Assembly (NCBI RefSeq): GCF_016595675.1
Contig: NZ_JAENJH010000012.1
Coordinates: 124,001 to 188,000, forward strand
DNA: 64,000 bases
Direction: 5' to 3'
Source of the DNA: Prauserella cavernicola
GTDB lineage: Bacteria > Actinomycetota > Actinomycetes > Mycobacteriales > Pseudonocardiaceae
Shown here: in pieces, positions 1-64,000 of the stretch
Layout of the letters: each line of letters opens with the position of its first letter
How positions within the stretch are numbered: position 1 is the stretch's first letter
Notes under the pieces: generated by a model
Told to the model about the DNA's origin: nothing
Databases searched by the model: none
Seen by the model: the letters and a program-made list of their open reading frames with translations, nothing else
Translations under genes and position numbers: made by a program

Positions 1-21
1 GTGAGCAACATCTTCAGCTGA
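1..21 (+). other. possible 3' end of an upstream gene
   Basis: In frame 1 the first bases read as six sense codons followed by a TGA stop at 19-21, so they may be the tail of a gene cut by the window edge. Nothing identifies the product, and the call is weak because any frame could end in a stop here. Confidence 0.25.
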
Positions 22-28
22 TCGACGC

Positions 29-34
29 TACCCT
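29..34 (+). promoter_or_regulatory. -10-like hexamer TACCCT, leaderless-type
   Basis: TACCCT fits the actinobacterial TANNNT -10 consensus and lies six bases before the ATG at 41. No Shine-Dalgarno sequence precedes that ATG, which suggests transcription starts at the initiation codon. No clear -35 was seen. Confidence 0.4.
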
Positions 35-40
35 TCCTCT

Positions 41-601
41 ATGTTCGCTCCGCGCGACCCAGACGAGTACCTCCTCGACACCGAGCGGAGGGTTATCCGG
101 ATCAGGCGGCATTGGTCCTGCCTGGCCTGGGACATGTTCGAGGCCATCGCGCTGATCGCGATCTGCGTGATGGTGTCGTACATCCTTCCGCCGTCGATGT
201 GGGTGGTCCAGAACATCCTCTGGTACCTCGCCCTGCTCGTGGTGTTGCGCTTCGCCTACCAGGCGATCGAGTGGTGGGTCGAGCGACTGGTCGTGACCGA
301 CAAACGGTTCATCATGACCAAGGGTGTGTGGACCACGAAGGTCCTGATGATGCCCATCACCAAGGTCACCGACCTCACCTACGAGCGCTCGTTCTGGGGC
401 CGCATGCTGGGCTACGGGACGATGGTCGTGGAGTCGGCCGGTCAGATCCAGGCGCTGAACCGCATCGAGTACCTGCCGAAGCCCGAGGAGTTCTACGACA
501 CCATCTCGGCGCTGGTGTTCGGCGACAAGGCCAAGCAGGCTGAGCGGTTCTCGATGATCAAGGCGCAGCGGGCCGCTCGCGGCAAGCGCATGGTCGGCTG
601 A
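41..601 (+). CDS. PH domain-containing membrane protein (bPH_2 type)
   Basis: A 186-residue protein with two hydrophobic segments (about residues 33-50 and 55-76) followed by a bacterial pleckstrin-homology-like domain (about 84-155). That domain contains the TDKRF turn at 86-90 and the VTDLTYERS strand typical of the bPH_2 family. Such proteins sit in the cytoplasmic membrane with the PH-like domain inside; their biochemical role is generally unknown. The start is the ATG at 41, six bases after a -10-like hexamer and without a ribosome binding site, so the mRNA is probably leaderless. The gene is followed 34 bases later by a PHP phosphoesterase on the same strand. The family call is fairly firm; no function is claimed. 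Confidence 0.8.
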   Translation: MFAPRDPDEYLLDTERRVIRIRRHWSCLAWDMFEAIALIAICVMVSYILPPSMWVVQNILWYLALLVVLRFAYQAIEWWVERLVVTDKRFIMTKGVWTTKVLMMPITKVTDLTYERSFWGRMLGYGTMVVESAGQIQALNRIEYLPKPEEFYDTISALVFGDKAKQAERFSMIKAQRAARGKRMVG

Positions 602-622
602 GTCCCGCCGGGGCCGCCGCTG

Positions 623-628
623 GACAAT
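623..628 (+). promoter_or_regulatory. -10-like hexamer GACAAT, leaderless-type
   Basis: GACAAT lies seven bases before the GTG at 636, which begins the peptide VRIDLHTHS. This spacing favours 636 as a leaderless start over the in-frame ATG at 627, which would overlap the hexamer. Confidence 0.4.
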
Positions 629-635
629 GGTGCGC

Positions 636-1496
636 GTGCGCATCGACCTGCATACCCACTCGACCGTCTCCGACGGCACCGACAGCCCCGCGGAACTGGT
701 CGCCACGGCCGCCGCGGCGGGGCTCGGTGCCGTCGCGCTGACCGACCACGACACCACGGCAGGCTGGCAGCCCGCGATCGAGGCACTGCCTCCTGGACTG
801 CGGCTGGTGCCGGGAGCCGAACTGTCGTGCGAGTCGGTGGACGGCTACGGGCGCGGCGTGAGCGTGCACCTGCTGGCCTACCTGTTCGACCCCACCTCGC
901 CGGTGATCGTGGCCGAGCAGCAGCGGCTGCGCAAAGAGCGGCGCGACCGCCTGCGGGCCATGGCGGTGCGCATGGCCGCCGACGGACTGCCCGTGGACCC
1001 CGACGAGATCCTCGGGCTGCTGCACCCCGACGCGCCCGCAGGCAGGCCACACCTGGCCCAGGCGCTGGTGCGCGCGGGTCTGGTCGACTCGGTCGACGAG
1101 GCGTTCTCCAGCTACCTCGCCAACGGCAGGGGCTACTACGTCTCCCGGCGGGACACGCCGGTGGAGACGGCCATCGAGATGATCGCCGAGGCGGGCGGCG
1201 TCACCGTGCTCGCGCACCCGTTCGCGGCCTCGCGGGGCCCGATGGTCACGCCCGAGGTGATCGCCGAGCTGGCGCAGCGCGGGCTCACCGGTGTCGAGGT
1301 CGACCACCCGAACCACGACGACGAGACCCGCGCCGAGCTGCGGGACCTCGCCAAGGGCCTCGGCCTGGTGCGCACCGGGTCGAGCGACTACCACGGCACC
1401 AACAAGACCATCGGGATCGGCCAGGAGACCACGGACCCCGAGGAGTTCGAGGCGCTGGTGGCGCAGGCTTCCGGCGCCGCCGTCCAGGTGGGCTGA
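636..1496 (+). CDS. PHP-domain metal-dependent phosphoesterase
   Basis: A 286-residue protein of the PHP family (YciV/RNase AM-like), which hydrolyses phosphoester bonds, usually in nucleotides or RNA ends, with a trinuclear metal site. Metal ligands are visible: the HTH motif at residues 6-8, D13, the TDHD motif around 36-39, a later AHP motif and the GSSDYHG motif near the C terminus. The length is normal. I chose GTG 636 because family members usually begin with the RIDLHTHS strand; ATG 627 and GTG 630 are alternatives. The next gene, marC, starts three bases after the stop and is probably cotranscribed. The exact substrate cannot be told from sequence. Confidence 0.88.
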   Translation: MRIDLHTHSTVSDGTDSPAELVATAAAAGLGAVALTDHDTTAGWQPAIEALPPGLRLVPGAELSCESVDGYGRGVSVHLLAYLFDPTSPVIVAEQQRLRKERRDRLRAMAVRMAADGLPVDPDEILGLLHPDAPAGRPHLAQALVRAGLVDSVDEAFSSYLANGRGYYVSRRDTPVETAIEMIAEAGGVTVLAHPFAASRGPMVTPEVIAELAQRGLTGVEVDHPNHDDETRAELRDLAKGLGLVRTGSSDYHGTNKTIGIGQETTDPEEFEALVAQASGAAVQVG

Positions 1497-1498
1497 CG

Positions 1499-2125
1499 AT
1501 GACGTTCGCGGACTACTTCGACGCGACACTGTTCTTCGAGGCCGCGATCACGCTGATCGTCATCATGGACCCGCCGGGTACGGTGCCGGTGTTCCTGAGC
1601 CTGGTGGGCCGCAAGCCGCCCGCGGCGAGGGCGAAGGCCGCGCGGCAGGCGGTGCTGGTGTCGCTGCTGGTGATCTCGCTGTTCGCGGTGGCCGGCCAGG
1701 CGATCCTGACCTACCTCGGCATCGGCATCCCCGCGTTGCAGGGCGCGGGCGGGCTGCTGTTGCTGCTCATCGCGCTCGACCTGCTCACCGGCAGGGGCAG
1801 CACCGAACCCGAGCTCGCCGAGGACGTCAACGTGGCGCTCGTGCCGCTCGGCACACCGCTGCTGGCAGGGCCGGGCGCGATCGCGGCGACGATCGTGTTC
1901 GTGCGGCAGGCCGACGGCCACGTGGGCGCCTACATCGCGCTGGGACTCGCGATCGTGACCGTGCACCTGGTGCTGTGGGCCTGCATGCGCTACTCGGGCG
2001 TGCTCATCCGCGTGATCAGGGAAAGCGGGATCACGCTGCTCGCCAAGATCGCCGGTCTGCTGCTGGCCGCCATCGCGGTGCAGCTGGTCGCCGACTCGGT
2101 GCGAGGGTTCATCGACGGGGCGTGA
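1499..2125 (+). CDS. MarC family integral membrane protein
   Basis: A 208-residue protein with six predicted membrane segments and the MarC signature IMDPPGTVPVFLSL near residues 21-34, plus a second PLGTPLLAGPGAI repeat half near 119-131. MarC/UPF0056 proteins are inner-membrane proteins of unknown transport function; the old link with multiple antibiotic resistance was not upheld. The ATG at 1499 follows the PHP stop by two bases, so translation is likely coupled to the upstream gene. About 100 bases separate it from the next gene. Confidence 0.9.
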   Translation: MTFADYFDATLFFEAAITLIVIMDPPGTVPVFLSLVGRKPPAARAKAARQAVLVSLLVISLFAVAGQAILTYLGIGIPALQGAGGLLLLLIALDLLTGRGSTEPELAEDVNVALVPLGTPLLAGPGAIAATIVFVRQADGHVGAYIALGLAIVTVHLVLWACMRYSGVLIRVIRESGITLLAKIAGLLLAAIAVQLVADSVRGFIDGA

Positions 2126-2225
2126 CGGCGCGCATTCGGCCCTTCACTACCGTCTCCGTCGTGGCGGCACGGCATCGTCGGTGCCGGATCGTAGGCTCGA
2201 GAACAGCTGAAACAAGGTGGTGTTC

Positions 2226-3080
2226 ATGGCGCAGCTGGGCTTCGACTTCGGCGTGCAGCCGAAGCGGTTGACCAAGGTGACGCCCGCGCGGCTCGCGACG
2301 TTCGACGACTGCCCGCGCCGGTACCGCCTGAACTATCTCGACCGGCCCACGCCGCAGCGCACGGGTGCGTGGGCGCACAGCACCCTCGGCGCGGTCGTGC
2401 ACAACGCGCTGCGCGCCCTGTTCGACCTGCCCGTCGACCGCCGTACCCCGGAGCGGGCGGCCGCGCTCGTCACGGACCAGTGGAACGACGCCGGGTTCCT
2501 CGACGCCGAGCAGGCAGGCGCCTACCGCGACCGGGCGAAGCGCTGGGTCGCCGAGTACGTCGAGCACAGCGACGTGACTCCCGACCCGGTCGGGCTGGAA
2601 CGCTGGGTGTCGGCGCCCGTCAGCCCCGGTGAGGGACCGCCGTCGCTGATCGTCGAGGGCCGCGCCGACCGCATCGACGAGCGCGACGGCGAGCTCGTGA
2701 TCATCGACTACAAGACCGGCAGGCGCACCCCCGACGAGCACGAGGCGCGCGGCTCGCAGGCGCTCGCTCTGTACGCCGTGGCCGCCGCACGCACGCTGCG
2801 CAGGCCCTGCCATCGCGTGGAGCTGCACCACGTGCCGACGGGCACCGTCGCCGCGGCAGAGCACACCGACGAGAGTCTGCGCAGGCAGCTCAGCCGTGCG
2901 GACGAGACGGCGACCGAGCTGCAGACCGCAACGGATACCCTTGAGGCGGGCGGAAATGCGGATGAACTGTTTCCCGCGCGTACGTCACGGCGATGTTCCT
3001 GGTGTGACTTCCGACCGAGCTGTGCCGAGGGACAACAAGCGGCACCGGCCGCCCGCTCGTGGGAACTACTCGCGCCGTGA
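2226..3080 (+). CDS. RecB-family PD-(D/E)xK exonuclease with Fe-S cysteines
   Basis: A 284-residue nuclease of the RecB/Cas4-like PD-(D/E)xK superfamily. The catalytic strand VIIDYKTG places D161 and K163. One cysteine near the N terminus (C29, in DDCPRRYRL) and three near the C terminus (C257, C260, C266 in CSWCDFRPSC) have the spacing of the [4Fe-4S] staple of AddB and Cas4 nucleases. It probably processes DNA ends or branched DNA in the cytoplasm. I chose ATG 2226 over GTG 2217 because AAGGTGG lies just before it. The stop overlaps the next gene by GTGA. There is no CRISPR locus nearby, so it should not be called Cas4. Confidence 0.85.
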   Translation: MAQLGFDFGVQPKRLTKVTPARLATFDDCPRRYRLNYLDRPTPQRTGAWAHSTLGAVVHNALRALFDLPVDRRTPERAAALVTDQWNDAGFLDAEQAGAYRDRAKRWVAEYVEHSDVTPDPVGLERWVSAPVSPGEGPPSLIVEGRADRIDERDGELVIIDYKTGRRTPDEHEARGSQALALYAVAAARTLRRPCHRVELHHVPTGTVAAAEHTDESLRRQLSRADETATELQTATDTLEAGGNADELFPARTSRRCSWCDFRPSCAEGQQAAPAARSWELLAP

Positions 3081-3457
3081 GCGCGGCCGACACACGTGGA
3101 GTGAGAGTGCACGGGGCGAACACGACAACGCGCGAGACGGTCGAGTTGGCCACGCCTGACCGGGCGGCGGGGCCGCCCGTACACAGAACCGGCCGCTGGT
3201 GGCGCGGGCTCACCGGCTCGCTCGCCGCCGGTCTGCTCGTGCTCGCGCTGTTCGTGCTCGGCGTCTACATCGCGAGCGCGATGGGCGAGTCCGAGGGCCC
3301 TGGCATCGCCTCCGTCATCGGCCACCTCGTGGGCGCCGTCGTCGCCGTGATCGCCCAGGTGGTGGTGGACCGCAGCCGCGGCAGGGTTGCCGGCGTGGCC
3401 GCGCTGTGCGTGTTCGCGGCGGCCGGAGCCGTGCTGTGGTTCTACTGGTGGGCCTGA
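3077..3457 (+). CDS. small two-pass membrane protein, unknown function
   Basis: A 126-residue protein with a charged N-terminal 45 residues followed by two or three hydrophobic segments (about 53-72, 82-100, 108-124). The GTG start at 3077 overlaps the stop of the nuclease gene by four bases (GTGA), so the two are translationally coupled. I do not recognise a named family. It converges on the next gene with one base between the two stop codons, leaving no room for a terminator. Confidence 0.65.
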   Translation: MSAADTRGVRVHGANTTTRETVELATPDRAAGPPVHRTGRWWRGLTGSLAAGLLVLALFVLGVYIASAMGESEGPGIASVIGHLVGAVVAVIAQVVVDRSRGRVAGVAALCVFAAAGAVLWFYWWA

Positions 3458-3458
3458 C

Positions 3459-4337
3459 TCAGGCCGTCCACGACCGCCACTCGGCCAGCAGGATCTCCAG
3501 CAGCCCGCCCGGGTTCTCGGTGTTCGGGGAGTGCGCCGCGCGCTCGACCACGGCGAACGGCACGTCCAGGCGCCGCGCCATGTCCTTCTGCGTGGCCACG
3601 CTCCAGGCGTCGTCGTTCTCGCCGGTCACGACCACTCCGGGCACCTGCCGTGCGCGCAGAGCGTCGGCGAGTTCGTCGACCCGGTCGGGCTCCGACCGCA
3701 GGCCGGTGGCCATGCCCAGCAGACAGGCCGCGTTCGAGCGGACGAAGCGGGCGCGCAGGAACGCCTTCAGATCCTGCGGCATGGCTCTCCAGCCGGGCGC
3801 CCGAGAGCTGACCTGCTCGCGCACCACGTAGGCGGCCTCGATGCCCTCCTCGCGCAGCAGCGGCTCGCCCACGTCGAGCGCGCTGAGGCGGGCGCCCCGC
3901 GGCAGCCTGCCGGGCCCGCTGTCCAGCAGCGTCAACCCCGCGATCGGGGCGCCTGCCAGCACCGCGCCCCTGGCGACCAGCCCGCCGTAGGAGTGTCCGA
4001 GCAGCAGCACGGGGCCGCCGTTCGCGGCCAGTGACCCGGCCAGCTCCGCCACCGCCTCGCCGAGCGCGAGGGGCAGGTACAGCGCCTCGTCACCGGGACC
4101 GGGCGACTCGTTCTGGCCGGGCAGGTCGATCGCGACCGGGTGGATGCCGCCCTCGGCGAACCCGTCGAGCAGGGGAGCGAAGTCCTCTTTGGAGCCCGTG
4201 TAGCCGGGTAGCAGCAGCGCGGTCGCCAGCGGTTTCGCCGGCACCGGACCGGACAGCGCGGCGACCGGGCCGTACCGCCCCGTCAGGGTCGTCGTGGCGG
4301 CGCCGTGCGGTGAAAGCTGGGAGAACACGGTGGTCAT
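3459..4337 (-). CDS. alpha/beta hydrolase
   Basis: A 292-residue alpha/beta-hydrolase-fold protein. The nucleophile elbow is GHSYGG with S116, an oxyanion-type LLPGYTGSKED strand lies near residue 42, and a probable catalytic histidine is in RAAHSPNTENP near the C terminus. The substrate is unknown; the family includes esterases, lipases and haloperoxidase-like enzymes. Its ATG overlaps the stop of the upstream propeller protein (ATGA at 4334-4337), so helicase, propeller protein and hydrolase form one minus-strand operon. Confidence 0.88.
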   Translation of the reverse strand: MTTVFSQLSPHGAATTTLTGRYGPVAALSGPVPAKPLATALLLPGYTGSKEDFAPLLDGFAEGGIHPVAIDLPGQNESPGPGDEALYLPLALGEAVAELAGSLAANGGPVLLLGHSYGGLVARGAVLAGAPIAGLTLLDSGPGRLPRGARLSALDVGEPLLREEGIEAAYVVREQVSSRAPGWRAMPQDLKAFLRARFVRSNAACLLGMATGLRSEPDRVDELADALRARQVPGVVVTGENDDAWSVATQKDMARRLDVPFAVVERAAHSPNTENPGGLLEILLAEWRSWTA

Positions 4338-5728
4338 CGCAGTGCCACCACGGTGCCGCCCCGCTGCTCCAGCAGCACGGGGCCCGCGGCGGCGAGCTCG
4401 ACCTCGCCGCGATGTCCGTCGCGCTCGACGCCGACCGTGCGCTCGACGGCGCCGGTGCCCTCGTCCACCACGGCGAGCCCGCCCTCGATCGGCACCACGT
4501 ACTGCCCCGCGAACTGCGTGCCGGGGCCGCGTGTGCCGTCCATGGTCCACTGCGGTGTGAGGTCCTTGCGCGAGAGCGCGACCGTCGTGGAGCCGGTGAA
4601 CCAGTAGATGTTGTCGACGCCCGTGGCGATGGGCAGCACACCGTGCTCCGCCTTGCGCTGGAGATCGGCCGTCGGCACGTCCAGCGGGTAGGCGGCCTCC
4701 TGCTTGCCGTCGGAGCCGTAGAGCGCCAGCTGTCCCCGGTCGGGGAACAGGACGGCCGCGGTGTCGCCCGCCATGGCGACGAGCCGGGCCGAGCGTTCGG
4801 GCAGCACCACCGAGTACTCCTCTTCGGGTTCGTCGGCCTCCTCGCCCGCGGACTTCAGCACGGTCAGCCTGGCCGCGCGATCGCCGGGGCAGTCCTCGAT
4901 CACGCCGACGTCGCCGGAACCGGCCGCGACGGTGCCGTAGGTGCACCCCGTTCGCGGCTGCTTGTCGGGGTTGACCAGCGCGTAGACCTCGCCGTACTCG
5001 AGGCTCTTCACCAGGTCGTTGCGCCACGTGTTGAGCACGTGCTCGCCGGTGGCGGTGACGTGCCCGCCGTCGCTGACGAGCCGCGTGCCGAGCTCGGCGT
5101 CGCCGTTGCGCTGGGCGGTGCGCCGTCCGGTGCCGGGATCGAGCTGGGTGACCTCGCTGCAGCCGGTGTCCTTGCGATACACGGCGAGCGCCTTGCTCCA
5201 GCCGCTCGCGACGGTGCACAGCTCGAGGTCGCGGGTGTAGTTCCAGCGCACCTCACCGGTCAGCGGGTCGCGGCCCGCGACCTCGCCGCCTGAGCCGGTG
5301 ACGACGGTGGATCCCTCGCTGACCGGGACCGGGGTGGCTTCGCTCTGCGCCCGCCAGCTCTCCCGCAGCGAGTCGGGGACCGACGCGGGAGCCGAGGGCA
5401 GCGCGGGCGGCTCGTCGGCCAGTTCGTGACTCGTGGCCCGCTGGTCGCTGAACACCCACACCAGCAGGCTCGCCGTGAGCGCGACGACCGCGATCAGCGC
5501 TGCCGCCACGCGGTCGCGGCGGCGATTCCACGGAGAAGGCCTGCCGGGCGGGGCCGCCGAGTGGCGGGACCCGCCCGCAGGCCTGTCCGTGTCGTCGTTG
5601 TCGTCGTGCCCCTCGTGCTGCGCCGCCGGGGCGAGCACGTCCTCCGAGCCGGTCGCGTGCACGGGCGTTCCCGTGTCGTCGGGTTCGCCGTCGTCGCGCT
5701 TGCGATGCCGCCCGGAGGAGGAGTTCAC
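4334..5728 (-). CDS. membrane-anchored PQQ-like beta-propeller protein
   Basis: A 464-residue protein with an acidic, low-complexity cytoplasmic N terminus (1-70), one membrane segment (about 73-93) and a long extracytoplasmic part made of repeated strands such as GEVAGRDPLTGEVRW, typical of PQQ-like quinoprotein propellers. It probably acts as an outer-surface scaffold; no cofactor residues can be claimed. It starts at GTG 5728, with GAGGGC upstream, four bases after the helicase stop. An equivalent gene next to rhlE (Rv3212 beside Rv3211) is recalled for M. tuberculosis. Its stop overlaps the start of the downstream hydrolase. Confidence 0.72.
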   Translation of the reverse strand: MNSSSGRHRKRDDGEPDDTGTPVHATGSEDVLAPAAQHEGHDDNDDTDRPAGGSRHSAAPPGRPSPWNRRRDRVAAALIAVVALTASLLVWVFSDQRATSHELADEPPALPSAPASVPDSLRESWRAQSEATPVPVSEGSTVVTGSGGEVAGRDPLTGEVRWNYTRDLELCTVASGWSKALAVYRKDTGCSEVTQLDPGTGRRTAQRNGDAELGTRLVSDGGHVTATGEHVLNTWRNDLVKSLEYGEVYALVNPDKQPRTGCTYGTVAAGSGDVGVIEDCPGDRAARLTVLKSAGEEADEPEEEYSVVLPERSARLVAMAGDTAAVLFPDRGQLALYGSDGKQEAAYPLDVPTADLQRKAEHGVLPIATGVDNIYWFTGSTTVALSRKDLTPQWTMDGTRGPGTQFAGQYVVPIEGGLAVVDEGTGAVERTVGVERDGHRGEVELAAAGPVLLEQRGGTVVALR

Positions 5729-5732
5729 GTGC

Positions 5733-7355
5733 TCAGTCTGCCCTCGCCGGTGTCTCGGCCGTGTTGGCGGGCGCCCCGGCGCGGCGCCTGCGGCGACGGC
5801 GTGCGGGACGCTCGCCCGCCTCGCCGGAGCCTGCCTCGGTCTTCTCACCCGTCGAGGGAGCCTCGCCCGCGGGCTTGGCACCGCCGCGCGTGCGACGGCG
5901 CGAGCGGCTCCGGCCGCCTTCCGACGGCGAGTCCGAGTTCGAGGCGTTCTCGCCCTCGGCGGGAGCCGAGCCGTCGAGGTCCTGGCCGCCCCGGGTGCGG
6001 CGGCGCGGCTTGGAGCGCCGCGCCGACGACCCCGACGACCCCGAAGAACCGCCGGAACCACCCGAGGAGCGACCGTTGCGGCGCTTGCCGCCCAGGTTCT
6101 CCTCCGGCTCCGCGCCGAGTCCAGCGCGGGTGCGCTTGGCCAGCGGGAGCCTGCCCGACGCGTCCTCGGGGATGTCGAGGTCGGAGAACAGGTGCTTCGA
6201 GGTGGAGTAGGTCTCCACCGGCTCCGGCATCTCGAGCTTCAGCTCGTCGGAGATGAGCTTCCAGCGCGGGATCTCGTCCCAGTCGACGAGCGTGATCGCG
6301 ACACCGGTCTTGCCCGCCCGGCCGGTGCGGCCGATGCGGTGGACGTAGGTCTTCTCGTCCTCCGGCGTCTGGTAGTTGACCACGTGCGTGACGTCGTCGA
6401 CGTCGATGCCGCGCGCGGCGACGTCGGTGGCCACCAGCACGTCGACCTTGCCGGTGCGGAACGCGCGCAGCGCCTGCTCGCGGGCGCCCTGGCCGAGGTC
6501 ACCGTGCACCGCGGCGGCGGCGAACCCGCGCTCGGCGAGGTCGTCGGCCACCTTCTGGGCCGTGCGCTTGGTGCGCGCGAAGACCATGGTCAGGCCGCGC
6601 TCCTTGGCCTGGAGCACCTTGGCGACCAGTTCGGGCTTGTCCAGCGAGTGCGCCCGGTAGGCGAACTGGGTGGTGCGCTCGTGCACCGCGCCCGCGTCGT
6701 TCTCCTCGGCGCGGATGTGGGTGGGCTGGTCGAGGAACGTCCTGGCCAGCGTGATGATCGGTCCGGGCATGGTCGCCGAGAACAGCATCGTCTGCCGCTT
6801 CTCGGGCACCATCCGCAGGATCCGCTCGATGTCGGGCAGGAAGCCGAGGTCGAGCATCTCGTCGGCCTCGTCGAGCACGAGGGACTGCACCTTGCCGAGC
6901 ACGAGGTGGCGCTGCTCGGCGAGGTCGAGCAGCCGGCCGGGGGTGCCGACGACCACGTCGACGCCCTTGCGCAGCGCCGCGATCTGCGGCTCGTAGGGAC
7001 GGCCGCCGTAGATGGACGCGATGCGGATGCCGAGATCCTTGCTCGCGTCGGTCAGGTCGTGGGTGACCTGCAGGCACAGCTCGCGGGTCGGGACCACGAC
7101 CAGCGCCTGCGGGGTGCCGTCACCGGGAATCGTGAGCCGCTGCAGCAGCGGCACACCGAAACCGAGGGTCTTGCCCATGCCGGTGCGGGCCTGGCCGATG
7201 AGGTCGTCTCCCGCCAGCGCGAGCGGCAGCGTCAGCGCCTGGATCGCGAAGGTCCGCTCGATGCCGGCCTTCTGGAGGGCCGACACGATCTCGGGGCGGA
7301 CGCCGAACTCGGCGAACGTCGGGGACTCGGCCTCGACGGGCGCGCCCGCCTGCAA
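5733..7355 (-). CDS. rhlE: DEAD-box ATP-dependent RNA helicase
   Basis: A DEAD-box helicase of at least 540 residues. The motifs run in order: Q motif AIQALTLP (about 37), motif I ARTGMGKT (56-63), VPTREL, DEADEM, SAT, and the C-terminal HRIGRTGRAG. A tail of about 150 residues rich in Arg, Gly, Ser and Glu is typical of RNA-binding extensions. It unwinds structured RNA and may act in ribosome assembly or RNA turnover. The listed start is a TTG at 7355 with no ribosome binding site. The frame stays open to a stop at 7458-7460 without ATG, GTG or another TTG, so the true start may be a rare codon such as the ATC at 7442, which GAGAGG precedes. It is first in the operon with the propeller protein and hydrolase. 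Confidence 0.9.
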   Translation of the reverse strand: MQAGAPVEAESPTFAEFGVRPEIVSALQKAGIERTFAIQALTLPLALAGDDLIGQARTGMGKTLGFGVPLLQRLTIPGDGTPQALVVVPTRELCLQVTHDLTDASKDLGIRIASIYGGRPYEPQIAALRKGVDVVVGTPGRLLDLAEQRHLVLGKVQSLVLDEADEMLDLGFLPDIERILRMVPEKRQTMLFSATMPGPIITLARTFLDQPTHIRAEENDAGAVHERTTQFAYRAHSLDKPELVAKVLQAKERGLTMVFARTKRTAQKVADDLAERGFAAAAVHGDLGQGAREQALRAFRTGKVDVLVATDVAARGIDVDDVTHVVNYQTPEDEKTYVHRIGRTGRAGKTGVAITLVDWDEIPRWKLISDELKLEMPEPVETYSTSKHLFSDLDIPEDASGRLPLAKRTRAGLGAEPEENLGGKRRNGRSSGGSGGSSGSSGSSARRSKPRRRTRGGQDLDGSAPAEGENASNSDSPSEGGRSRSRRRTRGGAKPAGEAPSTGEKTEAGSGEAGERPARRRRRRRAGAPANTAETPARAD

Positions 7356-7630
7356 CGGATGCGACGTGTCGGTCTCCGGCTGGCCGGTCTCGCTGTGCTC
7401 GAGCTCGACGGGGTCTGTATTTGGGCTGGGGTTCTGGTCGATTGTCGATCGCCTCTCTCATACCAGCGCGCACGGCCAGGCACTACGCGGCACTCGACCA
7501 CGCGGATTGCGGTCCGCTTCGCGGTTGGTCACGCGAAACGCGTCCTGCGTGGGAGCACCGCCGAGGCGTGCACGCACACTGTCTGTGTATTCACCGACGT
7601 GCGTAGTCACCGACGTCCGGCGGCACACGA

Positions 7631-7661
7631 TGAAGTGACAACTTCACTATCAGTCCGAAGT
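7631..7661. promoter_or_regulatory. triple GAAGT/ACTTC inverted motif, candidate operator
   Basis: TGAAGT at 7631-7636 and ACTTCA at 7641-7646 form a perfect six-base dyad with a four-base centre. A further GAAGT at 7657-7661 pairs with the same ACTTC. The geometry suggests a protein-binding site in the promoter region, but the regulator is unknown. Confidence 0.35.
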
Positions 7662-7750
7662 GTAGCTTGTCTACCTGCGCGGTTGGTGACAGTGGTCGCA
7701 GACGGTCACGTGTTGTTGGTCTCCCCGGTTACGGGGACGGCATTCACCAC

Positions 7751-7756
7751 TACGGT
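7751..7756 (+). promoter_or_regulatory. -10-like hexamer TACGGT, leaderless-type
   Basis: TACGGT ends six bases before the GTG at 7763, which has no Shine-Dalgarno sequence. This matches the layout of leaderless actinobacterial genes. Confidence 0.45.
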
Positions 7757-7762
7757 GACACT

Positions 7763-8419
7763 GTGAGTGAGGCGAAGGCACAGATCGTTCCCGGCGTCGC
7801 CGATCTGCTGGGCGTGCTCGCGTACAGCGAGCTGTCCGCGTTCGACCGGCTGGCCGAGGACGCCAGAACCGCACCGACGATGGCCGGGCGCGCCGCGCTC
7901 GCGTCGATGGCCGCGGCCGAGATCGGCCACTACGAGATGCTCGAGAGACACCTCGGCGACCACGACGTGAACGTCGAGACGGCCATGAAGCCGTTCATGC
8001 GCCACATCGACGCGTTCCAGACTTCCACCGCGCCGCGGTCGTGGCTGGAATCGCTCGTCAAGGCCTATGTCGTGGACAATCTCGCGGCCGATCTCTATCG
8101 CGAGCTGTCGCAGGTGCTCGACCAGCAGACCCGTGACCTCGTGCTGACGGTGCTGGCCGACACGGGGCACTCCGCGTTCGCCCAGCGCGAAGTCGCGGCG
8201 GCGATCGCGGCCGACGGCAAGCAGCGAGACCGGCTCGCGCTGTGGGGCCGCAGGCTGCTGGGCGAGGCATTGACGCAGGCCCAGTACATCGTGGCCGAGC
8301 GCGACGGGCTCGCGGAGCTGATCGTCACCGGCACGGGCGATCTCTCCGGCATCGCGGCGCTGTTCCGGAGGCTGCAGCAGGGTCACACCAAACGGATGCA
8401 GGTGCTCGGTCTCGGCTAG
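7763..8419 (+). CDS. ferritin-like fold protein (MiaE-like, MiaE_2 family)
   Basis: A 218-residue all-helical protein. Carboxylate and histidine ligands of a diiron ferritin-like site are visible at E23 (YSELSAF), E53 and H56 (AEIGHYE), and in later helices ([18 protein letters not shown]). It resembles the actinobacterial MiaE_2 group, distant relatives of tRNA-(ms2io6A)-hydroxylase; whether it hydroxylates tRNA is not known. I chose GTG 7763 because the conserved helix starts soon after it and a -10-like hexamer precedes it; upstream in-frame codons are unlike the family. The order helicase, this gene, DUF3107 is recalled from mycobacteria (Rv3211, Rv3210c, Rv3208A). Confidence 0.82.
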
Positions 8420-8450
8420 CCTGGACGGCGAACGAACCGGCATGAACCCA

Positions 8451-8458
8451 GGCGGAGG
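8451..8458 (+). promoter_or_regulatory. ribosome binding site for the DUF3107 gene
   Basis: GGCGGAGG lies six bases before GTG 8465 and fixes the start there rather than at TTG 8459, which would be only a base away from the site. Confidence 0.6.
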
Positions 8459-8464
8459 TTGCAC

Positions 8465-8695
8465 GTGGAGGTCAAGATCGGCATCAAGGACACCCCGCGG
8501 GAGCTCGTGGTGTCCAGCGGTCAGTCGGCCGAGGAGGTCGAGCAGCTGGTCGCCGACGCACTGGGTGCCGCCGACGGCCTGTTCCGCCTGACGGACGAGA
8601 AGGGCCGCAAGTACCTGGTCCCGGCGGACCGGATCGCGTACGTCGAGATCGCTCCGTCGGACGCGCGCAAGGTCGGCTTCGCCGTCGGCTCCTGA
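8465..8695 (+). CDS. DUF3107 small conserved actinobacterial protein (TB9.4-like)
   Basis: A 76-residue protein beginning VEVKIGIKDTPRELVV and ending with a conserved YVEIAPSDARKVGF segment, the pattern of the DUF3107 family (TB9.4 in M. tuberculosis). The role is unknown. The GTG start is set by a strong GGAGG six bases upstream. The gene follows the ferritin-fold gene by 45 bases and ends in a strong hairpin terminator. Confidence 0.88.
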   Translation: MEVKIGIKDTPRELVVSSGQSAEEVEQLVADALGAADGLFRLTDEKGRKYLVPADRIAYVEIAPSDARKVGFAVGS

Positions 8696-8720
8696 CGCGG
8701 CGCGTCACCAGTTCTTCCGA

Positions 8721-8774
8721 GTCCGCTACCGGGCGAGGGGCCGTGTGGTCCCTGGTCCGGTAGCGGACTTTTTT
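8721..8774 (+). terminator. intrinsic terminator
   Basis: GTCCGCTACCGG at 8721-8732 pairs perfectly with CCGGTAGCGGAC at 8757-8768 and is followed by six T residues at 8769-8774. It ends the DUF3107 transcript before the convergent DUF4873 gene. No T run exists on the other strand side. Confidence 0.88.
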
Positions 8775-8779
8775 CGCGT

Positions 8780-9106
8780 TCAGCCGCCGATGGCCTCGAG
8801 CGAGGTCGGCACCGAGAACGGCGGGGTGCTCGTGCCCATGACCCGGTAGCGGTCCCACGGGTCGGGGTCGGAGATCTCGCCCCGCGCGGAGCCCTGCGGC
8901 GTGCGGATCTCGACCTTGTGCTTCTTTCCTCCGGCCAGCGAGGAGAGCCGCTCGTCGGCCTTCACCCGCCCGTACCAGTGGTAGTAGCCGTCGATGGGCT
9001 GGAAGTGCCCGCGCAGCTGGACCTCGACGGCCAGTTCGGTGTCGCCGACCACCAGCGTGGCCGGGCCGCGGTAACCGTCCTCGTGGTCGTCGTCGTGCTC
9101 GCTCAC
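8780..9106 (-). CDS. DUF4873 domain protein
   Basis: A 108-residue protein with the pattern YRGPATLVVGD, VEVQLRGHFQPIDGYYHWYGRV and a C-terminal DPWDRYRVMGTSTPPF, which I match to DUF4873. This domain is also found at the C terminus of some actinobacterial flavoprotein monooxygenases, so a link with oxidative metabolism is plausible but unproven. The GTG start at 9106 overlaps the stop of the upstream TetR gene (GTGA), so it is translationally coupled to that regulator. Confidence 0.7.
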   Translation of the reverse strand: MSEHDDDHEDGYRGPATLVVGDTELAVEVQLRGHFQPIDGYYHWYGRVKADERLSSLAGGKKHKVEIRTPQGSARGEISDPDPWDRYRVMGTSTPPFSVPTSLEAIGG

Positions 9107-9855
9107 GATTCGTCTCCCGTCTTCTCGGTGCGCACGTGCGCCAGCTTGACGACCTTGTTGGCGTCGAGCGGCTGGTCGGGGTCGATGGTCACGCCGTGCT
9201 GGCGTGCGAGGCCGTCGATGGCGGCCCAGATGATCTTCGTCAGGTATTCGACGACGCTGTCGCGGCTCATCGTCCGCTTGTCCAGCCACCATTCCCCGGT
9301 GTTCTGGACCATGCCGACGATGCCGTAGGCCCACGGCTCGGCGGCGCCGGAGTCCATATTGAACATTCGCATGTAGTCACCGAGCAGCGCGGTCAGCGCG
9401 GTGGCGATGACCTCCTTGTCCTCGGCGACCACGTCGGCGTCGACCGGCTTGTCGGCGAACGAGTTGCGGGCGAGCAGCCGGTAGAGGTTCGGGTGCTCCT
9501 CGATGACCGTGAAGAACGCGTCGAGTGCCATCCGGATGCGGGGCACGGGCGCCAGTTCGGCGTTGATCGCGGGCAGCAGCCGTTCGAACAACAACTCCGT
9601 GCCGCGCTGGCCCAGCGCGACGTAGAGGTCGGCCTTGTCCTCGAAGTGCCGGTACAGCACCGGCTTGGTCACGCCCGCGGCGGCCGCGACGTCCTCCATG
9701 CCCAGCTCGGGGCCGTGTTCGTCGAGCGCGCGCAGGGCGGCCTCCACGAACTCGGCGCGGCGCGCGATGCGGTGCTTGCGCCACCGGTCGCGACGCGCGT
9801 CCCCGGAGCCGGTCGAGGTCTGCTGCTTGCTGGTGCGCTTGACACGGTCGGACAT
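9103..9855 (-). CDS. TetR family regulator
   Basis: A 250-residue TetR repressor. The N-terminal helix-turn-helix lies at about residues 53-72 (MEDVAAAAGVTKPVLYRHF), preceded by a basic arm. The ligand domain has the long C-terminal helices usual for the family. The ATG at 9855 sits 67 bases from the divergent diiron oxygenase gene, and a GTAAC/GTTAC dyad lies between them. It probably represses itself, DUF4873 and the oxygenase-hydrolase pair, responding to an unknown small hydrophobic ligand. Confidence 0.88.
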   Translation of the reverse strand: MSDRVKRTSKQQTSTGSGDARRDRWRKHRIARRAEFVEAALRALDEHGPELGMEDVAAAAGVTKPVLYRHFEDKADLYVALGQRGTELLFERLLPAINAELAPVPRIRMALDAFFTVIEEHPNLYRLLARNSFADKPVDADVVAEDKEVIATALTALLGDYMRMFNMDSGAAEPWAYGIVGMVQNTGEWWLDKRTMSRDSVVEYLTKIIWAAIDGLARQHGVTIDPDQPLDANKVVKLAHVRTEKTGDES

Positions 9856-9874
9856 GCACCTCATGCTACCAAAA

Positions 9875-9895
9875 GTAACTGTTACCGAAGGTTAC
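9875..9895. promoter_or_regulatory. probable TetR operator
   Basis: GTAAC at 9875-9879 and GTTAC at 9881-9885 form an 11-base palindrome, and a second GTTAC occurs at 9891-9895. The site is midway between the divergent TetR and diiron oxygenase starts, where an autoregulated TetR operator is expected. Confidence 0.55.
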
Positions 9896-9921
9896 ACACA
9901 AGGGGAAGGTGGGTGTCGACG

Positions 9922-10827
9922 ATGACGCGGACCCTCGACGACGCAGGCCGCGAGAAGACCGCCGAGCGACTGCTGAAGTCGTCGGCGAACAAGTTCTACG
10001 ACCCCGAAGTCGACATCGACTGGGACGCGCCCCTCGTCGAGGGCAAGCACTACGTCCCGCAGCACCGCTCCACCCTCTACGGCACCGAACTGTGGGAGCG
10101 GCTCACGCCGGAGCAGCGCATCGAGCTCGGCAAGCACGAGCTCGCGAGCGTGGCCACCAACGGCCTGTGGTTCGAGATCCTGCTGATGCAGATGCTGCTC
10201 AAGGAGGTCTACAACGCCGACCCCACGAGCAACCACGCCCAGTACGCACTCACCGAGGTCGCCGACGAGTGCAGGCACTCGACGATGTTCGCCCGCATGG
10301 CCGAACGCATTGGCTGCCCGCCCTACGGCCCGGTCAAGTGGCGACGGCGGTTCGGCAAGCTCCTGCCCGTCATCGGCTACGGGCCCGCGCTCTACGGCTC
10401 GATCCTGGTCGCCGAGGAGGTCCTCGACCGGCTGCAGCGCGAGCAGATGAACGACCCGGAGATCCAGCCGCTGGTGCGCATGGTCAACCGCATCCACGTC
10501 CTCGAGGAGGCGCGGCACGTCACGTTCGCCCGTGAGGAGGTGACGCGCGGGATGGCGAAGCTGTCCAAGCGCGAGCTCGCCTACCAGCGGCTGCTGATCG
10601 CGCTGGTGTCGCACGAGGTCACCCGCAGCCTCGTCAATCCGGCCGTCTACAAGTCGGTCGGCATCCGGCCGAGGGACGGCTACCAGGCCGCGATGACCAA
10701 CCCGCACTGGCAGCGGACGGTTCGCTACGCCGGTGAGCGGATCATGCCCTTCCTCGACGAGGCGGGGCTGGTCGGCGGACCAGGGATGCGCTGGTGGCGG
10801 CGCTCGTTCCTGGTGGGTGAGCAGTGA
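9922..10827 (+). CDS. AurF-like diiron oxygenase
   Basis: A 301-residue protein of the AurF/diiron oxygenase family. Ligand-type residues are E85 (WFEILL), E116 and H119 (DECRHS) and the later LEEARHVTF motif near residues 193-201. AurF itself oxidises an aromatic amine to a nitro group; many actinobacterial relatives have no known substrate. AGGGGAAGG precedes the start. Both ATG 9922 and GTG 9913 are possible; 9922 is listed. The stop overlaps the next hydrolase start by GTGA, so the two enzymes are probably made together under the divergent TetR. Confidence 0.85.
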   Translation: MTRTLDDAGREKTAERLLKSSANKFYDPEVDIDWDAPLVEGKHYVPQHRSTLYGTELWERLTPEQRIELGKHELASVATNGLWFEILLMQMLLKEVYNADPTSNHAQYALTEVADECRHSTMFARMAERIGCPPYGPVKWRRRFGKLLPVIGYGPALYGSILVAEEVLDRLQREQMNDPEIQPLVRMVNRIHVLEEARHVTFAREEVTRGMAKLSKRELAYQRLLIALVSHEVTRSLVNPAVYKSVGIRPRDGYQAAMTNPHWQRTVRYAGERIMPFLDEAGLVGGPGMRWWRRSFLVGEQ

Positions 10828-11729
10828 CCACGCTGACGGAGCGGGTCGCCCCCGGCGCGCGGGACTTCGTGACCGGCGACGGCACGCGCCTGCACGCCGA
10901 ACTGACCGGGCCCGCCGACTCCGCGGTGACGCTGGTGCTCGTGCACGGGTGGACTCAGGACCTGCGCACGTGGGACCGCGTCGTCGACGAGCTGCCGCGC
11001 GAGTTGCGCGTGCTGCGCTACGACCTGCGCGGACACGGCCGGTCGGCGGCCGCCCCGCCCGGCACCACGACCATCGACCGGCTGGCCGACGACCTGGCCG
11101 AGCTGATCGCCGACCGCGTTCCGGAGGGCAGGCTCGTGCTCGCCGGTCACTCGATGGGCGGAATGACGATCATGGCGCTGGCCGACCGGCATCCCGGGCT
11201 CGTGGCGGGCCGGGTGGACGGTGTCGGCTTCGTGGCGACCTCGAGCGGGAACATGGACCGCATCACGCTGGGCCTGCCGGGGGTGGCGGGCAGCGGGGCC
11301 GCCAGGGTCGAGCGGCGGCTGGCGAAGCTCCTGCTGGCCTATCGCAAGGACGTGCTGCCGCTGCGACCCGGTGCCGCGCGGGCGGGGGCCCGCTGGCTGG
11401 TGTTCGGCCGCAGGCCGCGACGGCGGGACGTCTCGTGCGTGGTCGACCAGCTGCTCAAGGCGCACCCGGCCAGCATCGGGGGTTTTCAGAACGCCATCTC
11501 GCTGCACGACCGCAGGGTGGCGCTGGCGGCGCTGCGGACCGCGCGCGGCGTCGTGCTCGCGGGGGAGGCGGACCGGTTGTGCCCGGTGCCGCACGCGAAG
11601 GCGATCGCGGCGGAGCTGCCCGGCTCCCGGCTGGTGGTGTACCCGGGAGCGGGGCACATGCTGCCGCAGGAGCGCTCGCACGAGGTCGCGGAGCGGCTCA
11701 CGGCGCTGGTGGCCACCCGCACGCACTAG
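10824..11729 (+). CDS. alpha/beta hydrolase
   Basis: A 301-residue alpha/beta hydrolase with the nucleophile motif AGHSMGG (S110), an HGWTQDLRTW oxyanion segment near 41-50 and a probable catalytic histidine in PGAGHMLPQE close to the C terminus. The substrate is unknown. It is coupled by a GTGA overlap to the diiron oxygenase, which suggests a two-step conversion. A 53-bp palindromic element follows its stop by eight bases, in the gap with a convergent TetR gene. Confidence 0.88.
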   Translation: MTTLTERVAPGARDFVTGDGTRLHAELTGPADSAVTLVLVHGWTQDLRTWDRVVDELPRELRVLRYDLRGHGRSAAAPPGTTTIDRLADDLAELIADRVPEGRLVLAGHSMGGMTIMALADRHPGLVAGRVDGVGFVATSSGNMDRITLGLPGVAGSGAARVERRLAKLLLAYRKDVLPLRPGAARAGARWLVFGRRPRRRDVSCVVDQLLKAHPASIGGFQNAISLHDRRVALAALRTARGVVLAGEADRLCPVPHAKAIAAELPGSRLVVYPGAGHMLPQERSHEVAERLTALVATRTH

Positions 11730-11737
11730 CGGCGACC

Positions 11738-11790
11738 GCGGTGAAGGGCACCTTTACTGCATTGAACGCAGTAAAGGTGCCCTTCACCGC
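11738..11790. repeat. 53-bp perfect palindromic element, copy A
   Basis: Arms of 23 bases at 11738-11760 (beginning GCGGTGAAGGGCACC) and 11768-11790 are exact reverse complements around a 7-base loop, ATTGAAC. It occupies nearly the whole gap between two convergent genes. The same 53 bases occur at 27102 and 54421. It could act as a bidirectional terminator, but there is no T run on either side. Confidence 0.95.
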
Positions 11791-11798
11791 AGTTGTGC

Positions 11799-12464
11799 CT
11801 ACTGGTGTTGGAGGGGAAAGCCCGCGCCGATTCCTCGCCAGGCGAGGGTCGAGGTCAGTGCTACGGCGTCGTCGCGGCTCATCGAGCTGTGGTGGGTGAG
11901 CCAGAACCGCGCGCTGACCTGGCTCAGGCCGACCAGTCCGACCGCGAGCAGCCGGGCCTTGTCCTCGTCGAGGCCCGCGTCGGCGGTGATCGTCTCGGTG
12001 ATGGCGTCGACGCTGGCCGAGGTGGCCCTGTCGACGGCCTCCTGCACGGACGGCTCGCCGCGCAGGTCCGACTCGAAGACCATGCGGAACGCGCCGGCGT
12101 CGCCGTTGACGAAGTCGAAGAACGCGCCGACCGCGTTGTTCACGCGCTGCTTGTTGTCGGTGGTGGAGGACAGCGCCTCCTGCACGGCCGAGACCAGGTG
12201 GTCGACATGGCTCTCGAGCAGCGCGATGTAGAGATCGAGCTTGCCAGGGAAGTGCTGGTACAGCACGGGCTTGCTGACGCCCGCGCGCTCGGCGATGTCG
12301 TCCATCGCCGCGGCGTGGTACCCGTTCGCGGCGAAGACCTGTTGCGCGGCCGCCAGTAGCTGCGCGCGGCGTTCCGTGCGCGGAAGCCGAACACCACGGC
12401 CGAACTGCGCCGATCCGGTGCTCTCGCTCGCCCCCTGCGATCGAGAGCGTGCCGTCTCAGTCAT
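11799..12464 (-). CDS. TetR family regulator
   Basis: A 221-residue TetR protein with a helix-turn-helix at about residues 47-66 (MDDIAERAGVSKPVLYQHF), preceded by an arginine-rich extension. The ATG at 12464 has GGAGG four bases upstream. It is divergent from an alpha/beta hydrolase 87 bases away and probably controls it and itself. The gene resembles Rv3208 in position near moeZ (recalled). The ligand is unknown. Confidence 0.86.
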   Translation of the reverse strand: MTETARSRSQGASESTGSAQFGRGVRLPRTERRAQLLAAAQQVFAANGYHAAAMDDIAERAGVSKPVLYQHFPGKLDLYIALLESHVDHLVSAVQEALSSTTDNKQRVNNAVGAFFDFVNGDAGAFRMVFESDLRGEPSVQEAVDRATSASVDAITETITADAGLDEDKARLLAVGLVGLSQVSARFWLTHHSSMSRDDAVALTSTLAWRGIGAGFPLQHQ

Positions 12465-12551
12465 CCCGCCTCCAACTCCACATCCCATGGCACATTACTC
12501 GTCGGTACACGGTGAACGCCAAAGGCGGCGGACTTGAGGCATCCTGGAACG

Positions 12552-13556
12552 GTGTCCGAAACACTGTCCCGCGAGACGGCCGCCCGCTCCACGAAGCGAA
12601 CGCCCCTGACTCACGTACCCCTCTCGAACACCCCGCTGCCGCCGCTCGACGCGACCCTGCCCCCGTGGTCGGGCAGCCTGGAAAGGGTAGGTGAGCTGGA
12701 GCTGCACGTCCGCAGGACACCCGGCTCCGACGACGCGACCGTGGTCTATGTCCACGGACTGGGCGGATCGTCCACCAACTGGACGGATTTGTCGGCGCTG
12801 CTCGCCCCGCACGCGGACGGGGTCGCGCTGGACCTGCCCGGCTTCGGCTTCTCCGAACCGGGGGACGGCTTCACGTTCAGCCTCTCCGCCCACGCCGAGG
12901 TCGTGGCCCGGTTCATCGAGCGCAGCGCGACCGGGCCCGTGCACGTGGTCGGCAACTCGATGGGCGGCGCGATCGCGCTGTTGCTCGCCGCCAACCGGCC
13001 AGAGCTGGTGCGGACGCTGACGCTCATCTCGCCCGCGATGCCCGACCGCAGGCCGGACCCCCGGCGGCTCTCGGACCCGCGCATGGTGCTCGCCTACCTG
13101 CCGGTTTTCGGCAAACGCGTGCGCAGGCAACTCGCGGCGATGGGCCCGAAGCAGCGCGCCGAGCAGGTGATCCGGCTCTGCTTCGCCGACCCGTCGGCGT
13201 TCCCGCCGCACCGCCTCGACGAGCTCGCCGAGGAGCACAGCGCCCGCGCGCGCCTCGCCTGGGCGAACACGGCGATGGCGCGCAGCACGTTCGAAATCTT
13301 TCGCACCTGGTTCGCGGGCGGGCAGCGCTCGCTGTGGTCGGTGGCCCCGACCGTGGACATGCCCTCGCTGGTGGTGTGGGGAACCGAGGACAAGGTGATC
13401 TCCGTGCGGCGGGCGGCGCGCACGGCGCAGCTGCTGCCGAGGGCGCGCCTGCTGGTGCTGCCGAAGACCGGGCACATCGCGCAGATGGAGCGCCCGGTGA
13501 CCGTGGCCAGGGCGATCCTCGGCATGTGGGAGAGCGTCGACGCCGACACGTGGTGA
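12552..13556 (+). CDS. alpha/beta hydrolase
   Basis: A 334-residue alpha/beta hydrolase. It has the oxyanion-type VYVHGLGGSSTNW segment (65-77), the nucleophile motif VGNSMGG (S136, with Asn in place of the common His), and a catalytic histidine in KTGHIAQMERP. A 40-residue polar N-terminal extension precedes the fold. I chose GTG 12552, with CATCCT six bases upstream as a possible leaderless -10. It is divergent from a TetR gene, which may regulate it. The substrate is unknown; esterase or lipase is possible. Confidence 0.85.
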   Translation: MSETLSRETAARSTKRTPLTHVPLSNTPLPPLDATLPPWSGSLERVGELELHVRRTPGSDDATVVYVHGLGGSSTNWTDLSALLAPHADGVALDLPGFGFSEPGDGFTFSLSAHAEVVARFIERSATGPVHVVGNSMGGAIALLLAANRPELVRTLTLISPAMPDRRPDPRRLSDPRMVLAYLPVFGKRVRRQLAAMGPKQRAEQVIRLCFADPSAFPPHRLDELAEEHSARARLAWANTAMARSTFEIFRTWFAGGQRSLWSVAPTVDMPSLVVWGTEDKVISVRRAARTAQLLPRARLLVLPKTGHIAQMERPVTVARAILGMWESVDADTW

Positions 13557-13657
13557 CCAGCTCTGGGCTGTTCGGGTGATGACGTAACGGCCGGCTCCCG
13601 GTCTCCCGGCGGCCGGTCGACGGGTGTGTTGCGCTGCGTATGTGGCACCCTGGGGCA

Positions 13658-14770
13658 GTGGACCGGGTGACGCACGGGGTGCGAAAGGACGGCGGACGGA
13701 CCGAGTATCCGCGCCGGTCCTCCTCGTATCACTACCGGCCGAAGTCGCCGTCCGAGGACCGTTACCGCCCGGGTGCCAGAAGGGCGTCCGGCGAGCCGCT
13801 GCGTGCCTCGTGGCAGCCGGCGAACGAGCCCGAGGAGCCAGCCGAGGACGAGAAGCCGCGCAAGCCGTCGGCGCTGCGCAGGCTCGTCTCGACCTACGGC
13901 TGGCGCGCCTACGCCATCCCGGTGCTGCTGGTGATCACCGCGCTCGTGGTGGTGGACACGACCCGAGGCGCTCCGGAGGGCGAGTCGGGCAGCGCGGCGG
14001 GCGGCACGTCCGAGAACGCCGTGGACACCGGCGGCTCGTCGAGCAGTCCGGTCGCCACGGAGAACCCCGCCGGGCAGGTGGACCTCGACATCCCGACCGC
14101 GAAGCTGCCCCAGGGCGGCGACTTCACGGCCAAGGGCGCGGGCACCTGGCACGTCGTTCCGGGCGCGAGCGACCCGGTGGGCGAGAGCGACAACGTGCGG
14201 ACCTACACCGTCGAGGTCGAGGACGGCATCGACCCGGCCAGCTACGCGGGCGACGACAGCTTCGCCGACACCGTCGAGGGCACGCTGTCGGACCCGAGGA
14301 GCTGGATCGGCAGCGGCGAGGTGTCGTTGCGGCGGGTCGACGCGAGCTACCCCGACCCCGACTTCCGGGTGAGTCTCACCACGTCCGACACCACGCACCG
14401 GCCCGACATCTGTGGCGGCTCGATCCCGTTCGAGTCGTCCTGCTACCGCCGCAACGTCGACGGCGAGAACCGGGTCGTGATCAACCTGGCCCGCTGGGTG
14501 CGCGGTGCGCTGGCGTTCAGCTCGGACATGACCGGCTACCGCCAGTACGCCATCAACCACGAGGTGGGCCACGCCCTCGACAATGGTCACGAGGGGTGCG
14601 GCACGGACGGCGCGCTGGCACCGGTGATGATGCAGCAGACCTTCGGCGTCGCCAACGACTACGTCGCGCAGCTCAACGACGGCCCCGGCGGCGACCAGGG
14701 AACGGTGCCCGCCGACGGCAAGACCTGTAAGCCCAACGCGTGGCCGAACCCGCAGGTTCAGGGCCGCTGA
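13658..14770 (+). CDS. DUF3152 secreted/anchored metalloprotease-like protein
   Basis: A 370-residue protein with a basic, disordered N terminus, one membrane anchor near residues 80-100 (AYAIPVLLVITALVVVDT), a Gly/Ser/Pro linker and an extracytoplasmic DUF3152 domain. The domain contains HEVGH (301-305) followed by LDNGHEGC, the arrangement of a zinc metalloprotease site, plus cysteines likely to be disulfide-bonded. It is anchored outside the membrane; the substrate is unknown. The start is uncertain among GTG 13658, 13667 and 13679; 13658 lies six bases after CACCCT. The neighbour order DUF3152-moeZ matches Rv3207c-Rv3206c. Confidence 0.85.
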   Translation: MDRVTHGVRKDGGRTEYPRRSSSYHYRPKSPSEDRYRPGARRASGEPLRASWQPANEPEEPAEDEKPRKPSALRRLVSTYGWRAYAIPVLLVITALVVVDTTRGAPEGESGSAAGGTSENAVDTGGSSSSPVATENPAGQVDLDIPTAKLPQGGDFTAKGAGTWHVVPGASDPVGESDNVRTYTVEVEDGIDPASYAGDDSFADTVEGTLSDPRSWIGSGEVSLRRVDASYPDPDFRVSLTTSDTTHRPDICGGSIPFESSCYRRNVDGENRVVINLARWVRGALAFSSDMTGYRQYAINHEVGHALDNGHEGCGTDGALAPVMMQQTFGVANDYVAQLNDGPGGDQGTVPADGKTCKPNAWPNPQVQGR

Positions 14771-14853
14771 CGCCGGCGTCCACGATGTGGACGCGGGGAA
14801 GACTCGACGGTGCCGAGCGGTTATAGATTGATGGACCGCGATCAGCGCGAGAT

Positions 14854-14858
14854 GGAGG
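14854..14858 (+). promoter_or_regulatory. ribosome binding site of moeZ
   Basis: GGAGG five bases before ATG 14864 selects that start over in-frame codons upstream (14810, 14831) and gives the usual 392-residue MoeZ. Confidence 0.7.
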
Positions 14859-14863
14859 ACCCG

Positions 14864-16042
14864 ATGTCTGGCACGCTGCCGCCGCTCGTCGAGCCGGCCG
14901 CCGAGCTCACCAAGGAGGAGGTTGCGCGCTACAGCCGCCACCTCATCATCCCGGATGTCGGGATGGAAGGGCAGAAGCGGCTGAAGAACGCGAAGGTGCT
15001 CGTGATCGGCGCCGGAGGTCTTGGCAGCCCCGCGCTGCTGTACCTCGCCGCCGCCGGAGTCGGCACGCTCGGCGTGATCGACTTCGACATCGTCGACGAG
15101 TCGAACCTCCAGCGTCAGGTGATCCACGGCCAGTCCGACGTGGGCAAGCCCAAGGCCCAGTCGGCGAAGGAGTCGGTCGCCGAGATCAACCCGTTCGTCA
15201 ACGTGATCCTGCACCAGGCGCAGCTGACGACCGAGAACGCGCTCGACGTGTTCCGCGACTACGACCTGATCCTGGACGGCACGGACAACTTCGCCACCCG
15301 CTACCTGGTCAACGACGCCGCCGTGCTGCTCGGCAAGCCGTACGTGTGGGGCTCGATCTTCCGGTTCGAGGGCCAGGTCAGCGTCTTCTGGGAGGACGCG
15401 CCCAACGGCAGGGGCCTCAACTACCGCGATCTCTACCCCGAGCCGCCGCCTCCCGGGATGGTGCCGTCGTGCGCCGAGGGCGGCGTGCTGGGCGTGCTCT
15501 GCGCGTCCATCGGCTCGATCATGGTGACCGAGGCGATCAAGCTCCTCACGGGCATCGGCGAGCCGCTGCTGGGCAGGCTCATCAGCTACGACGCGCTCGA
15601 GATGAAGTACCGCGAGGTCAAGATCCGCAAGGACCCGGAGACCCCGAAGATCACCGAGCTGATCGACTACGAGGCGTTCTGCGGCGTCGTGTCGGACGAG
15701 GCGCAGGAGGCCGCGTCGGGCAGCACGATCACCCCGGCCGAGCTGAAGGCGAAGTTCGACTCCGGCGAGAACTTCGAGCTCATCGACGTTCGCGAGCCGC
15801 ACGAGTACGAGATCGTCAACATCAAGGGCGCGAAGCTGATCCCGAAGGACCGCATCATCTCGGGTGAGGCGCTGGCCGAGCTGCCGCAGGACAAGCCGAT
15901 CGTGCTGCACTGCAAGTCGGGCGCCCGCTCCGCGGACGCGCTGGCCGCGCTGCACCGGGCGGGTTTCAAGGACGCGACGCACCTCGGTGGTGGCGTGCTG
16001 GCCTGGGCGAAGCAGATCGACCAGAGCCTCCCGACATATTGA
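14864..16042 (+). CDS. moeZ: adenylyltransferase/sulfurtransferase MoeZ
   Basis: A 392-residue protein, the exact usual length of MoeZ. The N-terminal ThiF/MoeB-type domain has the ATP-binding GAGGLGS loop near residue 50. The C-terminal rhodanese domain (about 290-390) has the active-site loop HCKSGARS with C350. MoeZ adenylates and sulfurates the C-terminal glycine of small sulfur-carrier proteins such as CysO and MoaD, feeding cysteine, molybdopterin and other sulfur pathways. Molybdopterin is also needed by the nitrate reductase encoded just downstream, although moeZ is a conserved housekeeping gene at this locus. It is followed by a strong terminator. Confidence 0.95.
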   Translation: MSGTLPPLVEPAAELTKEEVARYSRHLIIPDVGMEGQKRLKNAKVLVIGAGGLGSPALLYLAAAGVGTLGVIDFDIVDESNLQRQVIHGQSDVGKPKAQSAKESVAEINPFVNVILHQAQLTTENALDVFRDYDLILDGTDNFATRYLVNDAAVLLGKPYVWGSIFRFEGQVSVFWEDAPNGRGLNYRDLYPEPPPPGMVPSCAEGGVLGVLCASIGSIMVTEAIKLLTGIGEPLLGRLISYDALEMKYREVKIRKDPETPKITELIDYEAFCGVVSDEAQEAASGSTITPAELKAKFDSGENFELIDVREPHEYEIVNIKGAKLIPKDRIISGEALAELPQDKPIVLHCKSGARSADALAALHRAGFKDATHLGGGVLAWAKQIDQSLPTY

Positions 16043-16140
16043 TCGAAATCCGGGGGTTTGGGACTCGAAAAGACGGGTAACCAGACCTAGGACGTTCTCA
16101 GGTACCGATGCGTCGGTGCGTGCGTTTTTCCGGGTGCAGT

Positions 16141-16184
16141 GAAAGCTCCGTTCGCGTGCTGCGAACGGAGCTTTCGCGTTTTTT
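16141..16184 (+). terminator. intrinsic terminator
   Basis: GAAAGCTCCGTTCGC (16141-16155) pairs perfectly with GCGAACGGAGCTTTC (16161-16175) around a five-base loop and is followed by six T residues at 16179-16184. It separates moeZ from the downstream TIGR02569 gene. Confidence 0.88.
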
Positions 16185-16224
16185 CGGTCCGGGGTGGCTA
16201 CCCCCCGGCCGGGTGTGGTCGCGG

Positions 16225-16230
16225 TAACGT
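16225..16230 (+). promoter_or_regulatory. -10-like hexamer TAACGT
   Basis: TAACGT lies eight bases before GTG 16239 and is the only -10-like element in the short space after the terminator. No ribosome binding site is seen. Confidence 0.4.
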
Positions 16231-16238
16231 CGATCGCT

Positions 16239-17039
16239 GTGGCTCCTACGCGCGAACCCCCGCCTGCGCACGTGTGCACGGCGTTCGGCGTGAGCCATTC
16301 CGACGCCGAACCGCTGCCAGGGGAGGGCAATGCCTGGCTGAGCGGCGACATCGTGCTGAGACAGGTCAGCGACAGAGCCCACGCCGTGTGGCTCGCCCGC
16401 ACCTTCGCCGCCATCGACATCCCCGATCTCCGGCTCGCCAAGCCGCTGCGCACCACCGACGGACGGTGGGTCATCGCAGGCTGGAGCGCCAGCCGGCACG
16501 TCACCGGAACGCCGGAGGACCGGCCCGACGCCGTCGTCCTCACCGCCGTCAAGCTGCACAGCGCCACCTCGGGCCTGCCGCGCCCCGACTTCCTCTCCCG
16601 CCGCCAGGACGTCTCCGCCATCGCCGAGCGCATCGCCTGGGAAGAGCAGGACATCGAACTCGACGAGACCAAGGGCGGGCGCTGGTTCGAGATCCTGGCC
16701 CCCGCGCGCAGGCCCGTGAACCTTCCCGACCAGCTCGTGCACGCGGAGCTGTTCGGCACCATCCTCTTCGACGGCGACGCCCCACCCGGGCTCGTCGACT
16801 TCGTCCCGCACTTCCGGCCCGCCGAATGGGGCGCCGCCGTGGCCGCGGTGGACGCCATCGCCTGGGGCGGTGCGGACGGCGAGCTCCTGCGCCGCTGGTC
16901 GCACCTGCCGGAATGGCCCCAGTTGTTGTTGCGTGCGGCCCTGTTCCGCCTGGCCTTCAACGCACTGCACCCGCGCTCGACCGCCTCCGCCCTCGACGGA
17001 CTGCGTGCGGCGGCCAGCGAGGTGAGCGAGTTCGTCTGA
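16239..17039 (+). CDS. TIGR02569 family protein (kinase-like fold, unknown role)
   Basis: A 266-residue actinobacterial protein that I match to TIGR02569 (Rv3205c-like), a group distantly related to aminoglycoside phosphotransferase folds. Seen are the strand VAPTREPPPAH at the start, a GEGNAWL loop near 30 in the place of a nucleotide-binding loop, and a LFGTILFDGDAPPGLVDFVPHFRP segment resembling the metal-binding part of the fold. Catalytic function is not established. Its position next to moeZ is conserved in mycobacteria. The next 120 bases hold the nitrate reductase promoter. Confidence 0.75.
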   Translation: MAPTREPPPAHVCTAFGVSHSDAEPLPGEGNAWLSGDIVLRQVSDRAHAVWLARTFAAIDIPDLRLAKPLRTTDGRWVIAGWSASRHVTGTPEDRPDAVVLTAVKLHSATSGLPRPDFLSRRQDVSAIAERIAWEEQDIELDETKGGRWFEILAPARRPVNLPDQLVHAELFGTILFDGDAPPGLVDFVPHFRPAEWGAAVAAVDAIAWGGADGELLRRWSHLPEWPQLLLRAALFRLAFNALHPRSTASALDGLRAAASEVSEFV

Positions 17040-17086
17040 GGCTTCACCGGATGTCGTGAGCGCTGCGCGGGCAATGTCGCACGCCT

Positions 17087-17112
17087 GAAACATCGGGGAG
17101 TTTCCGAGTAAC
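17087..17112. promoter_or_regulatory. GlnR-like half-sites upstream of nitrate reductase
   Basis: GAAAC (17087-17091), its complement GTTTC (17100-17104) and GTAAC (17108-17112) are the half-site types of GlnR boxes (gTnAC and GaAAC), but the spacings are not the canonical six. They lie 49-74 bases before the nitrate reductase start. GlnR is the known activator of nitrate assimilation in actinomycetes, so a role is plausible. Confidence 0.4.
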
Positions 17113-17160
17113 ACGGGCTACCTACCGTCGGGCCTTCCGGCGAGCAGCAGGAGGTGCCCG

Positions 17161-19263
17161 GTGACGCTGACGGCCGAGTCCACCACCCCGTCCGACACGC
17201 GGACCCAGACCGACACGCACTGCCCCTACTGCGCACTCCAGTGCGGCATGACGGTGAGCGGCACGGCCGAGGTCGCGCCGCGCGCGTTTCCCACCAACGC
17301 GGGAGGGCTGTGCCAGAAGGGCTGGACCTCGGCCGCACTGCTGGGGTCTCCGGCGCGCCTGACCACACCGCTCGTCCGGGTCGACGGCGAGCTGCGCCCG
17401 GCGAGCTGGGACAACGCACTCGACCTGGTCGCGAGCAGGCTCGCGCGACTGCGGGCCGAGCACGGTGCCGACTCGGTCGCCGTCTTCGGTGGCGGCGGGC
17501 TGACCAACGAGAAGAGCTACCTGCTCGGCAAGTTCGCCCGCGTCGCACTGGGCACGTCCCAGATCGACTACAACGGCCGGTTCTGCATGTCGTCGGCCGC
17601 GGCGGCGGGCACCAAGGCGTTCGGGCTCGATCGCGGTCTGCCATTTCCGCTCACCGATCTCGCCGACGCCGACGCCGTGGTGCTGGTCGGCGCCAACCCC
17701 GCCGAGACGATGCCGCCGTTCGGACAGCACCTGCGCGGTGCCGCGGCCGCGGGCGGGCTCGTGGTGGTGGACCCCCGGCGCACGCCGACGGCGGAGCAGG
17801 CGAACCTGCACCTGGCCCCCGCGCCGGGCACGGATCTGGCGCTGGCTCTGGGAATCCTGCACGCTGTCGTGGCCGACGGGTTGCTCGATCAGTCCTATCT
17901 GGATCAACGGACGAGCGGGTTCGACGCGGTGTGGCGGATCGTGGCCGGGTACTGGCCCGAGCACGTCGAGCGCATCACCGGGGTCGCGGCGGCCGACCAG
18001 CGCCGCGTGGCCGCGCTGCTCGCCGGTGCCCGCAATGCCTACGTGCTCACCGCGCGCGGAGCCGAACAGCACGCCACCGGCGTGGCCACGGTGAGCGCGT
18101 GGATCAACCTCGCACTCGCCCTCGGCCTGCCCGGCCGTGCGGGCTCGGGCTACGGCTGCCTCACCGGTCAGGGCAACGGCCAGGGCGGTCGCGAGCACGG
18201 CCAGAAGGCCGACCAGCTGCCCGGATACCGCGCGATCACCGACCCGGTGGCCCGTGAGCACGTCGCGAGGGTGTGGGGCGTGCCCGCGGACACGCTGCCG
18301 GGGCCGGGGCGCTCCGCCTACGAGCTGCTCGACGCGCTCGGCACCGACGACGGGCCGAAGGCGCTGCTCGTGTTCGGCAGCAACGTGGCCGTCTCCGCGC
18401 CAGACTCCCGCCGTGTCGCCGAGCGGCTGTCGTCGCTGGACCTGCTCGTCACCGCCGACCTGGTGCTCTCGGAGACCTCGGCACTGGCCGACGTGGTGCT
18501 GCCGGTGACGCAGTGGGCCGAGGAGGACGGCACGATGACCAACCTCGAAGGCCGGATCCTGTTGCGCCGCAAGGCGGTTCGGGCACCCGAAGGGGTCCGT
18601 ACCGACCTCGACGTGCTGTCCGGGCTCGCGGCCAGGCTCGGCCAGCCCGACGGGCGTTTTCCCGCCGATGCCGAGACCGTGTTCACCGAGCTGCGCGCCG
18701 CCTCCGCGGGCGGACCCGCCGACTACTCCGGCGTCAGCTACGCCCGGCTGCGCGACGGCGAGGCGCTGCACTGGCCGGTGCCGGACGAGGCGCATCCCGG
18801 CACGCCGCGGCTGTTCCTCGACCGTTTCGCCCACGCCGACGGGCGTGCGCGTTTCCAGCCGGTGGAGCACAAGGGTCCCGCCGAGCCTCCGGACGCCGAC
18901 TATCCGTTGCTGGCCACCACCGGCCGGGTGCTGCAGCACTACCAGTCCGGCGCGCAGACCCGGGCGATCGCCGAGCTCGCCGACTCCGTGCCGGAGGCCT
19001 ACGTCGAGGTGCACCCCGACACCGCCGCGCGGTCCGGGCTCGCGGACGGCGACCTCGCACGGGTCACCTCGCGGCGCGGCGCCACCACGGCGCGGGTGCA
19101 CTGCGTCGCCTCGATGCGCACCGACGTGGTCTTCCTGCCCTTCCACTTCCCCGGGGACCAGCGGGCGAACCTGCTGACCAACCCCGCGCTCGATCCCACC
19201 AGCCGGATGCCGGAGTTCAAGGTCTGTGCCGTCCGGATGACCACAGAGGACGGTGCCGCATGA
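17161..19263 (+). CDS. nasC: assimilatory nitrate reductase catalytic subunit
   Basis: A 700-residue molybdopterin oxidoreductase that reduces nitrate to nitrite in the cytoplasm. The N terminus carries a [4Fe-4S] motif with C21, C24, C28 and C51 (CPYCALQCGM and GGLCQKGW). The Mo-bis-MGD domains follow, with GRFCMSSAAAAGTKAFG and the conserved GQGNGQGGREHGQKADQLPGY segment. The C-terminal dinucleotide-binding domain includes TTGRVLQHYQSGAQT. It lacks a Tat signal and the C-terminal Fe-S domain, so electrons probably come from the next gene product. GTG 17161 has GGAGG six bases upstream. Its stop overlaps the next start (ATGA). Confidence 0.92.
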   Translation: MTLTAESTTPSDTRTQTDTHCPYCALQCGMTVSGTAEVAPRAFPTNAGGLCQKGWTSAALLGSPARLTTPLVRVDGELRPASWDNALDLVASRLARLRAEHGADSVAVFGGGGLTNEKSYLLGKFARVALGTSQIDYNGRFCMSSAAAAGTKAFGLDRGLPFPLTDLADADAVVLVGANPAETMPPFGQHLRGAAAAGGLVVVDPRRTPTAEQANLHLAPAPGTDLALALGILHAVVADGLLDQSYLDQRTSGFDAVWRIVAGYWPEHVERITGVAAADQRRVAALLAGARNAYVLTARGAEQHATGVATVSAWINLALALGLPGRAGSGYGCLTGQGNGQGGREHGQKADQLPGYRAITDPVAREHVARVWGVPADTLPGPGRSAYELLDALGTDDGPKALLVFGSNVAVSAPDSRRVAERLSSLDLLVTADLVLSETSALADVVLPVTQWAEEDGTMTNLEGRILLRRKAVRAPEGVRTDLDVLSGLAARLGQPDGRFPADAETVFTELRAASAGGPADYSGVSYARLRDGEALHWPVPDEAHPGTPRLFLDRFAHADGRARFQPVEHKGPAEPPDADYPLLATTGRVLQHYQSGAQTRAIAELADSVPEAYVEVHPDTAARSGLADGDLARVTSRRGATTARVHCVASMRTDVVFLPFHFPGDQRANLLTNPALDPTSRMPEFKVCAVRMTTEDGAA

Positions 19264-20705
19264 GCCCTCGCGAGGTGGTGGTGCTCGGGTACGGAATGGC
19301 GGGCGCCCGGCTGGCCGACGAGATCCGCCGCCGTGATCCCGGTGCCGAGCGCGTGCGGCTCACGGTGATCGGGGACGAGCCGCACCACGCCTACAACCGC
19401 GTGCTGCTCTCGGCCGTGGTCGCCGGATCGATGCGACCGGACAGCGTGCGTTTGCACGACGAGCAGTGGGCGCGGCGGCACGGCATCGACCTGCGACTCG
19501 GCGTCGCGGCACTCGGAATCGACCGCGCCGCACGAACGGTCGCGCTCGACGACGGCACGAGCGTCGGCTACGACGCGCTCGTCTTCGCCACCGGCAGCAC
19601 GCCGTGGCTGCCGCCGGTCGAGGGACTGACGGGCGAGCACGGCGAGCTCGCCGAGGGCGCGGTGACGTTTCGTTCGCTGGGCGACTGCGAGCGCATCCTC
19701 GACGCGGCCCGCGTCGGTGCGCCCGTCGCCGTGCTCGGCGGTGGGCTGCTCGGGCTCGAGGCCGCGCGCGGTCTCGCCGGACGCGGCAACCTCGTCACGG
19801 TCGTGCACCCGGCGGAGCACGTGCTGGAACGTCAGCTCGACGCGGGCGCCGGACGGGTGCTCGCGCGCGCACTCGGCGAGTTCGGCATCGACTTCCGGCT
19901 CGGCCGCACCGCCGCGAAGTACCTGCCGGGCGACGGGCTCAAGCTCGACGACGGTAGTCACGTCGACGCGGACCTGGTGGTGGTGTCGGCTGGTGTGCGC
20001 GCCGAGACCGCACTCGCCTCGGCCGCGGGCATCGCCGTCGACCGCGGGATCGTGGTGGACGACGCGTTGCGCACCAGCGACGGCCGGGTGCACGCGATCG
20101 GCGACTGCGCGCAGCATCCGGGAACGGTGTCCGGGCTCGTGCAGCCCGCGTGGGAGCAAGCAGGCGTGCTCGCCGACCTGCTCACCGGCAGCGATCCCTC
20201 GGCACGCTACCGGGGCACGTCCGTGGTCACGCGGCTCAAGGCACGCGGCATCGACCTCGCCGCGCTCGGCGAGACCCACGTGGAGACCGGAGATCCCGAC
20301 GCCGAGGTGCTGTGCGTCGACGATCCCGCCCGCGGGCGCTACGCCAAGCTCGTGCTGCGCGACGACCGCGTGACCGGCGCGATCGTGCTCGGCCTTCCCG
20401 ATGCCGCGGCCACGATCACCCAGCTCCACGACCGCGGCTCGCCCGCGCCGGGCGACCGGCTCGGGCTCCTGCTCGGCAGGGCACTGCCCTCGGCCGCCCC
20501 CGCCGCGGCGAGCCCCGCCGACCTGCCCGCCGCCACCACGGTCTGCCGCTGCAACTCCGTCACCAAGGGCCAGCTCGTGGACGCCTGGCGTGCCGGAGCG
20601 GCCTCCGCGGAGCAGCTCACCACCGCGACCAGAGCGGGCACCGGGTGCGGCGGCTGCGCCGACACCGTCCGCGGCATCGCCGACTGGCTCGCGAGCACGG
20701 CCTGA
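19260..20705 (+). CDS. FAD-dependent oxidoreductase with BFD-like [2Fe-2S], nitrate reductase electron donor
   Basis: A 481-residue pyridine-nucleotide-disulfide-type flavoprotein with two Rossmann motifs (VVVLGYGMAGARLADE at the start and VAVLGGGLLGLEAARG in the middle) and a C-terminal BFD-like [2Fe-2S] domain with C429, C431, C463 and C466. This matches the small subunit of assimilatory nitrate reductase (NasB type), which takes electrons from NAD(P)H and passes them to the catalytic subunit. It also resembles the N-terminal half of NirB. It overlaps the upstream gene by four bases, so the two subunits are made together. The reductant preference cannot be read from sequence. Confidence 0.88.
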   Translation: MSPREVVVLGYGMAGARLADEIRRRDPGAERVRLTVIGDEPHHAYNRVLLSAVVAGSMRPDSVRLHDEQWARRHGIDLRLGVAALGIDRAARTVALDDGTSVGYDALVFATGSTPWLPPVEGLTGEHGELAEGAVTFRSLGDCERILDAARVGAPVAVLGGGLLGLEAARGLAGRGNLVTVVHPAEHVLERQLDAGAGRVLARALGEFGIDFRLGRTAAKYLPGDGLKLDDGSHVDADLVVVSAGVRAETALASAAGIAVDRGIVVDDALRTSDGRVHAIGDCAQHPGTVSGLVQPAWEQAGVLADLLTGSDPSARYRGTSVVTRLKARGIDLAALGETHVETGDPDAEVLCVDDPARGRYAKLVLRDDRVTGAIVLGLPDAAATITQLHDRGSPAPGDRLGLLLGRALPSAAPAAASPADLPAATTVCRCNSVTKGQLVDAWRAGAASAEQLTTATRAGTGCGGCADTVRGIADWLASTA

Positions 20706-20765
20706 GCACTCGCCGCGCCCTTCGCTTTCAGCAGGCCTCCCGGCCCGATCGACAGGAGTGACACC

Positions 20766-22142
20766 ATGACCTCAGCGACGACCCCGAGGCGCCCCGGCAA
20801 GCGGTGGATCGAGCACTGGGATCCCGAGGACACCGCGTTCTGGGACAACGGCGGAAAGAAGATCGCGAGCCGCAACCTCTGGTTCTCGGTCCTGGCCGAG
20901 CACATCGGGTTCTCGATCTGGACGCTCTGGTCGGTTCTCGTGCTCTTCATGGGCCCCGAGTACGGGTTCTCGCCGGCGGACAAGTTCCTGCTCGTCTCCA
21001 CGCCGTCGCTGGTCGGCGGGTTCCTGCGCATTCCGTACACGCTGGCTGTGGCGAAGTTCGGCGGTCGCAACTGGACGATCATCAGTGCGGGACTGTTGCT
21101 GGTGCCCACGATCCTGGCCGCGGTGGTCCTGCGGCCGGGCGTGCCGCTGTGGGTGTTCCTGCTCGTCGCGGCCATCGGCGGCGTCGGCGGCGGCAACTTC
21201 GCGTCGTCGATGACCAACATCAACTCGTTCTTCCCCGAGCGGCTCAAGGGCGCCGCGCTCGGTCTCAACGCGGGTGGCGGAAACCTCGGCGTGGCCGCGA
21301 TCCAGATCGTCGGACTGCTGGTGATCAGCATCGCGGGCCCGTCGGCACCGCAGATCATCTTCTACCTCTACCTCCCGCTGATCGTCGTCGCGATGACGTG
21401 CGCCGCGCTGTTCATGGACAACATCGCCGACGTGCGCACAGAGGGCAACGCGATGCGCGAGGTGCTGCGCGACAAGCACTCCTACGTGATGTCGTTTCTC
21501 TACATCGGCACGTTCGGCTCGTTCATCGGCTACAGCTTCGCGTTCGGTCTCGTGCTGCAGAACCAGTTCGACCGCAGCCCGCTGCAGGCCGCGCAGGTGA
21601 CGTTCATCGGCGCGCTGCTCGGTTCGCTGATCCGGCCCGTCGGCGGCTGGCTGGCCGACCGGCTCGGCGGAGCGAAGGTGACGCTCTGGACGTTCCTCGG
21701 GATGGCCGCGGCCACCGTGCTGTGCATCCTGGCCTCCACCTCGGACTCGCTGCCGCTGTTCATGACCGGCTTCATCGGGCTGTTCGTGTTCTCCGGCGTC
21801 GGCAACGGCTCGACGTACAAGATGATCCCCGCGATCTTTCGCACCAAGGCGCTCACCGCGATCGCGGGCGGCGAGGCCCAGGAGACCGCACTGCGGAGGG
21901 CACGCAGGCTCTCCGGCGCGCTCATCGGCATCGCGGGCGCGATCGGCGCGCTCGGCGGGCTGTTCATCAACCTCGCGTTCCGCTCGGCGTTCACGAGCAC
22001 CGGCAGCGGCGTGCCCGCGTTCGTGTCGTTCCTCGTGTTCTACGGGCTGTGCTTCGTCACGACGTGGGCCGTCTACCTGCGCGGGCCGATCGTGCGCGCC
22101 GCGAACGAGCAGCGGACGGCGCTCGCGGGCGCTGGGATCTGA
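20766..22142 (+). CDS. narK: nitrate/nitrite transporter NarK (MFS)
   Basis: A 458-residue major facilitator with about twelve membrane segments. The nitrate-porter signatures are visible: GGVGGGNFASSMTNINSFFPERLKG in the first half and FSGVGNGSTYKMIPAIF in the second, both glycine- and asparagine-rich. It imports nitrate or exchanges it for nitrite across the cytoplasmic membrane. The N-terminal RWIEHWDPEDTAFWDNGGKKIA segment is typical of actinobacterial NarK/NasA. AGGAG lies seven bases before ATG 20766. It lies between nitrate reductase and nitrite reductase genes. Confidence 0.94.
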   Translation: MTSATTPRRPGKRWIEHWDPEDTAFWDNGGKKIASRNLWFSVLAEHIGFSIWTLWSVLVLFMGPEYGFSPADKFLLVSTPSLVGGFLRIPYTLAVAKFGGRNWTIISAGLLLVPTILAAVVLRPGVPLWVFLLVAAIGGVGGGNFASSMTNINSFFPERLKGAALGLNAGGGNLGVAAIQIVGLLVISIAGPSAPQIIFYLYLPLIVVAMTCAALFMDNIADVRTEGNAMREVLRDKHSYVMSFLYIGTFGSFIGYSFAFGLVLQNQFDRSPLQAAQVTFIGALLGSLIRPVGGWLADRLGGAKVTLWTFLGMAAATVLCILASTSDSLPLFMTGFIGLFVFSGVGNGSTYKMIPAIFRTKALTAIAGGEAQETALRRARRLSGALIGIAGAIGALGGLFINLAFRSAFTSTGSGVPAFVSFLVFYGLCFVTTWAVYLRGPIVRAANEQRTALAGAGI

Positions 22143-22172
22143 CGCACTCCTGACCTGCGAGGGGAGCTTTTG

Positions 22173-22188
22173 GTTACCGCGCCGCAAC
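22173..22188 (+). promoter_or_regulatory. GlnR box (a-b half-sites) upstream of nirB
   Basis: GTTAC (22173-22177), six bases, then GCAAC (22184-22188) matches the GlnR a-b half-box gTnAC-n6-GaAAC with one mismatch and exact spacing. It lies 66-81 bases before nirB. A second complete half-box was not seen. Confidence 0.5.
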
Positions 22189-22241
22189 GTCGCAGAAGCG
22201 CACCGGATACGAGCCCTGGCGAGCATGGGGACGGTTTCTAC

Positions 22242-22246
22242 GGAGG
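22242..22246 (+). promoter_or_regulatory. ribosome binding site of nirB
   Basis: GGAGG seven bases before ATG 22254 fixes the NirB start; the open frame extends further upstream but without family similarity. Confidence 0.65.
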
Positions 22247-22253
22247 TTGGTCC

Positions 22254-24773
22254 ATGAATCGAACGTTGGTCGTCGTGGGGCACGGGATGGTGGCCCACCG
22301 TCTGGTGGAGGCCGTCCGCTCCGACGACGTCGACGGGACGTGGCGGATCGTCGTGCTCGGCGAGGAGAGCAGGCCCGCCTACGACCGGGTCGCACTCACG
22401 TCCTATGTGGACGACTGGGACGCTGAGCGCCTCGCGTTGCCCGGCTGCACCTATTCCGGTGACGAGCACGTCGAACTGCGGCTCGGCGACCCGGTGGTGT
22501 CGGTGGACCGGGCAGCCAAGCGCGTCACGACCGCGAGCGGGTTCACCCAGGACTACGACGCGCTGGTGCTGGCCACCGGGTCGAGGCCGTTCGTGCCGCC
22601 GGTGCCGGGCCGCGACCTGCCAGGGTGCTTCGTGTACCGGACAATCACCGACCTCGACGACATCAGGGCCGCCGTTGAGCGTGCGACGGACGGCAGGGGC
22701 AGGGCCGCCGCCGCGGTGGTCGGCGGTGGCCTGCTCGGACTCGAGGCCGCGAAGGCGTTGCGGGACATGGGACTCTCGCCGCACGTGGTGGAGCTGGCGC
22801 CCCGGCTCATGCCGCTGCAGGTGGACGAGGGCGGCGGCAGCCTGTTGCGCTCGCTCATCACCGAGCTCGACGTCACCGTGCACACCGGCACGTCCACCGA
22901 CGCGGTGGAAGCCGACCGCGGCAGGCTCGTCGCCAAGCTCGGCAACGGCACCGAACTCGACGTCGACCTGCTCGTGTTCTCCGCCGGGGTGCGGCCGCGC
23001 GACGACCTGGCTCGCGACTGCGGCCTCGACGTCGGTGAGCGCGGCGGCGTGCTGGTGGACGCCACGTGCCGCACGAGCGACCCCGACGTCTTCGCGATCG
23101 GCGAGTGCGCCGCGCTGGAGGGCCGGGTGTACGGCCTGGTGGCGCCCGGTTACTCGATGGCCGAGGTCGCGGCGGCGACGCTGCTCGGCACCCCGGCGTC
23201 GTTCCCCGGGGCCGACACGTCCACCAAGCTCAAGCTGATGGGCGTCGACGTGGCGAGCTTCGGCGACGCCCACGCCACCACCGACGGCGCGCTGGAGGTG
23301 GCGTTCAACGACGCCGTGCGCGGTACCTACCAGAAGCTCGTGGTGTCCGACGACGCCACGACGCTGCTCGGTGGCGTGCTCGTCGGCGACGCGAGCGAGT
23401 ACAACCTGCTGCGCTCGCTCGTCGGCAACCCACTGCCCGCCGAACCCGCCGCGCTGCTCGCACCCGCGGGTGCGGGGGACTCCGCCGTCGGGGTGGACGC
23501 ACTGCCTGCCGAGGCGCAGATCTGTTCGTGCAACGCCGTCACCAAGGGCGCGATCGTCCACGCCGTCACCGACCAGGGCTGCGACAGCGTCGGCGCGATC
23601 AAGGCGTGCACGCGCGCCGGCACCTCGTGCGGCTCGTGCGTGCCGATGCTCGGCAAGCTCCTCGACGCCTGCGGGGTCGAACAGTCCAGGGCGCTGTGCG
23701 AGCACTTCGCGCAGTCGCGCGCCGAGCTGTTCGAGATCGTCCGAGCCACCCGCATCACCACGTTCTCGGAGCTGATCGCCAGGCACGGCACCGGCGCGGG
23801 CTGTGCGATCTGCAAGCCCGCGGTGGCCTCGATCCTCGCCACGCTCGGCAACGGGCACGTCCTCGGCGGCGAGCAGGTGACACTGCAGGACACCAACGAC
23901 CGCTTCCTCGCCAACCTGCAGCGCAACGGCACGTACTCGGTGGTGCCGCGCGTCCCCGGCGGCGAGATCACGCCCGACAAGCTCATCGTGATCGGCCAGG
24001 TCGCCAAGGACTTCGGGCTCTACACCAAGATCACCGGCGGGCAGCGCATCGACCTGTTCGGCGCCACCGTCGACCAGTTGCCGCTGATCTGGCGCAGGCT
24101 CGTGGACGCCGGGTTCGAGTCGGGCCACGCCTACGGCAAGGCGCTGCGGACCGTGAAGTCGTGCGTGGGCACCACGTGGTGCCGCTACGGACAGCAGGAC
24201 AGCGTCGGTCTCGCGGTGGAGCTGGAGCTGCGCTACCGCGGCCTGCGCTCGCCGCACAAGCTCAAGTCCGCGGTGTCCGGGTGCGCCCGCGAGTGTGCCG
24301 AGGCCAGGAGCAAGGACTTCGGCATCATCGCCACCGAGCAGGGCTGGAACCTCTACGTCGGCGGCAACGGCGGCGCGATTCCCCGGCACGCCGACCTGCT
24401 GGTGTCCGATGTGGATACCGAGACGCTGATCCGGATCATCGACCGGTTCCTGATGTTCTACGTGCGCACGGCCGACCGGCTGCAGCGCACGGCGCCGTGG
24501 GTGGAGGAGCTCGACGGCGGGCTCGACCACCTGCGCGCGGTGATCGTCGACGACAGCCTCGGCATCTGCGCCGAGCTGGAGGAGGCGATGGCCGAGCACG
24601 TCGCGAACTACCGCGACGAGTGGCGGGGCGTGCTCGAGGACCCGGAGAAGCTGGCGCGGTTCACGTCGTTCGTCAACGCGCCGGGCACGCCCGACCCGAC
24701 GATCTCCTTCCGGACCGAGCGGGAGCAGCCCGTTCCCGTGCTGCTGGGTGTTCCCGAGGTGGTGAGCCGATGA
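22254..24773 (+). CDS. nirB: nitrite reductase (NADH) large subunit NirB
   Basis: An 839-residue cytoplasmic enzyme that reduces nitrite to ammonium with six electrons from NADH. Domains in order: FAD/NAD(P)H Rossmann domains (about 1-310, with VVVGHGMVAHRLVE and VVGGGLLGLEAAKA), a BFD-type [2Fe-2S] domain (about 424-465, with CSCNAVTKG and CTRAGTSCGSC), a second cysteine-rich helix bundle, then the ferredoxin-like and sirohaem domains. The [4Fe-4S]-sirohaem cysteines are C637, C643, C677 and C681 (SCVGTTWC and GCAREC). It overlaps nirD by ATGA. A GlnR-like box precedes it, and downstream genes make its sirohaem. Confidence 0.96.
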   Translation: MNRTLVVVGHGMVAHRLVEAVRSDDVDGTWRIVVLGEESRPAYDRVALTSYVDDWDAERLALPGCTYSGDEHVELRLGDPVVSVDRAAKRVTTASGFTQDYDALVLATGSRPFVPPVPGRDLPGCFVYRTITDLDDIRAAVERATDGRGRAAAAVVGGGLLGLEAAKALRDMGLSPHVVELAPRLMPLQVDEGGGSLLRSLITELDVTVHTGTSTDAVEADRGRLVAKLGNGTELDVDLLVFSAGVRPRDDLARDCGLDVGERGGVLVDATCRTSDPDVFAIGECAALEGRVYGLVAPGYSMAEVAAATLLGTPASFPGADTSTKLKLMGVDVASFGDAHATTDGALEVAFNDAVRGTYQKLVVSDDATTLLGGVLVGDASEYNLLRSLVGNPLPAEPAALLAPAGAGDSAVGVDALPAEAQICSCNAVTKGAIVHAVTDQGCDSVGAIKACTRAGTSCGSCVPMLGKLLDACGVEQSRALCEHFAQSRAELFEIVRATRITTFSELIARHGTGAGCAICKPAVASILATLGNGHVLGGEQVTLQDTNDRFLANLQRNGTYSVVPRVPGGEITPDKLIVIGQVAKDFGLYTKITGGQRIDLFGATVDQLPLIWRRLVDAGFESGHAYGKALRTVKSCVGTTWCRYGQQDSVGLAVELELRYRGLRSPHKLKSAVSGCARECAEARSKDFGIIATEQGWNLYVGGNGGAIPRHADLLVSDVDTETLIRIIDRFLMFYVRTADRLQRTAPWVEELDGGLDHLRAVIVDDSLGICAELEEAMAEHVANYRDEWRGVLEDPEKLARFTSFVNAPGTPDPTISFRTEREQPVPVLLGVPEVVSR

Positions 24774-25123
24774 CCGCGATGGCGGAGCAGACGTGGGTGG
24801 CGGTGTGTGCGGCCGAGGCCGTGCCGAGGGCGTCCGGGGTCGCGGCGCTGCTCGACGACGGCACGCAGGTGGCGATCTTCCGCACCGAGGACGACCGCTT
24901 CCACGGTCTGTCCAACGTGGACCCGTTCAGCGGGGCGGCCGTGCTCTCGCGCGGGATCGTCGGCGACGCCGGGGGAGTGCCCGTGGTGGCCTCACCGGTG
25001 TACAAACAGCGGTTCGACCTGAGCACCGGGCGCTGCCTCGACGCGGACACCGGGGACACCGTGTGCGTGGCGACGTACCCGGTGCGGGTGATCGACGGCG
25101 TCGTGCACGTGGGCTCGTCGTGA
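24770..25123 (+). CDS. nirD: nitrite reductase (NADH) small subunit NirD
   Basis: A 117-residue Rieske-fold protein that partners NirB. As in most NirD proteins, the Rieske CxH ligand pairs are absent, so it holds no cluster and probably plays a structural role. The conserved VYKQRFDLSTGRCLD segment is present near residues 80-94. It is coupled to nirB by an ATGA overlap and to the next gene by a GTGA overlap, so nirB, nirD, hemD and the chelatase are likely one transcript. Confidence 0.92.
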   Translation: MTAMAEQTWVAVCAAEAVPRASGVAALLDDGTQVAIFRTEDDRFHGLSNVDPFSGAAVLSRGIVGDAGGVPVVASPVYKQRFDLSTGRCLDADTGDTVCVATYPVRVIDGVVHVGSS

Positions 25124-26238
25124 CCGAGCCGATGCCGCTCGCGGGCTTCGCGGTGGGCATCACCGCGGCCAGGCGGGCGGACGAGCTCGGCGCGCTGCTG
25201 GTGCGCAAGGGCGCGACCGTGCGCTACGGCCCCGCGATCCGCATCGTGCCGCTCGCCGACGACACCGAACTGCACGCCGCCACGAGACTGCTGCTCGAAC
25301 ACCCCGTCGACGCGGTGGTGGCCACCACCGGCATCGGCTTCCGCGGCTGGGTCGAGGCCGCCGAGGGCTGGGGACTCGGCGAGGCACTGCTGGACCGGCT
25401 TGCCGCGACGCAGGTACTCACGCGCGGGCCGAAGGCGAAGGGAGCGGTGCGCGCGGCGGGACTGTCGGAGGCGTACTCGCCAGCCTCGGAGAGCAACGCG
25501 GAACTGCTGCAGCACCTGCTCGACTCCGGTGTGGACGGTCAGCGGATCGCGGTGCAGCTGCACGGGGAACCGCTGCCGTACTTCGTCGACTCGCTGCGCT
25601 CGGCAGGCGCCGAGGTGGTGGAGATCCCGGTGTACCGCTGGGTCGGGCCCACCGACCCCGGCCCGCTCGACCGGTTGATCGACGCCGTGCTGGACGGCTC
25701 GATCGACGCGCTGCCGTTCACCAGTGCGCCCGCGGTCGCCAGCACGCTCGCGATGGCGAAGCGCACCGGCAGGCAGGCCGCGCTGGTCGAAGCGCTCGGG
25801 CACCGCGTACTCGTGGCGTGCGTCGGCCCGATCACCGCGGGCCCGCTCGCTGCGCTGGGCGTTCCCACGGTGCAGCCGCAGCGGGCCCGCATCGGCGCAC
25901 TCACGCGCACCGTGGCCGAGGGACTGATCGCGCGGTCGCCCCGGCTGTGCGCGGCGGGCAGGCAGATCGAGCTGCGCGGTCAGGCCGCCGTCGTGGACGG
26001 CGAACTGTGCGAGGTGGCGCCCGCCCCGATGGCGGTGCTGCGCGCGCTCGCGCGGCAGCCTGGCCGGGTGGTGTCGCGGCGTGAACTCACGGCGGCGCTG
26101 CCGAGTGGTGGGGAGGAGCACGCGGTGGAGACGGCGATCGGGAGGCTGCGGACGTCGCTCGGTGAAGGCAGGCTCGTGCAGACGGTGGTCAAGCGCGGCT
26201 ACCGGCTCGCCGTCGTCGCCGAGGAGGAACTCGCGTGA
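25120..26238 (+). CDS. hemD: uroporphyrinogen-III synthase fused to winged-helix DNA-binding domain
   Basis: A 372-residue two-domain protein. Residues 1 to about 265 are a HemD-type domain with the TTGIGFRGW, RGPKAKGA and VACVGPITAGPLAALG motifs; this enzyme cyclises hydroxymethylbilane to uroporphyrinogen III, the sirohaem precursor. Residues about 275-365 form an OmpR/PhoB-type winged helix (LCEVAPAPMAVLRALARQP, SRRELTAAL, VETAIGRLR, VKRGYRLAV). The same fusion is recalled for Rv0260c, also beside a chelatase and a narK gene. It may sense tetrapyrrole intermediates and regulate the cluster; that is inference. The start is GTG 25120, overlapping nirD. Confidence 0.9.
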   Translation: MTEPMPLAGFAVGITAARRADELGALLVRKGATVRYGPAIRIVPLADDTELHAATRLLLEHPVDAVVATTGIGFRGWVEAAEGWGLGEALLDRLAATQVLTRGPKAKGAVRAAGLSEAYSPASESNAELLQHLLDSGVDGQRIAVQLHGEPLPYFVDSLRSAGAEVVEIPVYRWVGPTDPGPLDRLIDAVLDGSIDALPFTSAPAVASTLAMAKRTGRQAALVEALGHRVLVACVGPITAGPLAALGVPTVQPQRARIGALTRTVAEGLIARSPRLCAAGRQIELRGQAAVVDGELCEVAPAPMAVLRALARQPGRVVSRRELTAALPSGGEEHAVETAIGRLRTSLGEGRLVQTVVKRGYRLAVVAEEELA

Positions 26239-27083
26239 TCGTGCTCGCCGCCCACGGGACCCGCGACCCGGCGGGGCCGAGGGTGATCGAACGGCTGGCC
26301 GCGGGAGTGCGGGCGCGCGGAGTCGACGTGGAGGTCGCCTACGCAGACGTGCGGGCACCCGACGTGACGACGGTGCTCGACGCCGTCGACCGCCCAGCCG
26401 TGGTGGTCCCCGCCTTCCTCGCGTCCGGCTATCACGTGCGCGTCGACATCCCAGCCCAGGTGAGGGCGAGCCGTAACACCGACGTCGTGGTGGCGGAGGC
26501 GTTCGGGCCCGCGCCGGAGCTGCTCGACGCGCTGCACGACCGTCTGTGCGAGGCCGGTTTCCGGCCCGGCGACGCGGTGGTGCTCGCGGCGGCGGGCTCC
26601 AGCGACTCCAGGGCGCTCGGTGACGTGGCCGCCGCCGCGCACGCCCTCGCCGGGCGGCTGCGCACCCCCGTGCGCGTCGGCTACGCGGCGACGGCGACCC
26701 CGTCGGTGGCGGACGTGGTGTCGGACGTGCGGTCGGACGGCGAGTGGGCGATCGGAGTGGAGACGCGGGGCGAGCGAGTGGCTGCGGCGGACAGTGTGCG
26801 GGCGGGCAGCTCGCGTTTGGACAACGCGGTGACGCGGAGAGTGTGCGTGGGCAGCGCGCCGCGGGACACCACTGGGGCGAACTCCGCGGAAGCGAACGGT
26901 GTGGCGGCGAACCGTTCGCGCGTGGCGGTGGCGTCGTGGCTGCTGGCGCCAGGGCTGTTCCAGCGTCGAGTGGCCGCCGCGGGCGCTGACGTCACCGCGG
27001 AGCCGCTCGGCGCGCACCCGGCGATCATCGACCTGGTGCTGCGCCGCTACCGCGACGCGCTCCGCGCCTCCCACGCCGCGTAG
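26235..27083 (+). CDS. sirohydrochlorin chelatase (CbiX/SirB type) with internal insert
   Basis: A 282-residue chelatase that inserts iron (or cobalt) into sirohydrochlorin. The first half has LAAHGTRDPAG with H7 and ASGYHVRVDIP with H67, the metal-binding histidines of the family. The second half has AAAGSSDS, lacking the histidine, and SWLLAPGLF. Between VVSDVRSDG and RVAVASWLLAPGLF lie about 60 extra residues (about 169-228), rich in Arg, Ser, Ala and Asn, which the family normally lacks. The start overlaps hemD by GTGA. Its likely role is to make sirohaem for NirB. The insert could lengthen a surface loop. Confidence 0.87.
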   Translation: MIVLAAHGTRDPAGPRVIERLAAGVRARGVDVEVAYADVRAPDVTTVLDAVDRPAVVVPAFLASGYHVRVDIPAQVRASRNTDVVVAEAFGPAPELLDALHDRLCEAGFRPGDAVVLAAAGSSDSRALGDVAAAAHALAGRLRTPVRVGYAATATPSVADVVSDVRSDGEWAIGVETRGERVAAADSVRAGSSRLDNAVTRRVCVGSAPRDTTGANSAEANGVAANRSRVAVASWLLAPGLFQRRVAAAGADVTAEPLGAHPAIIDLVLRRYRDALRASHAA

Positions 27084-27100
27084 CTCGCCCGCTGTCCAAA

Positions 27101-27155
27101 CGCGGTGAAGGGCACCTTTACTGCATTGAACGCAGTAAAGGTGCCCTTCACCGCG
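27101..27155. repeat. 53-bp perfect palindromic element, copy B
   Basis: The same 53 bases as copies A and C lie at 27102-27154, with arms 27102-27124 and 27132-27154 and loop ATTGAAC; here one extra pair (27101 with 27155) extends the stem. It lies between the convergent chelatase (stop 27083) and winged-helix gene (stop 27158), only three bases from the latter. Confidence 0.95.
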
Positions 27156-27157
27156 GT

Positions 27158-28282
27158 CTAAGCCCAGGTGATGCGGAGATCGCCGTATTCGCGGGCTTGG
27201 GCTACTCGCTCGGCTTCCTGTTCCGTCGCCGCGCGCGCCGACGTCGGGAGCGGCCACAGTTCCGTCATCGTGAACTCCAGCCGTTTGCCCGCCGAGCGGG
27301 TGCGCCAGAAGCCCGCGATCTCCCCGTCGGCCAGGATTGCGCCCGGGTTGCCGAGGATCTTCCACAGTTCCTTCTGGTGCGCCTTGTCCGGCACGAGCAC
27401 CGCGCGGTCGCGGGCCTGCAGCAGCGGATCCCACGGCGGCAGGAGCCGAACGAACGCTGGCTCCGGCGGGTTCTCCAGCTCCGGCAGGTGCTCGGCGGGC
27501 AGGAAGGCCGGGCGCCCGTCCACCGTGACCTCGGCGAGGTCGGCAGGCCACAGCCGGTCGGCGACCGTCGTGCGCGTGGTACCCACGAACCCGGCCGCGT
27601 CGCTCGCCGTGGCGGGGCCGTGCAGACGCAGGTAGCTCTGCACGATCCGCGTCGCGCCGGCCACGTCCGCCGTTGTCGGGATGCGCGGGCGTTTCGCGAG
27701 CGGCGCGAGCGTGGCCGGACTCGTGCCCGGCTCCAGCCTGATTCCCGCGATCGGCGTCGCCAGCCGCATCAGCTGCTCGTGGATGTGCGTGGCCTGACAG
27801 CCCCGGCACCACCGCGAGAGCCCCTCGGGGATGCGGGTGGTGACCTCGGTGCTCGCCGCGCCCTTCGTCATCGGCTCGCCGACGACGTCGCGCAGTGCCG
27901 TCGCCGCCGTGTGGAGCACCGTCGTGCCCGGCAGGCCCGCGGCCGCGATTTCCTTGCGCTGCCACAACATCCGGACCTCCGCGTCGGCGTCGTCCAGCGG
28001 TAGCAGTGCGGGGATGAGCGCGCGGAACTCGGCGCTGCGGTGGTAGTGCGGCGCGCCCCGGTGGGTCCAGCCGAGCGTGAAACCGGCGTCGTCGAGCAGC
28101 GTCTGCGCCCGCGCGGCGTCGGGCAGACGCGCCACGAGCGCGAGCACGGCCGTGTCGCGCTTCGTGACGTCCTGCACGCCGAGGTCGAACACGGCGAGCC
28201 GGTCCGGGTCGGCGACCTCGCGGTGCAGGCCGTGCGCTGCGATCCGGTAGGCGAGGACCTGCCTGCGATCGACGTCGAGCAC
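27158..28282 (-). CDS. winged-helix DNA-binding protein, AlkZ-like (HTH_42 family)
   Basis: A 374-residue protein that I match to the HTH_42/AlkZ-like family of winged-helix proteins; some members are DNA glycosylases that unhook crosslinks or excise alkylated bases. Seen are VLAYRIAAHGL at the start, tandem winged-helix segments, an IQSYLRLHGPATASDAAGFVG-like helix-turn-helix around residue 210, and a C-terminal DPLLQARDRAVLVPD segment typical of the family. Glycosylase activity is not assured. The GTG at 28282 has GAGGGGG a few bases upstream. It lies 13 bases after the DUF3224 gene, probably in one operon. Confidence 0.78.
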   Translation of the reverse strand: MLDVDRRQVLAYRIAAHGLHREVADPDRLAVFDLGVQDVTKRDTAVLALVARLPDAARAQTLLDDAGFTLGWTHRGAPHYHRSAEFRALIPALLPLDDADAEVRMLWQRKEIAAAGLPGTTVLHTAATALRDVVGEPMTKGAASTEVTTRIPEGLSRWCRGCQATHIHEQLMRLATPIAGIRLEPGTSPATLAPLAKRPRIPTTADVAGATRIVQSYLRLHGPATASDAAGFVGTTRTTVADRLWPADLAEVTVDGRPAFLPAEHLPELENPPEPAFVRLLPPWDPLLQARDRAVLVPDKAHQKELWKILGNPGAILADGEIAGFWRTRSAGKRLEFTMTELWPLPTSARAATEQEAERVAQAREYGDLRITWA

Positions 28283-28295
28283 GATGCCCCCTCGG

Positions 28296-28697
28296 TCAGC
28301 TGAGCGAGTAGTCGAACGTGTAGTCCACGGTCTCCGAACTGCCGCTCGCCGTGCCGGTGCCCGAGAGCCCGGCCAGCTCGCCGGTGCCCGAGCCCGGCAC
28401 CACGGACCACGTGTCGGAAATGCCGTTCGCTCCATAACGTACGTCGTGCCGGATCAGAAAGCTGCCGGTGCGGCCGGCGACGCTGCCCTCGACCCGTTCG
28501 TAGCCCGGCGCGGACTGCCCGTTGCCGTCGTCGTAACCCGGCGTGGCGTAGTAGAGCAGGTAGTCGCAGCTCGACGTGCCCTCGATGAGGCCCGTGTAGG
28601 CGAAGGTGGCGTGGGCGTGTGCGTAGCGGGGTCCGTCCTCGGGGCCGCTCACGACCTGCTCGTCCCAGCTGCGCATCGTGAAGGTGTTGTCATTCAT
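28296..28697 (-). CDS. DUF3224 domain protein
   Basis: A 133-residue single-domain protein with the DUF3224 pattern: HAHATFAYTGLIEGTSSCDYLLYY in the first half and RYGANGISDTWSVVPGSGTGELAGLSGTG in the second. It is probably a small cytoplasmic beta-barrel; its biochemical role is unknown. The ATG at 28697 gives the family's usual length. It diverges from a WYL-type regulator 63 bases away, a pairing often seen for this family, so it is probably the regulator's target. Confidence 0.8.
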   Translation of the reverse strand: MNDNTFTMRSWDEQVVSGPEDGPRYAHAHATFAYTGLIEGTSSCDYLLYYATPGYDDGNGQSAPGYERVEGSVAGRTGSFLIRHDVRYGANGISDTWSVVPGSGTGELAGLSGTGTASGSSETVDYTFDYSLS

Positions 28698-28717
28698 GCG
28701 CTCGAGCTTCACACCCA

Positions 28718-28740
28718 AACCTGTCATCTTCTGTCAGGTT
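28718..28740. promoter_or_regulatory. probable WYL-regulator operator
   Basis: AACCTGTCA (28718-28726) and TGTCAGGTT (28732-28740) form an inverted repeat with AACCTG/CAGGTT perfect ends, centred between the divergent DUF3224 and WYL-regulator genes. Confidence 0.5.
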
Positions 28741-28747
28741 TGTGAGC

Positions 28748-28753
28748 GACAAT
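28748..28753 (+). promoter_or_regulatory. -10-like hexamer GACAAT, leaderless-type
   Basis: GACAAT lies seven bases before ATG 28761, next to the candidate operator, so a bound regulator would cover the promoter. Confidence 0.45.
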
Positions 28754-28760
28754 CGGAGAC

Positions 28761-29726
28761 ATGCGCGCGAGCAGGTTGTTGTCGGTGCTGCTGTTGTTGC
28801 AGAACCGGGGCCGGATGACGGCCGACGAACTGGCGAGCGAGCTGGAGGTCTCGGTGCGCACCGTGTACCGCGACATCGACGCCCTCACCGAGGCCGGCGT
28901 GCCCGTGTACGCCGACCGCGGCCGGGCGGGTGGTTACCAGCTCGTCGGCGGATACCGGACGCGGCTGACCGGCCTGAGTGAAGAGGAGGCGCGCTCGCTG
29001 GCGCTGGCCGGGCTGCCCGTGGCGGCGGCCGAGCTGGGGCTGGGCACCGTGCTGGCAGCGGCGCAGCTGAAGCTCTACGCCGCGCTGCCCGAGGAGTTGC
29101 GCGCCAGGGCCGGGCAGGTCGCGGAGCGGTTCTACCTCGACGTTCCCGGCTGGCACCGTGGCATCGAACGACTCGACCGGCTGGCCGAGGTGGCCGACGC
29201 GGTGTGGCGCTCACGGCGGCTCAGGGTGCGCTACCGGCGGTGGGACGACAGCCCCGTCGACCGTGTGCTCGAACCGCTCGGGCTCGTGCTGAAGGCGGGC
29301 AACTGGTACCTGGCGGCGCGGTGTGAGGGCAGCGAACGGACCTACCGCGTCTCCCGGATCGACGAGCTCACGGACGACGGAGAGTTCGCCCGTCCCGACG
29401 GTTTCGACCTGGCCGAGTACTGGCGGCAGTGGTCGGAACGCTTCGAACGCAGGCTGTTCGCCGCGGTCGCGCTGGTGCGGCTTTCGCCGCTGGGCAGGGA
29501 CCTCGTACCGTTCTACCTCGGAGCCGTCGGAGCGCGGGCGCTGCGCGAGAGCGGCGGCGAACCGGGCGAGGACGGGTGGTCGCGAGCGGAGCTGCCGGTG
29601 GAACCGGGGCCGCCCGCGCTCGGTCAGCTCCTGCACTTCGGGCCGCACCTCGAGGTGCTCGAGCCCGCCGAGCTCCGGGACCAGATGGCCGAAGCGGTAG
29701 CGAGGATGGGTGCGCTCTATGGGTGA
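28761..29726 (+). CDS. WYL-domain helix-turn-helix regulator (YafY type)
   Basis: A 321-residue transcription factor. The N-terminal winged helix (about 1-60) includes RMTADELASELEVSVRTVYRDIDAL. The central WYL domain follows, with VLEPLGLVLKAGNWYLAARCEGSERTYRVSRI around 170-205, and a C-terminal WCX-type segment completes it. WYL domains bind nucleotides or nucleic acids and control activity. It probably regulates itself and the divergent DUF3224/AlkZ-like operon. Its last eight bases overlap the start of the second hemD, which suggests co-translation. Confidence 0.9.
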   Translation: MRASRLLSVLLLLQNRGRMTADELASELEVSVRTVYRDIDALTEAGVPVYADRGRAGGYQLVGGYRTRLTGLSEEEARSLALAGLPVAAAELGLGTVLAAAQLKLYAALPEELRARAGQVAERFYLDVPGWHRGIERLDRLAEVADAVWRSRRLRVRYRRWDDSPVDRVLEPLGLVLKAGNWYLAARCEGSERTYRVSRIDELTDDGEFARPDGFDLAEYWRQWSERFERRLFAAVALVRLSPLGRDLVPFYLGAVGARALRESGGEPGEDGWSRAELPVEPGPPALGQLLHFGPHLEVLEPAELRDQMAEAVARMGALYG

Positions 29727-30525
29727 TCTCGGCGGAGTCACCATCGGTATCACCGCCGAGCGGCGCGCGGAGGAGTTCATCGGCGCGCTCGAACGGCACG
29801 GCGCCACGGTGTGGCACGCCCCGACGATCCGGATCGTGCCGCTCTCCGGCGACGAGCGGCTGCGCTCCGCGACCGAAGTTGTGGTGGCCGACGGCGTCGA
29901 CCTCGCGGCGGTGACGACGGGCGCAGGGTTCCGGGGCTGGTTCGACGCTGCGGAGGAATGGGGCCTCGCGGAACGGCTGCACGACACGCTGGCGGCGGCG
30001 CGGCTCTACGTCCGAGGGCCGAAGGCCAAGGGCGCCGTGCGGGGCAGGGGACTGACCGAGCGGTGGTCGGCGCCGGAGGAGAGCAACCGCGAGCTGTTCG
30101 AGCACGTGCTGGACCAGGGCGTGCGCGGGTCGCGGGTCGCGGTGCAGCTGCACGGCCAGCCGCTGCCGGAGTTCACGGACCGGCTGCGCGCGGCCGGGGC
30201 GGAGGTCGTCGAACTGCAGCCGTATCGCTGGCAGTGGCCCGCCGATCTCGAGCCCGCGTACCGGCTGCTCGACGGGGTGCTCGCGGGTGAGGTCGACGCG
30301 CTGGCGTTCACGAGCGCCCCGGCGACGGCGAACCTGCTCACGCTCGCGCGCGAACGGGGTGTGCACGCCGAGTTCGTGGCGAAGCTGGGTGCGGATGTGG
30401 TGTGCGCCTGCGTCGGTCCCGTGACGGCGGCGCCCCTGACGGAGCTGGGCATCCCGACGCGGCAACCCGACCGCCAACGCCTGGGCGCCCTGGTGAAACT
30501 CCTGGCGGCAGACCTGAGCGCGTAG
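29719..30525 (+). CDS. hemD: second uroporphyrinogen-III synthase, single-domain
   Basis: A 268-residue HemD-type protein clearly paralogous to the fused copy at 25120: both share TIRIVPL/AIRIVPL strands, GFRGWFDAAEEWGL, RGPKAKGAVR, VAVQLHGQPLP and CVGPVTAAPLTELG. It lacks the C-terminal DNA-binding domain. It should convert hydroxymethylbilane to uroporphyrinogen III. ATG 29719 overlaps the WYL regulator stop (29724-29726). It may be a diverged duplicate with a distinct role; which copy serves general haem synthesis cannot be told here. A long tandem-repeat zone starts about 20 bases after its stop. Confidence 0.85.
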   Translation: MGDLGGVTIGITAERRAEEFIGALERHGATVWHAPTIRIVPLSGDERLRSATEVVVADGVDLAAVTTGAGFRGWFDAAEEWGLAERLHDTLAAARLYVRGPKAKGAVRGRGLTERWSAPEESNRELFEHVLDQGVRGSRVAVQLHGQPLPEFTDRLRAAGAEVVELQPYRWQWPADLEPAYRLLDGVLAGEVDALAFTSAPATANLLTLARERGVHAEFVAKLGADVVCACVGPVTAAPLTELGIPTRQPDRQRLGALVKLLAADLSA

Positions 30526-30545
30526 CCCCACGGCAAGCCCGAGCC

Positions 30546-30935
30546 GCGAGTCCCCCGCTGGGGTGCGCGAGTTGCCCGCCCGGGTGCGTGAGTTGCCCGC
30601 TGGGGGCGTGAGTTGCGCGTTCGGGTGCCTGAGTTGCCCGCTGGGGGCGTGAGTGGCTCGCTCGGGTGCCTGAGTTGCCCGCTGGGGGCGTGAGTGGCTC
30701 GCTCGGGTGCCTGAGTTGCCCGCTGGGGGCGTGAGTGGCTCGCTCGGGTGCCTGAGTTGCCCGCTGGGGGCGTGAGTTGCTCGCTCGGGTGCGTGAGTTG
30801 CCCGCTGGGGGCGTGAGTGGCTCGCTCGGGGCGCGCCGGTCGTGTGGTGCGGGCCGCTAGTCCTGCACTCCGGGGCGCGAGCCGTGCGCTCTCGAACGCG
30901 AGTTGCGCGCTCAGGGCCGCGAGTTGTGCGGTGCG
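30546..30935 (+). repeat. tandem array, 41-bp unit of two ~20-21 bp halves
   Basis: The motif GAGTTGCCCGCTGGGGGC recurs at 30590, 30631, 30672, 30713, 30754 and 30795, exactly 41 bases apart. Within each unit a second GAG (30610, 30651, 30692, 30733, 30774, 30815) starts a half-unit, giving alternating 21- and 20-base steps. Degenerate units extend it back to 30548 and 30569 and on to 30879, 30900 and 30921. The array starts about 20 bases after the hemD stop and reads in hemD's direction. It is not coding and has no CRISPR-like unique spacers. Confidence 0.92.
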
Positions 30936-31119
30936 GTTCCGGAACGGGGCGCCGGTGCAGTGCCCGTTCGATGCCCGGCTCGGAGCGGGCGGCTCGAACC
31001 GAAGGTTCGGGATCGGGATTCGCAAGCTGCGCGAGAATTCGCGCCCGGACCAGCCCGGAGCAGCCCGGAGCAGATGGCTCACCGAACGGGGAGTGGCCTC
31101 GAGTGCCGAGCGGGGCCGC
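30936..31119. other. spacer between the two opposed arrays
   Basis: About 180 GC-rich bases without a credible gene. Traces of the ~21-base motif may persist at its left edge, but the centre (about 31000-31090) looks non-repetitive. No promoter, RNA gene or terminator was recognised. Confidence 0.45.
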
Positions 31120-31385
31120 CGCGGACTTGGGCGGGGAACTCGCGCTCAGGAATGGGACTCGCGTGCGTTGGCGGTGAACACGCGGTCCCGGGTTAGGGAC
31201 TCGCATGCCGGAGTGGGGGACTCGCGGACCGGGGCGGGCAACTCGCGTGCCCGGGCGGGGTCGTGTGCCGGAACGGGCAACTCGCAGTCCCGGACGGGCA
31301 ACTCGCGAACCGGGGCGGGGGACTCGCGTGCCTGGGCGGGCATCTCGCGTGCCCCGGCGGGGGACTCGCGGACCCGGGCGCGGGC
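31120..31385 (-). repeat. tandem array, ~21-bp unit, opposite orientation
   Basis: ACTCGCG-type motifs recur with the C near 31139, 31158, 31200, 31221, 31243, 31281, 31302, 31323, 31344 and 31365, mostly 21 bases apart. Read on the minus strand the unit is CGCGAGTTGCCCG, the same core as the left array. So this array follows the minus-strand SIP gene in its own direction of transcription, starting 13 bases after its stop. It is more degenerate than the left array. Confidence 0.88.
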
Positions 31386-31397
31386 GGCGCGGGTTGG

Positions 31398-32252
31398 TTA
31401 CGCCTCCGCCTCCGGCGGCGGTTCTCCCTTGTCGAGTTGGCGCAGGTTCTCCCTGCCCGTGTCCTCTTCGCTGCGGCCGATGCGCCAGTAGCCCGTGAAG
31501 GTGATCGCGCGCTTGTCGACGCCCCGTTCGCGAACCAGGTGCCTGCGCGCGAATTTCACCATTCCCGCCTCGCCCGAGACCCACGCGTACGGTCGTCCGG
31601 TGGGCAGGCGCGCGCTGCGCACGGCGTCCAGCACGGGCTGGCCGTGCGGGGAGCCGCCGCGGCTGATCCAGTGGATCTCGACGTCGGCGGCGGTGGCGAA
31701 ATCTTGCCGGTCGTCCGGGTCGTCGACCTCGATGAACACCCGCGCCGACGACTCGGAGGGCAGCGTCTCCAGGATCGCGCCGATCGCGGGCACGGCCGTC
31801 TCGTCACCGACCAGCAGCTGCCACGACGTGCCCTCGGGCACCGCGTACAGCCCGTGCGGCCCGAGCAGCGCCACCTCGCTGCCCACCGTCGCGAGCCCGG
31901 CCCACGCCGACGCCGGGCCGCTGTCGCCGTGCAGCACGAAGTCGATGTCGATCTCGAGGTCGTCGGGGCGGTGCGCCCGCACGGTGTAGGTGCGCATCGG
32001 CGGACGATCGTCGTCCGGCATCGCGAGGTAGGTGCGGTACCAGGACATGACGTCGGAACTCGCCGCGGGCGGCAGCTGTGGCCGGTCCTGGCCCGGCCGC
32101 GGGAAGAACACCTTGACGTACTGGTCCGGCGCCGCGCTGACGAAGTCGTGGAGGTCTCCGGTGAAGGTGATCCGGGCCATGTGGGGCGTGAGCCGCCTGA
32201 CCGCGGTCACCTGGAGCGCTCGGTAGGTCAGCTGAGGCGAGGCCGTCGTCAT
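31398..32252 (-). CDS. siderophore-interacting protein (FAD-dependent ferric reductase)
   Basis: A 284-residue SIP/ViuB-family flavoprotein. The FAD-binding barrel (about 1-130) has the RTYTVRAHRP motif. The NAD(P)H domain (about 140-275) has LLVGDETAVPAIGAILE and YAWVSGEAGMVKFARR. It releases iron from ferric siderophores in the cytoplasm by reducing Fe(III). An IdeR/DtxR box overlaps the start codon, so iron should repress it. It lies nine bases after an alkyltransferase-like gene on the same strand and converges on the hemD copy across the repeat zone. No siderophore genes are in the window. Confidence 0.92.
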   Translation of the reverse strand: MTTASPQLTYRALQVTAVRRLTPHMARITFTGDLHDFVSAAPDQYVKVFFPRPGQDRPQLPPAASSDVMSWYRTYLAMPDDDRPPMRTYTVRAHRPDDLEIDIDFVLHGDSGPASAWAGLATVGSEVALLGPHGLYAVPEGTSWQLLVGDETAVPAIGAILETLPSESSARVFIEVDDPDDRQDFATAADVEIHWISRGGSPHGQPVLDAVRSARLPTGRPYAWVSGEAGMVKFARRHLVRERGVDKRAITFTGYWRIGRSEEDTGRENLRQLDKGEPPPEAEA

Positions 32253-32270
32253 TAGGCGAGGCTAACCTAC
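32252..32270 (-). promoter_or_regulatory. IdeR/DtxR iron box
   Basis: TTAGGCGAGGCTAACCTAC matches the 19-base IdeR/DtxR consensus TTAGGTTAGGCTAACCTAA at 16 of 19 positions, with a well-preserved right half. It shares one base with the SIP start codon and overlaps the last codons of the upstream alkyltransferase-like gene (stop at 32262-32264). Iron-loaded IdeR bound here would block SIP expression. Confidence 0.8.
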
Positions 32271-32558
32271 TGGATTGCGCCAGCGATACCGCCTGAGATC
32301 GATCCGCTGTCCGTCGGCCAGCACGCCCTCCGCGCGCAGCAGTTCGAGTTGCCGGTGCACCAGATGCGGCGCGGGAGTTCCGTTCGCGCGCAGCACGCGG
32401 TGCCACGGCACGTCCTGTCCGTCCTCGGAGAGGATCCGCCCGATCAGCCGGGGCGTGCTCGCGTCCGCGGCCGCGGCCACGTCGCCGTAGGTCGCGACCG
32501 AGCCCGGCGGGATCGACGCGACGATGTCGCGCACACGCTCGTGCAGCTCCTCGTCCAT
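32262..32558 (-). CDS. alkyltransferase-like protein (MGMT family, no acceptor Cys)
   Basis: A 98-residue MGMT-type DNA-binding domain. The active-site motif PCHRV of O6-alkylguanine transferases is replaced by PWHRV, so the alkyl-accepting cysteine is missing. This is the mark of alkyltransferase-like (ATL) proteins, which bind O6-alkylguanine and signal to nucleotide excision repair. The GSVATYGDVA and GRILSEDG segments fit the family. Start alternatives are ATG 32558 and GTG 32567. It lies beside adnAB (repair genes), as Rv3204 does in M. tuberculosis (recalled). Its 3' end contains part of the SIP iron box. Confidence 0.87.
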   Translation of the reverse strand: MDEELHERVRDIVASIPPGSVATYGDVAAAADASTPRLIGRILSEDGQDVPWHRVLRANGTPAPHLVHRQLELLRAEGVLADGQRIDLRRYRWRNPVG

Positions 32559-32646
32559 GCCGTCCACTCTAGGCAGATGCCCTGGTCAACTGTGATCCAC
32601 CGTGGCGCTGTGCGGTTTCGTCGGTACGTCGTGGTTCCATCAGATC

Positions 32647-35600
32647 GTGAGCAGGAGTGGACTGAACGCGAGGCTGGTGCGCTCGCAGGCTCAGCCCCCT
32701 CGCGCGCACGTGTGGGCGGGGGACGCGGCCGCGTTGCTCGGCGCACCCGGCGGCTTCCGGCGCGTGCTCGGCGGACCAGGCACGGGCAAGACCACGCTGC
32801 TGTCGTCGATCGCCGCCGCGCGCGTGCGCGAGGGAGCCGATCCGGAGAGCCTGCTCGTGCTCACCTCGTCGCGCCGCGCGGCCGACGCCGTCCGCGCCGA
32901 CATCACGCGCAGGCTCACCGCCGACGGCGAACACAGTGGCCGCACCATTCGCGAGCCGTTGGTGCGCACGGTGCACTCGTACGCGTTCGCGGTGCTGCGC
33001 CTGCAGGCCGGGCTCAACGACCTGCCCGCGCCCCGGCTGCTGTCGGGCCCGGAGCAGGACGTCGTGGTGCGCGAACTCCTCGCCGGTGATCTCGAGCAGG
33101 GTGCGCCGGACTGGCCGGAGACACTGAGGCCCGCGCTGCTCGTCCCTGGCTTCGCGGAGGAGCTGCGCGATCTGCTGCTGCGCGCGGCCGAACGCGGCCT
33201 CGGGCCCGAGGACCTGATCAAGCTCGGCAAGCAGCAGCAGCGCGAGCAGTGGGTCGCCGCGGGCCGGTTCTGGCGGCAGTACGAGGAGGTCACCCTTCTG
33301 CTCGGCTCGGGAGGCAACGCGCTGGGGCAACCCGGAGCACCCGCGCTCGACGCCGCCGAGCTCGTGTCCAGCGCGCTCGTGGAGCTGGAAGGCGATCCCG
33401 ACCTGCTCGCGCGCGAGCAGCGGCGCATCCGGCACCTGCTCGTCGACGACGCCCAGCACCTCGACCCGCTGCAGTTCCGGCTCGTGCACCTGCTCGGCGG
33501 TGCCGCCGACGACTTCGTGGTGGCCGGCGATCCCGACCAGTCCGTGTTCTCCTTCCGTGGCGCCGATCCCGGCCAGCTCACGGAACTGGACGACGATGGC
33601 GACCGCACGATCACGCTCACCCGCAGCCACCGGATGACCGAGGCCGTGCACGCCGCGGTCACCCGCGTGGCCGCGAACCTGCCCGGCGCCCGCCCGCACC
33701 GCGCGCTCGAACCCGCGAGCGACGACGAGGGCGTGGTGCGCGCCAAACTCCTGCCCACGCCCGCCGCGGAGGCCAGCTGGGTCGCCGACCAGCTGCGGCG
33801 CGCGCACCTGCTCGACGAGGTGCCGTGGTCGGAGATGGCGGTGATCGTGCGCTCGCCGTCGCGGTCGTTTCCCGTGCTGCAGCGCGCTCTCGGCGCCGCG
33901 GGCGTGCCGATCGCGTCGGCGACGGAGGAGCTGCCGCTGGCCCGCCAGTCGGGCGTGCGCCCGCTGCTGGCCGTGCTGCGCCTGTCGACTGAGCCGGAGG
34001 CGCTCGACGTCGACCTCGCCGAGATGCTGCTGTCGTCGCCGCTGGGTGGGGCCGACCCACTCGCGCTGCGCAGGCTGCGCCGGGGACTGCGGAGGCTGGA
34101 GCTGGCCTCGGGCGGCGAACGCTCCAGCGACGAGCTGCTCGTGGAAGCCTTGCGGGACAACGACATGCTCACCGGGCTCGCCGACGCCGAGGCCGCGCCG
34201 GTGCGCCGGGTCGGTGGGCTGCTCGCCACGGCGCGCGACTGCGTCGGCAGGGGCCTCGGCGTCGAGGACGTGCTGTGGCAGGTGTGGCAGACCAGCAAGC
34301 TCGAGAACCGGCTGCTGCGGCAGGTCGCGCGGGGTGGCTCGCTCGCCGCGCAGGCCGACCGCGACCTGGACGCTGTGGTGGCGCTGTTCCACGCCGCGGG
34401 TCGTTATGTCGACAGGTTGCCCAAGGCGAGTGTCGCCGGGTTCGCCGAGTACCTCACCTCGCAGCACATCGCGGGCGACAGCCTCGCGCCCACCGCCGCG
34501 CGCGGCAAGGGCGTCTCGCTGCTGACGGCCCACGGCGCCGCCGGCCGGGAGTGGACGGTCGCGGCCGTGGTCGGCGCGCAGGAGGGCAGCTGGCCGGACC
34601 TGCGGCTGCGGGGCACACTGCTGGGCGTCGAACGGCTCGTCGACCTGCTGTCCGGAGTGGACGGTGTGCACCTGTCCGCGACGGCGCCGCTGCTGGCCGA
34701 AGAGCGCAGGCTGTTCTACGTCGCTGCCAGCAGAGCCAGCCGGATGCTGCTGGTCAGCGCCGTGCAGGGCGAGGACGAGCAGCCGTCACGCTTCGTCGCC
34801 GAGTTGCTCGACGACGGGGGCGACGACGCGGGCCCCGACGTTCGCCGCTACACCCGCGAGCGTTCGCTGGTGCTCTCCGAGCTGGTGGGCGAACTGCGCT
34901 CCGTGGCGTGCGACTCCGGCGCCGAGCCGCGCCGGAGGGAGGTGGCCGTGCGGCAGCTCTCGCGGCTCGCCCGCGCGGGAGTGCCCGGCGCGCACCCCGA
35001 CCAGTGGTACGGACTGCCGGACGCCAGCACCTCGGCGCCGTTGCGCGCGGCCGACGCGCTCATCCGCGTCTCTCCATCCACTGTGGACATTCTGGCGAAG
35101 TGCCCCCTGCGCTGGCTGCTCGAACGCCACGGCGGCAGTGATCCCGCCCAGCTCGCGGCGGTCACGGGCACGCTCGTGCACGCGCTCGCGCAGGCGGCCG
35201 CGAGCGGGGCCGACGACGAGCAGCTCAAGGCGGAGCTGGACTCGGCGTGGGCGAAGGTCGACGCGGGTGCGCCGTGGTTCTCCCGGCGCGAGCGGCGCAG
35301 GGTCGAGCAGATGGTGGACAACTTCCTGGCGTGGCTGCGCAACAGCAGGGGCGAGCTGACCCAGCTGGCCGTGGAGCGGGACATGGAGGTGGAGCTGCCC
35401 GCCGCGGCCGACGAACTGCGGGTCAAGCTCGCGGGCCGGGTCGACCGGCTGGAGCTCGACAATCAGGGCAGGCCGGTGATCGTCGACGTCAAGACCAGCA
35501 AGACGCCGGTGAGCGCCGCCGACGCCGAGAAGCATCCGCAGCTCGCGGCCTACCAGCTGGCGCTGCTGCTGGGCGCGTTCGCCGAGCACGGCGAGCAGAC

Positions 35601-35838
35601 CGGCGGCGCGAAGCTCGTCTACGTCGCCAAGGCGCACAACAAGACCGGTTCGTCGCAGCGCACCCAGCCCCCGCTCGACGACGACGGCGGCAAGCAGTGG
35701 CTCGAGCTGGTCCGCCAGGCCGCTGCCGCCACGGCGGGGCCGGAGTACCCGGCGCAGGAGAACGCCGACTGCGACCGCTGTCCCGGCCGCTCGGCGTGCC
35801 CGGTGCGCCCCGAGGGCAGGCAGGTGACGGGACCATGA
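32647..35838 (+). CDS. adnA: AdnA-like helicase-nuclease subunit
   Basis: A 1063-residue UvrD-type helicase with a C-terminal RecB-type nuclease, the architecture of mycobacterial AdnA. Walker A is GPGTGKT at 43-49; Walker B reads LLVDDAQH, with Asp where Glu is usual. Later helicase motifs include AGDPDQSVFSFRGADP. The nuclease strand is VIVDVKTSK, and C819, C1042, C1045 and C1051 form an AddB-like Fe-S staple. With AdnB it unwinds and resects DNA double-strand breaks. GTG 32647 is chosen (TTCCAT six bases upstream); GTG 32602 is an alternative. It is joined to adnB through a 13-codon bridging frame. Confidence 0.9.
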   Translation: MSRSGLNARLVRSQAQPPRAHVWAGDAAALLGAPGGFRRVLGGPGTGKTTLLSSIAAARVREGADPESLLVLTSSRRAADAVRADITRRLTADGEHSGRTIREPLVRTVHSYAFAVLRLQAGLNDLPAPRLLSGPEQDVVVRELLAGDLEQGAPDWPETLRPALLVPGFAEELRDLLLRAAERGLGPEDLIKLGKQQQREQWVAAGRFWRQYEEVTLLLGSGGNALGQPGAPALDAAELVSSALVELEGDPDLLAREQRRIRHLLVDDAQHLDPLQFRLVHLLGGAADDFVVAGDPDQSVFSFRGADPGQLTELDDDGDRTITLTRSHRMTEAVHAAVTRVAANLPGARPHRALEPASDDEGVVRAKLLPTPAAEASWVADQLRRAHLLDEVPWSEMAVIVRSPSRSFPVLQRALGAAGVPIASATEELPLARQSGVRPLLAVLRLSTEPEALDVDLAEMLLSSPLGGADPLALRRLRRGLRRLELASGGERSSDELLVEALRDNDMLTGLADAEAAPVRRVGGLLATARDCVGRGLGVEDVLWQVWQTSKLENRLLRQVARGGSLAAQADRDLDAVVALFHAAGRYVDRLPKASVAGFAEYLTSQHIAGDSLAPTAARGKGVSLLTAHGAAGREWTVAAVVGAQEGSWPDLRLRGTLLGVERLVDLLSGVDGVHLSATAPLLAEERRLFYVAASRASRMLLVSAVQGEDEQPSRFVAELLDDGGDDAGPDVRRYTRERSLVLSELVGELRSVACDSGAEPRRREVAVRQLSRLARAGVPGAHPDQWYGLPDASTSAPLRAADALIRVSPSTVDILAKCPLRWLLERHGGSDPAQLAAVTGTLVHALAQAAASGADDEQLKAELDSAWAKVDAGAPWFSRRERRRVEQMVDNFLAWLRNSRGELTQLAVERDMEVELPAAADELRVKLAGRVDRLELDNQGRPVIVDVKTSKTPVSAADAEKHPQLAAYQLALLLGAFAEHGEQTGGAKLVYVAKAHNKTGSSQRTQPPLDDDGGKQWLELVRQAAAATAGPEYPAQENADCDRCPGRSACPVRPEGRQVTGP

Positions 35839-35876
35839 GCCGCACCGACGCACGTCCTCCCGCGGAGGCGTCATGA
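35835..35876 (+). other. 13-codon bridging frame between adnA and adnB
   Basis: An ATG at 35835 overlaps the adnA stop (ATGA), and the 13-residue frame MSRTDARPPAEAS ends in a TGA at 35874-35876 that itself overlaps the adnB ATG (ATGA at 35873). It would let ribosomes pass from adnA to adnB without a gap. Whether the peptide is made or matters is unknown. Confidence 0.45.
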
Positions 35877-38800
35877 CCCTGGTCGGTCCCGCCGAGATCG
35901 CCACGGCGCTCGGCCTGCACCCGCCCACGCCCGAGCAGGCCGCCGTGATCGCCGCACCCGCCGAACCCGCACTGGTCGTGGCCGGCGCGGGTGCGGGCAA
36001 GACGGAGACGATGGCGGCGCGCGTGGTGTGGCTGGTCGCCAACGGGCTGGTGTCACCGGAACGGGTGCTGGGCCTGACGTTCACGCGCAAGGCGGCCCGC
36101 CAGCTCGCCGAGCGGGTGCGCGCGAGGCTGCGCCGCCTCGCGGGTTCCGGGCTGCTGGAGCGCATCGACCCCGGCGGCGAGCGGCGGATGGCGGTGCTGA
36201 CGAGCGAGCCGACGGTGCTGACCTACCACGCCTATGCCGGCCGCCTGCTCGGCGAGCACGGGCTGCGGCTGCCCGTGCAGCCCGGTGTGCGCATGCTGTC
36301 CGAGACGGCGTCGTGGCAGCTGGCCCACCGCGTGGTGTCCACCTGGGACAGTGACCTGGACACCGACCGCGTGCCGGCCTCGGTCACCGCGCAGCTGCTC
36401 GGGCTGGCCGGTGAGCTGGGTGAGCACCTCGTCGACGAGGCGAAGCTGCGGGAGTTCACGGCGTGGTTCTGCCGCATCGTCGAGAACGCGCCGCGCGCCA
36501 AGGGCCAGCGGGACGCACTGCCCGTCGCGCTGAACGACATCCTGGTGGCCCAACGGTTCCGGCTCGATCTGCTGCCGTTGATCGAGTCCTACCAGCAACG
36601 CAAACGCGCCGACGGCGCGCTCGACTTCGCCGACCAGATGTCGCTGGCGGCCACGCTCGCCGACTCGCAGCCCGAGGTGGTGGCCGGTGAGCGCGGCCGC
36701 TACGGCGCGGTGCTGCTGGACGAGTACCAGGACACCGGCCACGCGCAGCGCGTGCTGCTGCGCTCGCTGTTCGGTGGCATTGACCCGATGCCGGTCACGG
36801 CGGTCGGGGATCCGGCGCAGGCGATCTACGGCTGGCGCGGGGCGAGCGCGGCCAACCTGCCGCGCTTCACCACCGACTTCCCCCGCAACGGTGCCGAGGG
36901 TCTGCTGCCCGCCCGCGAGTACGGGATGCTCACGAGCTTTCGCAACCCGCCCGAGGTGCTGACGCTGGCCAACGCGATCGCGGAACCGTTGCGCGCGCAG
37001 GGACTCGGTGTGCAGCAGCTGCGCGCTCGAGACGGCGCGGGTCCCGCCGACGTGCGGTGCGCGCTGCTGGGCGACGTGCGCGCCGAGCGCGACTGGCTGG
37101 CCGACGAGCTGGCCTCGACGTGGTTCGCCGAGCGCGACGAGACCGGCACGCCGCCGACGGCCGCGGTGCTCGTGCGCAGGCGCGCGGACATGGCCCCGAT
37201 CGCCGCGGCGCTGCGCGAGCGCGGGCTGCCGGTGGAGGTCGTCGGCCTCGGCGGGTTGCTCGACGAGCCCGAGGTGGCCGATCTGGTCGCGACGCTGCGG
37301 GTGCTCGCCGAGCCACTGTCGGGAACCGCGGCCGCGCGCCTGCTCACCGGGGCTCGCTGGCGGCTCGCGGCCGCCGATCTCGGCGCGCTGTGGCGGCGCG
37401 CGGGCGAGCTCTCCGCCGCCGACGACGTGCTGGTGGCGGAGCGGGCCGAGCAGGCCGGGCTCGTCGACGCGATCGACGACCCCGGTGGGCCGGACCGCTA
37501 CTCGGAGCAGGGCTTCGCGCGGATTCGCAGGCTCAGCAAGGAACTCTGGGCGCTGCGCCGCAGGCTCGACCAGCCGCTGCCGGAGCTGGTGGCCGACGTG
37601 GAGCGCACGATGCTGCTCGACGTCGAGGCGCTGTCGCGGCCGGGCGGAGCGGGCCGCGCGCACCTGGACGCGTTCGCCGACGTGGTCACCGAGTACGCCG
37701 AGCACGCACCCACGGGCACCCTGTTGTCCTTTGTGGACTATCTGTCGACGGCGGAACACGCCGAGGACGGGCTGCCCCCGGGAGAGGTCGAGGTGGTGGC
37801 CGACCGCGTGCAGGTGCTCACCGGGCACTCGGCGAAGGGGCTCGAATGGCGGGTCGTGGCCGTGCCGCACCTGGTCAAGGACACCTTCCCCGGCAGGCGG
37901 CGCTCCTCGTCGTGGCTGCGCACCGTGCCCGAGCTGCCCGCGCCGCTGCGTGGCGACTCGCAGGACCTGCCCGACCTGCGGCTGCACGGCGACGAGAACC
38001 GCAAGGAGGTGCTCGATGTCTGCGCCGAGCACGAGGAGCGCTTCGCCGCGCGGCACGCCGAGGAGGAGCGCAGGCTCTGCTACGTCGCGCTGACCCGCGC
38101 CGAGCACTGCCTGCTGGCGTCGGGGCACTGGTGGAACGAGAGCAGCGCCAAACCGAAGGGCCCGTCGGAGTTCCTCGTCGAGATCGCGGACGTGCTCACC
38201 GAGACCGAGGGGGTGGGCACCGTCGTGCACTGGGCCGAGGCGCCCGGCGAGGAGGAGGAGAACCCGCTGGTCACCGCCACGCGCTCGGTGCTGTGGCCGG
38301 TGGACCCGCTGGGCGCGCGGCGCGAGTCGGTGCGCGAGGGCGCCGACCTGGTGCTCGCCGCGCTCGACGAGCTCGACCTGCCCATCACCGACGACGACCC
38401 TGACGGCTGGATCGCCGACACCGACGTGCTGCTGGCCGAGCGCGAACGCGCCTCGGGCGGCGGCGACCAGGTGGCGCTGCCGGGACAGCTGTCGGTGAGC
38501 CAGCTCGTGGAGCTCGCGGGTGAGCCCGAGGCGCTGGCCCGCAAGCTGCGCAGGCCGTTGCCCTTCCCTCCCAACGCGTTCGCGCGCCGGGGCACCGCGT
38601 TCCACGGCTGGCTCGAACGCCGGTTCGCGGGGGAGCGGCTGCTGGAGCTCGACGACCTGCCGGGTGCCGCGGACGTCGGTGAGGCGCCCGATGCCGAGCT
38701 GGAGGCGCTGCGGGAGGCGTTCGAGCGCAGCTCGTGGGGCCACCGGACGCCGCACGAGGTGGAGGTGCCGTTCTCCACCGACATCGACGGTGTCACCGTG

Positions 38801-39076
38801 CGCGGCCGGATGGACGCCGTGTTCGCCGACGACGACGGCGGCTGGACCGTCGTGGACTGGAAGACCGGGGCGGTGCCCGAGGACGGCAAACTGCCCGCGC
38901 TGTCCGTGCAGCTCGCCGCGTACCGGCTGGCGTGGGCTGGACTGTCCGGGGCGCCGCTGGAGCAGGTGCGCGCCGCGTTCCACTACGTGCGCCCGGATCG
39001 CACAGTGCGCCCGGTGGACCTGCTCGACGCCGAGGGCCTGCGGCGACTTCTGCGGGGGATTCCCGGTGCCGGTTAA
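35873..39076 (+). CDS. adnB: AdnB-like helicase-nuclease subunit
   Basis: A 1067-residue UvrD/RecB-type protein. Walker A is GAGAGKT at 38-44, Walker B is the canonical LLDEYQDTG, and GDPAQAIYGWRGAS is the following motor motif. The C-terminal nuclease has RMDAVFADDDGGWTVVDWKTG, with the Asp and DxK residues of RecB nucleases. Unlike AdnA it shows no four-cysteine staple. Its canonical motor fits the lead translocase role known for mycobacterial AdnB. The pair is the actinobacterial counterpart of RecBCD/AddAB in end resection. A potassium-channel gene follows ten bases after the stop, as in Rv3201c-Rv3200c (recalled). Confidence 0.91.
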   Translation: MTLVGPAEIATALGLHPPTPEQAAVIAAPAEPALVVAGAGAGKTETMAARVVWLVANGLVSPERVLGLTFTRKAARQLAERVRARLRRLAGSGLLERIDPGGERRMAVLTSEPTVLTYHAYAGRLLGEHGLRLPVQPGVRMLSETASWQLAHRVVSTWDSDLDTDRVPASVTAQLLGLAGELGEHLVDEAKLREFTAWFCRIVENAPRAKGQRDALPVALNDILVAQRFRLDLLPLIESYQQRKRADGALDFADQMSLAATLADSQPEVVAGERGRYGAVLLDEYQDTGHAQRVLLRSLFGGIDPMPVTAVGDPAQAIYGWRGASAANLPRFTTDFPRNGAEGLLPAREYGMLTSFRNPPEVLTLANAIAEPLRAQGLGVQQLRARDGAGPADVRCALLGDVRAERDWLADELASTWFAERDETGTPPTAAVLVRRRADMAPIAAALRERGLPVEVVGLGGLLDEPEVADLVATLRVLAEPLSGTAAARLLTGARWRLAAADLGALWRRAGELSAADDVLVAERAEQAGLVDAIDDPGGPDRYSEQGFARIRRLSKELWALRRRLDQPLPELVADVERTMLLDVEALSRPGGAGRAHLDAFADVVTEYAEHAPTGTLLSFVDYLSTAEHAEDGLPPGEVEVVADRVQVLTGHSAKGLEWRVVAVPHLVKDTFPGRRRSSSWLRTVPELPAPLRGDSQDLPDLRLHGDENRKEVLDVCAEHEERFAARHAEEERRLCYVALTRAEHCLLASGHWWNESSAKPKGPSEFLVEIADVLTETEGVGTVVHWAEAPGEEEENPLVTATRSVLWPVDPLGARRESVREGADLVLAALDELDLPITDDDPDGWIADTDVLLAERERASGGGDQVALPGQLSVSQLVELAGEPEALARKLRRPLPFPPNAFARRGTAFHGWLERRFAGERLLELDDLPGAADVGEAPDAELEALREAFERSSWGHRTPHEVEVPFSTDIDGVTVRGRMDAVFADDDGGWTVVDWKTGAVPEDGKLPALSVQLAAYRLAWAGLSGAPLEQVRAAFHYVRPDRTVRPVDLLDAEGLRRLLRGIPGAG

Positions 39077-39079
39077 AGT
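39074..39079 (+). promoter_or_regulatory. -10-like hexamer TAAAGT, leaderless-type
   Basis: TAAAGT overlaps the adnB stop codon region and lies six bases before GTG 39086. It may give the channel gene its own transcript independent of adnAB. Confidence 0.45.
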
Positions 39080-39085
39080 TCGCGC

Positions 39086-40156
39086 GTGATGAAGCGCCTG
39101 CGACCGCCGTTGTCGGAACAACCCGGCCATGCGCTCGTCGGCGTCCTGCGGATGCCGGAGACGAAGATCAGCCCGCTGCGCTCGATCGGGCGTCGCGTCA
39201 TCGGCGCGCTGTTGTTCCTGTTCGCGGCCGTGTTGATCGTCTATCTCGGCAGGGACGGCTACCGCGACGTCAACGGCGACGGACTGTCGTTCCTCGACTG
39301 CGTCTACTACGCGACCGTGTCGTTGTCGACCACGGGCTACGGTGACATCACGCCGGTCACGTACACCTCCAGGCTGGTCAACATCGTGGTGATCACGCCG
39401 CTGCGCGTGATGTTTCTGATCGTGCTGGTCGGCACCACACTGGAAGTGCTCACGGAGCGCTCCAGGCAGGCGCTGCGGATCCAGAAGTGGAGGCACAGGG
39501 TGCGCGACCATGTGGTGGTCGTCGGGTTCGGCACGAAGGGCCGCTCGGCGGTCAACTCGCTGCTCGCCGAAGAGGACTCCGACCCCGGCCAGCTCGTCGT
39601 GGTGGACACCGACCAGCAGGCGCTCGACGCCGCCAGCGCACTCGGGCTGATCACCGTGCACGGGTCGGCGACCAAGTCCGACGTCCTGCGCGTCGCGGGT
39701 GTCCAGCGCGCGAGGGCGATCGTGATCGCCCCCAACCGCGACGACACCGCCGTGCTGGTGACGCTCACCGCGCGCGAGCTGGCTCCGAAGGCGAGCATCC
39801 TCGCGTCGGTGCGGGAGGCGGAGAACGTCCACCTGCTCAAGCAGTCGGGCGCCGACCAGGTGGTGGTGTCCAGCGAGACCGCGGGCAGGCTGCTCGGGAT
39901 CGCCACGCGCACCCCGCTCGTGGTCGACATGGTGGAGGACCTGCTGACGCCGGAGACCGGCCTGGCCATCGCCGAGCGCCCCGTGGAGCCCTCGGAGGAG
40001 GGCGGCTCGCCGCGGCACCTGCCCGACATCGTGCTGGGTGTGGTGCGCGGAGGCAGGCTGTACCGCGTGGACGCGCCGGAGGCCGACGCCATCGAGCCAG
40101 GCGACCGGTTGCTCTACGTCCGCAAGGGCGCACCGGCCAAGGACGGCGCGCGCTGA
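39086..40156 (+). CDS. two-TM potassium channel with TrkA-N (RCK) domain
   Basis: A 356-residue protein. TM1 (about 38-54), a pore helix with the selectivity filter TTGYGD (82-87) and TM2 (about 96-118) form a potassium channel. A cytoplasmic RCK module follows: TrkA-N Rossmann domain (HVVVVGFGTKGRSAVNSL, then the acidic VVVDTD strand) and a TrkA-C-like end. It should conduct K+ in the cytoplasmic membrane, gated by a nucleotide or ion bound to the RCK. GTG 39086 is preferred to ATG 39089 because of the -10-like element. It sits next to adnB as in mycobacteria. Confidence 0.93.
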   Translation: MMKRLRPPLSEQPGHALVGVLRMPETKISPLRSIGRRVIGALLFLFAAVLIVYLGRDGYRDVNGDGLSFLDCVYYATVSLSTTGYGDITPVTYTSRLVNIVVITPLRVMFLIVLVGTTLEVLTERSRQALRIQKWRHRVRDHVVVVGFGTKGRSAVNSLLAEEDSDPGQLVVVDTDQQALDAASALGLITVHGSATKSDVLRVAGVQRARAIVIAPNRDDTAVLVTLTARELAPKASILASVREAENVHLLKQSGADQVVVSSETAGRLLGIATRTPLVVDMVEDLLTPETGLAIAERPVEPSEEGGSPRHLPDIVLGVVRGGRLYRVDAPEADAIEPGDRLLYVRKGAPAKDGAR

Positions 40157-40231
40157 GGTGCCCGGGTCGTGTGATGTTGCGAGCAGGCCGTGTCCTGGGT
40201 TTCGCCGTCGTCATCTGGAACGATTGATCCC

Positions 40232-40705
40232 GTGTGGCAGCGAGCGAACGGAGCGGGGCGGCCGATGCCGCAGCTGAGTTGGAAGGTACTCGGCGTCGCC
40301 GCGGTCACCGGCATCCTCGTGGTGCTCGGCTGCTGGTGGGCGGGCCCATCGCTGTTCGGGGCCGTCGAGACCGAACAGAGCCGCACGGTCGAGGCCACCG
40401 TCACGCTGCCCGCCGACTGCACCGCTCCGGACGCCGAGGAGACCGTGAGCTTCGAGCTCGACGGTGAGACCCGCAACGGCACGCTCAACGGCTGCGGGCA
40501 CGACCAGGACGAGCAGATCGAGATCGCCGTGCCGAGCGAGGCGCCCGACGGCCTGATCGACGTGCAGCTCGCCAACGCCGCGATGGGCAGCAGCGATCTC
40601 CGGCGTCCCGTCGGGCTCGCGCTGCTGGTGGTGAGCTGCGCGGCGGGCGGGAGCTACGCGTTCCTGGTCGTCAGAGGCCCGCGCAGGCTCCCCGCCGTTC
40701 TCTGA
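40232..40705 (+). CDS. membrane-anchored protein, unknown function
   Basis: A 157-residue protein with an N-terminal membrane segment (about 19-40), an extracytoplasmic stretch holding two cysteines (in PADCTAP and LNGCGHD) that may form a disulfide, and a C-terminal membrane segment (about 130-148). I do not recognise a named family. GTG 40232 was chosen because upstream codons are not hydrophobic or conserved-looking. It converges on a metallopeptidase gene 31 bases away. Confidence 0.6.
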   Translation: MWQRANGAGRPMPQLSWKVLGVAAVTGILVVLGCWWAGPSLFGAVETEQSRTVEATVTLPADCTAPDAEETVSFELDGETRNGTLNGCGHDQDEQIEIAVPSEAPDGLIDVQLANAAMGSSDLRRPVGLALLVVSCAAGGSYAFLVVRGPRRLPAVL

Positions 40706-40736
40706 GCGAGCCCGCCTGGGCCCTCGTCAGCCGACC

Positions 40737-41849
40737 TCAGCCCACGTCGCCGCTGCTGGCCGAGAAGGTGTTGCAGTCGACGATGCGGTTGTCGTAGGCG
40801 CCCGCTCGCCACCACGACGCGTAGTTCTCGTTGCTGCCGTGGTCGCTGGTGCCCGAGGTGTCGTCGCCGCGCGTCTCCTGGTCGTACCAGGCCTTGTCGT
40901 ACATGTCCCTGGTGACCGTGCCGCCACGGTCGACGTGGGCGCCGAGGAACATGCCCGAGAAGCACTGCGCCTGCAGCTCCTTGCGCCGCGACATCTCCTG
41001 GCCTGCCGGGGTGTCCTGGCCCGCCGCGTAGATCTCCTCCCACGCGGCGTCCATGATCCCGGCGACCTCCTGAACGTGGTGGCCGTACTCGTGGGCGAAC
41101 AGCGCCAGGTACACGCCGGGGTTGTTGCCGTACTGCTCGGTCTGCAGTCCCGCGAAGGGGACGTACAGGTTGTTCTCGCAGTAGTACGCCGCCGTGGCGA
41201 TGCCGACCTCGATCGTGCCGCACGCCGTCTCGAAGCTGCTGCCGGAGGGAAAGTGCAGGGCCGGCGACTCGAACGGCAGGTCGTAGGCCTGCAGGAACGG
41301 GCCCCACGCCGCGTCGAGGCAGCCGGCCGCGGCCGTGAAGAAGGCCTCCGCGGCGGCCGGGTTGCTCTCCCAGCCGGGCAGGTTGCACGCGAGGTTCTGC
41401 AGTCCGGCGTCCGGGTCCTGCAGGATCGGGTGGTCGGCCAGCGCAAGCACCTTCTGCGGCCCGCGCTCGACCTCGGAGGCGCTGGTCTCACTGGGAGGCT
41501 CGCTGCTCTCGGACGAGCTCATGGTCGGCGAGCTCGTCTCGGTGGGGGCGCTGGTGGTCTCGGAGGTGCTCGTGGTGGCGTTGTTGGTGTAGCCGCCCGC
41601 GGAGTCCTCGTCGTCGCCGCTGGTGAGCGTGAACACCACGATCAGGCTCAACACGAGCAACGTGACGCCACCGACGGCCGCGGCGATCAGCGGACCGCGC
41701 GACTTCTTGGGCGGAGGAGGACCGGGGTAGCCCGGGTAGCCGTAGCCGCCGTGGGCGTGCCCGTAGGGATGCTGCGCCGGAGGCTGGTAGGGCCCCTGTG
41801 GTCCCTGCTGCCACTGGGGGCCGTACGGGCCCTGCGGCGGTTGCGTCAT
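40737..41849 (-). CDS. neutral zinc metallopeptidase, membrane-anchored
   Basis: A 370-residue protein of the putative neutral zinc metallopeptidase family (YpfJ-like, PF04228). A Gln/Pro/Gly-rich cytoplasmic N terminus (1-52) and one membrane segment (about 57-78) are followed by a Ser/Thr linker and the extracytoplasmic protease domain. The zinc motif is HEYGH at 253-257, and GMFLGAHVDRGG lies further on. The substrate is unknown. It diverges from the membrane protein at 41981, with 131 bases of promoter space between them. Confidence 0.88.
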   Translation of the reverse strand: MTQPPQGPYGPQWQQGPQGPYQPPAQHPYGHAHGGYGYPGYPGPPPPKKSRGPLIAAAVGGVTLLVLSLIVVFTLTSGDDEDSAGGYTNNATTSTSETTSAPTETSSPTMSSSESSEPPSETSASEVERGPQKVLALADHPILQDPDAGLQNLACNLPGWESNPAAAEAFFTAAAGCLDAAWGPFLQAYDLPFESPALHFPSGSSFETACGTIEVGIATAAYYCENNLYVPFAGLQTEQYGNNPGVYLALFAHEYGHHVQEVAGIMDAAWEEIYAAGQDTPAGQEMSRRKELQAQCFSGMFLGAHVDRGGTVTRDMYDKAWYDQETRGDDTSGTSDHGSNENYASWWRAGAYDNRIVDCNTFSASSGDVG

Positions 41850-41980
41850 GTGCTCGTCCCGACAGGCTAGATCGATTTCCGGGCCAGCATAACGATCAGG
41901 TGAGCGTGCCGGGCGCGCCTTGCCTAATCTGGCGGGCGGCGGCGACATGCACGATGGGGACGAAATGCGAGGATTGCTCC

Positions 41981-42934
41981 ATGACTGATTCCAGTGGCTG
42001 GTCCTCGCCGGACGCCGGCGACGAAAGCCGCTCCCAGTACCCCCAGTACCCGCAATACCCGCAGTACCCCGGTTCGGGCGGCGGAGGGCAGCAGCAGCCG
42101 GGCGTGATCCCGCTCCGGCCGCTCGCGCTCGGCGAGATCCTCGACGGCGCCATCGGCACCATGCGCAAGTACGCGGGCGTCGTGTTCGGCTCGTCGGCCG
42201 TCGTGGCACTGGTCAGCGCGCTGCTCTTCATCCTGGCGGACATGTGGGTGCTCGAGGCGATCGACCCCGTCCCCGTGGACCCGAACGCGTCGGAGCAGGA
42301 ACAGTTCGACGCGCTCTTCGAGGCTCTGGGCCAGACGCTGCCGGTCAACATCGTGATCCTGGTCGTCAACATGCTGACCCAGACGTTCCTCACCGGCCTG
42401 CTGATGGTCGTGGTCGGCAGGGCCGTGCTCGGGCGCTCGATCTCGTTCGGCGAGGCGTGGCAGGAGCTCAAGCCGCTGGTGCTGCCGCTGCTCGGGCTCA
42501 CGCTGCTGATCTCGGTGATCGTCGCGGTGGGCACGCTGCTGTTCATCATCCCCGGCATCGTCGTGTACGTGCTGCTGAGCCTGGCTCCGCCCGCGCTGAT
42601 CCTGGAGCGCGGCAAGGTCGGCAAGTCGTTCGGCCGCTCGGCCGGGCTGGTGCGCGGCTCGTGGTGGCGCGTGTTCGGCATCCTGCTGGTCGCGCTGATC
42701 ATCACCGTGGTGATCAGCCTGATCATCCAGATCCCGTTCGGTTTCGCGGGTGGAGCCGACATCGGCCAGGGCGCCTCGACCGGTGAGCTGCTGATCGGCG
42801 AGGTCGGCAGGGCCGTGGCCCAGACCATCACGGTGCCGTTCGCCGCGGCCGTCACCGCGCTGCTCTACATCGACCAGCGCATGCGCCGCGAGGGACTGGA
42901 CAGGGAGCTCGCGCGCGCGGCCGGCGGCGAATGA
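41981..42934 (+). CDS. multi-pass membrane protein of envelope cluster
   Basis: A 317-residue protein with a low-complexity N terminus containing four PQY repeats (about 20-31), then a PLRPLALGEILDGA motif and five or six membrane segments. It resembles the glycerophosphodiester phosphodiesterase membrane-domain-like proteins that lead this actinobacterial gene cluster; enzymatic activity is not implied. GAGG precedes ATG 41981 by about nine bases. It is the first gene of a chain in which each stop overlaps the next start: DUF4129, DUF4350, MoxR and DUF58. Confidence 0.75.
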   Translation: MTDSSGWSSPDAGDESRSQYPQYPQYPQYPGSGGGGQQQPGVIPLRPLALGEILDGAIGTMRKYAGVVFGSSAVVALVSALLFILADMWVLEAIDPVPVDPNASEQEQFDALFEALGQTLPVNIVILVVNMLTQTFLTGLLMVVVGRAVLGRSISFGEAWQELKPLVLPLLGLTLLISVIVAVGTLLFIIPGIVVYVLLSLAPPALILERGKVGKSFGRSAGLVRGSWWRVFGILLVALIITVVISLIIQIPFGFAGGADIGQGASTGELLIGEVGRAVAQTITVPFAAAVTALLYIDQRMRREGLDRELARAAGGE

Positions 42935-43557
42935 TCCGACTCGCCGAGGTTCCCGTCGAGCTCGGCCGCGACGAGGCCCAGCGGGCCGCGCGTGCCGAGC
43001 TCGCGGACCCGGCGTACCAGGCGGCGCAGCCGGGGTGGTTCACCCGAGCCGTCACCTGGGTGGCCGACCGCATCGCGGACTTCTTCGCGGGTCTCGGTGG
43101 CACGCCGGGCGGCGTGGCGGGGCTGGTGCTGGTGCTCGCGCTGGTCGTCGTGCTCGTGGTGGTGGTGCGGCTGCGCACCGGCAAGCTCGCGCGACCGCGC
43201 CGCGTCCGAGGTGCCGTGGTGTTCTCCGGAGCGCCGAGGACGGCGGTCGAGCACCGGCTGGCCGCCGAGCGCGCGCAGGCCGAGGGCGGCCACGCCGAGG
43301 CCGTGCGTGAGTGGTTCCGCGCCGTGGTGCGCGAGCTGGAGGAACGCGGGGTGCTCGACGAGCGCTCCGGTCGCACAGCCGTCGAGGCCGCGGCCGACGC
43401 GGGCAGGCAGTTGCCCGGTGTCGCCGCCGAGCTTCGCGCGGCTGCGACGGTGTTCGACGACGTGCACTACGGCGATCGCCCGGCGTCGGCAGAGGCCGTC
43501 GAGCGCCTCGCCGCGCTGGACGCGTCGGTGCGCGAGCGGCGGCCGGTGGCGCGGTGA
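42931..43557 (+). CDS. DUF4129 domain membrane protein
   Basis: A 208-residue protein with one strong membrane segment (about 63-82), flanked by an amphipathic N-terminal part and a cytoplasmic C-terminal DUF4129 region. The latter shows the family pattern HAEAVREWFRAVVRELEERGVLDERSGRTAVE. DUF4129 proteins regularly lie beside MoxR and DUF58 genes, and some carry transglutaminase domains, which are absent here. Coupled to both neighbours by ATGA (42931) and GTGA (43554) overlaps. Its role in envelope maintenance is inferred from context only. Confidence 0.82.
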   Translation: MIRLAEVPVELGRDEAQRAARAELADPAYQAAQPGWFTRAVTWVADRIADFFAGLGGTPGGVAGLVLVLALVVVLVVVVRLRTGKLARPRRVRGAVVFSGAPRTAVEHRLAAERAQAEGGHAEAVREWFRAVVRELEERGVLDERSGRTAVEAAADAGRQLPGVAAELRAAATVFDDVHYGDRPASAEAVERLAALDASVRERRPVAR

Positions 43558-44632
43558 GCACCTCCGTCTCTCCTGACGCCGCGAGGATCTGGCGTGCCGC
43601 GAGGGCCCCGTTGGTGATCGCCGTCGCCGTGCTCGTCACCGCCGTCGTGCTGACGCTGGCGAACAGCGATGACGCCGGCGAGCTCGACACCGGCTCGGCG
43701 GGTGAGAACGGCAGCAGGGCCGTGGCCACCCTGCTGACCGAACAGGGCGTGCGCGTGGAGCCCGCGCACAGCAGCGACGGGCTCGACCCGTCGGGCGCGA
43801 CGCTGCTCGTGACGCGGCCGGAGCTGGTGTCGGTCGGCACCCTGCGGCGGCTCACCGAGAGCGCGGACTCCGTGGTGCTGCTCGCGCCCTCGCAGACGAC
43901 CCTCGACGCGGTGGCGAGGGAGCTCGCCGACGCGGGCACACTGCCGGAGCAGGTGCGCGAGCCCGGCTGTGCCGTGCCCGCCGCGACCGCCGCGGGCGCG
44001 GCGACCCTTGGTGGAGTCCGCTACGCCGCCACCGTCACCTGCTACGACGGCGCGCTCGCCACCGCGGGCCCGGTGACCGTGCTCGGTACGTCGACCCCGT
44101 TCACCAACGCCGCACTCGACGACGAGGGCAACGCGGCACTGACCCTGCGCCTGCTCGGCGAGCACGAGCGGCTGGTCTGGTACCTGCCCTCGGCGGGCGA
44201 TCCCGGCCTGCGCGGCGGTACCGAGAGCCTGACCGACCTGCTGCCCGACGCGTGGGTTTTCGGCGCGGTCCAGGTGGCCGTGGCAGCCGTGCTGGTGGCG
44301 CTGTGGCGGGCGAGGCGGCTCGGTCCCGTGGTCACCGAGCCGTTGCCGGTGGCCGTGCGCGCCGCCGAGACCGTCGAGGGCAGGGCCCGGCTCTACCGCG
44401 GCGCCGGTGCCACCGACCACGCCGCCGACGCGCTGCGGCGCGCGAGCATCGACCGGCTGCGGCCCGCACTGGGCCTGCCCGCCGACGCGGAACCGGACGC
44501 CGTCGTCGCGGCGGTCGAGGCCAGGACGGGCCGGCCCGCCCGTGCGCTGCTGTACGGTCCGCCCCCTGCCGGCGACGCCGCGCTCGTGCGGCTCGCGAAC
44601 GACCTGGACGCACTCGAGAACGAGGTTCGCCT

Positions 44633-44636
<4 letters not shown>
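43554..44636 (+). CDS. DUF4350 domain membrane protein
   Basis: A 360-residue protein with a membrane segment near the N terminus (about 20-40) and another near residue 230. The extracytoplasmic DUF4350 domain between them resembles a glutamine-amidotransferase-like fold (GSRAVATLLTEQGVRVEPA near 57-75). The cytoplasmic C terminus is helical. It is coupled to its neighbours by GTGA overlaps at 43554 and 44633. The family accompanies MoxR ATPases; its biochemical role is unknown. Confidence 0.82.
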
Positions 44637-45591
<955 letters not shown>

Positions 45592-45592
<1 letters not shown>

Positions 45593-46887
45593 TGGCGCTC
45601 ACCGCGCGGACCCCGCTGCTCGCCCTCGTCGGCGCGCTCGTCGTGGCGCTGCTGGCGCCGTCGGTGGCCGGGGTGCTCGTGGTGTGCGCGGTGCTGCTCG
45701 CCGGTGTGCTCGCCGACCTGGCGCTCGCGGGCAGCGTGCGGGCGCTGACGTTCGCGCGCGACGGCGCCACGGCGGTGCGGCTCGGCGAGGAGGCCGAGGT
45801 GCGGCTGCGGGTGACCAACCCCGGTGGGCGCGGCGTGCGCGGGATGCTGCGCGACGCGTGGCAGCCCAGCGCGGGCGCGAGCCCGCGTGCCCACGACCTC
45901 GACGTGCCGCCGGGCCAGTCCCGCACCGTGGTGACGCTGCTGCGTCCCACGCGGCGCGGCGACCGCCTGGCCCACCGGGTCACCGTGCGGGCTATCGGCC
46001 CGCTCGGGCTCGCGGCGCGGCAGGGCTCGCACGAGGTGCCGTGGGCGGTGCGGGCGCTGCCGCCGTTCCACAGCAGACGGCACCTGCCCGGCAGACTCGA
46101 CCGGCTGCGCAAGCTCGACGGTCGCAGCGCCGCGCACGTGCGCGGGCAGGGCACGGAGTTCGACTCGCTGCGCGAGTACGTGCTCGGCGACGACGTCCGC
46201 TCGATCGACTGGCGCGCCACGGCGAGGGCGTCCGACGTCATGGTGCGCACGTGGCGGCCCGAGCGCGACCGGCACGTGCTGCTGGTGCTCGACACCGGGC
46301 GCACGGCGGCGGGCCGGATCGGCGACGGCACCCGGCTCGACGCCGCGATGGACGCGGCACTGCTGCTCGCCGCGCTCGCCGCCCGCGCGGGCGACCGGGT
46401 CGACCTGCTCGCCTACGACCGCGAGGTGCGGGCCAGCGTGCAGGGCGTCGCCGCGGCGCAGTTGCTGCCGTCGCTGGTGACCGCGATGGCGCCGCTGGAG
46501 CCGAGGCTCGTCGAGTCCGACGCGCGTGGGCTGACCGGCGAGATCCTGCGCCGCACCCGGCGCCGCTCGCTCGTGGCGCTGCTGACCGGATTGGACGCCG
46601 CCCCGCTGGAGGAGGGACTGCTGCCGGTGCTGCCCTCGCTGACCGCGCGGCACCGGCTGCTCGTCGCCGCCGTCGCCGATCCCGCGGTGGCCGCACTCGC
46701 GCGCGGCAGGGGCGACGCCGAGGCCGTGTACGGAGCCGCCGCGGCCGAGCGCACGCTTGCCGAACGCCGCCACGTCACGGCGCTGCTCACCCGGCACGGC
46801 ACCGAGGTGGTGGACGCGGAGCCCGACGCGCTGCCGCCCGCACTCGCCGACCGCTACCTCGACCTCAAGGCCGCGGGCAGGCTCTAG
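45592..46887 (+). CDS. DUF58 domain protein (VWA-like)
   Basis: A 431-residue protein with two membrane segments at the N terminus (about 8-45), an extracytoplasmic or linker region, then the DUF58 signature GTEFDSLREYVLGDDVRSIDW around 185-205. A VWA-like metal-binding fold follows, with LVLDTGRTAAG in place of a perfect MIDAS. It is the usual partner of MoxR. Last of the five coupled plus-strand genes; it converges on the SpoIIM-like gene with 13 bases between the stops and no hairpin visible. Confidence 0.9.
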
Positions 46888-46900
46888 GTGTATTCGGTCC

Positions 46901-47908
46901 TCACCCGGACGCGGGCAGCGTGTCCCCGGTGTGGGCCGCGGCGATGTCGCCCGTCTCGCCCTCGTGCGCGGCGCGCCTGCCGAGCACGAACACGTAGGCG
47001 AGGAACGCGACCTCGGCGAGACAGCCGATGCCCACGCGCGCCCACGTCGGCAGGCCCGAGGGCGTCACGAACGCCTCGATCACGCCCGAGATCAGCAGCA
47101 CGCACACCAGCCCCAGCGCGATCGCGCCCACCGCGCGGCCCGTCTCGGCCAGCGCCACCGACCGGGGCCTGCCTCCGGGGTCGATCACCGTCCAGCCCAG
47201 CCGCAGTCCCGCGCCCGCGGCGACGAACACCGCCGTGAGCTCCAGGAGCCCGTGGGGCGCGAGCAGCCCGAGGAAGAACTCACCCCGGCCCGCCGAGGCC
47301 ATCAGCCCGATACCGACCCCGAGGTTCAGCGCGTTGAGCCAGAGGATCAGCACCACCGGCACGCACAGCAGCACCCCGAGCAGCAGGCACGCGGCCGCCA
47401 CCTGCGCGTTGTTCGTCCACACCTGGGCGGCGAAGGAACCGGCCGGACCGCTGGAGTAGTAGGACTCGTAGTCGCCGCCGGGCTCGGTCATCGCGCGGAT
47501 CTGCTCGGGGGCGGCGATGGTGGCGCGCACGCGTTCGTCGCCCGCGACCCACGCCGAGAGCACGCCGGTGACCACCACGAACACGGCCGCCGTCGAGAGC
47601 CACCACGGGCCGCTCCGGTACAGCGCGGCGGGAAAGCGCCGCGTGAAGAACGACGCCACTTCGCGCCAGGCCGGGGTGTGCGTGCCCGTCACCGCTGCGC
47701 GGGCCTTCGCCACCAGCGACGACAGCCTCGCCAGCAACGCCGGGTCCGGAGCCGTGGAGCGCACAATCGACAGGTGTGTGGAGGCGCGCTGGTAGAGCCG
47801 CACCAGCTCGTCGGCCTCCTCGCCGCGCAGCCTCCTGCCCCTGCGGACGAGCTCGGCCAGCCGGTCCCACTCGGCGTGGTGCGCGGCGACGAACACATCG
47901 AGATCCAC
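46901..47908 (-). CDS. stage II sporulation protein M-like membrane protein
   Basis: A 335-residue protein with a cytoplasmic N-terminal helical region (VDLDVFVAAHHAEWDRLAELVRR) and about five membrane segments, matching the SpoIIM family. The HGLLELTAVFVAAGAGLRLGW segment is the conserved core. In sporulating bacilli SpoIIM scaffolds peptidoglycan hydrolases; in actinomycetes it occurs with RDD, MoxR and DUF58 genes and its role is not settled. GTG 47908 has AGGGG upstream. It diverges from the RDD gene 52 bases away. Confidence 0.87.
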   Translation of the reverse strand: MDLDVFVAAHHAEWDRLAELVRRGRRLRGEEADELVRLYQRASTHLSIVRSTAPDPALLARLSSLVAKARAAVTGTHTPAWREVASFFTRRFPAALYRSGPWWLSTAAVFVVVTGVLSAWVAGDERVRATIAAPEQIRAMTEPGGDYESYYSSGPAGSFAAQVWTNNAQVAAACLLLGVLLCVPVVLILWLNALNLGVGIGLMASAGRGEFFLGLLAPHGLLELTAVFVAAGAGLRLGWTVIDPGGRPRSVALAETGRAVGAIALGLVCVLLISGVIEAFVTPSGLPTWARVGIGCLAEVAFLAYVFVLGRRAAHEGETGDIAAAHTGDTLPASG

Positions 47909-47948
47909 GCGAACACCCCTGCCGCGACGTGAGCACCTGAACGCACAC

Positions 47949-47954
47949 GATACT
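47949..47954 (+). promoter_or_regulatory. -10-like hexamer GATACT, leaderless-type
   Basis: GATACT ends six bases before GTG 47961. It lies between GCACAC (47943-47948) and GTGTGC (47959-47964), a six-base inverted repeat that would cover both the -10 and the start codon. Confidence 0.45.
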
Positions 47955-47960
47955 GGTGGT

Positions 47961-48833
47961 GTGCAGCAGGAATCCGATCTCGTCACCGGCGATGCCGTCG
48001 TGCTCGAACTGCGACTGGCCCGCTCGGCCAGCCGTGCGCTCGGCTACGGCCTCGACCTGTGCGTGCAGCTCGCCTCGCTGCTGCTCGTGGGACTGGTCTT
48101 CCTGTTCGCGGGGGTACCCGACGACACCGCGCTGGTGATCGCGATCGTCACCTCCGTGCAGCTGCTCGTGCTCGTCGGCTATCCCACGATCTGCGAGACC
48201 CTCACCAGGGGGCGCACGCTCGGCAAGGCCGCGTGCGGCCTGCGCGTGGTGCGCGACGACGGCGGCCCGATCCGGTTCCGGCACGCGCTGATCCGGGCAC
48301 TCGCGGGCGCGTTCGTGGACTTCGGTCCCTTCGGCGCGTGGAGCGTCGTCGGATTCTCGACCTCGCTGGCCTCGGTGACGAGCAAGCGCGTCGGCGATCA
48401 CCTCGCAGGCACCGTCGTGATCCGCGAACGCGTGCCGCAGCAGTACGAGCCAGGGCTCTCGATGCCACCGGCGCTGGCGGGCTGGGCCGCCTCGCTCGAC
48501 CTCTCCGGGCTGACGCCCGCGCTCGCGCTCTCGGCGCGTCAGTACCTCGGGCGCTATCACGAGCTCAACCAGGTCTCGCGTGATCGGATCGGCGCCGAGC
48601 TGGCTGGCGAGGTCGCCGCGAGCATCGGCGCGCCGGTGCCGCCCTACACCCCGGGCTGGGCGTATCTGACGGCCGTGCTGGCCGAACGACAGGCCCGCGA
48701 CTGGGCCAGGCTGTCGCCCGCTGCTCCGGTTCAGCAGCCGGTTCAGCCGCCCGTACAGCAGCCACAGTCCCCGCCGCCAGTGCAGTCCACTTCGGACCAG
48801 CCGGGCGACTCGCCGTTCGCGCCGCCTAGCTGA
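47961..48833 (+). CDS. RDD family membrane protein
   Basis: A 290-residue protein with an RDD domain of three membrane segments (about residues 25-150). Family features are LARSASRALGYGLDL, RGRTLGKAACGLRVVRDDGG and SKRVGDHLAGTVVIRER. The C terminus is a Pro/Gln-rich tail of about 55 residues, probably disordered and cytoplasmic. Some RDD proteins act in ion exchange; most are uncharacterised. It is divergent from SpoIIM-like and overlaps the convergent SDR gene by eight bases at the 3' end. Confidence 0.88.
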   Translation: MQQESDLVTGDAVVLELRLARSASRALGYGLDLCVQLASLLLVGLVFLFAGVPDDTALVIAIVTSVQLLVLVGYPTICETLTRGRTLGKAACGLRVVRDDGGPIRFRHALIRALAGAFVDFGPFGAWSVVGFSTSLASVTSKRVGDHLAGTVVIRERVPQQYEPGLSMPPALAGWAASLDLSGLTPALALSARQYLGRYHELNQVSRDRIGAELAGEVAASIGAPVPPYTPGWAYLTAVLAERQARDWARLSPAAPVQQPVQPPVQQPQSPPPVQSTSDQPGDSPFAPPS

Positions 48834-49632
48834 GCGCGGCGGCCACCAGTTCGTCGCTGAGTAGCCGCAGGTTCTCTCTGGCCTTCGGGTGAGTGGCCTG
48901 CCAGTGCGGCTCGGCGAGCCGCGTCCCGGCGAAGTAGCGACCGCTGACGTCGTCGAGGTCGCCGGAGGTGATCAGCCGCAGCGTCGCCTCGGCGCCCTCG
49001 TCGAGTGTGCTGTGCGGTGCGGTTCCGGTCTCGAGCACCATCGTGGTGGGCATGAACGTCGCGGGGTGCAGCGTGTTGACGGTGATGCCGCTGCCCTGTA
49101 GCTCCTCGGCGAGGTCGACGGTGAACATCACCTGCGCGAGCTTGCTCTGCCGGTACGCGCGGCCACCGTCGTAGCTCTCGTGCAGCAGCGGGTCGGCGAA
49201 GTCGATCTCCTGCTGGCCAGCCGAGGCGACGTTGACGATCCGCGCGGGCGCGCTGAACAGCGGCAGCAGCTTGCGCGTGAGGTGGTAGCCGGCGAGGTAG
49301 TTGACCGCGAAGCGCAGCTCGACGCCGTCCGCGCTTTCCTCGCGGGCCGCAGGCTCGGCTCCCGAACCGACGCCCGCGTTGTTGACCAGCACGTCGAGCC
49401 GGTCGTAGCGCTGAAGGATCTCCTCGGCCAGCCGGTCCACCTGACGCAGCTCGGCGAGGTCGGCGCGTTCGGTCTCCACCCCGAGCTCGGTGCGCAGGGT
49501 CCGCAGCTTGGCGGCGTCGCGGCCGTGCGCGACCACCGTCGCTCCGCGTCGGGCCAGCTCACCGGCCAGGTGGCGGCCCAGCCCGTCGGTGGCCCCGGTG
49601 ACGAGAATCGTCTGTTCGCTGAGGGGTCTCAT
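48826..49632 (-). CDS. short-chain dehydrogenase/reductase
   Basis: A 268-residue classical-type SDR. The cofactor motif TGATDGLG lies near residues 12-19, NNAG near 84-87, the catalytic serine in NVASAGQQ, and the active-site YxxxK in AYRQSKLAQ. HGRDAAKL after the second strand has an arginine, which often indicates NADP(H). The substrate is unknown. Its 3' end overlaps the RDD gene by eight bases. It diverges from the M16 protease pair. Confidence 0.9.
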   Translation of the reverse strand: MRPLSEQTILVTGATDGLGRHLAGELARRGATVVAHGRDAAKLRTLRTELGVETERADLAELRQVDRLAEEILQRYDRLDVLVNNAGVGSGAEPAAREESADGVELRFAVNYLAGYHLTRKLLPLFSAPARIVNVASAGQQEIDFADPLLHESYDGGRAYRQSKLAQVMFTVDLAEELQGSGITVNTLHPATFMPTTMVLETGTAPHSTLDEGAEATLRLITSGDLDDVSGRYFAGTRLAEPHWQATHPKARENLRLLSDELVAAALS

Positions 49633-49718
49633 GTGCCGCCCGTCGACGTGCGTGGCTCCTGTCTCGAATCCCCGAACCTACCCGGTCCGGGCGGGACAGC
49701 GGAGCGGCCGCACTCCCG

Positions 49719-49724
49719 TAGGGT
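49719..49724 (+). promoter_or_regulatory. -10-like hexamer TAGGGT, leaderless-type
   Basis: TAGGGT ends six bases before ATG 49731, which has no Shine-Dalgarno sequence. This favours ATG 49731 over the in-frame GTG at 49725. Confidence 0.5.
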
Positions 49725-49730
49725 GTGAAC

Positions 49731-51017
49731 ATGGCCGTACCCGAGCTACACAGACTGACTCTCGACAACGGCCTGCGGGTCGTGCTCGCCCCCGATCGCA
49801 CCGCACCGGTCGTGGGTGTCAGCGTGCACTACGACGTGGGCTTTCGCTCCGAGCCGGAGGGGCGGACCGGGTTCGCGCACCTGTTCGAGCACCTGATGTT
49901 CCAGGGTAGCGAGAGCCTCGAGAAGCTCGCGCACTTCCGGCACATCCAGGGCAGCGGCGGAACCTTCAACGGCTCCACCCATCCGGATTACACGGACTAC
50001 TTCGAGGTGCTGCCCTCGGCCGCGCTCGAGCGCGCGCTGTTCCTCGAGGCCGACCGCATGCGCGCGCCGAAGCTGACGCAGGAGAACCTGGCGAACCAGA
50101 TCGACGTGGTGAAGGAGGAGATCCGCCTCAACGTGCTGAACCGGCCCTACGGCGGGTTCCCGTGGATCCTCCTGCCGCCGGTGCTCTACTCGACGTTCCC
50201 CAACGCGCACAACGGATACGGGGACTTCACCGACCTCGAACAGGCCACGCTGGACGACTGCGCGGCCTTCTTCGACACCTTCTACGCGCCGGCCAACGCG
50301 GTGCTGACGGTCGCAGGCGACTTCGAGCTCGACCGCGCCCGCGACCTCATCGACAAGCACTTCGGTGACGTGCCCGCGCGGCCCAAGCCGCACCGGCCTT
50401 CCTTCGCCGAGCCGAGGCCCACGTCGGAGCTGCGCGACATCCACACCGACCCGCACGCGCCGTTGCCCGCCCTCGCGGTCGGCTACCGCATGCCCGACCC
50501 GGTCAACGAGCTCGACGGCTACCTGGCCCACCTCGTGCTGTCCGGGGTGCTCTCCGACGGCGACGGCTCGCGGCTGCAGCAGCGGCTCGTGCACCGGGAG
50601 CCGCTGGTCACCGACATCAACGCCGGCGCGGGCCTGTTCGGCCCGTTCGAGGCGCGCGACCCGGACACGTTCTCGGTCACGGCCGTCCACGCGCCTGACG
50701 TCAGCGCCGACCGCGTGCTCGGCGCCCTCGACGAGGAGCTCGAGGCGCTGGCCAGCACCCCGCCCGGCGAGCAGGAGCTCGCGAAGATCACCGCCAGGTG
50801 GAGTGCCAACCTGCACTCCGAACACGACCGGCTCGTGTCGCGCACGCTCGCGCTCGGCGCGTTCGAACTGCTCTACGGCGACCCCGCGCTCGCCTACGGC
50901 GTGGCCGACCGCATCGCGGCCGTCCGGCCGGAGCAGGTCGCCGAGGCCGCGAAGGGCCTGCGCCCCGACTCGCGTGCCGTGCTCGTCGTCAAGCCACAGG
51001 AGGGACAGGCCCAGTGA
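49731..51017 (+). CDS. M16 family metallopeptidase, catalytic subunit
   Basis: A 428-residue M16 peptidase. The inverted zinc motif HxxEH is H50-LFE-H54, and a distal glutamate lies in DVVKEEIRLN about 75 residues later, as the family requires. The second half lacks the motif, as expected for the non-catalytic repeat. No signal peptide is visible, so it is probably cytoplasmic. It is coupled by a GTGA overlap to a second, inactive M16 protein, and the two probably form a heterodimer similar to mitochondrial processing peptidase. The peptide substrate is unknown. Confidence 0.92.
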   Translation: MAVPELHRLTLDNGLRVVLAPDRTAPVVGVSVHYDVGFRSEPEGRTGFAHLFEHLMFQGSESLEKLAHFRHIQGSGGTFNGSTHPDYTDYFEVLPSAALERALFLEADRMRAPKLTQENLANQIDVVKEEIRLNVLNRPYGGFPWILLPPVLYSTFPNAHNGYGDFTDLEQATLDDCAAFFDTFYAPANAVLTVAGDFELDRARDLIDKHFGDVPARPKPHRPSFAEPRPTSELRDIHTDPHAPLPALAVGYRMPDPVNELDGYLAHLVLSGVLSDGDGSRLQQRLVHREPLVTDINAGAGLFGPFEARDPDTFSVTAVHAPDVSADRVLGALDEELEALASTPPGEQELAKITARWSANLHSEHDRLVSRTLALGAFELLYGDPALAYGVADRIAAVRPEQVAEAAKGLRPDSRAVLVVKPQEGQAQ

Positions 51018-52396
51018 CCGCAGCGACACACCGCAGCGCGGAGGAGATCGGGCGCACCGCGGCGGGGCCGCGCGAGCTGCCCGCGCTCGGCGAGCAGCGG
51101 GCAGCCGCCGACCTCACCCACGTCGACACCGTGCTCGCCAACGGCCTGCGCGTGCTGGCCGTGCGCAAGCCCAACGTGCCGATGGTCGAGGTGCGGATGG
51201 CGATCCCGTTCGCGGGCGACGACCCGCTGCACTCGGCCACGGCCGAGGTGCTGGCGGAGACCATCGCGACCGGCACCCGCCGCCGCGACCGGGTCGCGAT
51301 CGACACCGAGCTCGCGCTCATCGGCGGCGACCTCGGCACGGCCGTCGACCCCGAGCACCTCTCGGTGTCGGCCAGCTCGCTGGCGAGCGGCCTGCCCACC
51401 CTGCTCGACGTGCTCGCCGACATTCTCACCGAGGCGTCCTATGTGGACAACGAGGTGAGCAGGGAGGCCGAGCGTCTCATCGAGCGGCTCGCCGTCGCCC
51501 GCACGCAGCCGCGCGTGATCGCGCGCGAGGCGCTGCAGCGCCACCGCTACGGCACCCACCCCTACACGCGGGAGGTGCCGGAGCCCGACGACGTCGCGCA
51601 GGTGACGCCCGAGCTCGTGCGCGCACTGCACGCCGACGCGCTGCTGCCGCGGGGTTCGGTGCTGGTGATCGTCGGCGACATCGACCCCGACGCCGTCACG
51701 GGCCAGATCGAGCGGGCGCTGTCCGCGTGGAGCTCCGACAAGGCCGCTCGCGAGCTGCCCTCGCTGCCGGAGCTGGCGGGCGGCAATCTGCTGCTCGTGC
51801 CCAGGACCGGTGCCGTGCAGTCGCAGCTGCGGCTCTCGGCCCAGTCGGTGTCCAGGACCGACTCGCGCTACGCGGCGCTGCAGCTGGCCAACCTGGCCTT
51901 CGGCGGGTACTTCTCGTCGCGGCTGGTGGAGAACATCCGCGAGGACAAGGGCTACACCTACGGCGCCCACTCCGGCTTCGAGTTCACCGGGCAGAACGCC
52001 ACGGTGCAGGTGGAGGCCGACACCGCCAACGAGGTCACCGCGGCCGCGCTGCTCGAGACGCGCTACGAGCTGGGCAGGCTCGGGCTCGTGCCGCCGACCG
52101 ACGCCGACGTGGAGTCGGTGCGGCAGTACGCGATCGGCTCGCTCCTGATCGGCGCCTCGTCGCAGGCAGGGCTGGCGGCCCAGCTCCTCGGCCTCGCCGC
52201 CGTGGGTCTCGGGGCGGAGTGGCTGAGCGGGCACCCCGCGCGGATCGCGGCCGTGACCACCGACGAGGTGGCGCAGGCGGCGCTCGACTTCTTCGCGCCA
52301 AGCCGGTTCACCGGCGTGGTGGTGGGTGACGCCGAGACGCTGGCTCCGCAGCTGAGGTCGCTGGGCGGCGTGACCGTGGAGAGCTCCGAGTCATGA
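51014..52396 (+). CDS. M16 family protein, non-catalytic partner
   Basis: A 460-residue M16-fold protein. In the place of HxxEH the sequence reads LHSATAEVLAETI, so zinc ligands are missing. The substrate-binding arginine/tyrosine motif of inactive partners is kept in SRLVENIREDKGYTYGAHS (about residues 308-326). It is translationally coupled to the active subunit upstream and to nudC downstream (ATGA at 52393). It probably helps hold the substrate in a heterodimer. Confidence 0.9.
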   Translation: MTAATHRSAEEIGRTAAGPRELPALGEQRAAADLTHVDTVLANGLRVLAVRKPNVPMVEVRMAIPFAGDDPLHSATAEVLAETIATGTRRRDRVAIDTELALIGGDLGTAVDPEHLSVSASSLASGLPTLLDVLADILTEASYVDNEVSREAERLIERLAVARTQPRVIAREALQRHRYGTHPYTREVPEPDDVAQVTPELVRALHADALLPRGSVLVIVGDIDPDAVTGQIERALSAWSSDKAARELPSLPELAGGNLLLVPRTGAVQSQLRLSAQSVSRTDSRYAALQLANLAFGGYFSSRLVENIREDKGYTYGAHSGFEFTGQNATVQVEADTANEVTAAALLETRYELGRLGLVPPTDADVESVRQYAIGSLLIGASSQAGLAAQLLGLAAVGLGAEWLSGHPARIAAVTTDEVAQAALDFFAPSRFTGVVVGDAETLAPQLRSLGGVTVESSES

Positions 52397-53394
52397 CCGG
52401 CGCACCCTTCCAGCTGGGTGCGCTGCCCGCGCTGTCTCGGTCCACTGTGGATCGTCAGGAGACGTTGCGGACCGATCCGGAGCGGCTGCGCTCGCGCTGG
52501 CCGGACGCCAGGGTGCTGCAGGTCGACAGGTACGGCCGCACCCCGGTGCCGCTCGAGCGCGTGGTCCCCCGGTCGGCGGAGGCCATCCCGCTGTCGACGC
52601 GCAAGGCACTGAGCTTGGGTGAACAGCCGCCCGACACGGCGTCGTTCCTCGGACAGTGGCAGGACACCGACTACTGGGCGGTGCCCGCCGATCCGCCGGA
52701 GGACGCTGAGACGGTGGAGATCGAGGGCAGCTGGGGCGTGCGTCAGCAGGCTCCCATCGCCGAGGGCGAGGCGTGGGTGGAGCTGCGCGGCCACGGCTCG
52801 CTGCTCGACGACACCTCCGCCGGCCTGCTCACCACCGCCGAGGCGTTGCGCAACTGGCACTGGCGAGGCCGGTTCTGCGCCCGCTGCGGCGGCGCGACCC
52901 GGCGCAGGCAGTTCGGCTGGGCCACCCAGTGCGAACAGTGCGGACGCGAGGAGTACCCGCGCACCGACCCCGCCGTGATCTGCCTCGTGCACGACGACGT
53001 CGCGGACAACGGCGAGCACGTGCTGCTGGCCCGCCAGCCCGTCTGGCCGCCGAAGCGCTACTCGGTGCTGGCCGGGTTCGTCGAGGCCGGTGAGTCGCTG
53101 GAAGGCTGCGTCGAGCGGGAGATCCGCGAGGAGGCGGGCGTCGGCGTGTTCGGCATCCGCTACCTCGGCAGCCAGCCGTGGCCGTTCCCGCGCTCGATCA
53201 TGCTCGGCTTCGCGGCCAGGGCCGACGTCGACGCCCCGCTGTATCCCGCCGACGGCGAGATCGAGGAGGCGAAGTGGGTGCGCAGGGCCGAGGTGCGCGC
53301 GGCGTTCGCGGGCGAGAACCCCGACCTGCTGCTGCCTGGCAACTCCTCGATCGCGCACGTGATGCTGAGGGCCTGGGCGCGGGCCGAGCCGTAG
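52393..53394 (+). CDS. nudC: NADH pyrophosphatase / RNA deNADding enzyme NudC
   Basis: A 333-residue Nudix hydrolase. A zinc ribbon (CARC and CEQC, about 157-178) precedes the Nudix box GFVEAGESLEGCVEREIREEAGV, and SQPWPFPRS is the signature that distinguishes NudC from other Nudix enzymes. It cleaves NADH to NMNH and AMP and can remove NAD caps from RNA. The N-terminal 150 residues form the usual second domain. It overlaps the M16 partner gene by four bases. In M. tuberculosis nudC (Rv3199c) lies close to adnB; here an envelope module and the protease pair separate them. Confidence 0.95.
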   Translation: MTGAPFQLGALPALSRSTVDRQETLRTDPERLRSRWPDARVLQVDRYGRTPVPLERVVPRSAEAIPLSTRKALSLGEQPPDTASFLGQWQDTDYWAVPADPPEDAETVEIEGSWGVRQQAPIAEGEAWVELRGHGSLLDDTSAGLLTTAEALRNWHWRGRFCARCGGATRRRQFGWATQCEQCGREEYPRTDPAVICLVHDDVADNGEHVLLARQPVWPPKRYSVLAGFVEAGESLEGCVEREIREEAGVGVFGIRYLGSQPWPFPRSIMLGFAARADVDAPLYPADGEIEEAKWVRRAEVRAAFAGENPDLLLPGNSSIAHVMLRAWARAEP

Positions 53395-53452
53395 GCCTCC
53401 GGGCGGTCCAGTAGTCTCGCCGCATTCGGGCTGGAGATCGGGGGAGTTCCGA

Positions 53453-54397
53453 GTGAGCGCGGCACGGGCCATCGGACTGCTGTTGGGTGTGGTCGCCGAC
53501 GGAGCGATCGGCGACCCGCGACGCGGACGGCCCGGCACCGGGCTCGCGACCGTCGCCGCCGCGGCCAGGAACCGCCTCTACGCCGACCACCCGGCTCCCG
53601 GCATCGCCTACGCGGGCACGCTCGCGGGCGGAGCCGTGCTGGCCGGGGTGCTCGTCGAACGCGTCGGCCGCAGGCATCCGCTGCTGCAGGTCGCGGGCAC
53701 CGCCGCGGCGACGTGGTCGGTGCTCGGCGGGGCCAGGCTGGTCACCGAGGGCACCGAGCTCGCGCGCGACCTCGAGACCGGCGACCTCGACTCGGCACGC
53801 GGCACACTGTCCACACTGGATGGCCGGTCCACCGAGGACCTCGACGTGCCCGCCCTGTCGCGGGCGTCGGTGGAGACGGTGGCCGGACAGACCTCGGCCG
53901 CCGTCGTCAGCCCGCTCGTGTGGGGCGCGATCGCCGGGGTGCCCGGGCTGCTGGGCTCGCGCGCGGTGACGCTCGCCCGCGCGGCCGCCGAGCCGAGGGT
54001 GCCGCGCTACCGCCGGTTCGGCTGGGTCGCCGCTCGCCTCGACGAGCTCGTCGGCCTGCTGCCGACCCGGGTCGCCGCGCTGCTGACGGTCACCGGTGCT
54101 CCCGTGGTGGGCGGGTCGGCGAACCGGGCCTGGGAGGCGTGGCATCGCGACACGGTCGTGCACCCGAGCCCCAACGAGGGCAGGGTGGAGGCCGCGTTCG
54201 CCGGTGCGCTGGAGATCCGACTCGGCGGCCGGACGGTGTACCCCCACGGCGTCGAGGAGCAGCCCGTGCTCGGCAACGGCCGCAACCCCGACGCCGGTCA
54301 CGTGACGCGCGCCGTCGAACTGTCGCGCGTGGTCGGCTGGCTGGCCGGAGCCACCTCGGCCGCACTGGCCCTGACCCTGGGCCTGCGCCGCCGCTGA
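53453..54397 (+). CDS. cobD: adenosylcobinamide-phosphate synthase CobD/CbiB
   Basis: A 314-residue membrane enzyme of cobalamin synthesis that attaches aminopropanol phosphate to adenosylcobyric acid. Family motifs are GVVADGAIGDPRRGRP near the start, the SVETVAGQTSAAVVSPL core around 139-155, and WHRDTVVHPSPNEGRVEAAFAGAL around 228-250, plus several hydrophobic segments. GGGGGAG precedes GTG 53453. The gene order cobD, SURF1, ptpA resembles Rv2236c-Rv2234. A 53-bp palindrome follows its stop by 23 bases. Confidence 0.93.
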   Translation: MSAARAIGLLLGVVADGAIGDPRRGRPGTGLATVAAAARNRLYADHPAPGIAYAGTLAGGAVLAGVLVERVGRRHPLLQVAGTAAATWSVLGGARLVTEGTELARDLETGDLDSARGTLSTLDGRSTEDLDVPALSRASVETVAGQTSAAVVSPLVWGAIAGVPGLLGSRAVTLARAAAEPRVPRYRRFGWVAARLDELVGLLPTRVAALLTVTGAPVVGGSANRAWEAWHRDTVVHPSPNEGRVEAAFAGALEIRLGGRTVYPHGVEEQPVLGNGRNPDAGHVTRAVELSRVVGWLAGATSAALALTLGLRRR

Positions 54398-54420
54398 CCC
54401 CGCGCACTCACCCCCTGGAT

Positions 54421-54473
54421 GCGGTGAAGGGCACCTTTACTGCATTGAACGCAGTAAAGGTGCCCTTCACCGC
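54421..54473. repeat. 53-bp perfect palindromic element, copy C
   Basis: Identical to copies A and B over all 53 bases: arms 54421-54443 and 54451-54473, loop ATTGAAC. It lies between convergent cobD (stop 54397) and SURF1 (stop 54488). Confidence 0.95.
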
Positions 54474-54487
54474 GTAGGCACCGGGGG

Positions 54488-55360
54488 CTACGAGTGGGTG
54501 CTCGCCTCTTCGCGTTGTTCGTCCTCGGCGAGGATCTGGGCCACCGACTTGCGGCGGACCTTCTCCTGGCCGGTGCGCTCGCCTGCCAGCGCACCGCCGG
54601 GACGCAGCTCCCTGACCGTGAAGTACAGCCAGCCCAGCAGGGCCATGGTGCCGAACGCGATCCACTGCAGCGCGTAGGACAGGTACGGCCCCGCCTGCAG
54701 CTGCGGCAGCGGCAGCGCGCCGAGCACGCCGGGCTGCCCGCCCTCCAGCTGGAAATAACCGGGCTGGATGTCGAGGTCGGTCGCGCGCCCCACCACCTGC
54801 GAGTTCACCGAGTACGCGTGCAGTTCGCCGTCGGTCGAGGAGTCGGCGAACGCGTCCCGGTTGCCGGGGTCGCGCTCGTCCATCCGGACCCGCGCCTCGA
54901 GCTGCACCTCACCCTCGGGGGGCGCCGCGTAGCCGGGCACCCTGGTGCGGTCGTCGGGCCGGAGGTAGCCCCTGTCGATCAGCACCACGGAGCCCTCGGT
55001 GGTCTGCAGCGGTGTGAGCACCTCGAACGCGGGCTCACCCTGCACGGTGCGCAGGCGCGCGATCACCTCGTCGTCGGGCAGGTACGTGCCCCTGATCAGC
55101 ACACGCTGCCATTCGGCGTCCTCCAGCGGCGTCTGGTTCTCGGACAGCACCGCCGCCAGCGGCTGCGGCTGGGCGCCGAACGAACTCGACACGGCCTCGT
55201 TCTGGGCGGCGCGTTCGCGGTGCCGGTCGAACTGCCACGGGCCCAGCAGCGTGTAGCAGCAGATCGCGAAGATGAACACGACCGCTGTCAACGCCAGCCA
55301 GCTGGGCCTGAGCAGGAGCTTCCACCGCACCCTTCCACGGTATGCCGTGTCCCGCGACAC
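54488..55360 (-). CDS. SURF1 family cytochrome oxidase assembly protein
   Basis: A 290-residue protein with a membrane segment near each end (about 19-41 and 228-247) and an extracytoplasmic SURF1 domain between them. Family features are GPWQFDRHRER after the first segment and VLIDRGYLRPDDR in the middle. SURF1 helps insert haem a during assembly of the aa3-type oxidase in the cytoplasmic membrane. GTG 55360 is listed; GTG 55330 (VRWKLLLRPSW) is a possible shorter start. It converges on cobD with copy C of the palindrome in the gap. Confidence 0.92.
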   Translation of the reverse strand: MSRDTAYRGRVRWKLLLRPSWLALTAVVFIFAICCYTLLGPWQFDRHRERAAQNEAVSSSFGAQPQPLAAVLSENQTPLEDAEWQRVLIRGTYLPDDEVIARLRTVQGEPAFEVLTPLQTTEGSVVLIDRGYLRPDDRTRVPGYAAPPEGEVQLEARVRMDERDPGNRDAFADSSTDGELHAYSVNSQVVGRATDLDIQPGYFQLEGGQPGVLGALPLPQLQAGPYLSYALQWIAFGTMALLGWLYFTVRELRPGGALAGERTGQEKVRRKSVAQILAEDEQREEASTHS

Positions 55361-55435
55361 CCAGAGCGCGGGGGACGCGTAGGCCTCCGCGCAGCAGCCC
55401 GCGTCGGCGTGACCGAGCGTGATCGGCCCGGCAGG

Positions 55436-56314
55436 CTAGACGCGCAGTGCCGTGCTCGCCGCGGCCAGGGCTTGACGCGCGTACCCGCCGCCGAACAGCA
55501 CGGTGTGCACCAGCAGCGGGAACAGCTGATGCAGCGGCACCCGGCTCGCCCAGCCGTCGGCCAGCCGCGAGCCCGCGTCGACGGCCGCCTCGGCGTAGGC
55601 GCCGAGGACGTGGTCGAGCAACGGCGTGCCGAACAGGCGCAGCATCGCCAGGTCGGTCTCGCGGTGCCCGCCGTGCGCGGCCGGGTCGAGCAGCCACACG
55701 CGGCCGTCGCCGCCCCAGTGCACGTTGCCGCTCCACGCGTCACCGTGCAGCCGCGCGGGCGGCTCCGGCTCGGGCACGAGGTCGGGCAGCTTGGCGCAGA
55801 CCTCGCCGAACACGGCGGCCTGTTCTGTGGTGAACAGCCCGTCGTCCACCGCCGCGCGCACGTAGGGCTCCACCCGCTCGCCCGCGTAGAAGCTCGCCCA
55901 GTCCTCGTGCGGCTCGTTGCGCATGGGGGCCAGCCCGATCCACGCGTCGGCGGGACCCTCCGGCGGCGGCGAGCCGAACGCGGGCGCGCCGCGCAGGTGC
56001 AGCGCCGCGAGGCCCCTGCCGAACGCCTCGGCGGCCTCGACGCTCGCCGCGCCCGGCGCAACGTAGTCGAGCAGCAACCACTCGTCGTCGGCGCCGCGCA
56101 CCGCGGGCACCGGGACGTCGCCGGACTCGGCCAGCCAGCGCAGTCCCGCGGCCTCGGCCGCCACCGCCGCCTCGCCGCTGCCGCGCTTGGCCACCACCTG
56201 CCCGCCGCCGGACAGCGTCACCAGCTCGGCGCCGCCGAGCGAGTGGGTGCGACCGGGCTCGACCCCGAGCAGCCGCGACACCGCCGCCCTCGCGTCCGCC
56301 ACGTCGCCGGTCAT
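55436..56314 (-). CDS. fructosamine kinase family protein
   Basis: A 292-residue kinase of the fructosamine/ketosamine-3-kinase (FN3K) family, related to aminoglycoside phosphotransferases. A glycine-rich segment and VVAKRG lysine near residue 43 bind ATP. The catalytic loop is LHGDAWSGNVHW, and the metal-binding LLDPAAHGGHRETDLAML follows. It phosphorylates sugar adducts on amines, a protein-repair function. It overlaps ptpA by four bases (ATGA at 56311-56314). Pairing with a low-molecular-weight phosphatase is also seen in other bacteria and may reflect a joint deglycation pathway. Confidence 0.9.
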   Translation of the reverse strand: MTGDVADARAAVSRLLGVEPGRTHSLGGAELVTLSGGGQVVAKRGSGEAAVAAEAAGLRWLAESGDVPVPAVRGADDEWLLLDYVAPGAASVEAAEAFGRGLAALHLRGAPAFGSPPPEGPADAWIGLAPMRNEPHEDWASFYAGERVEPYVRAAVDDGLFTTEQAAVFGEVCAKLPDLVPEPEPPARLHGDAWSGNVHWGGDGRVWLLDPAAHGGHRETDLAMLRLFGTPLLDHVLGAYAEAAVDAGSRLADGWASRVPLHQLFPLLVHTVLFGGGYARQALAAASTALRV

Positions 56315-56769
56315 CGGTCCTCGGAGACCCGGTCGAGCAGGCCGGGCACCGCGCGCTCGATCATGCCGAGCACGTCGGCGAACCCGTCGCCGTCGCCGTA
56401 GTAGGGGTCGGGCACCTCGGAGCCCGGCGGTGCCGTCGGATCGAAGTCGCGCAGCAGCACGACCTTCTCCGGATCGTCGACCACGGCGCGCACGTCGCGC
56501 AGATGCCCCTCATCCGCGACCAGGAACAGGTCGGCGTCGAGGTGCTGTTCACCGAGCTGCGCCGCGACGTGGCCGTCGTCGTAGCCGTGGGCGCGCAGTG
56601 TCGCGCGCGCCCGTGGGTCGGCCGGTTCGCCGGCGTGCCACGGACCAGTGCCCGCGCTGCTCACGCGGACCGCATCGGAAAGTCCCGCCGCGCGGAGCTG
56701 CTCGCGGAAGACGCTCGCCGCCATCGGCGAGCGGCAGATGTTTCCGGAGCACACGAAACAAACGTGCAT
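56311..56769 (-). CDS. ptpA: low-molecular-weight protein-tyrosine phosphatase
   Basis: A 152-residue LMW-PTP. The P-loop CSGNICRS starts at C7, with R13 and S14, and the general-acid loop is VPDPYYGDGDGF. It dephosphorylates tyrosine or small phosphoesters in the cytoplasm and may be secreted, as mycobacterial PtpA is. The ATG at 56769 gives the conserved MHVCFVCSGN start. It is first in a two-gene minus-strand unit with the fructosamine-kinase-like gene. Confidence 0.93.
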   Translation of the reverse strand: MHVCFVCSGNICRSPMAASVFREQLRAAGLSDAVRVSSAGTGPWHAGEPADPRARATLRAHGYDDGHVAAQLGEQHLDADLFLVADEGHLRDVRAVVDDPEKVVLLRDFDPTAPPGSEVPDPYYGDGDGFADVLGMIERAVPGLLDRVSEDR

Positions 56770-56923
56770 GCCCACAGTGTGCCCAAGCGCTCGGTTCCCC
56801 GAACGAGGGGACACACCCGGTGCGAGCCCTAGCCGCCGGGTCTGCGAACGTACTAAGCTCCCGATCTCGTCAACAGCCCGAGTCTCGCCCTTGTTGGCGG
56901 GAGCAAGCAGACACCACAGGTCA

Positions 56924-58366
56924 TTGGGGGCTCCCATTTCCCTGTCCACCGCGAACCGCGTCAACGACGAGCGATCGCCGCTCAACCGGGCCTTGCTCGT
57001 CCTTCTCGCCACGGTGCTCGTCACGGGTGGAGCGTGGCTGTGGATCACCCTCGAGACGTCCGCCGCCGACCGGGTTCCGGTCGCCGTGGCCGGAGGGGTC
57101 ACCGCCGCTCTGCTCTGTGCCGCCGCATTCCTGGCCGCACTGCGCCACCACCAGATCCGTACCGCCACCGATGAGGTCGCCGAGCTGAGGGCCGAGCTCG
57201 ACCGGCTCGCCGACGACACCCTGCCCGCCGCGGCCCGCAGGCTGCGCGAGGGCGCATCGGCCGACACCGTATTTACTGAAATTCCCTTGCCAGGCAACGA
57301 AACTCACGAACGCATCCTGCGCACTCTCACCAAGGAGATCAGCGTCGGGCACCGGCAGCGCGCCGCCGCGATGGCGGCCTGCGCCAACGCCGCGGGCCGG
57401 GTGCAGGCGCTCGCGACGAGCATGCTCGCCGACCTCCGCGAGATGGAGAACCGGCATTCCGAGGAAGTCCTCGGCGACCTGCTCAAACTCGATCACAGCA
57501 CCGCGCAGGCGGGCCGCCTCGCCGACAGCATCGCCGTGCTCACCGGAGCGCGCTCCGGCAGGCGCTGGACCAAGCCAATCGTCATGGAGAGCATCCTGCG
57601 CGGCGCCATGGGCCGCATCAGGGCCTACCAGCGCGTGCGCATCCACTCGGCCAGCACCTCCGCGATCGTCGGCTACGCCGCCGAGGACGTGATGCACGCG
57701 CTGGCCGAACTGATGGACAACGCCACCAAGTTCTCCGCGCCGTCGGAGGAGGTCCACGTCTACGTCGAGGAGCTGCACACCGGCCTCGTCGTGACCATCG
57801 AGGACGGCGGGCTCGGCATGAAGCCGCAGGCGCTCGAGCGGGCCAAGACAGCGGTCTCGACCAGTGAGACACTGGACCTGACCAAACTGTCGGGCACCCG
57901 GCTCGGCCTCGCCGTGGTCGGTTGTCTCGCGCGCAAGCACGACCTGCACGTGTTCTTCCGCCCGTCGTCGCGCGGCGGAACCGGTGTGGTGGTGCGGGTT
58001 CCGAACCAGCTCGTCACCCAGCAGCGGCAGGAGTTCCCCGACACGGCGCCGCAGCCCGCGGTCCCGGCGGCGAACCCGGTCAGGCAGGCCTTCGCGAGTG
58101 CCACGCACGCCGCACCGGCGCAGGACACGATGACCGCGGTGCTCGACGGCGAGCAAAGCCAGGCACCGCAACGATCCCTGCCCAAGCGCCGCCGGGGACA
58201 GACACTGGCGAACTCGGGGCAGCCGACGCCCGCGCCGAGGCCGCAGCACCCGCCCAAGCCTCGCACCGACGCCGGTGCGCGGTTCGGCGCCTTCCGCCAG
58301 GGCACCTCGCGCAACCACCGGCCGGACCAGGGCCCGGCGTCCCCCTCCGCCAACCCCGACAGCTGA
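56924..58366 (+). CDS. cvnA: conservon sensor-like histidine kinase CvnA
   Basis: A protein of about 480 residues. Two membrane segments lie near residues 20-40 and 48-68, followed by a short coiled coil and an HATPase_c domain with the N box ALAELMDNATKFS and glycine-rich ATP-lid motifs EDGGLGM and GLAVVGCLARKH. The usual phospho-accepting HExxP helix is not evident, as in other CvnA proteins. A long Pro/Gln-rich tail ends the protein. The start is uncertain: TTG 56924 lacks a ribosome binding site, while GGGGG precedes an ATT at 56936. CvnA is the membrane sensor of the G-protein-like conservon complex encoded here. Confidence 0.87.
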   Translation: MGAPISLSTANRVNDERSPLNRALLVLLATVLVTGGAWLWITLETSAADRVPVAVAGGVTAALLCAAAFLAALRHHQIRTATDEVAELRAELDRLADDTLPAAARRLREGASADTVFTEIPLPGNETHERILRTLTKEISVGHRQRAAAMAACANAAGRVQALATSMLADLREMENRHSEEVLGDLLKLDHSTAQAGRLADSIAVLTGARSGRRWTKPIVMESILRGAMGRIRAYQRVRIHSASTSAIVGYAAEDVMHALAELMDNATKFSAPSEEVHVYVEELHTGLVVTIEDGGLGMKPQALERAKTAVSTSETLDLTKLSGTRLGLAVVGCLARKHDLHVFFRPSSRGGTGVVVRVPNQLVTQQRQEFPDTAPQPAVPAANPVRQAFASATHAAPAQDTMTAVLDGEQSQAPQRSLPKRRRGQTLANSGQPTPAPRPQHPPKPRTDAGARFGAFRQGTSRNHRPDQGPASPSANPDS

Positions 58367-58417
58367 GCCTAGACAGATTGGAGTGAGGGGCGGTGTTCGT
58401 GCGCCCCGGAAATCCCG

Positions 58418-58834
58418 ATGACCACGACGAACCCGAATCTCGAGTGGTTGCTGGAGAACCTGGTGGAAAGCACGCCGGGCGCCAACCACGCACTGGTGCT
58501 GTCCAGGGACGGCCTGAAGCTGTGTCACACCCGCGCGCTCGGCATCGACAGGGCCGACCAGCTCGCCGCCATCGCCGCGGGCGTGCAGGCGCTGTCGCAG
58601 AGCGCGTCGGTGGAGTTCGGTGACGGCACGGGTGGTGTCCGCCAGTCCATGACGGAGTTCCACGGCGGCGTGCTGTTCATCGTCGAGGCCGGCGAGGGCG
58701 CGCACCTCGCCGTACTCGCGTCCGAGGACGCCGACGTCGGCCTGATCGGCCACAAGATGGACGAGCTGGTGGAGCAGATCGGCGCGTTCCTCACCTCGCC
58801 GCCCCGGCACCCGCGGCACAGCCAGCCCGCATGA
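58418..58834 (+). CDS. cvnB: roadblock/LC7 protein CvnB
   Basis: A 138-residue roadblock/LC7-domain protein: helix WLLENLVESTPGANHALVLSRDGL, then the conserved AAIAAGVQALSQSA helix and a LFIVEAGEGAHLAVLA sheet. In conservons this small protein dimerises and acts as regulator of the CvnD GTPase. It starts at ATG 58418, 52 bases after cvnA, and its stop overlaps the cvnC start. Confidence 0.93.
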   Translation: MTTTNPNLEWLLENLVESTPGANHALVLSRDGLKLCHTRALGIDRADQLAAIAAGVQALSQSASVEFGDGTGGVRQSMTEFHGGVLFIVEAGEGAHLAVLASEDADVGLIGHKMDELVEQIGAFLTSPPRHPRHSQPA

Positions 58835-59193
58835 TGGTCCGCGGGGCAGTCGACAGCGAGGACCCGGACCGGCTCTACACCGTCACCGGCGGCCGCAGCA
58901 GGGCCGAGTCCCGCGACCTCGACCTCGTCACCCTGATCGTCAGCGAGGCCGACGCGGCCACCGGCATCCAGTCCGAGCACGCCAGGATTCTGCGGATCTG
59001 CCGGTTCCCGACCGCGGTCGTGGAGATCGCCTCCGAGCTCGCGCTGCCCGTGAGCGTCGTGAAGATCCTCGTGTCCGACCTGCTCGAGTCGGGTCAGGTC
59101 TCCGCTCGCCATCCCACGGCGCCCCGCGCCAGCGCCGAACTCCCGGATCCCGCATTCCTCAAGAAGGTGCTCGTTGGACTCCACAATCTCTGA
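58831..59193 (+). CDS. cvnC: DUF742 protein CvnC
   Basis: A 120-residue DUF742 protein. The family core is present: GRSRAESRDLDLVTLIV, the HARILRICRFPTAVVEIASELALPVSVVKILVSDLLESG winged-helix-like region, and a C terminus ending LLKK-like in FLKKVLVGL. It is the third conservon component with unknown biochemical function. ATG 58831 overlaps the cvnB stop; ATG 58834 is equally possible. Its last 20 bases overlap the cvnD start. Confidence 0.93.
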   Translation: MMVRGAVDSEDPDRLYTVTGGRSRAESRDLDLVTLIVSEADAATGIQSEHARILRICRFPTAVVEIASELALPVSVVKILVSDLLESGQVSARHPTAPRASAELPDPAFLKKVLVGLHNL

Positions 59194-59782
59194 TGAAACC
59201 ACCAGGACGCCACTGCCGAGCACGGCCATGGAGGGCCTCAAGATCGTGGTGGTGGGCGGCTTCGGCGTCGGCAAGACGACCATGGTCCGTTCGGTCAGCG
59301 AGATCCGTCCGCTGAACACCGAGGAGACCATGACCCAGGCCGGACTCGGGATCGACAACACCGGCGGCGTCGCCGACAAGACCACCACCACGGTCGCGTT
59401 CGACTTCGGCCGGATCAGCCTCAGCGAGCAGCTGGTGCTCTACCTGTTCGGCGCGCCGGGCCAGGAACGGTTCTGGTTCCTGTGGGACCGGCTCTTCGCC
59501 GGAACCCTCGGCGCCGTCGTGCTCGTGGACACGCGCAGGCTCGAGGACTCGTGGTACGCGATCGACCGGCTGGAGCACCACGGAACGCCGTTCATCGTGG
59601 CGCGCAACAACTTTCCCGGCGCGCAGCACGGCCTGGAAGAGGTGCGCGACGCACTCACGCTGTCCCCGGACGTGCCACTGATCGACTGCGACGCCCGCAG
59701 CCGCGAGTCGGCCAAGAACGTCCTCATCACCCTCGTCAACCACCTCTACGCGCTCTCGTCAGCCAGGGAGACCGCCTCATGA
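59174..59782 (+). CDS. cvnD: conservon GTPase CvnD
   Basis: A 202-residue small GTP-binding protein. The P loop is GGFGVGKT at 28-35, the G3 motif appears as LFGAPGQERF, and RNNFPGAQ lies where the NKxD specificity motif normally is. It binds and hydrolyses GTP, acting as the switch of the CvnA-D complex. TTG 59174 has AAGAAGG six bases upstream and is favoured over ATG 59228, which would leave too short an N terminus. It overlaps cvnC upstream and cvnE downstream (ATGA at 59779). Confidence 0.92.
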   Translation: MDSTISDETTRTPLPSTAMEGLKIVVVGGFGVGKTTMVRSVSEIRPLNTEETMTQAGLGIDNTGGVADKTTTTVAFDFGRISLSEQLVLYLFGAPGQERFWFLWDRLFAGTLGAVVLVDTRRLEDSWYAIDRLEHHGTPFIVARNNFPGAQHGLEEVRDALTLSPDVPLIDCDARSRESAKNVLITLVNHLYALSSARETAS

Positions 59783-61014
59783 CCGACGTCCCACCCGCAC
59801 ACCACGCCGGGCCCGTGCGGCTCTACGGGCCGCAGTTCCAACAGGACCCGGCCGCCCTCTACACCGAGATCAGGAACACCCATGGTCCGGTCGCGCCGGT
59901 GCTGCTCGACGGCGACGTGCCCGCGTGGTTCGTCTGCGGCTACCGCGAGATCCACCAGGTCACCAGCGACTCGCAGCTGTTCGCCCGCGACACGCGGCGC
60001 TGGAACATGTGGGAGCACGTGCCCGCGGACTGGCCGCTGCTGCCCTACGTGGCGCACAACCCGTCGGTGATGTTCACCGAGGGCACCGAGCACCAGCGCA
60101 GGGCGGGAGCCATCGGCGACGCGCTCGGTGCGTTCGACCAGTTCGAGCTGTCGCAGTACTCGGAGCGGGTCGCCGACGCCCTCATCGACGCGTTCGCCGC
60201 CAGGGGCGAGGCGGACCTGATGGCGCAGTTCGCGTCGCGGATCCCGCTCAACGTCATCGCGCAGATGTTCGGCATGCCGGAGTCGCAGACCCCGGAGCTG
60301 GTGCGCGACATCTCGGAGTCGCTCGACACCGGGCCGGGCGCCGCCGACGCGTACATGCGGGTGCAGAAGGCGATGGCGGGGCTGCTCGACACCAAGCGCT
60401 CGATGCCGGGAGCCGACATCCCGTCGTACCTGCTCGAGCACGATGCCGAACTCACCGACGACGAGATCGTGCAGGACCTGCTGGTGGTCACGGCGGCGGC
60501 TCAGCAGCCGACGGCGAACTGGATCGGCAACACGATCCGGCTGATGCTCACCGACGAGCGGTTCGCGCTCACGCTCGCGGGCGGCAGGGAGAGCGTCGGC
60601 CAGGCACTCAACGAGGTGCTCTGGCACGACACCCCGACGCAGAACTTCATCGGCCGCTTCGCGACCCGCGACACGCAGCTGGCAGGCATGCGCATCAGGA
60701 CCGGCGACATGCTCGTGCTCGGACTGGCCGCCGCGAACGCCGACCCGAAGGTGCGCCTGGACTCACCCGCCTCGGCGGGCAACCACGCCCACATGTCGTT
60801 CGGGCACGGCGAACACGGCTGCCCCTACCCGGCGCCCGAGGTGGCCGAGGTGATGGCGAGGACCACCGTCGAGGTGCTGCTCGACCGGCTGCCGGACCTC
60901 ACACTCGCCGTCCCGGCCGAGGAGCTGCGGTGGCACCCCTCGGTGTGGATGCGAGGTCTCGGCAGCCTGCCGGTGCGGTTCACGCCGACGTACGTACCCG
61001 TGGAGTTGGGCTGA
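59779..61014 (+). CDS. cvnE: conservon cytochrome P450 CvnE (CYP157-like, no ExxR)
   Basis: A 411-residue P450-fold protein. The haem-binding loop is FGHGEHGCPYP with C348, but the glycine after the cysteine is replaced. The K-helix ExxR is degenerate: E279-V-L-W282, with Trp for Arg. The I-helix lacks the acid-Thr pair (TAAAQQPTANW at 238-248). CYP157 enzymes of Streptomyces conservons are known to lack ExxR in the same way. Its catalytic competence is therefore open; it may be an effector of the CvnA-D switch. It is coupled to cvnD by ATGA and overlaps the convergent P450 by 35 bases. Confidence 0.9.
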   Translation: MTDVPPAHHAGPVRLYGPQFQQDPAALYTEIRNTHGPVAPVLLDGDVPAWFVCGYREIHQVTSDSQLFARDTRRWNMWEHVPADWPLLPYVAHNPSVMFTEGTEHQRRAGAIGDALGAFDQFELSQYSERVADALIDAFAARGEADLMAQFASRIPLNVIAQMFGMPESQTPELVRDISESLDTGPGAADAYMRVQKAMAGLLDTKRSMPGADIPSYLLEHDAELTDDEIVQDLLVVTAAAQQPTANWIGNTIRLMLTDERFALTLAGGRESVGQALNEVLWHDTPTQNFIGRFATRDTQLAGMRIRTGDMLVLGLAAANADPKVRLDSPASAGNHAHMSFGHGEHGCPYPAPEVAEVMARTTVEVLLDRLPDLTLAVPAEELRWHPSVWMRGLGSLPVRFTPTYVPVELG

Positions 61015-62215
61015 ACCGGACCGGCAGCGATGCCGGTCCACGCGTGAACACGCCCTGTTCGGCCGGAGTCTCGTCGTCGGCGAGCTCCAGGTCGAGCAGG
61101 GCGTCGAGCAGCTGGGCCACGCCCACCTCCACCTCGCTCTTGGCGAGCAGCGCTCCCACGCAGAAATGCCTGCCGAGCGCGAAGGACACGTGTTGCGCCG
61201 CGGCGGAGAACGCCGTGCCGGTGGGCAGGTCCTCGCGGAAGATGTCGAACGTGTCGGGGTCGGTGAACCGGCTGGGGTCGCGGTTCGCCGCACCGATCAG
61301 GCACGTCACCGTGCTGCCCGCGGGCACCGTGCCGCCGCCGAGTTCCACGTCCTCGGCGGGCTGGCGCATGATCATGTGCACCGGCGGCGTGTAGCGCAGG
61401 GTCTCCGCGAACGCCCTCGGGATGAGCTCGTGGTCCTCGCGGACCGCCCGCAGCTGGTCCGGGTGCTCGAGCAGGTTCTTGATGATGCTGGCGATCGCCT
61501 TGTCCGTGGTCTCGCCGCCCGCGGCGAGCAGCAGGCTGACGAAGGCCTTGATGTCCTCGTCGCTCATGCTCTGGCCGTCGACCTCGGCGGCGCACAGTGT
61601 GGACAGCAGGTCGTCGCCGAGGTTCTCCCTGCGCTGCCTGATGATCGGGATCATGTACTCGGCGAGCTCGTCGCGCGTGTGCAGCCCGTCGGCGGCGATC
61701 GTCTCGTCCTGGCTCAGGTTGCCGAGGAACGCGATGATCGACGTGTACCAGCGCTGGAAGCGCGCGTGGGCGGAGCGGTCGAGGCCGAGCATGTCGACAA
61801 TGACGTTGATGGGGAAGTGCCGCGCGTAGTCGTTGACGATGTCGGCGGTGCCACGTTCGCGGAAGCCGTCGATCAACTCGGCGGAGTTGCGCTCGATGAC
61901 GGGCAGGAACTTCAGCTGTAGTTCCGTGCCGCGAAACGCGGGTGCCACCAGCGCGCGGCGGACGGCGTGCTCGCGTCCGCTCATCTGCAGGATCGTCTTG
62001 CCGTGTACGGGTTCCAGCTGCCAGTCGTAGTTGTCGGTGGTGAAAACGGGCTCCTTGAACGCCCTGGCCACGTCCTCGTAGCGGGACACGATGTAGCTCT
62101 GCATCGGTTCGTGCCAGATCAGGGGCGCGTCCTCGAGCATCAGCCGGTAGGCGGAGTAGGGATCTTCCGCGAACTCGGCGGAGAGAATGTCAGGTACTTC
62201 GCGAGCGGCGGTCAT
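60980..62215 (-). CDS. cytochrome P450, canonical
   Basis: A 411-residue class I bacterial P450. All classical motifs are intact: I-helix AAGGETTD, K-helix ETLR (ExxR) and the haem loop FALGRHFCVGA with the axial cysteine. It needs ferredoxin and reductase partners, which are not encoded nearby. The substrate is unknown. In Streptomyces, CYP157 conservon genes are often next to a second P450 (CYP154); here the neighbour is in the opposite orientation and overlaps the cvnE 3' end by 35 bases, so I do not assign a CYP family. Confidence 0.92.
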   Translation of the reverse strand: MTAAREVPDILSAEFAEDPYSAYRLMLEDAPLIWHEPMQSYIVSRYEDVARAFKEPVFTTDNYDWQLEPVHGKTILQMSGREHAVRRALVAPAFRGTELQLKFLPVIERNSAELIDGFRERGTADIVNDYARHFPINVIVDMLGLDRSAHARFQRWYTSIIAFLGNLSQDETIAADGLHTRDELAEYMIPIIRQRRENLGDDLLSTLCAAEVDGQSMSDEDIKAFVSLLLAAGGETTDKAIASIIKNLLEHPDQLRAVREDHELIPRAFAETLRYTPPVHMIMRQPAEDVELGGGTVPAGSTVTCLIGAANRDPSRFTDPDTFDIFREDLPTGTAFSAAAQHVSFALGRHFCVGALLAKSEVEVGVAQLLDALLDLELADDETPAEQGVFTRGPASLPVRFSPTPRVRTSA

Positions 62216-62340
62216 TGCGCTCCTCGGTCAGCCGGAAAATGACCGTCAGAGGCTAGCGATGATCTTGGTCGAGCTGGGTGGCCACGAGGCAAGTTCAGAC
62301 GGTTGGCCTAAGGGGCTGGAGCGCATGCGAGGATCGGCGC

Positions 62341-63159
62341 ATGTCCGTGACAGTCGCCGACGTCATCGCCGCGCTGGACGCGGCTTACCCCCGGGACCTG
62401 GCCGAATCGTGGGACGCGGTGGGTCTGGTCTGCGGTGATCCCGACGAGCCCGCCGAACGTGTGCTCGTGTGTGTCGATCCGGTGGCCGCCACCGTCGACG
62501 AGGCGGTCGAGCGGGGCGCGCGGCTGATCGTGGCGCACCACCCGTTGCTGCTGCGCGGGGTGCACGGGGTGGCTGCCGACTCGGTCAAGGGCTCGCTCGT
62601 GCATCGCATGATCAGGTCGGGCATCGCGTTGTTCTGCGCGCACACCAACGCCGACTCGGCCAACCCCGGTGTCTCCGACGCGCTCGCCGCGTCGATCGGC
62701 CTGACCGTGCGCCGCCCGCTCGCGCCGCACCCGCAGGGCGACACCGGCATCGGCCGGATCGGGGAGCTCCCCGAGGCGGAACCGTTCGCGCGCTTCGTCG
62801 AGCGCGTGGGCGCGGCACTGCCCCCGACCGCCGCCGGCGTCTACGGCGCGGGCGACCCCGATCGTCCGATCAGGACGGTCGCCGTCTCCGGCGGCGCCGG
62901 CGACAGCTACCTGGCCGCCGCGACCGAGGCGGGCGTCGACGCCTACGTCACCGCCGACCTCCGCCACCACCCCGCCGGAGAGCACCTCGAACAGCACGGA
63001 CCCGCGCCCGCTCTGGTCGGCGTCACGCACTGGGCGAGTGAATGGCCGTGGTGCGGCCAAGCCGCCGGGGTGATCCGGAGTGCGGGTAACGTCGACGTTC
63101 ACGTCTCCACGCGGTGTACCGACCCGTGGAACGTCCGAGCGAACGGGAGTACGAAGTGA
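62341..63159 (+). CDS. Nif3-like dinuclear metal centre protein
   Basis: A 272-residue protein of the Nif3/YbgI (DUF34) family. The metal-binding residues are in [15 protein letters not shown] (about 78-92), HTNADSAN (about 101-108) and near the C terminus in GVTHWASEW. These proteins form ring-shaped hexamers; a GTP cyclohydrolase-related or metal-handling role has been suggested. ATG 62341 is chosen with GAGGAT six bases upstream as a possible -10. It is coupled to the next gene by GTGA. The order Nif3, zinc ribbon, RNase H matches Rv2230c-Rv2228c. Confidence 0.9.
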
Positions 63160-63893
63160 AGGCAGACGCCGCCCTGCAGCGCCAGCTGCTCGACCTCGCC
63201 AAGGTCGACGCCGAGCTCTCCCGGGTGGCGCACCGGCGCCGGACCCTGCCCGAGCTGACCGAGATCACCGAGGCCGAGCAGGCCCTGCGCGAGCGCCGCG
63301 ACGCGCTGGTCGCCGTGCAGACGACGGCATCCGACCTCGACCGAGAGGTACAGCGCCAGGAGCGCGAGGTGGAGTCGGTGCGAGCGCGTGCCGACCGCGA
63401 CCGCAAGCTGATGGAGTCCGGCTCGGTGTCGGCCAAACAGCTCACCGACCTCGAACACGAGCTGGAGACGCTCGACCGGCGCCAGTCCGCGCTCGAGGAC
63501 GACCTGCTCGAACTGATGGAGCGGCGCGAGGCGGTCGACCTCGACATGCAGCGCACGGGCGCCGAGGTGAGCAACGCCGAGCAGAAGCTCTCCGACGCGG
63601 CCAAGCGGCGTGACGAGGCGGTGGCCGACCTCGACGTCACGCAGAGCCGCCGTGAGGGCGACCGGGACGGCCTCGTCCCGAGGTTCCCCGCCGACCTGCT
63701 CGCCCTGTACGAGCGGGTGCGCGAGCAGAAGAGCATCGGAGCCGCGCTGTTGCGGTCGCGCCGCTGCGGGGCCTGCCAGCTCGAGCTCGACCGCGCCGCG
63801 ATCGCCGAGATCAAGGCGGCCGCCGACGACGAGGTCGTCCGGTGCGACAACTGCGGCGCCATCATGGTGCGCACGATGGAGTCGGGTCTGTGA
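63156..63893 (+). CDS. zinc-ribbon coiled-coil protein (CT398-like)
   Basis: A 245-residue protein with a long antiparallel coiled coil (about 5-180, heptad-rich in Glu, Arg and Leu) and a C-terminal C4 zinc ribbon formed by CGACQLEL (about 204-211) and CDNCGAIM (about 231-238). It resembles the CT398/Rv2229c family, possibly involved in nucleic-acid or secretion-related contacts; no function is established. It overlaps both neighbours by four bases (63156 and 63890), so the three genes are one operon. Confidence 0.9.
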
Positions 63894-64000
63894 CCGAGCA
63901 CGTCGTCGTCGAGGCGGACGGCGGGTCGAGGGGCAACCCCGGGCCCGCGGGTTACGGCGCCGTCGTCAAGGACGCCGGCTCCGGCGACGTGCTCGCCGAG
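63890..64000 (+). CDS. RNase H / acid phosphatase bifunctional protein, N terminus only
   Basis: The first 37 codons of a gene cut by the window edge. The sequence VVVEADGGSRGNPGPAGYGAVV is the first beta strand and turn of an RNase HI domain, including the first catalytic Asp (in EADGGSRGN). In mycobacteria the gene at this position (Rv2228c) joins an RNase HI domain to a CobC-type acid phosphatase; the second domain would lie beyond the window. GTG 63890 overlaps the zinc-ribbon stop (GTGA). Confidence 0.85.
   Translation, partial: MTEHVVVEADGGSRGNPGPAGYGAVVKDAGSGDVLAE

Follow-up and report, generated by a model that had tools for sequence, protein, structure and literature searches.

Facing arrays of an ordered 21-bp unit at gene ends in Prauserella cavernicola: a candidate bidirectional 3'-end element

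The window, that is, the whole 64,000-nucleotide stretch of Prauserella cavernicola DNA analysed here, carries between two convergent genes what appears to be one copy of a dispersed inverted-repeat element found at gene ends. Its two arms, which face inward, each consist of 21-bp units repeated in tandem in a set order, and many arms begin a few bases past a stop codon. RNA copied through the element would fold arm on arm; the long hairpin so formed would lack a U-tract and could stop RNA polymerase and/or fix the RNA 3' end from both sides. Judging from sequence comparisons, we consider it moderately probable that the element functions as a bidirectional 3'-end, terminator-type hairpin whose arms have expanded into arrays. 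It would then be an expanded member of a hairpin family that occurs elsewhere in the bacterial family, where a 42-bp form has a single 21-nt arm per side and the elements of another genus have about two units in each arm.

Analyses with TRF and a weight matrix recovered opposed repeat arrays in the gap at 30526-31397, which lies between two converging stop codons. The features of the locus are as follows.

29719 to 30525, plus strand: HemD-family uroporphyrinogen-III synthase gene (PF02602, Pfam), upstream of the left arm.
30545 to 30936, plus strand: left arm, 18 units of about 21 bp (weight matrix), reading away from the HemD-family gene.
30554 to 30830, plus strand: 41-bp (20+21) higher-order repeat within the left arm (TRF, 6.7 copies, 94% matches).
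30561 to 30805: overlapping 21-bp row in the left arm (TRF).
30937 to 31125, no strand: inter-arm spacer.
31043 to 31073: 10-bp tandem repeat of 3.1 copies inside the spacer.
31126 to 31370, minus strand: right arm, 9 units above threshold (weight matrix), reading away from the siderophore-interacting-protein gene.
31154 to 31384: right-arm 21-bp row of 11.1 copies (TRF).
31398 to 32252, minus strand: siderophore-interacting protein/FAD_binding_9 gene (PF04954, PF08021, Pfam), upstream of the right arm.

The sequence-only reading had described six units exactly 41 bases apart with a 21/20 sub-period. Both TRF and the GAG starts at 30590, 30631, 30672, 30713, 30754 and 30795, spaced by exactly 41 bp with 20/21 sub-steps, agree with this description. 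It had also proposed that a single motif is shared by two opposed directional arrays, which was borne out by the core GAGTTGCCCG common to both and by the plus- and minus-strand units of the weight matrix; the arrays do read inward from the adjoining stop codons (plus-strand gene ending at 30525, minus-strand gene at 31398). The first unit of the left arm is of the GAGTC type and later ones are mostly GAGTT or GAGTG. The 41-bp form is absent from the orthologous gaps of the nearest named relatives, Prauserella flavalba (L009) and P. endophytica (L010). A search of 29000-33000 with Rfam 15 gave three weak matches, none above the gathering score. Two genes resembling HemD-family uroporphyrinogen-III synthases lie about 3.5 kb apart in the window, at 25120-26238 (judged by eye from its translation) and 29719-30525 (by Pfam).

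To place this locus in the genome (G000; 7.2 Mb, 90 contigs), the window gap was used as a BLAST query, which gave at least 152 matches. In all, the genome has no fewer than 45 such loci, the window locus among them. We then read 1.22 Mb, comprising the window, 40 x 20 kb of systematically sampled sequence and loci picked from BLAST or pattern matches, and found 89 arrays with 595 units in 45 of 78 sequences and in 50 gaps. When the 864 kb formed by the window and the sample (L033-L072) were Markov-shuffled, the weight matrix detected no array in any of four rounds, versus 16-17 in the real sequence. Among the matches listed, contigs C11, C33 and C22 show long array-empty blocks (for example C11 beyond 640 kb).

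The genome-wide unit is GCGAGTnnnnCRYTCnnGnnc, 21 bp long. Although the step search admitted 19-22 bp, direct steps were exactly 21 bp in 442 of 463 cases in G000 (the left arm of the window aside), in 54/55 and 124/125 cases in two same-genus genomes (G001 and G002, respectively), and in 247 of 253 cases over twelve further genomes, one from the same genus and eleven from others. Neighbour distances in G000, listed openly up to 130 bp, gave the same single main peak at 21. The period of 20.5 bases that had been proposed from the sequence therefore holds locally, as the 20/21 alternation of the window locus, but not genome-wide, where it is 21. A coding role was considered and rejected, the conserved columns (1-6, 11-15 and 18) having no codon periodicity by eye. 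There is strong coupling between columns 9 and 10 (G000, G001, G002) and between columns 7 and 8 (G000, G002), which occur as CC/TG/CG words, a pattern that CpG decay or the copying of discrete unit types might produce.

The intergenic and mostly gene-end placement suggested by the window locus held across the genome, and the refuting condition set by the sequence-only reading, units inside unrelated genes, was not borne out. According to the codon-based gene caller made for this analysis, the array midpoint fell within a called gene for none of the 89 arrays in G000, and for 0/15 and 1/27 arrays in the two same-genus genomes. Leaving aside that one array inside a called gene, 94 of the 122 outermost arrays of the three genomes lie behind a gene that reads in the same direction, starting a median of 7.5 nt after its stop codon (77/94 within 30 nt). 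The other 28 face a gene 5' end 18-494 nt away, and 24 of these have an opposite array at most 1.3 kb off. In convergent gaps either orientation satisfies the 3'-end condition, so the evidence for orientation lies in the pairs: 51 pairs were inward and none outward in the three species, with 8 same-direction neighbours. Single-arm loci occur, and arms also pair up in tandem gaps. Convergent gaps accounted for 28 of the 50 array gaps, most of which were chosen for holding arrays, versus 136 of 769 sample gaps (P = 1.3e-9); in the sample alone, array gaps were convergent in 4 cases, tandem in 3 and divergent in 1. Of the arrays in the twelve further genomes, 46 could be scored, 38 of them lying on a gene 3' side, and 7 more fell in called genes. 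A script counted 11 inward and 6 outward pairs there, palindromic flavours blurring the strand calls. One of the array-rich genomes outside the genus (G224, genus g67) shows, by eye, 2 outward pairs alongside 6 or more inward ones, so the inward rule is not absolute. These outward pairs lie on contig C1 at about 138675-138819 (L207) and 836053-836176, and the arms of L207 mirror each other unit by unit, by eye. A link to expression level was also tried and dropped: genes next to arrays did not differ from others in codon score (P = 0.14) and had only slightly higher GC3 (0.933 vs 0.922, P = 0.03; 54 vs 1025 genes).

Units within an arm are ordered. We counted from the outer end in arms of at least four units and scored a C after GAGT. 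In G000 this C was present in 142/150 of units 1-2 versus 52/133 of units 4-5 (P = 1.1e-25), and the same order was seen in G001 (28/28 versus 8/22) and G002 (47/52 versus 16/46). Eleven further genomes gave 36/58 versus 11/40 when pooled (P = 0.001); taken singly, G224 reached P = 0.016 and G237, G022, G003, G012 and G070 were each non-significant. Arms beside gene 5' ends had an equal order (36/36 versus 13/34), which indicates that the polarity, with GAGTC outside and more GAGTT inside, belongs to the element and not to the neighbouring gene. The sequence-only reading had seen two directional 3' elements meeting. Its opposed gene-end arrays stand, but because the outer-to-inner order is the same beside 5' and 3' gene ends and arms pair in tandem gaps too, the better reading is a single inverted-repeat element with two arms. 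Arms, once merged, most often hold 4-5 units (82, 15 and 27 arms, with a minimum of 3 set by rule). When this rule was relaxed in the 864-kb sample, the sole two-unit array was a fragment of an arm of the window locus itself; lone hits scoring over 8 bits numbered 17 in gaps, some of them beside arrays, and 78 in genes.

Of the functions first proposed for the window arrays, a role in ending transcription is the best supported; the replication and chromosome-organising roles, judged by location, found no support. The element has the inverted repeat, predicted to fold in the transcript, of an intrinsic terminator: each of the 34 arm pairs spanning up to 520 bp (49 pairs in all) has a folding energy below the average of its five Markov shuffles, and on average 66% of the left arm pairs with the right arm. 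No T-run was seen by eye at 31371-31397 on the plus strand or at 30544-30526 on the minus strand, so the U-rich tract is lacking at the window locus. Small RNA hairpins within each unit (GAGU with RYUC) were rejected as the main explanation. Among unique units, such pairing is possible in 58%, 87% and 82% on the sense strand versus 18%, 23% and 9% on the antisense, but independent columns already give 57%, 84% and 82%, and single arms (arrays up to 130 bp) fold hardly better than shuffles (mean z -0.3 to -1.0). A second within-unit hairpin, of positions 7-8 with 17-18, was not above independent columns.

Arm-on-arm folding is further favoured by genus g67. In 16 two-unit elements, arm identity was 0.900 within a locus versus 0.745 when arms were permuted between loci (5000 permutations, maximum 0.859), and the arms covary, with several pair types per column and C-G, A-T and G-C exchanging. 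In the own genus, an arm resembles its partner at the same locus no more than it resembles arms of other loci (permutation P 0.73, 0.84 and 0.98; mirrored or reversed register 0.60-0.99), so pairing there is at consensus level only. These uncoupled arms, together with the single-arm loci, the weak folding of single arms, the 28 arms at gene 5' ends, the outward pairs of G224 and the 13 of 17 relatives described below that have neither array nor hairpin at the window gap, count against the hairpin reading.

Of 120 family genomes, 17 have at least 30 matches per strand to hairpins of the form CGTGAGTG-N6-34-CACTCACG; G000-G003 have 0-1. Thirteen of the 17 have fewer than 30 matches to the looser array pattern described below, and one of the 17, G030, has a high control. 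Loci L221-L226 and L253-L256, from other genera, carry CGTGAGTG-N-CACTCACG hairpins that are mostly 42 bp where read. We compared the window gap in 17 relatives, 7 Nocardioides loci being left out. The orthologous gap holds 4 units in P. flavalba and 3 in P. endophytica, in a left arm only. In P. shujinwangii and Qaidamihabitans albus (L012 and L013), a CGTGAGTG-N26-CACTCACG hairpin (length by eye) stands at the end of the HemD orthologue, near 6800, its outer end overlapping the HemD stop codon; in P. shujinwangii an inserted gene pair follows it. Neither array nor such hairpin was present in the other 13 relatives, where several gaps are only 4-46 bp. P. muralis has no array at this gap. In P. 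rugosa (L014, about 6805-6946), a different short tandem repeat (GGCTGGGCAACCGGGC-like) fills the orthologous gap. The arrays share with the CGTGAGTG-N26-CACTCACG hairpins their niche, a GYGAGT-like outer motif, 21-nt arms and, in two relatives, the same gene end; the hairpins differ in having one 21-nt arm per side and no tandem array. From the g67 covariation and the 42-bp hairpins at the same gene end we infer a common hairpin function at gene ends. A common origin of arrays and 42-bp hairpins, and an action in transcription termination, are inferred as well. A second, very conserved element was also noticed, in which GTGAAGGGCACCTTTACTGC faces its own reverse complement (7 bp apart in two cases viewed). 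In the own-genome sample it is present in 19 of the 136 convergent gaps and in 6 of the 501 tandem ones, 52 of 53 hits being intergenic; it occurs also in the L091 gap at 4183-5118; it looks like another two-way terminator-type hairpin. Mutual exclusion between arrays and this second hairpin family was too weak to retain, 2 of the 50 array gaps holding that family.

In eukaryotic rDNA, arrays of bound terminator proteins block RNA polymerase. By analogy, a putative protein might sit on each unit (GAGT-N5-RYTC, an imperfect dyad), always on one helix face, and the row of proteins would form a polar barrier to RNA polymerase. As in rDNA, there is a row of directional sites of about 20 bp downstream of genes; here, however, the host is a bacterium, the binding protein is putative and the arrays usually come as two facing ones. 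The near-invariant step over the three species and twelve further genomes, the conserved GCGAGT and RYTC blocks and the uncoupled arms of the own genus suit such a barrier, as do the mode of 4-5 units and the lack of two-unit loci in the sample, both of which cooperative binding might require. The period of 21 bp, though rigid and about equal to two turns of B-DNA, does not by itself show protein binding, as tandem duplication also preserves a period passively, and the covariation of the g67 arms favours structure. We regard the protein barrier, the main rival reading, as rather unlikely.

Rho could instead load on each arm as an untranslated C-rich stretch just past the stop codon. The sense strand of the arrays is C-rich in two of three genomes (C 0.42/G 0.33 in G000 and C 0.46/G 0.31 in G002, versus C 0.33/G 0.33 at 146 other G000 gene 3' ends), sense arms fold less than antisense ones in both, and four units amount to about 84 nt, which makes a role for Rho possible but weak. 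In G001, by contrast, the strand is little skewed (C 0.37, G 0.34) and sense folds slightly more than antisense, and 28 of 122 arms lie beside gene 5' ends. Rho does not require a fixed 21-nt period, a GAGT block or an order of units, which also speaks against it, and we think Rho loading very unlikely to be the explanation.

The comparison of loci between species bears on whether the arrays are selfish or neutral repeats. Of the 26 array gaps in G001 and G002, 17 have a flank in the G000 set and 14 have both. All 14 have arrays between or next to the matched flanks in G000, and the other 3 have arrays beside the single matched flank; the G000 set is enriched for array loci, although no more than about 5% of the genome was chosen on account of arrays. 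Units of orthologous gaps were no more alike between species (0.621 and 0.692) than those of other gaps (0.644 and 0.699; permutation P 0.49 with 6 orthologous pairs and 0.79 with 7). Positions are thus kept while locus-specific sequence is lost. Agreement between loci was 0.771 in G001 and 0.743 in G002, a sign of homogenisation in these genomes; within G000 it was 0.68, no higher than across species with G002. A species flavour is therefore clear in G001, weak in G002 and not demonstrated for G000.

A satellite-like or miniature mobile element, persisting solely in harmless places between convergent stop codons and outside promoters, would account for this loss of locus memory and for the flavour of G001. 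It would also fit the patchy occurrence within genera and the local expansion at the window (18+9 units versus 4+0 and 3+0 in the sister species). The RAYT-type transposase family (PF01797, Y1_Tnp) was matched in 5 of 30 genomes, three of them array-rich and outside the genus (G196, G224, G232) and two array-poor (G026, G132), but it gave no match in the four own-genus genomes G000-G003. Mobile carriage of the window element is likewise unsupported by blastn, which found no match in plasmids or phages. The positions shared between species, the array starts just a few bases past stop codons, the ordered units and the lack of two-unit intermediates in the sample also argue against a selfish or neutral repeat, which we consider quite unlikely.

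A plain hairpin does not account for the rigid period, for the unit order or for the lack of two-unit arms, all of which sit better with a unit-reading factor. The arms might thus form an ordered, 21-nt-phased code (GAGTC outside, GAGTT inside) read by a dedicated putative factor. Such a code could be rewritten at fixed loci by copying or by co-evolution with the factor, so that orthologous elements lose sequence memory while a species may gain its own flavour. We offer this proposal as a tentative and fairly unlikely one.

We further assessed the distribution of the arrays in related genomes. Among 60 genomes searched with a two-unit pattern, 53 had no match. Four own-genus genomes had 176, 237, 258 and 10 matches, two other genera had 9 and 36, and a third other genus had 1; the reversed pattern gave 1 match over all genomes searched. 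A looser pattern (three GAGT at 21-bp steps) had at least one match in 243 of 297 family genomes, mostly background. At least 30 matches were counted by hand for 36 genomes of 11 genera, usually far above the control (392 versus 87 in G232), and array-rich and array-poor species coexist within one genus by this pattern, as in genera g15, g24 and g26. When YTC was required in place, 6 of 10 rich genomes tested retained 68-290 matches, and the others kept 21/784 (G021), 15/264 (G196), 7/79 (G215) and 0/123 (G075). Richness by the looser pattern is therefore not due to the same unit everywhere. In these last four genomes GAGT recurs at 21-bp steps mostly without YTC, possibly as other unit types with an equal period.

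A word-matching search of an open-licence library found nothing recognisable as a published description of these arrays. Structured U-less 3' ends and bidirectional 3' ends have been reported in Streptomyces clavuligerus (PMC8269248). The hairpin proposed above, as predicted from DNA, resembles these U-less (I-shaped) or bidirectional 3' ends of GC-rich actinobacteria in being a two-way structure without a U-tract. It differs from them in that its arms are ordered 21-bp tandem arrays of up to 18 units whose sequence is common to dispersed loci. The arrays also recall REP/BIME elements (PMC3733652, PMC2817692): they are extragenic, present in many copies, mainly between convergent and same-direction genes, composite in arrangement and uneven among species. 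Unlike REP/BIME units, which alternate, the present ones run head-to-tail in each arm and carry a GCGAGT block in place of a GTAG or CGTC tag, and the own genus has no RAYT-type match. CGTC REPs are likewise reported to go without a dedicated transposase.

The ending of transcripts in high-GC actinobacteria, many of which are antibiotic producers, is incompletely known, and the element supplies, within one bacterial family, a class of putative two-way stop signals that is easy to search for. Its arms form a natural length series (one, two and 4-18 units), through which the effects of arm length, period and unit order are directly testable. Where dispersed short arrays keep their position between species and not their locus sequence, some explanation is needed, be it a reader, copying or rapid local turnover under selection.
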